Source: an uncultured Anaerolineales bacterium
Lineage (GTDB): Bacteria; Chloroflexota; Anaerolineae; Anaerolineales; Villigracilaceae
Direction: 5' to 3'
Length of the DNA: 13,393 nucleotides
Assembly (NCBI GenBank): GCA_937928015.1
Contig: CALFXA010000224.1
Location: 1-13,393 of the forward strand
Position numbers and translations under genes: made by a program. Within the stretch, counting starts at the first letter, position 1, and each line of letters opens with the position of its first letter. Of the stretch, positions 1-13,393 are shown piece by piece. The notes beneath the pieces are model-generated. The model was not told where the DNA came from, did not search any database, and saw only the letters and a program-made list of their open reading frames with translations.

Positions 1-728
1 AGAGGGTCGAGAGGCATGAGCGCGTCCTTGTCACCACACTGACCAAGCGCATGTCCGAGGATCTATCCGAGTACATGCAGGAACTGGGCATCAAGGTCCA
101 TTACCTGCACTCGGAGGTGGAGACGCTCGAACGTATCAGCATCCTGCGCGACTTGCGCTTGGGCGTGTTCGACGTACTGGTGGGCATCAACCTGTTGCGC
201 GAAGGCCTTGACCTGCCCGAGGTGTCGTTGGTGGCGATCCTCGACGCGGACAAGGAAGGCTTCCTGCGCTCGGGTACGGCGCTGATCCAGACCATCGGCC
301 GCGCCGCGCGTAACGCCAACGGCAAGGTCATCATGTACGCCGACCGCGTCACCGACTCGATGAAGTACGCCATCGACGAGACCAACCGCCGCCGCGCCAA
401 GCAGATGAAGTACAACCAGGAACACGGCATCGTGCCGATCAGCATCGTCAAGGCCATCCACGATCTGACCGAGGAGATGTCTTCGAAGGCCGTGGCCGAG
501 ATGAAGGGCGAGTATCGCACCAAGGCGGATAAGTCTGCCATGCCGCGCAACGAACTGCGGCAGATCGTCCACGAGATGGAAAAACAGATGAAGGAAGCCG
601 CCAAGAACCTTGAGTTCGAGCGCGCCGCCGCCCTGCGCGATGAGCTGTACGAGTTGAAGAGTCTGTTGGCTGAGGACGAGAAGCTCAAACCCTGGGAGCG
701 GATTAAACTCCTTTCGGGGGAAGAATAG
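1..728 (+). CDS. uvrB: UvrABC system protein B, C-terminal part (5' truncated by window edge)
   Basis: UvrB is the DNA-damage-verifying helicase-like subunit of nucleotide excision repair; it receives the lesion from UvrA and recruits the UvrC nuclease. The frame is open from base 3 to a TAG at 726-728, giving 241 residues, about the last third of a protein usually near 660-680 residues. Visible helicase domain 2 signatures are [10 protein letters not shown] at the left edge, [14 protein letters not shown] (about 61-74, motif V) and QTIGRAARN (96-104, motif VI with its arginines). The C-terminal UVR helical hairpin that binds UvrC lies at about 182-219 (key stretch [13 protein letters not shown]). 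The first visible ATG at 51 is internal. The gene continues left of the window. The next gene begins one base after the stop, so the two are probably co-transcribed. Confidence 0.97.
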
Positions 729-729
729 T

Positions 730-1254
730 TTGACGAGCCGCTGGCGGGTCTTCCTCTTCGGCCTGCTCCTGGCGCTGGGACTTCAATCCTGTGGCGTAAA
801 CGGGTTATTCAGCCCGCCGACTGCCACGGCCCTGCCTGGCAGGTCGCAGGCGAATCCCGTTCAAGTGGGTTCCGAGGTGGCGGCGGACGGAATGCGTTTC
901 ATGCTTACGGGCGCGATTCGTCCCGCGGATGACCTGGTCCTGGCGGGCGACATGTTCAACCAGCAGGCCGGTCAGTACAAGCACTACGTGTTTGCCTCGC
1001 TCGATGTCACCTGCGAGAAGCCCGAGCCCTGTCGACTGGATGTGTTCAAGTTCAAGCTGCTGGGTTCCGATGACGTGGTGCATTATCCAGAGGCTTACCT
1101 CGTCGGGGTGGATGGCCTGCTGATCAGTACGGACTTTCAGAACGGTTCATCTCTCGTGGGAAATCTCGCTTACATCGTCAATATTGGCACTTCGCACCTG
1201 GTTTTGATGTATGGGGCTGTTTCTGGAGAGAAAATCTATCTGGCCTTGCCCTAA
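730..1254 (+). CDS. Predicted lipoprotein, DUF4352-like (TTG start)
   Basis: A 174-residue exported lipoprotein of unknown function. Residues 1-20 form a signal peptide (Arg-rich start, hydrophobic core LFGLLLALGL) ending in a lipobox L18-Q-S-C21, so Cys21 is the predicted lipidated residue. The mature part has a Pro/Thr-rich linker and a beta-rich domain (about 43-174). Its order of conserved features resembles the DUF4352/immunoglobulin-like extracellular family: GSEVAADGMRF, then a YVFASLDVTC strand, then a FKFKLLGSDD strand. The family match is by eye and tentative. TTG at 730 is chosen because it is the only nearby start in this frame that keeps the signal peptide; a G-rich Shine-Dalgarno-like run lies inside the uvrB end. 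It follows uvrB by one base and is closed by a strong terminator. No functional link to DNA repair is evident. Confidence 0.85.
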   Translation: MTSRWRVFLFGLLLALGLQSCGVNGLFSPPTATALPGRSQANPVQVGSEVAADGMRFMLTGAIRPADDLVLAGDMFNQQAGQYKHYVFASLDVTCEKPEPCRLDVFKFKLLGSDDVVHYPEAYLVGVDGLLISTDFQNGSSLVGNLAYIVNIGTSHLVLMYGAVSGEKIYLALP

Positions 1255-1258
1255 ATCC

Positions 1259-1294
1259 AGGCGGAACGGTCACCCCGTTCCGCCTTTTCTTTTT
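1259..1294 (+). terminator. Intrinsic terminator of the uvrB-lipoprotein transcript
   Basis: A perfect 11-bp stem (AGGCGGAACGG, 1259-1269, with CCGTTCCGCCT, 1275-1285) has a 5-base loop TCACC and is followed by an almost uninterrupted T run to 1294. It begins 4 bases after the lipoprotein stop codon. Confidence 0.93.
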
Positions 1295-1300
1295 ACGCTC

Positions 1301-1319
1301 TTATCGATTTCTTTATCGA
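1301..1319 (+). repeat. Short direct repeat TTATCGA x2 upstream of the exported Gly/Met-rich gene
   Basis: TTATCGA occurs at 1301-1307 and again at 1313-1319, a 12-base period. It lies in the 99-base stretch between the terminator and the next gene, which should hold that gene's promoter. No convincing -35/-10 pair was found there, so a regulatory role is only a possibility and chance is not excluded. Confidence 0.25.
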
Positions 1320-1393
1320 CTCTTTACATTTGCGAAGTATCCTTTGAGCATTGCAAGACCCAATATGACAAGTTTCTCAAAGGAGAATATACG

Positions 1394-1903
1394 ATGAAGA
1401 AAACTATTTTGATTGTCTCTGTGATCGCCCTGGCGCTGCTGGTGGTGGGTGCCGTTGGCGTGGGTGTTGCCTACGCCCAGAGCGGACAGCCGCCTGTCTA
1501 CGGCCGCGGCATGATGCAGGGCGGCGGCTACGGCCCGATGCACGACTACGTTGAGCGCGCCCTGGCCGACAAGCTCGGACTGACCGAAGAGCAGGTGGAA
1601 GAGCAGTTCGCCGCCGGCAAGACCATGTACCAGATTGCCCTCGACAACGGCATCGCCGAAGCGGACATCCCCGCCTTCCTGACTGAGGTCCACACCACCG
1701 CCTTCGATGCGGCCGTGGCGGACGGCGTCATGACCCGCGAACAGGCTGACTGGATGCTCCAACGCATGCAGGGACGCGGCTATGGAAACGGCACAGGCAC
1801 CTGTCCGATGGGCAATGGCACCTATGGCCCGGGCAACGGCGCTGGTTTCCGCGGCGGCCCTGGCGGCATGATGGGCGGACGCTGGCAGCAGACCAATCCG
1901 TAG
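1394..1903 (+). CDS. Small exported Gly/Met-rich protein, DUF2680-like
   Basis: A 169-residue secreted or membrane-anchored protein of unknown function. Residues 1-28 are a clear signal peptide (MKK start, long hydrophobic core, A-Y-A before Gln29 as a signal peptidase site). A helical module follows at about 50-120: a LGLTEEQVEEQFAAGKTMYQIA segment of the type Leu-Gly-Leu-(Thr/Ser)-x-Glu, then AFDAAVADGVMTREQADWML. This resembles DUF2680 proteins of Firmicutes and Chloroflexota (assignment by eye). Both flanks are low complexity: GRGMMQGGGYGPMH before the module, and a Gly/Asn/Met tail after it with one Cys and a GGMMGG stretch. ATG 1394 is chosen over the longer open frame from 1211 because a strong AAAGGAG (1379-1385) precedes it and because it starts the signal peptide. 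It is monocistronic between two terminators. Confidence 0.88.
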   Translation: MKKTILIVSVIALALLVVGAVGVGVAYAQSGQPPVYGRGMMQGGGYGPMHDYVERALADKLGLTEEQVEEQFAAGKTMYQIALDNGIAEADIPAFLTEVHTTAFDAAVADGVMTREQADWMLQRMQGRGYGNGTGTCPMGNGTYGPGNGAGFRGGPGGMMGGRWQQTNP

Positions 1904-1913
1904 AACGACTATG

Positions 1914-1949
1914 AAAAGAGACAGTCACCGTGCGGTGACTGTCTCTTTT
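1914..1949. terminator. Bidirectional intrinsic terminator between convergent genes
   Basis: A 16-bp perfect inverted repeat (left arm 1914-1929, AAAAGAGACAGTCACC; right arm 1934-1949) has a 4-base loop GTGC. The A-run at the left and the T-run at the right give a U-tail in both directions. It therefore serves both the plus-strand exported protein (stop 1903) and the minus-strand reductase (stop at 1952). Confidence 0.92.
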
Positions 1950-1951
1950 GT

Positions 1952-2941
1952 TTAATCTTCTTCCGCTTCCGTTGGCTTCCCCAAAATCTCGTCTACTCGT
2001 TTCATTACATCCTCGGTCAACTTGGGCAGGACTTCCAGCGCCTTCATGTTCTCGTGGACTTGTTCCACGCGGCTGGCGCCCGTGATGACCGTGCTGACGT
2101 TCGGGTTTTTGGCGCACCAGGCGAGGGCAAATTGCGCCAATGAGCAATCCAATTCCTGGGCCAGATAGCTGAGTTTGTCCACGACGGCCAGACGTTCCTG
2201 GTCGGTCAGGGCATTGCGCAGCCACTCATAGCCCTTGAGCGCGCCACGGCTGTCGGCAGGGATGCCTTTCTGATATTTGCCCGTCAGCAGTCCCGAAGCC
2301 AGTGGACTCCAGATGGTGGTGCCCAGGCCGATGTCCTCGTACAGGCGGGCATATTCCTTTTCGACGCGGTCGCGATGGAACAGGTTGTACTGTGGCTGTT
2401 CGGTGATGGGTTTGTGCCAGCCATACTTGTCGCAGATGTTCCACGCGGCGCGGATCTCATCCGCGCTCCACTCGGAGACGCCCCAGTAGATGGCGCGCCC
2501 CGATTGGACGATGTCGCTCATGGCGCGGGCGGTCTCTTCGATGGGTGTGTTCGGATCGGCGCGATGGCAGTAGACAATGTCCACGTAATCCATGCCGAAG
2601 CGTTTGAGCGAGCCGTCGATGCCTTCGAAAAGTCGCTTGCGGTTGAGTGTATTCCGTTCGTTGGGCCCATCGTGCAGGCCCCAGAAGATCTTGGTCGAGA
2701 TGAGGTAACTGCCGCGCCGCCAGCCCAGTTCCTTCAGCGCCCTGCCCATCACCTCTTCCGACCTGCCGCCTGCATACACTTCGGCGTTGTCGAAGAAATT
2801 GACTCCCGCATCGTAAGCGGCTTTCATCATCAAGACCGCTGAATCGACATCGGCCTGCGTGTGGAACGTGACCCACGAGCCGAACGATAAGAGGCTGACT
2901 TGAATGCCTGCGCGCCCGAGGCGGCGATACTGCATATCCAT
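1952..2941 (-). CDS. Aldo/keto reductase, potassium-channel beta-subunit-like clade
   Basis: A 329-residue NADPH-dependent oxidoreductase of the aldo/keto reductase superfamily, a cytoplasmic TIM barrel that reduces aldehydes or ketones; the substrate is unknown. The catalytic tetrad is visible as D51 (FFDNAEVY), Y56, K84 (LISTKIF) and H126 (IVYCHRAD). The N-terminal [19 protein letters not shown] and the [13 protein letters not shown] segment are typical of the Kv-beta/YghZ-like clade. The C-terminal [13 protein letters not shown] is the usual cofactor-phosphate region. Length is normal. The start at 2941 has AAGGAG six bases upstream on the minus strand; a second in-frame ATG two codons later is possible. 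It is transcribed alone, divergently from the hydrolase, and ends at the bidirectional terminator. Confidence 0.95.
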
Positions 2942-3012
2942 TGGTAACTCCTTGTGTGGAATGTACCAATTTTACCCGATGCGTGTGTACAATTGGGACC
3001 TGGAGGCTGACC
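2942..3012. promoter_or_regulatory. Divergent promoter region, reductase / hydrolase
   Basis: These 71 bases separate two divergently transcribed genes and must hold both start signals. A -10-like TACAAT lies at 2988-2993 on the plus strand, and a -10-like TAAAAT on the minus strand (ATTTTA at 2969-2974). Neither has a convincing -35. A weak inverted repeat CCAATT...AATTGG spans the middle. Shine-Dalgarno motifs at both ends are good: GGAGG at 3002-3006 on the plus strand and AAGGAG on the minus strand. Exact promoters are uncertain. Confidence 0.4.
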
Positions 3013-3945
3013 ATGCGACTAACCTGGAAATGGATCGTCCTGCTCGTTTTGCTGATCGTTATTCTGGCCGTCTATTTGTGGCCTGTGCCGCGTGTTCCGT
3101 TCGATGAACTGTACGCCAAAGTGGATGCCGATAAAGTGGCATCTTTGCAAGCCTTTCGTGCCGCGCATCCGCCGCAACATCTCAAAGTGGGGGGTGTGAC
3201 CTGGGAGTACGCCGCCTTTGGTCAGGGCACGGAAACCATCCTCTTTCTGCATGGCATGACGGGTGCGTACGACATCTGGTGGCAGCAGATGGATGCCCTG
3301 CAAAGCGAGTATCGCGTCATCTCGGTGACGTATCCCGCCGTGAATTCGCTGAAGGAGTTATCCGCTGGGGTGCTGGCAATTCTGGATACTGAGGGCGTGG
3401 ACCAGGTCAACGTGGTGGGGACGTCGCTGGGAGGATACCTGACCCAGTACCTGGTCGCCAATCACCCCGACCGAATCCTGCGCGCCGTTTTCTCGAATAC
3501 CTTCCCGCCGAATGAGTTGATCGCCGAGAAGAACAAGACCATCGGCACCGCCCTGCCTTTCCTGCCCGAATGGCTGGTGATCGACGTGCTGCGCGGCAGC
3601 TTTGCCGAGAGTGTCTATCCTGCTTCGGGTAATGACGAGTTGACCCTGGCCTTCCTGATGGAGATCGGGCATGGCCGCATGAGCAAGGGACAGGTGTTGG
3701 GGCGGTATCGTTGCGTGGTCGAGCCGTTCACTGCGCCCGACCCTGCCGCGCTGGGTATTCCCGTCATGATCATCGAGGCGGATAATGATCCGCTGGTGGA
3801 GTTGACCCTGCGGGAACAGTTAAAACAGACCTATCCTGCGGCGGTTATCCATACCCTCTCGGGTGTCGGACATTTCCCTTATCTGAAATTACCCGAGGAA
3901 TACACAGGCTTTCTGCGCGATTTTTTCGCGACACCCATTCCGTAA
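3013..3945 (+). CDS. Membrane-anchored alpha/beta hydrolase, maspardin-like
   Basis: A 310-residue serine hydrolase-fold protein tethered by one N-terminal helix (about 7-23), with the body probably on the outer face of the membrane. The catalytic layout is complete: oxyanion-side LHGMTG (79-84), nucleophile S138 in G-T-S-L-G-G, acid D259 (or D257) in EADNDPLV, and H287 in GVGHFPYL. The order of less common features recalls eukaryotic maspardin (SPG21): a short region between strands with VISVTYPAV, SNTFPPNE after the nucleophile elbow, LPEWLVIDVLRGSF, a cap with VVEPF, and a HFPYL end. That likeness is from memory of the family. The substrate is unknown; ester or lipid substrates are possible. 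ATG 3013 is chosen over the longer frame from 2941 because GGAGG lies six bases upstream and the anchor starts there. Confidence 0.9.
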   Translation: MRLTWKWIVLLVLLIVILAVYLWPVPRVPFDELYAKVDADKVASLQAFRAAHPPQHLKVGGVTWEYAAFGQGTETILFLHGMTGAYDIWWQQMDALQSEYRVISVTYPAVNSLKELSAGVLAILDTEGVDQVNVVGTSLGGYLTQYLVANHPDRILRAVFSNTFPPNELIAEKNKTIGTALPFLPEWLVIDVLRGSFAESVYPASGNDELTLAFLMEIGHGRMSKGQVLGRYRCVVEPFTAPDPAALGIPVMIIEADNDPLVELTLREQLKQTYPAAVIHTLSGVGHFPYLKLPEEYTGFLRDFFATPIP

Positions 3946-3973
3946 TTGGTGAAAATCGACTTTCAATGCAACA

Positions 3974-4005
3974 GGCCGTGAGAAATTGCTCCTCACGGCC
4001 CGTTT
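3974..4005. terminator. Hairpin terminator between convergent hydrolase and feo operon
   Basis: A 9-bp stem GGCCGTGAG (3974-3982) / CTCACGGCC (3992-4000) has a 9-base loop. The stem lies between the hydrolase stop (3945) and the permease stop (4022) and could end both transcripts. The T-tail is short on either strand (CGTTTG on plus), so efficiency is uncertain. Confidence 0.65.
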
Positions 4006-4021
4006 GTCAATGATCAATATC

Positions 4022-5422
4022 CTATGCCCAGCCCAGCAGCCTTGCGATGGTCGCCGTCAGGAAGGTGACCAGGAAGGCGGTGCCCAGGGTGATGACCACG
4101 CTCAGGGTTGCCCACTTGAGGGACTTGGTTTCCTTGTAGATGGTGATGATGGTCGTGCCGCATGGATTATGCAGCAGGGCGAACAGCATCAGGTTGATGG
4201 CGGTCAGCATGGTCCAGCCGTGGCCGCCGATCAGCAGCGAGCGGATGGCTTCGTTCGTGGACGGGCCGTCCACCATCATGCCCGCGCCCATGTACATCAT
4301 CATCATGGTCGGGACGACGATCTCGTTGGCGGGGATGGCGATGATGTACGAGAGCAGGATCACGCCGTCCAGGCCGAGCAGCACGCCGAAGGGGTTGAGC
4401 CAGCCCGCGATGACGGCGGCCAGGTTCGAGGTCCCGACGGGGACGTTTGCCAGAATCCAGATGATGGCGCCCGCGGGAGCGGCAGTCTGCATCGCGCGCC
4501 ACAGCACGAAGATGGTGCGGTCGATGAGCGAGGTATAGAGGATGCGGCTCACGTTCGGGCGGCGGTAGGGCGGAAGTTCCAGCGTGAAGGCCGAAGCTTC
4601 GCCTTTGAGCACCGTGCGCGAGAGGATCCACGACATGACGAAGGTGAATCCTACGCCGATCAGCACCACGCCGACGACGGTTGCCGCGGCGATGATGGAG
4701 GAGGTGAACCCGCCGAAGCCTGCCGCCACGAAGACCGTGGCCAGCATGATCAGGGTCGGGAAGCGACCGTTGCACGGGACGAAGTTGTTGGTCAGGATGG
4801 CGATCAGGCGTTCGCGCGGCGAGTCGATCACGCGCGTGGCGACCACGCCCGCGGCATTGCAGCCGAAGCCCATCGCCATTGTCAGCGATTGCTTGCCGTG
4901 TGCGCCCGCTTTCTTGAACATCCAGTCCAGATTGAAGGCCACGCGCGGCAGGTAGCCCAGGTCTTCGAGGAAGGTGAAGGCGGGGAAGAAGATCGCCATG
5001 GGTGGCAACATGACCGAGATGACCCAGGCCAGTCCGCGATAGATACCGTCCCAGACGAAGCCTGTGATCCACCAGGGCGCATGAATGTACTCGAACAGGG
5101 TGCGGCCCCAGTCCCCGAGGGTGAACAGCACCGTGGCGATGGCGTCAGAGGCGACGTTGGCGCCCTCGACGGTCAGCCAGATCAGCGCGGCCAACAGCAA
5201 TAGCATGATCGGCAGGCCCGTAATGGGTGAGGTGACCAGGCGGTCGATCTTCTGGTCGAAGTCGTATTTTTTGTCCGAGGCGGTCTTGACGGCGCGGTGC
5301 GCGATGCTCTCGGCCTCGGAGTACATGGACTTGACGATCTCGTCGCGGAAGCCCGTGCTGAGATTGTTGCGCAGGGCCTCGGCCTTGGCGAGCACGTCGT
5401 TGGGTTGGATGGAGGTCGTCAT
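4022..5422 (-). CDS. feoB: Ferrous iron transporter B, membrane permease half (split FeoB)
   Basis: A 466-residue polytopic inner-membrane protein corresponding to the transport part of FeoB, which imports Fe(II). Residues about 10-60 match the helical linker of FeoB up to FDQKIDRLVTSPITGLPI, followed by about eight transmembrane segments. FeoB gate signatures are present: FLEDLGYLPRVAF (151-163), GFGCNAAGV (185-193, Cys188), NNFVPCNGRFP (212-222, Cys217), LELPPYRRPN (281-290) and HNPCGTT (418-424, Cys421). A run of seven Met within 373-383 is unusual. The GTPase domain is absent and encoded by the gene just upstream, which overlaps this one by one base (TAATG at 5420-5424); GGAAGG/AGG motifs upstream can serve as ribosome site. 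Whole FeoB is usually about 700-770 residues and the two halves add up to 744. Confidence 0.95.
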   Translation of the reverse strand: MTTSIQPNDVLAKAEALRNNLSTGFRDEIVKSMYSEAESIAHRAVKTASDKKYDFDQKIDRLVTSPITGLPIMLLLLAALIWLTVEGANVASDAIATVLFTLGDWGRTLFEYIHAPWWITGFVWDGIYRGLAWVISVMLPPMAIFFPAFTFLEDLGYLPRVAFNLDWMFKKAGAHGKQSLTMAMGFGCNAAGVVATRVIDSPRERLIAILTNNFVPCNGRFPTLIMLATVFVAAGFGGFTSSIIAAATVVGVVLIGVGFTFVMSWILSRTVLKGEASAFTLELPPYRRPNVSRILYTSLIDRTIFVLWRAMQTAAPAGAIIWILANVPVGTSNLAAVIAGWLNPFGVLLGLDGVILLSYIIAIPANEIVVPTMMMMYMGAGMMVDGPSTNEAIRSLLIGGHGWTMLTAINLMLFALLHNPCGTTIITIYKETKSLKWATLSVVITLGTAFLVTFLTATIARLLGWA

Positions 5423-6258
5423 TATTGCCTGCCTTCCACAGACATCTTTCCGCTGAATTGCACGTCGGCGCGCTGCTGACGGGCAACGATCTCATTCAGT
5501 TCGCCGCTGGTGATGGCCTGCTGCACGCGCGCGTCGCCGTCCAGCAGGCGGATGGCCAGCCAGCGTGCATTCGGGATGCCAGGCGACATCTGCTCGATCA
5601 TGGCGGACAACTCGTGGACCGCCTTCTGGAACTCGGGCGTGCCGTTCACGCGGATGGGCTTGGTGGCGACCTTGCCTTCGATCACTTCGGCCACCGTCGC
5701 CAGCAGGGTGTGGACTCCCTCTCCGCTGCGGGCGGTGATCGGGATGGCGGGCACGCCCAGGTCGCGGCTCAGGGAGCGGGCGTCCACTTCCAGGCCTTTG
5801 CGGCGGGCCTCGTCCATCAGGTTGACGGCCACCACCACGTGGTCGGTGATCTCCATCACCTGCATGGCCAGGTTGAGGTTGCGTTCCAATGCGGTTGCAT
5901 CCGTGACGACGATGGTGCAGTCGGGCTGGCCGAACAGGATGAAGTCACGGGCCACTTCCTCGTCCTGTGAAGCGGAGAGCAGCGAGTAGGTGCCAGGCAG
6001 ATCCACCAGTTTGTATTTGACGTTGTTGAACTGGTAACCGCCCTCGGCGCGCGTGACGGTCTTGCCGGGCCAGTTTCCCGTGTGCTGCTTGAGCCCCGTC
6101 AGGGTGTTGAAGAGCGTGGACTTGCCCGTGTTGGGGTTGCCCGCCAGCGCGATGACGCGGTCGAAATCACCGACCTTGATGCCCATTTGTTCGAGTTGAT
6201 AAAAGGCGGGGCAGGTCTCGCAATGTTCGGTGGGGAGGTCGATTTTTGTGTTGGTCAT
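5422..6258 (-). CDS. feoB: Ferrous iron transporter B, GTPase half (split FeoB)
   Basis: A 278-residue cytoplasmic G protein corresponding to the N-terminal domain of FeoB. The G motifs are all present: G1 GNPNTGKST (40-48), G2 Thr67 in NWPGKTV, G3 DLPG (86-89), G4 NLMD (146-149) and G5 TARSGEG (175-181). Part of the helical GDI-like region follows (ARWLAIRLLDGD, 231-242), then about 36 residues of charged linker. Before the G domain there is a short extension with H12-C13-E-T-C16, a CxxC motif not present in typical FeoB, where the G domain is near residue 1. A GAGG Shine-Dalgarno lies about six bases before the ATG. The upstream DtxR/FeoA fusion ends 8 bases away. Its stop overlaps the permease start, so the halves should be made in near-equal amounts. 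Confidence 0.95.
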   Translation of the reverse strand: MTNTKIDLPTEHCETCPAFYQLEQMGIKVGDFDRVIALAGNPNTGKSTLFNTLTGLKQHTGNWPGKTVTRAEGGYQFNNVKYKLVDLPGTYSLLSASQDEEVARDFILFGQPDCTIVVTDATALERNLNLAMQVMEITDHVVVAVNLMDEARRKGLEVDARSLSRDLGVPAIPITARSGEGVHTLLATVAEVIEGKVATKPIRVNGTPEFQKAVHELSAMIEQMSPGIPNARWLAIRLLDGDARVQQAITSGELNEIVARQQRADVQFSGKMSVEGRQ

Positions 6259-6266
6259 GGTTTCCT

Positions 6267-7271
6267 CTAAACAGGTTTCACCCAGATCTGCGCGGCCTGA
6301 TCCTTGCGCAGGGCGATCAGCGTGCCGCGCACGCGGTAGGCACGCGGGTCGCCGAAGAAGTTTTGCAGTTCGGGATAGATGAGCGTGCCGGGCGTCAGGC
6401 CCAGGTCGAGGAAGCGGCGGCGGGTGAAGCCCTGCACGGCCTCGTCGAGCGTGACGATCTCGGCTTTTTGCGCGTGGGCCAATTCCACCAGCGGCACGGC
6501 CTCGCGCTTGAGCAGTTCGCTCTCGGGCAGGGCGGCCACGGTCACATTGGCGGCCACGGTCGGGGCCAGACGGTATTCGTTCTCGCCGTCGCTCAGGACT
6601 AGGCGCTGCGGCGTGCGCTCCAAGATGCGGATTGTCTGCCCGAGGCGCAATCCCGCCGCGAGGATTTGCTCGAAGGCGATGGCGGGTTCATCCTCCAGGT
6701 GGACGATGCGGGCGGGACGATCAGCCTGCCACGCCGTCAGCGGCGTTCCCTCCGCTTTGGGCAGGGACCCCTCGCGGGTGGGGATGAAGTCGCCGTGCGG
6801 ATCGCGCGTCGGGTGGCCGAGGGCCGCGTCCAGCGCGTCGAGTTGAGCCTCGGTCAAACTGTGCTCGCGGCGGTGCGCCTCGCCATGGATCTGCCCCAGC
6901 GGCATGCGGGCCTCGTCGGCCAGATAGCGCTCCCACAAGCGGTGCGCGCGGACCACGTGCAAGGCCCAGCGTTCGCCCTCGGCGGTGAGATGCAATTCCG
7001 CGCCGCGCGATTCGACCAGGCCCTGAGTCTCCATCGACTCGATCAGGCGCGTAACGTTGGCGCGCGAAAGGTCGAGCGTGCCGCCCAATGACTCGGGCGA
7101 GGCGTGTCGTCCGCTTTGTTCGCGGTCGAGCAGGTGCTTGAGCGCATCCTCCACCTGCTCGCGTTCGTAGGCCGTGCGCCAGTTCTTGTAGAGAGCCAGC
7201 AGGCCCAGGCGCGGCAGGAAGAGGATCAGCGCCAGCGCAATGACAAGAATGCTCCAATACAGCAGATTCAT
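6267..7271 (-). CDS. Membrane-anchored DtxR-like protein with two FeoA-like domains
   Basis: A 334-residue protein with an unusual layout. An N-terminal transmembrane helix (about 4-27, followed by basic residues, so the rest is predicted cytoplasmic) leads into a winged helix-turn-helix at about 40-100. Next is a DtxR-type metal-binding and dimerisation domain (about 100-165), a degenerate FeoA/SH3-like domain (about 184-252) and a clear FeoA domain (about 258-334; RRRFLDLGLTPGT, FFGDPRAYRVRGTLIALR). Alignment by eye to diphtheria DtxR places metal ligands at H110, E114, H129, H133, E136 and H137, the H133 position being Cys102 in DtxR. No separate feoA is present, so this protein probably supplies FeoA function to the FeoB encoded directly downstream. 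It may sense metal at the membrane, bind DNA there, or have lost DNA binding; the sequence does not decide. An AGAGG ribosome site precedes the ATG. Confidence 0.9.
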   Translation of the reverse strand: MNLLYWSILVIALALILFLPRLGLLALYKNWRTAYEREQVEDALKHLLDREQSGRHASPESLGGTLDLSRANVTRLIESMETQGLVESRGAELHLTAEGERWALHVVRAHRLWERYLADEARMPLGQIHGEAHRREHSLTEAQLDALDAALGHPTRDPHGDFIPTREGSLPKAEGTPLTAWQADRPARIVHLEDEPAIAFEQILAAGLRLGQTIRILERTPQRLVLSDGENEYRLAPTVAANVTVAALPESELLKREAVPLVELAHAQKAEIVTLDEAVQGFTRRRFLDLGLTPGTLIYPELQNFFGDPRAYRVRGTLIALRKDQAAQIWVKPV

Positions 7272-7280
7272 GGAATGCCT

Positions 7281-7877
7281 CTATGATTTGAGTTTTGGCA
7301 GGAATGCGCCAGTGGTCTTCATGTAGTTTCGATATTCGTCGCCGAATTTGGCGATGAGGTTGGCTTCCTCTTTTGGCGTGCGGACGGCCATCGCGATGAA
7401 TGCCAGCGCAGCCATCATGATGATGAACCAGTTATCCGCCATCAGGCCGAACGCTCCGATAAAGGACGATCCGACCGTGTATAGCGGATGCCGCACCCAG
7501 TGATAGATTCCGCGCGTGACCAATTTGTGCTCCTTGCGGGTCGCGCTGGTGGGAGTGATGCCACTTCCGATGCTGACGAACAACCAGTAAATTCCGAGGA
7601 CGCACAGGCTGCCGATTCCCACGCCCAGCCAGCGGACCCAATCGGGCAGCCCGATCTTGGACCAACTCATCCAGGCGGGATGGACGAGGTACACCAGCGG
7701 GCCTAGCCAAAGGACCGACCCAACCAGCCGAATGATCGTCATCATGAGGTTGCCATCCGCGTTGCGCGAGACGGATTCGCCGCTGTTCCTGTCCGCTTTG
7801 GAGCGGAAGTAAATGGAGATGCCTGCTCCCGAGAACAGGATCAGGGCTGCCAGAATGCGAAAGATGTTTTCGTTCAT
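7281..7877 (-). CDS. Isoprenylcysteine carboxyl methyltransferase-like membrane protein
   Basis: A 198-residue integral membrane protein with about four or five hydrophobic segments (about 5-24, 48-66, 82-103, 138-165). The C-terminal half carries the signature of the ICMT/phospholipid N-methyltransferase superfamily: HKLVTRGIYHWVRHPLY (117-133), the EE pair 170-171 followed by KFGDEYRNYM (177-186), and AFLP near the end. These residues bind S-adenosylmethionine in characterised members, so a small-molecule, lipid or protein methylation role is likely; the substrate is unknown. It sits inside the metal operon, 9 bases before the DtxR/FeoA fusion gene and 63 bases after the DtxR gene. Its link to iron is by position only. 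The ribosome site before the ATG at 7877 is weak (AGG). Confidence 0.87.
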   Translation of the reverse strand: MNENIFRILAALILFSGAGISIYFRSKADRNSGESVSRNADGNLMMTIIRLVGSVLWLGPLVYLVHPAWMSWSKIGLPDWVRWLGVGIGSLCVLGIYWLFVSIGSGITPTSATRKEHKLVTRGIYHWVRHPLYTVGSSFIGAFGLMADNWFIIMMAALAFIAMAVRTPKEEANLIAKFGDEYRNYMKTTGAFLPKLKS

Positions 7878-7899
7878 ATGAGATACCTGTAAACTTTCT

Positions 7900-7926
7900 G
7901 AAACGGGCGCGAAATTCGTCCGTCTC
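7900..7926 (-). other. Hairpin in the gap between the dtxR-like gene and the methyltransferase-like gene
   Basis: On the minus-strand transcript GAGACGG (7926-7920) can pair with CCGTTTC (7906-7900), with one G-U pair, enclosing a CGAATTTCG near-palindrome. There is no T run after it, so it is not an intrinsic terminator. It occupies the only sizeable gap within the operon and could affect mRNA stability or relative expression; that role is speculative. Confidence 0.3.
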
Positions 7927-7940
7927 TTGAAAAAGATGCG

Positions 7941-8603
7941 CTATACAAAGACCCGCTGGGTGATGGCGAGTCCCACCACGAAGGCGGGTTGAGAGTCGAT
8001 TTGAAGGGTCAGATTGCCGTCGAACTCGGAATAACCGATTACGTGGACCTGCGCGCCTGGGATGAGTCCCAGCCCCTGCAGGTGGCGGAGAAAGGCGGGG
8101 TCGGCGCCATGGACCCGTTTGACGGTACCAGCCTCGCCCGTCCGCAATGAGGCCAGGGGGCGGGTGTCATCGCTGGGCATGGTCAGGTCGGCGGTGGGGA
8201 TGAGGTCGCCATGCGGATCTCGTGCAGGATTTCCCAACGCAGCGGCGATGCGGCGCTCGAAGTCCTCCGAGATGACGTGCTCCAGGCGGCAGGCTTCCTC
8301 GTGGACCTCGTCCCAGGTGTAGCCCAAGGTCTGGACGAGCCAGGTTTCGAGCAGGCGATGATGACGAATGACCTCCAGCGCGGCGCGCTCGCCCTCAGAT
8401 GTGAGGGTGACTCCTTGATGTTTCTTGTAGACGACCAGGGCAGGCGAGACATTGGCCAGTCGTTGCAACATGCCCGTCACCGAAGCGGGAGCCACGCTGA
8501 GACGTGCGGCCAGGTCGTTGGTGCTGGCAGGCGCGCCGTCGGCGCTCAGGTCGTAAATTTGTTTGAGGTAATCCTGAATGGACTGGGTGAGAATCTCCGA
8601 CAT
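7941..8603 (-). CDS. DtxR/MntR-family metal-dependent transcriptional regulator
   Basis: A 220-residue cytoplasmic repressor. A winged helix-turn-helix covers about 5-72 (recognition region TNDLAARLSVAPASVTGMLQ, 29-48). The metal-binding and dimerisation domain (73-140) keeps the complete DtxR ligand set by alignment: H82, E86, H101, C105, E108 and H109 in HHRLLE and HEEACRLEH, followed by PARDPHGDLIP. A C-terminal SH3/FeoA-like domain covers about 148-220. Ligand identity favours iron-type DtxR/IdeR over manganese-type MntR, but this is not certain. ATG 8603 is chosen because it overlaps the upstream stop by one base (TAATG); a TTG at 8618 would add five residues. It probably represses the operon at the palindrome near 9327-9342 when loaded with metal. 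Confidence 0.94.
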   Translation of the reverse strand: MSEILTQSIQDYLKQIYDLSADGAPASTNDLAARLSVAPASVTGMLQRLANVSPALVVYKKHQGVTLTSEGERAALEVIRHHRLLETWLVQTLGYTWDEVHEEACRLEHVISEDFERRIAAALGNPARDPHGDLIPTADLTMPSDDTRPLASLRTGEAGTVKRVHGADPAFLRHLQGLGLIPGAQVHVIGYSEFDGNLTLQIDSQPAFVVGLAITQRVFV

Positions 8604-9304
8604 TAGATACCGTTCCAAAGGGTGAGGGTGACGCAGCTAAAGAAAGCGAGGTAGGCAATATTGAAACCCGCGCCTTCGGTCCAGTCACGGACGAATTGCG
8701 GGAGGATGCGCTTGCCGAACATCCAGACGATGGTGACTGTGACGGGGTTGACGGCGGCCATCCAGATCGGGAAGGATGTCCCGCCCTGGGCGACCAGGAT
8801 CGAGAACAGGATCGAGGCCAGGGTGGCCGCCAGCATCAAGGGAACATAGGTGATGAGGAGTACTTTGCGATGACGGGCGATCATGTCTGCGATCACAGGC
8901 TGGGAGGATTCATCTACCTGATTCAACGCGTGGGCGTATTCGCCCATGTAAAAGAACGAGCCGTGCACGAACGCGCCCACCACCGACGCAAACCCAAACA
9001 GCAGGGCGGTGACCGGGGCCAGCACGGACCCCGAGGCTGCCAGCCCCTGATAAGTCAGCCAAAACCCCACCAGAATCAGCGGTGTGGAGAAGACGCCAAC
9101 CAGCGCGCCGCCCATCATTCGGGCAGGGGAGAGCGCGGCCATCCGCTCTGCATCGGACAGGAGTTTGGCAAAGGGCTTGAGTTTGGGATACTCGTCGAGG
9201 TTTACCTTGCCGGCGAGCAGCATTACATCCCCGACTGCGTATAGGAATGCTCCCAGGATGGCAAGGAGACCCGTTAATTGTAAGGAGAAGTTTGAAATAT
9301 TCAT
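8603..9304 (-). CDS. Six-helix membrane protein of unknown function, first gene of the metal operon
   Basis: A 233-residue integral membrane protein with about six predicted transmembrane helices (about 9-31, 64-86, 96-118, 148-172, 178-200, 211-231). Intramembrane or membrane-border polar residues include G25-D26, H114, E122 and H125 in the segment VHGSFFYMGEYAH; such a His/Glu cluster could bind a metal or carry protons. A likeness to DUF6796-type proteins is suspected from memory only. It is the promoter-proximal gene, directly behind a DtxR-type operator, and is translationally coupled to the regulator gene (TAATG). The start at 9304 has only a weak AGG ribosome site. A role in metal transport or sensing is inferred from context alone. 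Confidence 0.88.
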   Translation of the reverse strand: MNISNFSLQLTGLLAILGAFLYAVGDVMLLAGKVNLDEYPKLKPFAKLLSDAERMAALSPARMMGGALVGVFSTPLILVGFWLTYQGLAASGSVLAPVTALLFGFASVVGAFVHGSFFYMGEYAHALNQVDESSQPVIADMIARHRKVLLITYVPLMLAATLASILFSILVAQGGTSFPIWMAAVNPVTVTIVWMFGKRILPQFVRDWTEGAGFNIAYLAFFSCVTLTLWNGI

Positions 9305-9326
9305 ATTAGAAATGCCTATAATAGAA

Positions 9327-9342
9327 TTTAGCTTAGACTAAA
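9327..9342. promoter_or_regulatory. Candidate DtxR-family operator
   Basis: TTTAGCTTAGACTAAA is a palindrome with arms TTTAG / CTAAA and a central TA, 12 of 16 positions symmetric. It is close to the TTTAGGTTAACCTAAA-type sites known for DtxR/MntR/SirR regulators. It lies just downstream of the predicted -10 of the minus-strand operon and 22 bases before the first start codon, a position suited to repression by the DtxR-like protein encoded second in the operon. Confidence 0.7.
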
Positions 9343-9345
9343 AGT

Positions 9346-9373
9346 ATTTTACTCTTAATTAGTCAACTGTCAA
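9346..9373 (-). promoter_or_regulatory. Promoter of the six-gene metal operon
   Basis: Read on the minus strand, a perfect -35 TTGACA (9373-9368) is followed after 16 bases by -10 TAAAAT (9351-9346). Transcription would start at about 9339, inside the DtxR-type palindrome. An alternative -10 TATTAT (minus strand, about 9324-9319) also exists but lacks a clear -35. Confidence 0.65.
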
Positions 9374-9454
9374 GAGAGGATTGCGCCTTCAGCGGGGATC
9401 GGGTGACGAAAATACCCTCATCACAGACGTTTGTCAGGGCGGGGGAATTGGGAC

Positions 9455-9482
9455 TTGACTTTTGTTTGATTCTCAGTAGAAT
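9455..9482 (+). promoter_or_regulatory. Promoter of the ROK regulator / sugar operon
   Basis: -35 TTGACT (9455-9460) and -10 TAGAAT (9477-9482) are separated by 16 bases. The predicted start near 9489 gives a leader of about 30 bases. The 80 bases between this and the divergent metal promoter show no further gene or clear site. Confidence 0.62.
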
Positions 9483-9485
9483 CTG

Positions 9486-9512
9486 CTTTGTAAGTCCAGT
9501 GAATTTACAAAG
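9486..9512. promoter_or_regulatory. Perfect inverted repeat, candidate ROK operator
   Basis: CTTTGTAA (9486-9493) and TTACAAAG (9505-9512) are perfect 8-bp arms around an 11-base spacer. The site starts 3 bases after the -10 and covers the expected transcription start, 6 bases before the first ATG. ROK repressors such as NagC and XylR bind A/T-rich palindromes of this kind, so autoregulation is likely. Confidence 0.62.
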
Positions 9513-9518
9513 TACCCT

Positions 9519-10697
9519 ATGGACCCTGCCATGAAAAAAGCGACCCATCAACAGACCAAACAACACAACCGCGATCTCGTCTTGCGGACGATCTTCGTAA
9601 ACGAGACCATCAGCCGCGCGGAAATCGCCCGCGTGACCATGCTGACCCGCACCACCGTCTCGGATGCCGTGACGGGGTTGTTAACCGAGGGCCTGGTGCA
9701 GGAGGTGGGGTACGGCACGTCGCTGGGCGGCAAGAATCCGATTCTGCTCAGCCTGGTGGCCGATGCCCGTTACCTGATCGGCTTGAACCTGGCGCAGGAT
9801 AAATTCATCGGCGCAATCGTCAACCTGCGCGGCGAGATCAAGCAGACGGTCGAGTTGCCCGTGCACAGCGGTAACGGTCAGCAGGCACTCGAACAGGTCT
9901 ACCAGATTCTGGATGAATTGCTCAAGACGGAATGGAAGCCCATCGTCGGGATCGGGGTGGGCGCCCCGGGCTTGATCAACACCCGCGAGGGAATCGTGGT
10001 CAATGCCGTGAACCTTGAATGGCGCGATCTGCCTTTGGCGAATCTGCTCGAAGAGCGTTATCGCCTGCCCGTGACCGTGCTCAACGACAGCCAGGCGACC
10101 GCCATCGGCGAGTATGTCTACGGAGAACACGAACCCGACGGGAACCTGGTGGTGGTCAACGTCAAGCACGGCATCGGCGCGGGCATCCTGATCAACGGAC
10201 GCCTGTTCCAGGGCGACGGCGGCGGCGCGGGCGAAATCGGTCACGTGGTGGTGCAGGAAAATGGCACACAATGCCGCTGCGGCAAGCGCGGATGTCTCGA
10301 GACGGTGGCCAGCGCCCAGGCGGTGGTCCGCCGCGTGCAAACGGAAACAGGCCAGGGGTCCACACTGGATGAGATCCGCGTCGCCTTCGAGGCGGACGAT
10401 GCGCAGGTCCGCGCGGCCGTGCTGGATGCGGGACATTATCTCGGCACCTCGCTGGCGAATTTGATCGGCACGCTCAATATTCAAAAGATCGTCCTGACGG
10501 GTGACATGACCCGCTTCGGCGATGCCTGGCTTGACTCGGTCCGCCATGCGATGCAGGAGGCCGCGCTGGCGCGCATGGCCGAGGGCACGCAGTTGGAGAT
10601 CGGCAAGCTCGACTATCGCGGCTGTATCCTGGGCGCTTCGGCCTTGTTACTCCTGGACGATTATTCCCTGCTCTTTACGGGCGCTGAGGAAAGTTAA
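9519..10697 (+). CDS. ROK-family transcriptional repressor
   Basis: A 392-residue regulator of the NagC/XylR/Mlc type. The N-terminal winged helix-turn-helix spans about 12-70 (ISRAEIARVTMLTRTTVSDAV as core). The ROK sugar-binding and ATPase-like fold follows: GIGVGAPG (144-151), ND190 in LNDSQATAIGEY, GGGAGEIGH (234-242), and the ROK zinc site H242 with C252, C254 and C259 in CRCGKRGC. The sugar-phosphorylation Asp (D190) and the E-x-G-H motif are intact, so residual sugar kinase activity cannot be excluded. The ligand is probably a sugar or sugar phosphate of the pathway encoded downstream. ATG 9531 (with GGA seven bases upstream) is an alternative start that removes four residues. The stop overlaps the next start by one base (TAATG). 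Confidence 0.95.
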   Translation: MDPAMKKATHQQTKQHNRDLVLRTIFVNETISRAEIARVTMLTRTTVSDAVTGLLTEGLVQEVGYGTSLGGKNPILLSLVADARYLIGLNLAQDKFIGAIVNLRGEIKQTVELPVHSGNGQQALEQVYQILDELLKTEWKPIVGIGVGAPGLINTREGIVVNAVNLEWRDLPLANLLEERYRLPVTVLNDSQATAIGEYVYGEHEPDGNLVVVNVKHGIGAGILINGRLFQGDGGGAGEIGHVVVQENGTQCRCGKRGCLETVASAQAVVRRVQTETGQGSTLDEIRVAFEADDAQVRAAVLDAGHYLGTSLANLIGTLNIQKIVLTGDMTRFGDAWLDSVRHAMQEAALARMAEGTQLEIGKLDYRGCILGASALLLLDDYSLLFTGAEES

Positions 10698-12079
10698 TGA
10701 CTTTTGCACTTGTTTCCCCTTCTGTTCTTCCCCCGCTGGATGAGTCTTTCCGTCCTGCCGTGCTGGCTAATCACGCCTTCCGCGCGCAGGTGGCTTCGGT
10801 CGGTGTCCCGCTCGTGCTCGGATTGGAGCGTAGCGAAACCGAGTTCTCGCGCTATGAGACCCTGGTCTATCCCGAGGGTCATCCCAATTTCGACGCCAAC
10901 CTGCCGTACGTGGGACGCATCGTCAAATTCCTGCTCTGGCAGCGCGGCGGACACACAGTCTACGTGGGCGGCCCGCGCGGAATCGCCGATCACTTGAACA
11001 AGCTGTATTCGGCCAGCGGCGCGCAGAAGTTCGACTTCCACTTCATGGGCGACCAGGTCTACGAACGGACCTTCCGTGTCGTTTCCTGCGCCGCGGCGGA
11101 TGTGCCGCCCGCGCGCGAGACGGGCAAATCGCTCGGGCGTCACCTGGCAGGCTACCACATCGGCTTTGACCTGGGCGCCTCGGACCGTAAGGTCAGCGCC
11201 GTGGTGGACGGGACTCCCATCTACAGCGAAGAGATCATCTGGGAGCCACGCAAGCATGACAATCCCGAGTATCACTACGGCGAAATCCTGACCGCGCTGA
11301 AGACTGCCGCCTCGAAGATGCCGCGCGTGGACGCCATCGGTGGTAGCTCGGCGGGCATCTACATCGACAACCGCCCGATGGTGGCGTCGCTGTTCCGCGG
11401 CGTGCCGCGCGAACGTTTTGGCGAGGTCAAGTCCATCTTTCAGCGTTTGCATACGGAGATGAACGTCCCGTTGGAAGTTATCAACGACGGCGACGTAACC
11501 GCACTGGCAGGCTCAATGTCTATTGAGGACAACGGCATCCTGGGGATCGCGCTCGGGTCGAGCGAGGCTGCTGGCTACGTGGACATGGACGGTCACATCA
11601 TGGGCTGGCTGAACGAACTGGCCTTCGCGCCCATCGACTACAGCGCCAACGCGCCCGTGGAGGAGTGGTCGGGCGACAAGGGCTGCGGCGCCTCGTACTT
11701 CTCACAGCAATGTGTCTTCCGCCTGGCACCCAAAGCGGGACTCGAGCTTCCCGTCGATGTGACCGATGCCGAGAAGTTGAAGTTCGTCCAGCAAAAGTTG
11801 GAAGCGGGCCACGATGGCGCGCTCAAAATCTGGCAGAGCATGGGCGTGTACCTGGGCTATGGCCTGGCGCATTATGCCGAATTCTACGACCTCAAGCATG
11901 TGCTGATCCTGGGCCGCTGCACCTCGGGCCGTGGCGGCGACCTGTTGCTCGAAGGCGCGCGAAAGGTGTTCCAGGCCGAGTTTCCTGAATTGCTGGAACG
12001 TATCAGCCTGCACCTGCCCGATGAGAAGGTCCGCCGCGTGGGCCAGTCGGTGGCTGCGGCGAGTTTGCCTGCGTTGTAG
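10697..12079 (+). CDS. ROK/actin-fold kinase-like protein with an extra N-terminal region
   Basis: A 460-residue protein whose C-terminal two thirds (about 153-460) have the acetate/sugar kinase/Hsp70 fold: phosphate-1 GFDLGASDRK (156-165), candidate catalytic D264 in VINDGDVTAL, phosphate-2 GIALGSSEAAGY (283-294) and an adenosine-type LGRCTSGRGGDL (405-416). It lacks both the ROK helix-turn-helix and the CxCGxxGC zinc motif, having only GDKGCG near 326-331. Residues 1-150 are not part of a standard ROK kinase; they contain GRIVKFLLWQRGGHTVYVGG (73-92) and resemble no domain I can name. The likely role is phosphorylation of a sugar, perhaps an amino sugar, imported by the transporter encoded at the right edge. 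It is translationally coupled to the ROK regulator. Function is inferred from fold and neighbours only. Confidence 0.85.
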   Translation: MTFALVSPSVLPPLDESFRPAVLANHAFRAQVASVGVPLVLGLERSETEFSRYETLVYPEGHPNFDANLPYVGRIVKFLLWQRGGHTVYVGGPRGIADHLNKLYSASGAQKFDFHFMGDQVYERTFRVVSCAAADVPPARETGKSLGRHLAGYHIGFDLGASDRKVSAVVDGTPIYSEEIIWEPRKHDNPEYHYGEILTALKTAASKMPRVDAIGGSSAGIYIDNRPMVASLFRGVPRERFGEVKSIFQRLHTEMNVPLEVINDGDVTALAGSMSIEDNGILGIALGSSEAAGYVDMDGHIMGWLNELAFAPIDYSANAPVEEWSGDKGCGASYFSQQCVFRLAPKAGLELPVDVTDAEKLKFVQQKLEAGHDGALKIWQSMGVYLGYGLAHYAEFYDLKHVLILGRCTSGRGGDLLLEGARKVFQAEFPELLERISLHLPDEKVRRVGQSVAAASLPAL

Positions 12080-12086
12080 AAGTATA

Positions 12087-12197
12087 GGTGGTCGAGTAGG
12101 GCGAAGCCCGTATCGAGACCACCAATGGACAAAGAAAAATTCCTGAAACAGGTGGTCTCGATACGCTCCTCACTCCGTTCGGAGCTACTCGACCACC
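12087..12197. repeat. REP-like inverted repeat doublet
   Basis: Two related palindromic units in opposite orientation lie 27 bases apart: unit A at 12087-12123 and unit B at 12151-12197. A's left arm GGTGGTCGAGTAG equals the complement of B's right arm (12185-12197) over 13 bp. A's right arm (12109-12123) equals the complement of B's left arm GGTGGTCTCGATACG (12151-12165) over 15 bp. Each unit is also bounded by GGTGGTC/GACCACC and has its own inner hairpin (GGGC-GAA-GCCC in A; CTCCG-TT-CGGAG in B). From memory, GGTGGTCTCGATACG...CTACTCGACCACC units are dispersed in many high-GC genomes. It fills the gap between kinase and deacetylase and would fold into a long RNA hairpin. Confidence 0.85.
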
Positions 12198-12211
12198 AAG
12201 AGAAATGGTCT

Positions 12212-13060
12212 ATGAACTTTCATCTCAACACCTCTGAAATCTTCGTCCCCGACTCCCAGCCCGTGGATGCGGCGCTGGCACGCACGACGCACCTGTGCAT
12301 CTCCGCTCATCAGGATGACATCGAGATCATGGCGGCCCAGCCGATCCTGGAATGCTTCCAGCAGAAGGATAAGTGGTTCACAGGTGTGGTCGTGACCGAC
12401 GGGCGCGGTTCTCCGCGTAATAGCCTGTACGAGACCTACACGGATGACGAGATGCGCGAAGTGCGCTTCAAGGAGCAGCGCAAGGCCGCCATCGTGGGGG
12501 AGTATGCCGCGCAGGTGATGCTCGACTATCCCAGCAAGATCATCAAGGACGCCGCGCGCTCTGAGCCTGTCGAGGACCTGGTCGCGCTAATCCGCGCCGC
12601 GAAGCCGCAGGTTATCTATACCCACAATCTGGCCGACAAGCATGACACGCACGTCTCGGTCGCTTTGAGGGTGGTGGCCGCCCTCCGAAAACTGGACCAG
12701 GCTGAACGTCCAGAGCGATTGTTGGGCTGTGAGGTTTGGCGCGCGTTGGACTGGATGGTCGACTCGGACAAAGTCCAGATGGACGTGTCTGCTCACGAGA
12801 ATTTACAGTTCGCTTTGTTGGGTGTGTTTGATTCGCAGATCGTCGGCGGCAAACGCTATGACCTGGCGTCGATGGGCCGCCGCCGCGCCAATGCCACGTA
12901 CTTCGAGTCGCACGGTGTGGACAATACGACCGGGCTGTCTTACGCGATGGACATGAGTCCGCTGATGAACGATGCCTCTCTGAACCCGGCCTCGTTTGCC
13001 AATGGCCTGGTCCAGCGCTTCGCACAGGATGTTGAAGACCGCGTTCGCAGGATGAGTTAA
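12212..13060 (+). CDS. PIG-L / LmbE-family deacetylase
   Basis: A 282-residue zinc-dependent N-deacetylase-fold protein. The metal and catalytic motif is A32-H-Q-D-D-I-E38, with H33 and D36 as zinc ligands and D35 as general base; the second motif THNLADKHDTH supplies H147 as third ligand. The usual AHPDD proline is Gln here. Family members remove N-acetyl groups from GlcNAc-type substrates (GlcNAc-phosphatidylinositol, mycothiol precursors, chitobiose); the exact substrate is unknown. The frame stays open back to an ATG at 12125, but residues from there would be encoded by REP unit B (QVVSIRSSLRSELLDH) and look unlike protein. ATG 12212 is therefore preferred although its ribosome site is weak (AAGAGA). 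The position after ROK genes and before a sugar-binding lipoprotein supports N-acetyl sugar or glycoside processing. Confidence 0.9.
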   Translation: MNFHLNTSEIFVPDSQPVDAALARTTHLCISAHQDDIEIMAAQPILECFQQKDKWFTGVVVTDGRGSPRNSLYETYTDDEMREVRFKEQRKAAIVGEYAAQVMLDYPSKIIKDAARSEPVEDLVALIRAAKPQVIYTHNLADKHDTHVSVALRVVAALRKLDQAERPERLLGCEVWRALDWMVDSDKVQMDVSAHENLQFALLGVFDSQIVGGKRYDLASMGRRRANATYFESHGVDNTTGLSYAMDMSPLMNDASLNPASFANGLVQRFAQDVEDRVRRMS

Positions 13061-13113
13061 CCCTTTTTTTGGCATTATCCAGTCATCCAGCAGAAAGGAG
13101 ATCTGCCTCAAAG

Positions 13114-13144
13114 AAACCTGTGGTTTGGTCCAATGTTGCAACAT
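13114..13144. promoter_or_regulatory. Two palindromes upstream of the solute-binding protein gene
   Basis: The 114-base gap 13061-13174 contains AAACC-TGT-GGTTT (13114-13126) and a perfect 12-bp palindrome ATGTTGCAACAT (13133-13144), 31 bases before the next start codon. The second could be an operator of a LacI-like or ROK regulator. It does not match the CTTTGTAA...TTACAAAG site near the ROK gene. No clear promoter was found in the gap, and the T run after the deacetylase stop (13063-13070) has no stem. Confidence 0.4.
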
Positions 13145-13174
13145 CTCTCGACAAAATCCAAGGAGAAGAAACCA

Positions 13175-13393
13175 ATGAGTAAGAAGCTGTTTGCTTTGAT
13201 GTCCGTTCTTGTGGTCGCCAGCATGCTGTTGGCCGCCTGCGGTACCCCTGCGACCCCCGCTGCCACCGAGGCTCCTGCCGCGACTGAAGCTCCCGCCATG
13301 ACGGAAGCCCCCGCCGCGACCGATGCTCCCGACGCCGAGGCCGTAACCCTCAAGATCTATCTGCTCGACTACACCCCCGATACCATCGCCTGG
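13175..13393 (+). CDS. ABC transporter substrate-binding lipoprotein, N-terminus (3' truncated by window edge)
   Basis: Only the first 73 residues are in the window. Residues 1-21 are a signal peptide (MSKK start, VLVVASMLLAA core) with lipobox L19-A-A-C22. A low-complexity linker with four Glu/Asp-Ala-Pro repeats (TEAPAATEAPAMTEAPAATDAP, about 31-52, of which each unit is six residues) is typical of Chloroflexota lipoproteins. Then the mature fold begins with VTLKIYLLDYTPDT, like the first strand of family 1 sugar-binding proteins. Assignment to sugar import is inferred from this strand and from the ROK, kinase and PIG-L genes upstream. A strong AAGGAG (13160-13165) lies nine bases before the ATG. 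Permease genes would be expected right of the window. Confidence 0.8.
   Translation, partial: MSKKLFALMSVLVVASMLLAACGTPATPAATEAPAATEAPAMTEAPAATDAPDAEAVTLKIYLLDYTPDTIAW

Follow-up and report, generated by a model that had tools for sequence, protein, structure and literature searches.

A predicted membrane-anchored variant of the twin-FeoA DtxR proteins and its proposed role in a split Feo system

PgMntR (PG1044) of Porphyromonas gingivalis is described as a very soluble DtxR-type protein with twin FeoA domains, which is encoded in the same operon as feoB2 and binds the promoter of that operon; its second FeoA domain is needed for manganese and DNA binding by PgMntR itself, and FeoB2, its operon partner, is a manganese transporter (PMC4805248). 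A subfamily was proposed in that work, its matches spanning 13 genera and three phyla, and the S1 figure legend names an Anaerolinea homologue (PMC4805248), so that a member of the membrane-form family considered here may already have been aligned there. The DtxR/IdeR/MntR repressors (5zr6, 8pvt/8pw0 (DR2539) and 1fx7) are soluble DNA-binding proteins with one SH3 domain or none.

What shuts FeoB off at metal sufficiency is, to our knowledge, an open question. FeoC, one of its partners, has a winged-helix fold. It is described as a small cytosolic protein (8.7 kDa in P. aeruginosa) that is mainly gammaproteobacterial, and in PMC9047314 as protecting FeoB from FtsH. For FeoI of S. maltophilia, one helix is predicted and a two-hybrid test showed an interaction with FeoB; it is reported to be dispensable for ferrous iron uptake (PMC9047314). 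As described, neither FeoC nor FeoI has a DtxR metal domain or a FeoA domain. In the FeoAB fusion of B. fragilis, FeoA is reported to stabilise FeoB in its GTP-bound state; the same paper calls the cooperation of FeoA and FeoB enigmatic, and it left FeoA-DtxR fusions out of its survey data (PMC8980893).

The window, that is, the whole stretch of 13,393 nucleotides that was analysed, from an uncultured Anaerolineales bacterium, carries a minus-strand run of six genes encoding, in order, a DUF6796 protein, a soluble DtxR, an ICMT-like methyltransferase, a 334-residue protein, and the N and C halves of FeoB (Table 1). The architecture that an earlier note on this DNA had read in the 334-residue protein, with a membrane helix, a winged helix-turn-helix (HTH), a DtxR metal domain and two FeoA-like domains, was confirmed by profiles and by the predicted structure, and its placement 8 bases upstream of a split feoB was borne out by gene coordinates and profiles. 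Profile and structure comparison find both the winged helix and the Fe_dep_repr_C metal-binding and dimerisation fold, and residues 35-248, including the SH3 domain, share the fold of the repressors 5zr6, 8pvt/8pw0 and 1fx7, together with their metal ligands; unlike those repressors, the 334-residue protein appears to be anchored and has two FeoA-fold domains. The FeoA profile does match both C-terminal segments, as had been claimed, but the first of them is the ordinary SH3 domain of DtxR. The second has the fold of the FeoA of the B. fragilis FeoAB fusion (7r7b), matches the FeoA profile and adjoins feoB; in FeoAB the fusion partner of FeoA is FeoB itself, whereas here it is a DtxR-type protein with a predicted membrane anchor. 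The DtxR HTH profile PF01325 scores only 15.8 bits against a cut-off of 26, and among precomputed domains it is listed for none of the 120 best of 5,011 membrane-form relatives and for 119 of the 120 best of 6,104 soluble twin-FeoA proteins. An identity with FeoC was rejected at the sequence level, PF09012 being absent from the 11 families listed at E <= 1, a list from which the HMMER filters drop most matches above E ~0.1.

Table 1. Features of the six-gene run and its promoter region (positions in the window)
Feature	Position	Strand	Basis or remark
DtxR/twin-FeoA protein with predicted membrane anchor, 334 aa	6267..7271	-	Subject of the finding
Shine-Dalgarno-like AGAGG, 6 nt before the ATG at 7271	7278..7282	-	Sequence reading
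Predicted N-terminal membrane helix, residues 3-18	7218..7265	-	AF2 model and hydropathy
Winged helix-turn-helix, residues 38-95	6987..7160	-	Profile and model
Recognition helix, residues 69-82, fast-evolving in the membrane-anchored family	7026..7067	-	Identity and site rates
DtxR metal-binding and dimerisation domain, residues 96-165	6777..6986	-	Profile and ligands
First FeoA-fold domain (the DtxR SH3 domain), residues 182-247	6531..6728	-	Profile and fold
HLEDEP motif inside the SH3 domain, residues 191-196	6684..6701	-	Ligand positions
Second, canonical FeoA domain, residues 259-333	6273..6497	-	
FeoB N half: G domain and start of the cytosolic helical domain, N-terminal CxxCP	5422..6258	-	
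FeoB C half, with Gate and FeoB_C membrane domains; overlaps the N half by 1 base	4022..5422	-	
ICMT-like methyltransferase gene, same operon	7281..7877	-	
Soluble DtxR: HTH, metal domain and one SH3/FeoA domain; proposed operator reader	7941..8618	-	
DUF6796 protein, first gene of the run	8603..9304	-	
DtxR box, 13/19 to TTAGGTTAGCCTAACCTAA; touches the -10 end of the promoter	9328..9346	.	
Sigma-70-like promoter TTGACA-16-TAAAAT, 11/12	9346..9373	-	

The 334-residue protein and PgMntR have the same domain order over about 310 residues, and both are encoded beside a feoB. In a comparison made through the residue numbers printed in PMC4805248, not by sequence alignment, 11 of the 12 predicted PgMntR ligands (D19, H85, E89, H104, E111, H112, D132, H134, H166, D169 and E170) are matched colinearly at an offset of 25 residues (23 for D19), with H191, D194 and E195 of the HLEDEP motif falling on His166, Asp169 and Glu170; the twelfth, Cys108, corresponds to His133, at a position where the membrane form mostly has H, Q or E instead of the C or E of DtxR/MntR metalloregulators. 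Two C-terminal FeoA domains, colinear ligands and a gene next to feoB are thus shared with the PgMntR-type subfamily, but its soluble, helix-free form is not: in PgMntR the HTH is preceded by about 12 residues, whereas the 334-residue protein has an additional predicted membrane helix there, an unconserved reading helix and a split FeoB. Hence the architecture, which had been presented as unusual, is so in its added helix and not in the twin FeoA domains; a twin-FeoA DtxR beside feoB is known already, and what is new is a conserved membrane-bound variant. Searches of the open literature turned up no membrane-anchored DtxR-FeoA protein among the titles and abstracts that they listed, and the anchor, the loss of the reading head, a split FeoB with an N-terminal CxxCP and the proposed conversion into a subunit were likewise not found there.

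A second point of comparison is provided by soluble twin-FeoA DtxR proteins from the phylum of G001 (L085-L088; P0121-P0240, the named rows mostly Dehalococcoidia), which, like the membrane form, combine HTH, metal domain and two FeoA domains and are encoded directly upstream of feoB, and for which, at L085-L088, no separate FeoA match was found within 8-10 kb. They differ from the membrane form in lacking a membrane helix and HxEDEP, in having a conserved reading helix, in carrying Cys at position 133, Glu where it has D42 and CPHGH where it has DPHGD, and in being paired with a one-piece FeoB. They look like intermediates between the PgMntR-type repressors and the membrane form.

Relatives were collected by a scan with one genome per species, which gave 230, and the best 80 loci by similarity to the window were kept. 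These are mostly from Chloroflexota, with Planctomycetota, Acidobacteriota, one Gemmatimonadetes and one Methylomirabilis among the remainder (taxa per record); the nearest comes from an uncultured Chloroflexi MAG (L001, 96% identity), and many of the next records are Anaerolineales or Anaerolinea. Among 151 genomes drawn from the phylum to which G001 belongs, G001 itself counted, seven encode a relative that starts at profile position 1-4 with E < 1e-125. Alignment and rate counts leave out L054, L055, L058 and L072, which are cut or frameshifted (L011 is also left out of A1), the helix count over 78 relatives leaves out L054 and L072, and genome-wide counts cover the genomes of 29 relatives. 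Of the 80 loci, 27 have an ICMT-like methyltransferase frame, which often separates the gene of the soluble DtxR from the 334-aa-type gene and is sometimes duplicated or triplicated. Elsewhere in the window, 1394-1903 on the plus strand, within ORF 1211-1903, encodes a Gly/Met-rich protein with a signal-like N-terminus.

We propose, with a probability of roughly 0.6 and on the basis of sequence comparison and a predicted structure, that the 334-residue protein serves a second, split Feo system as a metal-sensing accessory subunit anchored in the membrane, and that it derives from a DtxR repressor that no longer reads DNA. The ancestor would have been a DtxR-type repressor with twin FeoA domains in which DNA reading stopped. 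The N-terminal helix would anchor the protein in the inner membrane with its soluble part in the cytoplasm, the C-terminal FeoA domain would replace the missing small FeoA and dock on the separate FeoB G-domain protein, and the DtxR metal core, together with the HxEDEP motif of the SH3 domain, would bind cytosolic Fe2+ or Mn2+ and dimerise. A metal-induced change would then alter FeoA docking, the GTPase state or the assembly of the FeoB halves, such that uptake would be set directly by the metal level, the metal carried by the split Feo presumably being Fe2+ or Mn2+. The winged helix would be retained as a fold, comparable to FeoC, and transcription of the operon would be a separate matter, left to the soluble DtxR (7941-8618) at the 9328-9346 box. 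As for the longer history, in which a repressor became a subunit of the transporter it presumably once repressed, giving up its DNA-reading head but retaining sensor core and FeoA domain, FeoB was split, Fe2+ or Mn2+ came to gate the importer directly and a soluble paralogue kept transcription, we would give it even odds.

The linkage to FeoB is close throughout the family. FeoB-N lies downstream in 77 of the 80 loci, and the other three contigs stop at most 109 bases from the gene; FeoB-C follows in 74, the six misses being contigs that end within 1,033 bases; the estimated stop-to-start gap to FeoB-N ranges from -26 to 115 nt, four loci having longer ones. In three loci (L015, L017 and L045), 681 to 1,537 nt separate the membrane-form gene from FeoB-N, with an ICMT-like frame in the gap of L017 and L045. 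Wherever both halves of FeoB were seen they lie in two frames, except in an acidobacterial locus (L078:4492-6840) whose membrane-form gene precedes a FeoB with both halves in one frame, so that the split is not obligatory for having a membrane-form protein. Residues 13-17 of the FeoB N half (6208-6222, minus strand) form a CxxCP motif, of which both cysteines are present in 77 of 78 sequences and the proline in 73; neither the second FeoB of L081 nor the intact FeoB of L085-L088 shows a CxxCP among its first residues.

Evolutionary distances point in the same direction. Across 52 loci, r is 0.92 between the distances of the second FeoA domain and those of FeoB-N, and 0.83 as a partial value once the soluble DtxR is accounted for, compared to 0.86/0.73 for the metal domain, 0.84/0.56 for the winged helix, 0.82/0.56 for the SH3 domain and 0.75/0.44 for the N-terminus, mirror-tree values of this kind being inflated by shared ancestry. 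That the highest value belongs to the second FeoA domain supports, without proving it, a contact of this domain with FeoB-N. On the other hand, the second FeoA domain of PgMntR is needed for that protein's own binding functions, so in the 334-residue protein it may serve folding rather than FeoB docking.

The earlier note had held that no separate feoA exists here. This is true of the operon and of the 80 related loci: frames of any length were covered (3,119 to 21,005 bases per locus, 95 frames with any match) with a query that finds the FeoA of L081-L084 at 31-34 bits, and no FeoA-type match was found outside DtxR-type frames, the operons of close relatives included. It does not extend to whole genomes, since a FeoA-domain frame occurs elsewhere in 27 of the 29 relatives' genomes, next to a second FeoB that exceeds the TIGR00437 cut-off and has at least one such frame beside it. 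This count was judged by eye from profile matches; in 23 of the 27 the FeoA frame has at most 166 aa, while in G002, G003, G004 and G022 it exceeds 250 aa and is therefore a candidate small FeoA at most. Two genomes (G011 and G016) have two FeoA frames beside one FeoB, two (G021 and G026) have the split Feo system only, and in three (G014, G015 and G027) the FeoB beside the membrane-form protein also exceeds the TIGR00437 cut-off. As a rule, the other FeoB owns a FeoA and the split FeoB has the membrane-form protein, although this pairing is not clean, for G014 has a third FeoB pair (N and C; contig C21, ~195000-198500), below the TIGR00437 cut-off and between two DtxR-type frames.

The second Feo operon in the L001 genome encodes a DtxR (220 aa), a FeoA (90), a FeoB G domain (167), the remainder of FeoB (561) and a FeoC (95 aa), the last recognised by PF09012 at 35.2 bits against a cut-off of 21 in this single genome examined for FeoC, its other Pfam matches being HTH models. 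FeoA and FeoC are thus separate proteins there, whereas in the window a winged helix and a FeoA domain are combined in one chain with a predicted anchor. In that operon (L081:5427-8872) FeoB is cut right after the G domain, unlike in the window, and the FeoC has cysteines.

Conservation of the metal ligands is nearly complete. D42, H110, E114, H129, H137, D157, H159, H191 and D194 are invariant in 77 of 77 sequences, and E136 and E195 are each present in 76. These data bear on an alternative to metal sensing, namely that the protein is a passive FeoA carrier and assembly scaffold, its helix and DtxR dimer joining the FeoB halves and delivering FeoA to them, and its metal sites being structural or acting as an ion acceptor. 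The regular occurrence of FeoB in two frames downstream of the membrane-form gene would suit such a role, and partners of comparable kind are described in FeoI, with its single helix, and in FeoC, with its protection of FeoB (PMC9047314); like FeoI, the 334-residue protein would be a one-helix membrane partner of FeoB. Yet all but one of the DtxR-type ligand positions are conserved and the metal domain evolves slowly (site rate 0.61), which suggests regulated binding without proving it, and the unsplit FeoB of L078 shows that a membrane-form protein can occur where there are no halves to be joined. We therefore regard a passive scaffold as doubtful.

Metal sensing by an accessory subunit, our preferred reading, further assumes that DNA is no longer read, and here the recognition helix is informative. 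Over the 53 genomes that encode both the membrane form and the soluble DtxR, sequences of this helix share a mean pairwise identity of 0.40 in the former vs 0.72 in the latter; the corresponding values are 0.75 vs 0.71 for the metal domain and 0.66 vs 0.42 for the SH3 domain. Phylogeny-based site rates for residues 69-82 are 1.60 in the membrane form and 0.41 in the soluble DtxR, and at the exposed positions (70-75, 78 and 79) they are 2.19 and 0.27, respectively, against 0.44 in 86 soluble twin-FeoA proteins, a set of comparable spread (mean identity 0.63 vs 0.58) that was left from 120 after removal of one too short and of those >=90% alike and whose rates come from a faster tree search than those of the other two sets. 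The recognition helix is the fastest folded soluble segment of the membrane form, the wing following at 1.27 and the others at 0.48-0.71 (linkers, 0.81-1.54), and the remaining HTH helices are no faster than in the soluble DtxR. The wing of the soluble DtxR has a rate of 0.65, but that of the soluble twin-FeoA proteins also scores 1.00, so that the contrast with the latter is weak. Net charge averages -2.4 over the winged helix of the membrane form vs +1.7 in the soluble DtxR, and -0.5 vs +1.4 over the wing. The hallmarks of DtxR/MntR repressors, a conserved reading helix, a basic wing and a PF01325 match over cut-off, are thus all absent from the membrane form, whose DNA-reading surface, judged from these sequences, appears to have been lost. 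The fast evolution of the recognition helix could also mean shifting DNA targets.

As to a possible target, the site at 9327-9342 named in the earlier note does belong to a DtxR box of the operon promoter; this box, at 9328-9346 and directly after the promoter, is the best DtxR-consensus match in the window (13/19; the next, 12), but the better candidate for its reader is the soluble DtxR at 7941-8618, whose best model is MntR, scoring 220 and hence below the cut-off of 350. Across 1.18 Mb of loci there are 38 boxes of >=14/19 vs 10 after mononucleotide shuffling, and 29 of the 38, in 23 of the 80 loci, lie <=100 nt from the frame start of a DUF6796, soluble DtxR or membrane-form gene; the window's own box falls under this threshold, and the other 57 loci have no such box near those starts. 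Since the operator is conserved and so is the reading helix of the soluble DtxR, while that of the membrane form is not, the soluble protein is probably the one that reads the box. Where a box directly precedes the membrane-form gene (for example in L047, L062 and L067), the membrane form may regulate itself.

These observations weigh on a second alternative, in which the 334-residue protein is a membrane-tethered transcription factor that binds the DtxR box or other sites, perhaps lineage-specific ones, and couples the transport state to transcription. Its DtxR fold is intact, boxes lie near frame starts in the 23 loci mentioned, with the membrane-form gene first in several, and PgMntR, a soluble relative, binds its own operon promoter (PMC4805248). 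Against this stand the divergence of the recognition helix next to a conserved operator, the negative average charge of wing and winged helix, and a soluble DtxR with a conserved reading helix in 55 of the 80 loci. In two genomes (G019 and G026, those of L064 and L076) the membrane-form protein is the sole PF02742 match, among 20 of the 29 genomes examined for this domain, so that no soluble regulator of the DtxR family was found there, a point against our own reading; neither locus has a box of >=14/19 (n=2), which counts against the tethered factor. A tethered transcription factor thus seems unlikely to us. Of the two mechanisms that the earlier note had offered, a post-translational regulator is favoured; the weak constraint on the recognition helix and the net negative charge of the winged helix speak against DNA binding at the membrane.

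There remains the anchor itself, the membrane insertion of which is predicted from the model. The Kyte-Doolittle maximum over 19 residues at the N-terminus of the 334-residue protein is 2.62, and a segment of >=1.6 on the same measure is found in 74 of 78 relatives vs none of 54 soluble DtxR neighbours; a downstream start removing the helix in all homologues can thus be set aside. Since L067, L070 and L079 clearly do without the helix (L026, at 1.58, falls just short of the threshold), an anchor cannot be strictly required. Basic residues C-terminal to the helix predict an N-out/C-in topology with a cytoplasmic body; the mean net charge rises from ~0 ahead of the helix to +1.9 over the 20 residues that follow, and in 50 of 74 the following stretch has the higher charge, which weakly favours the same orientation. 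The site rate of the helix, 3.16, is as expected if hydrophobicity alone matters. That the hydrophobic segment is no anchor, and the protein an ordinary soluble repressor of the PgMntR kind, as its colinear ligands (all but Cys108 vs His133) and the three helix-free relatives might suggest, is very improbable given the prevalence of the segment in the membrane form and its absence from the soluble neighbours, the ribosome-binding site preceding the ATG and the unconserved reading helix.

In this protein, FeoA is fused to a known type of metal sensor, and both are predicted to sit anchored at the transporter, whose FeoB already comes as separate G-domain and membrane-gate proteins. If our reading as an accessory subunit is true, metal feedback on the FeoB GTPase would become accessible with purified parts, and the family would offer a clear case of a transcription factor turned transporter subunit, in which a gene switch gave way to direct control of the transporter. 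The soluble twin-FeoA proteins encoded beside feoB, of the Dehalococcoidia type and in P. gingivalis, would then be possible living intermediates of this transition.
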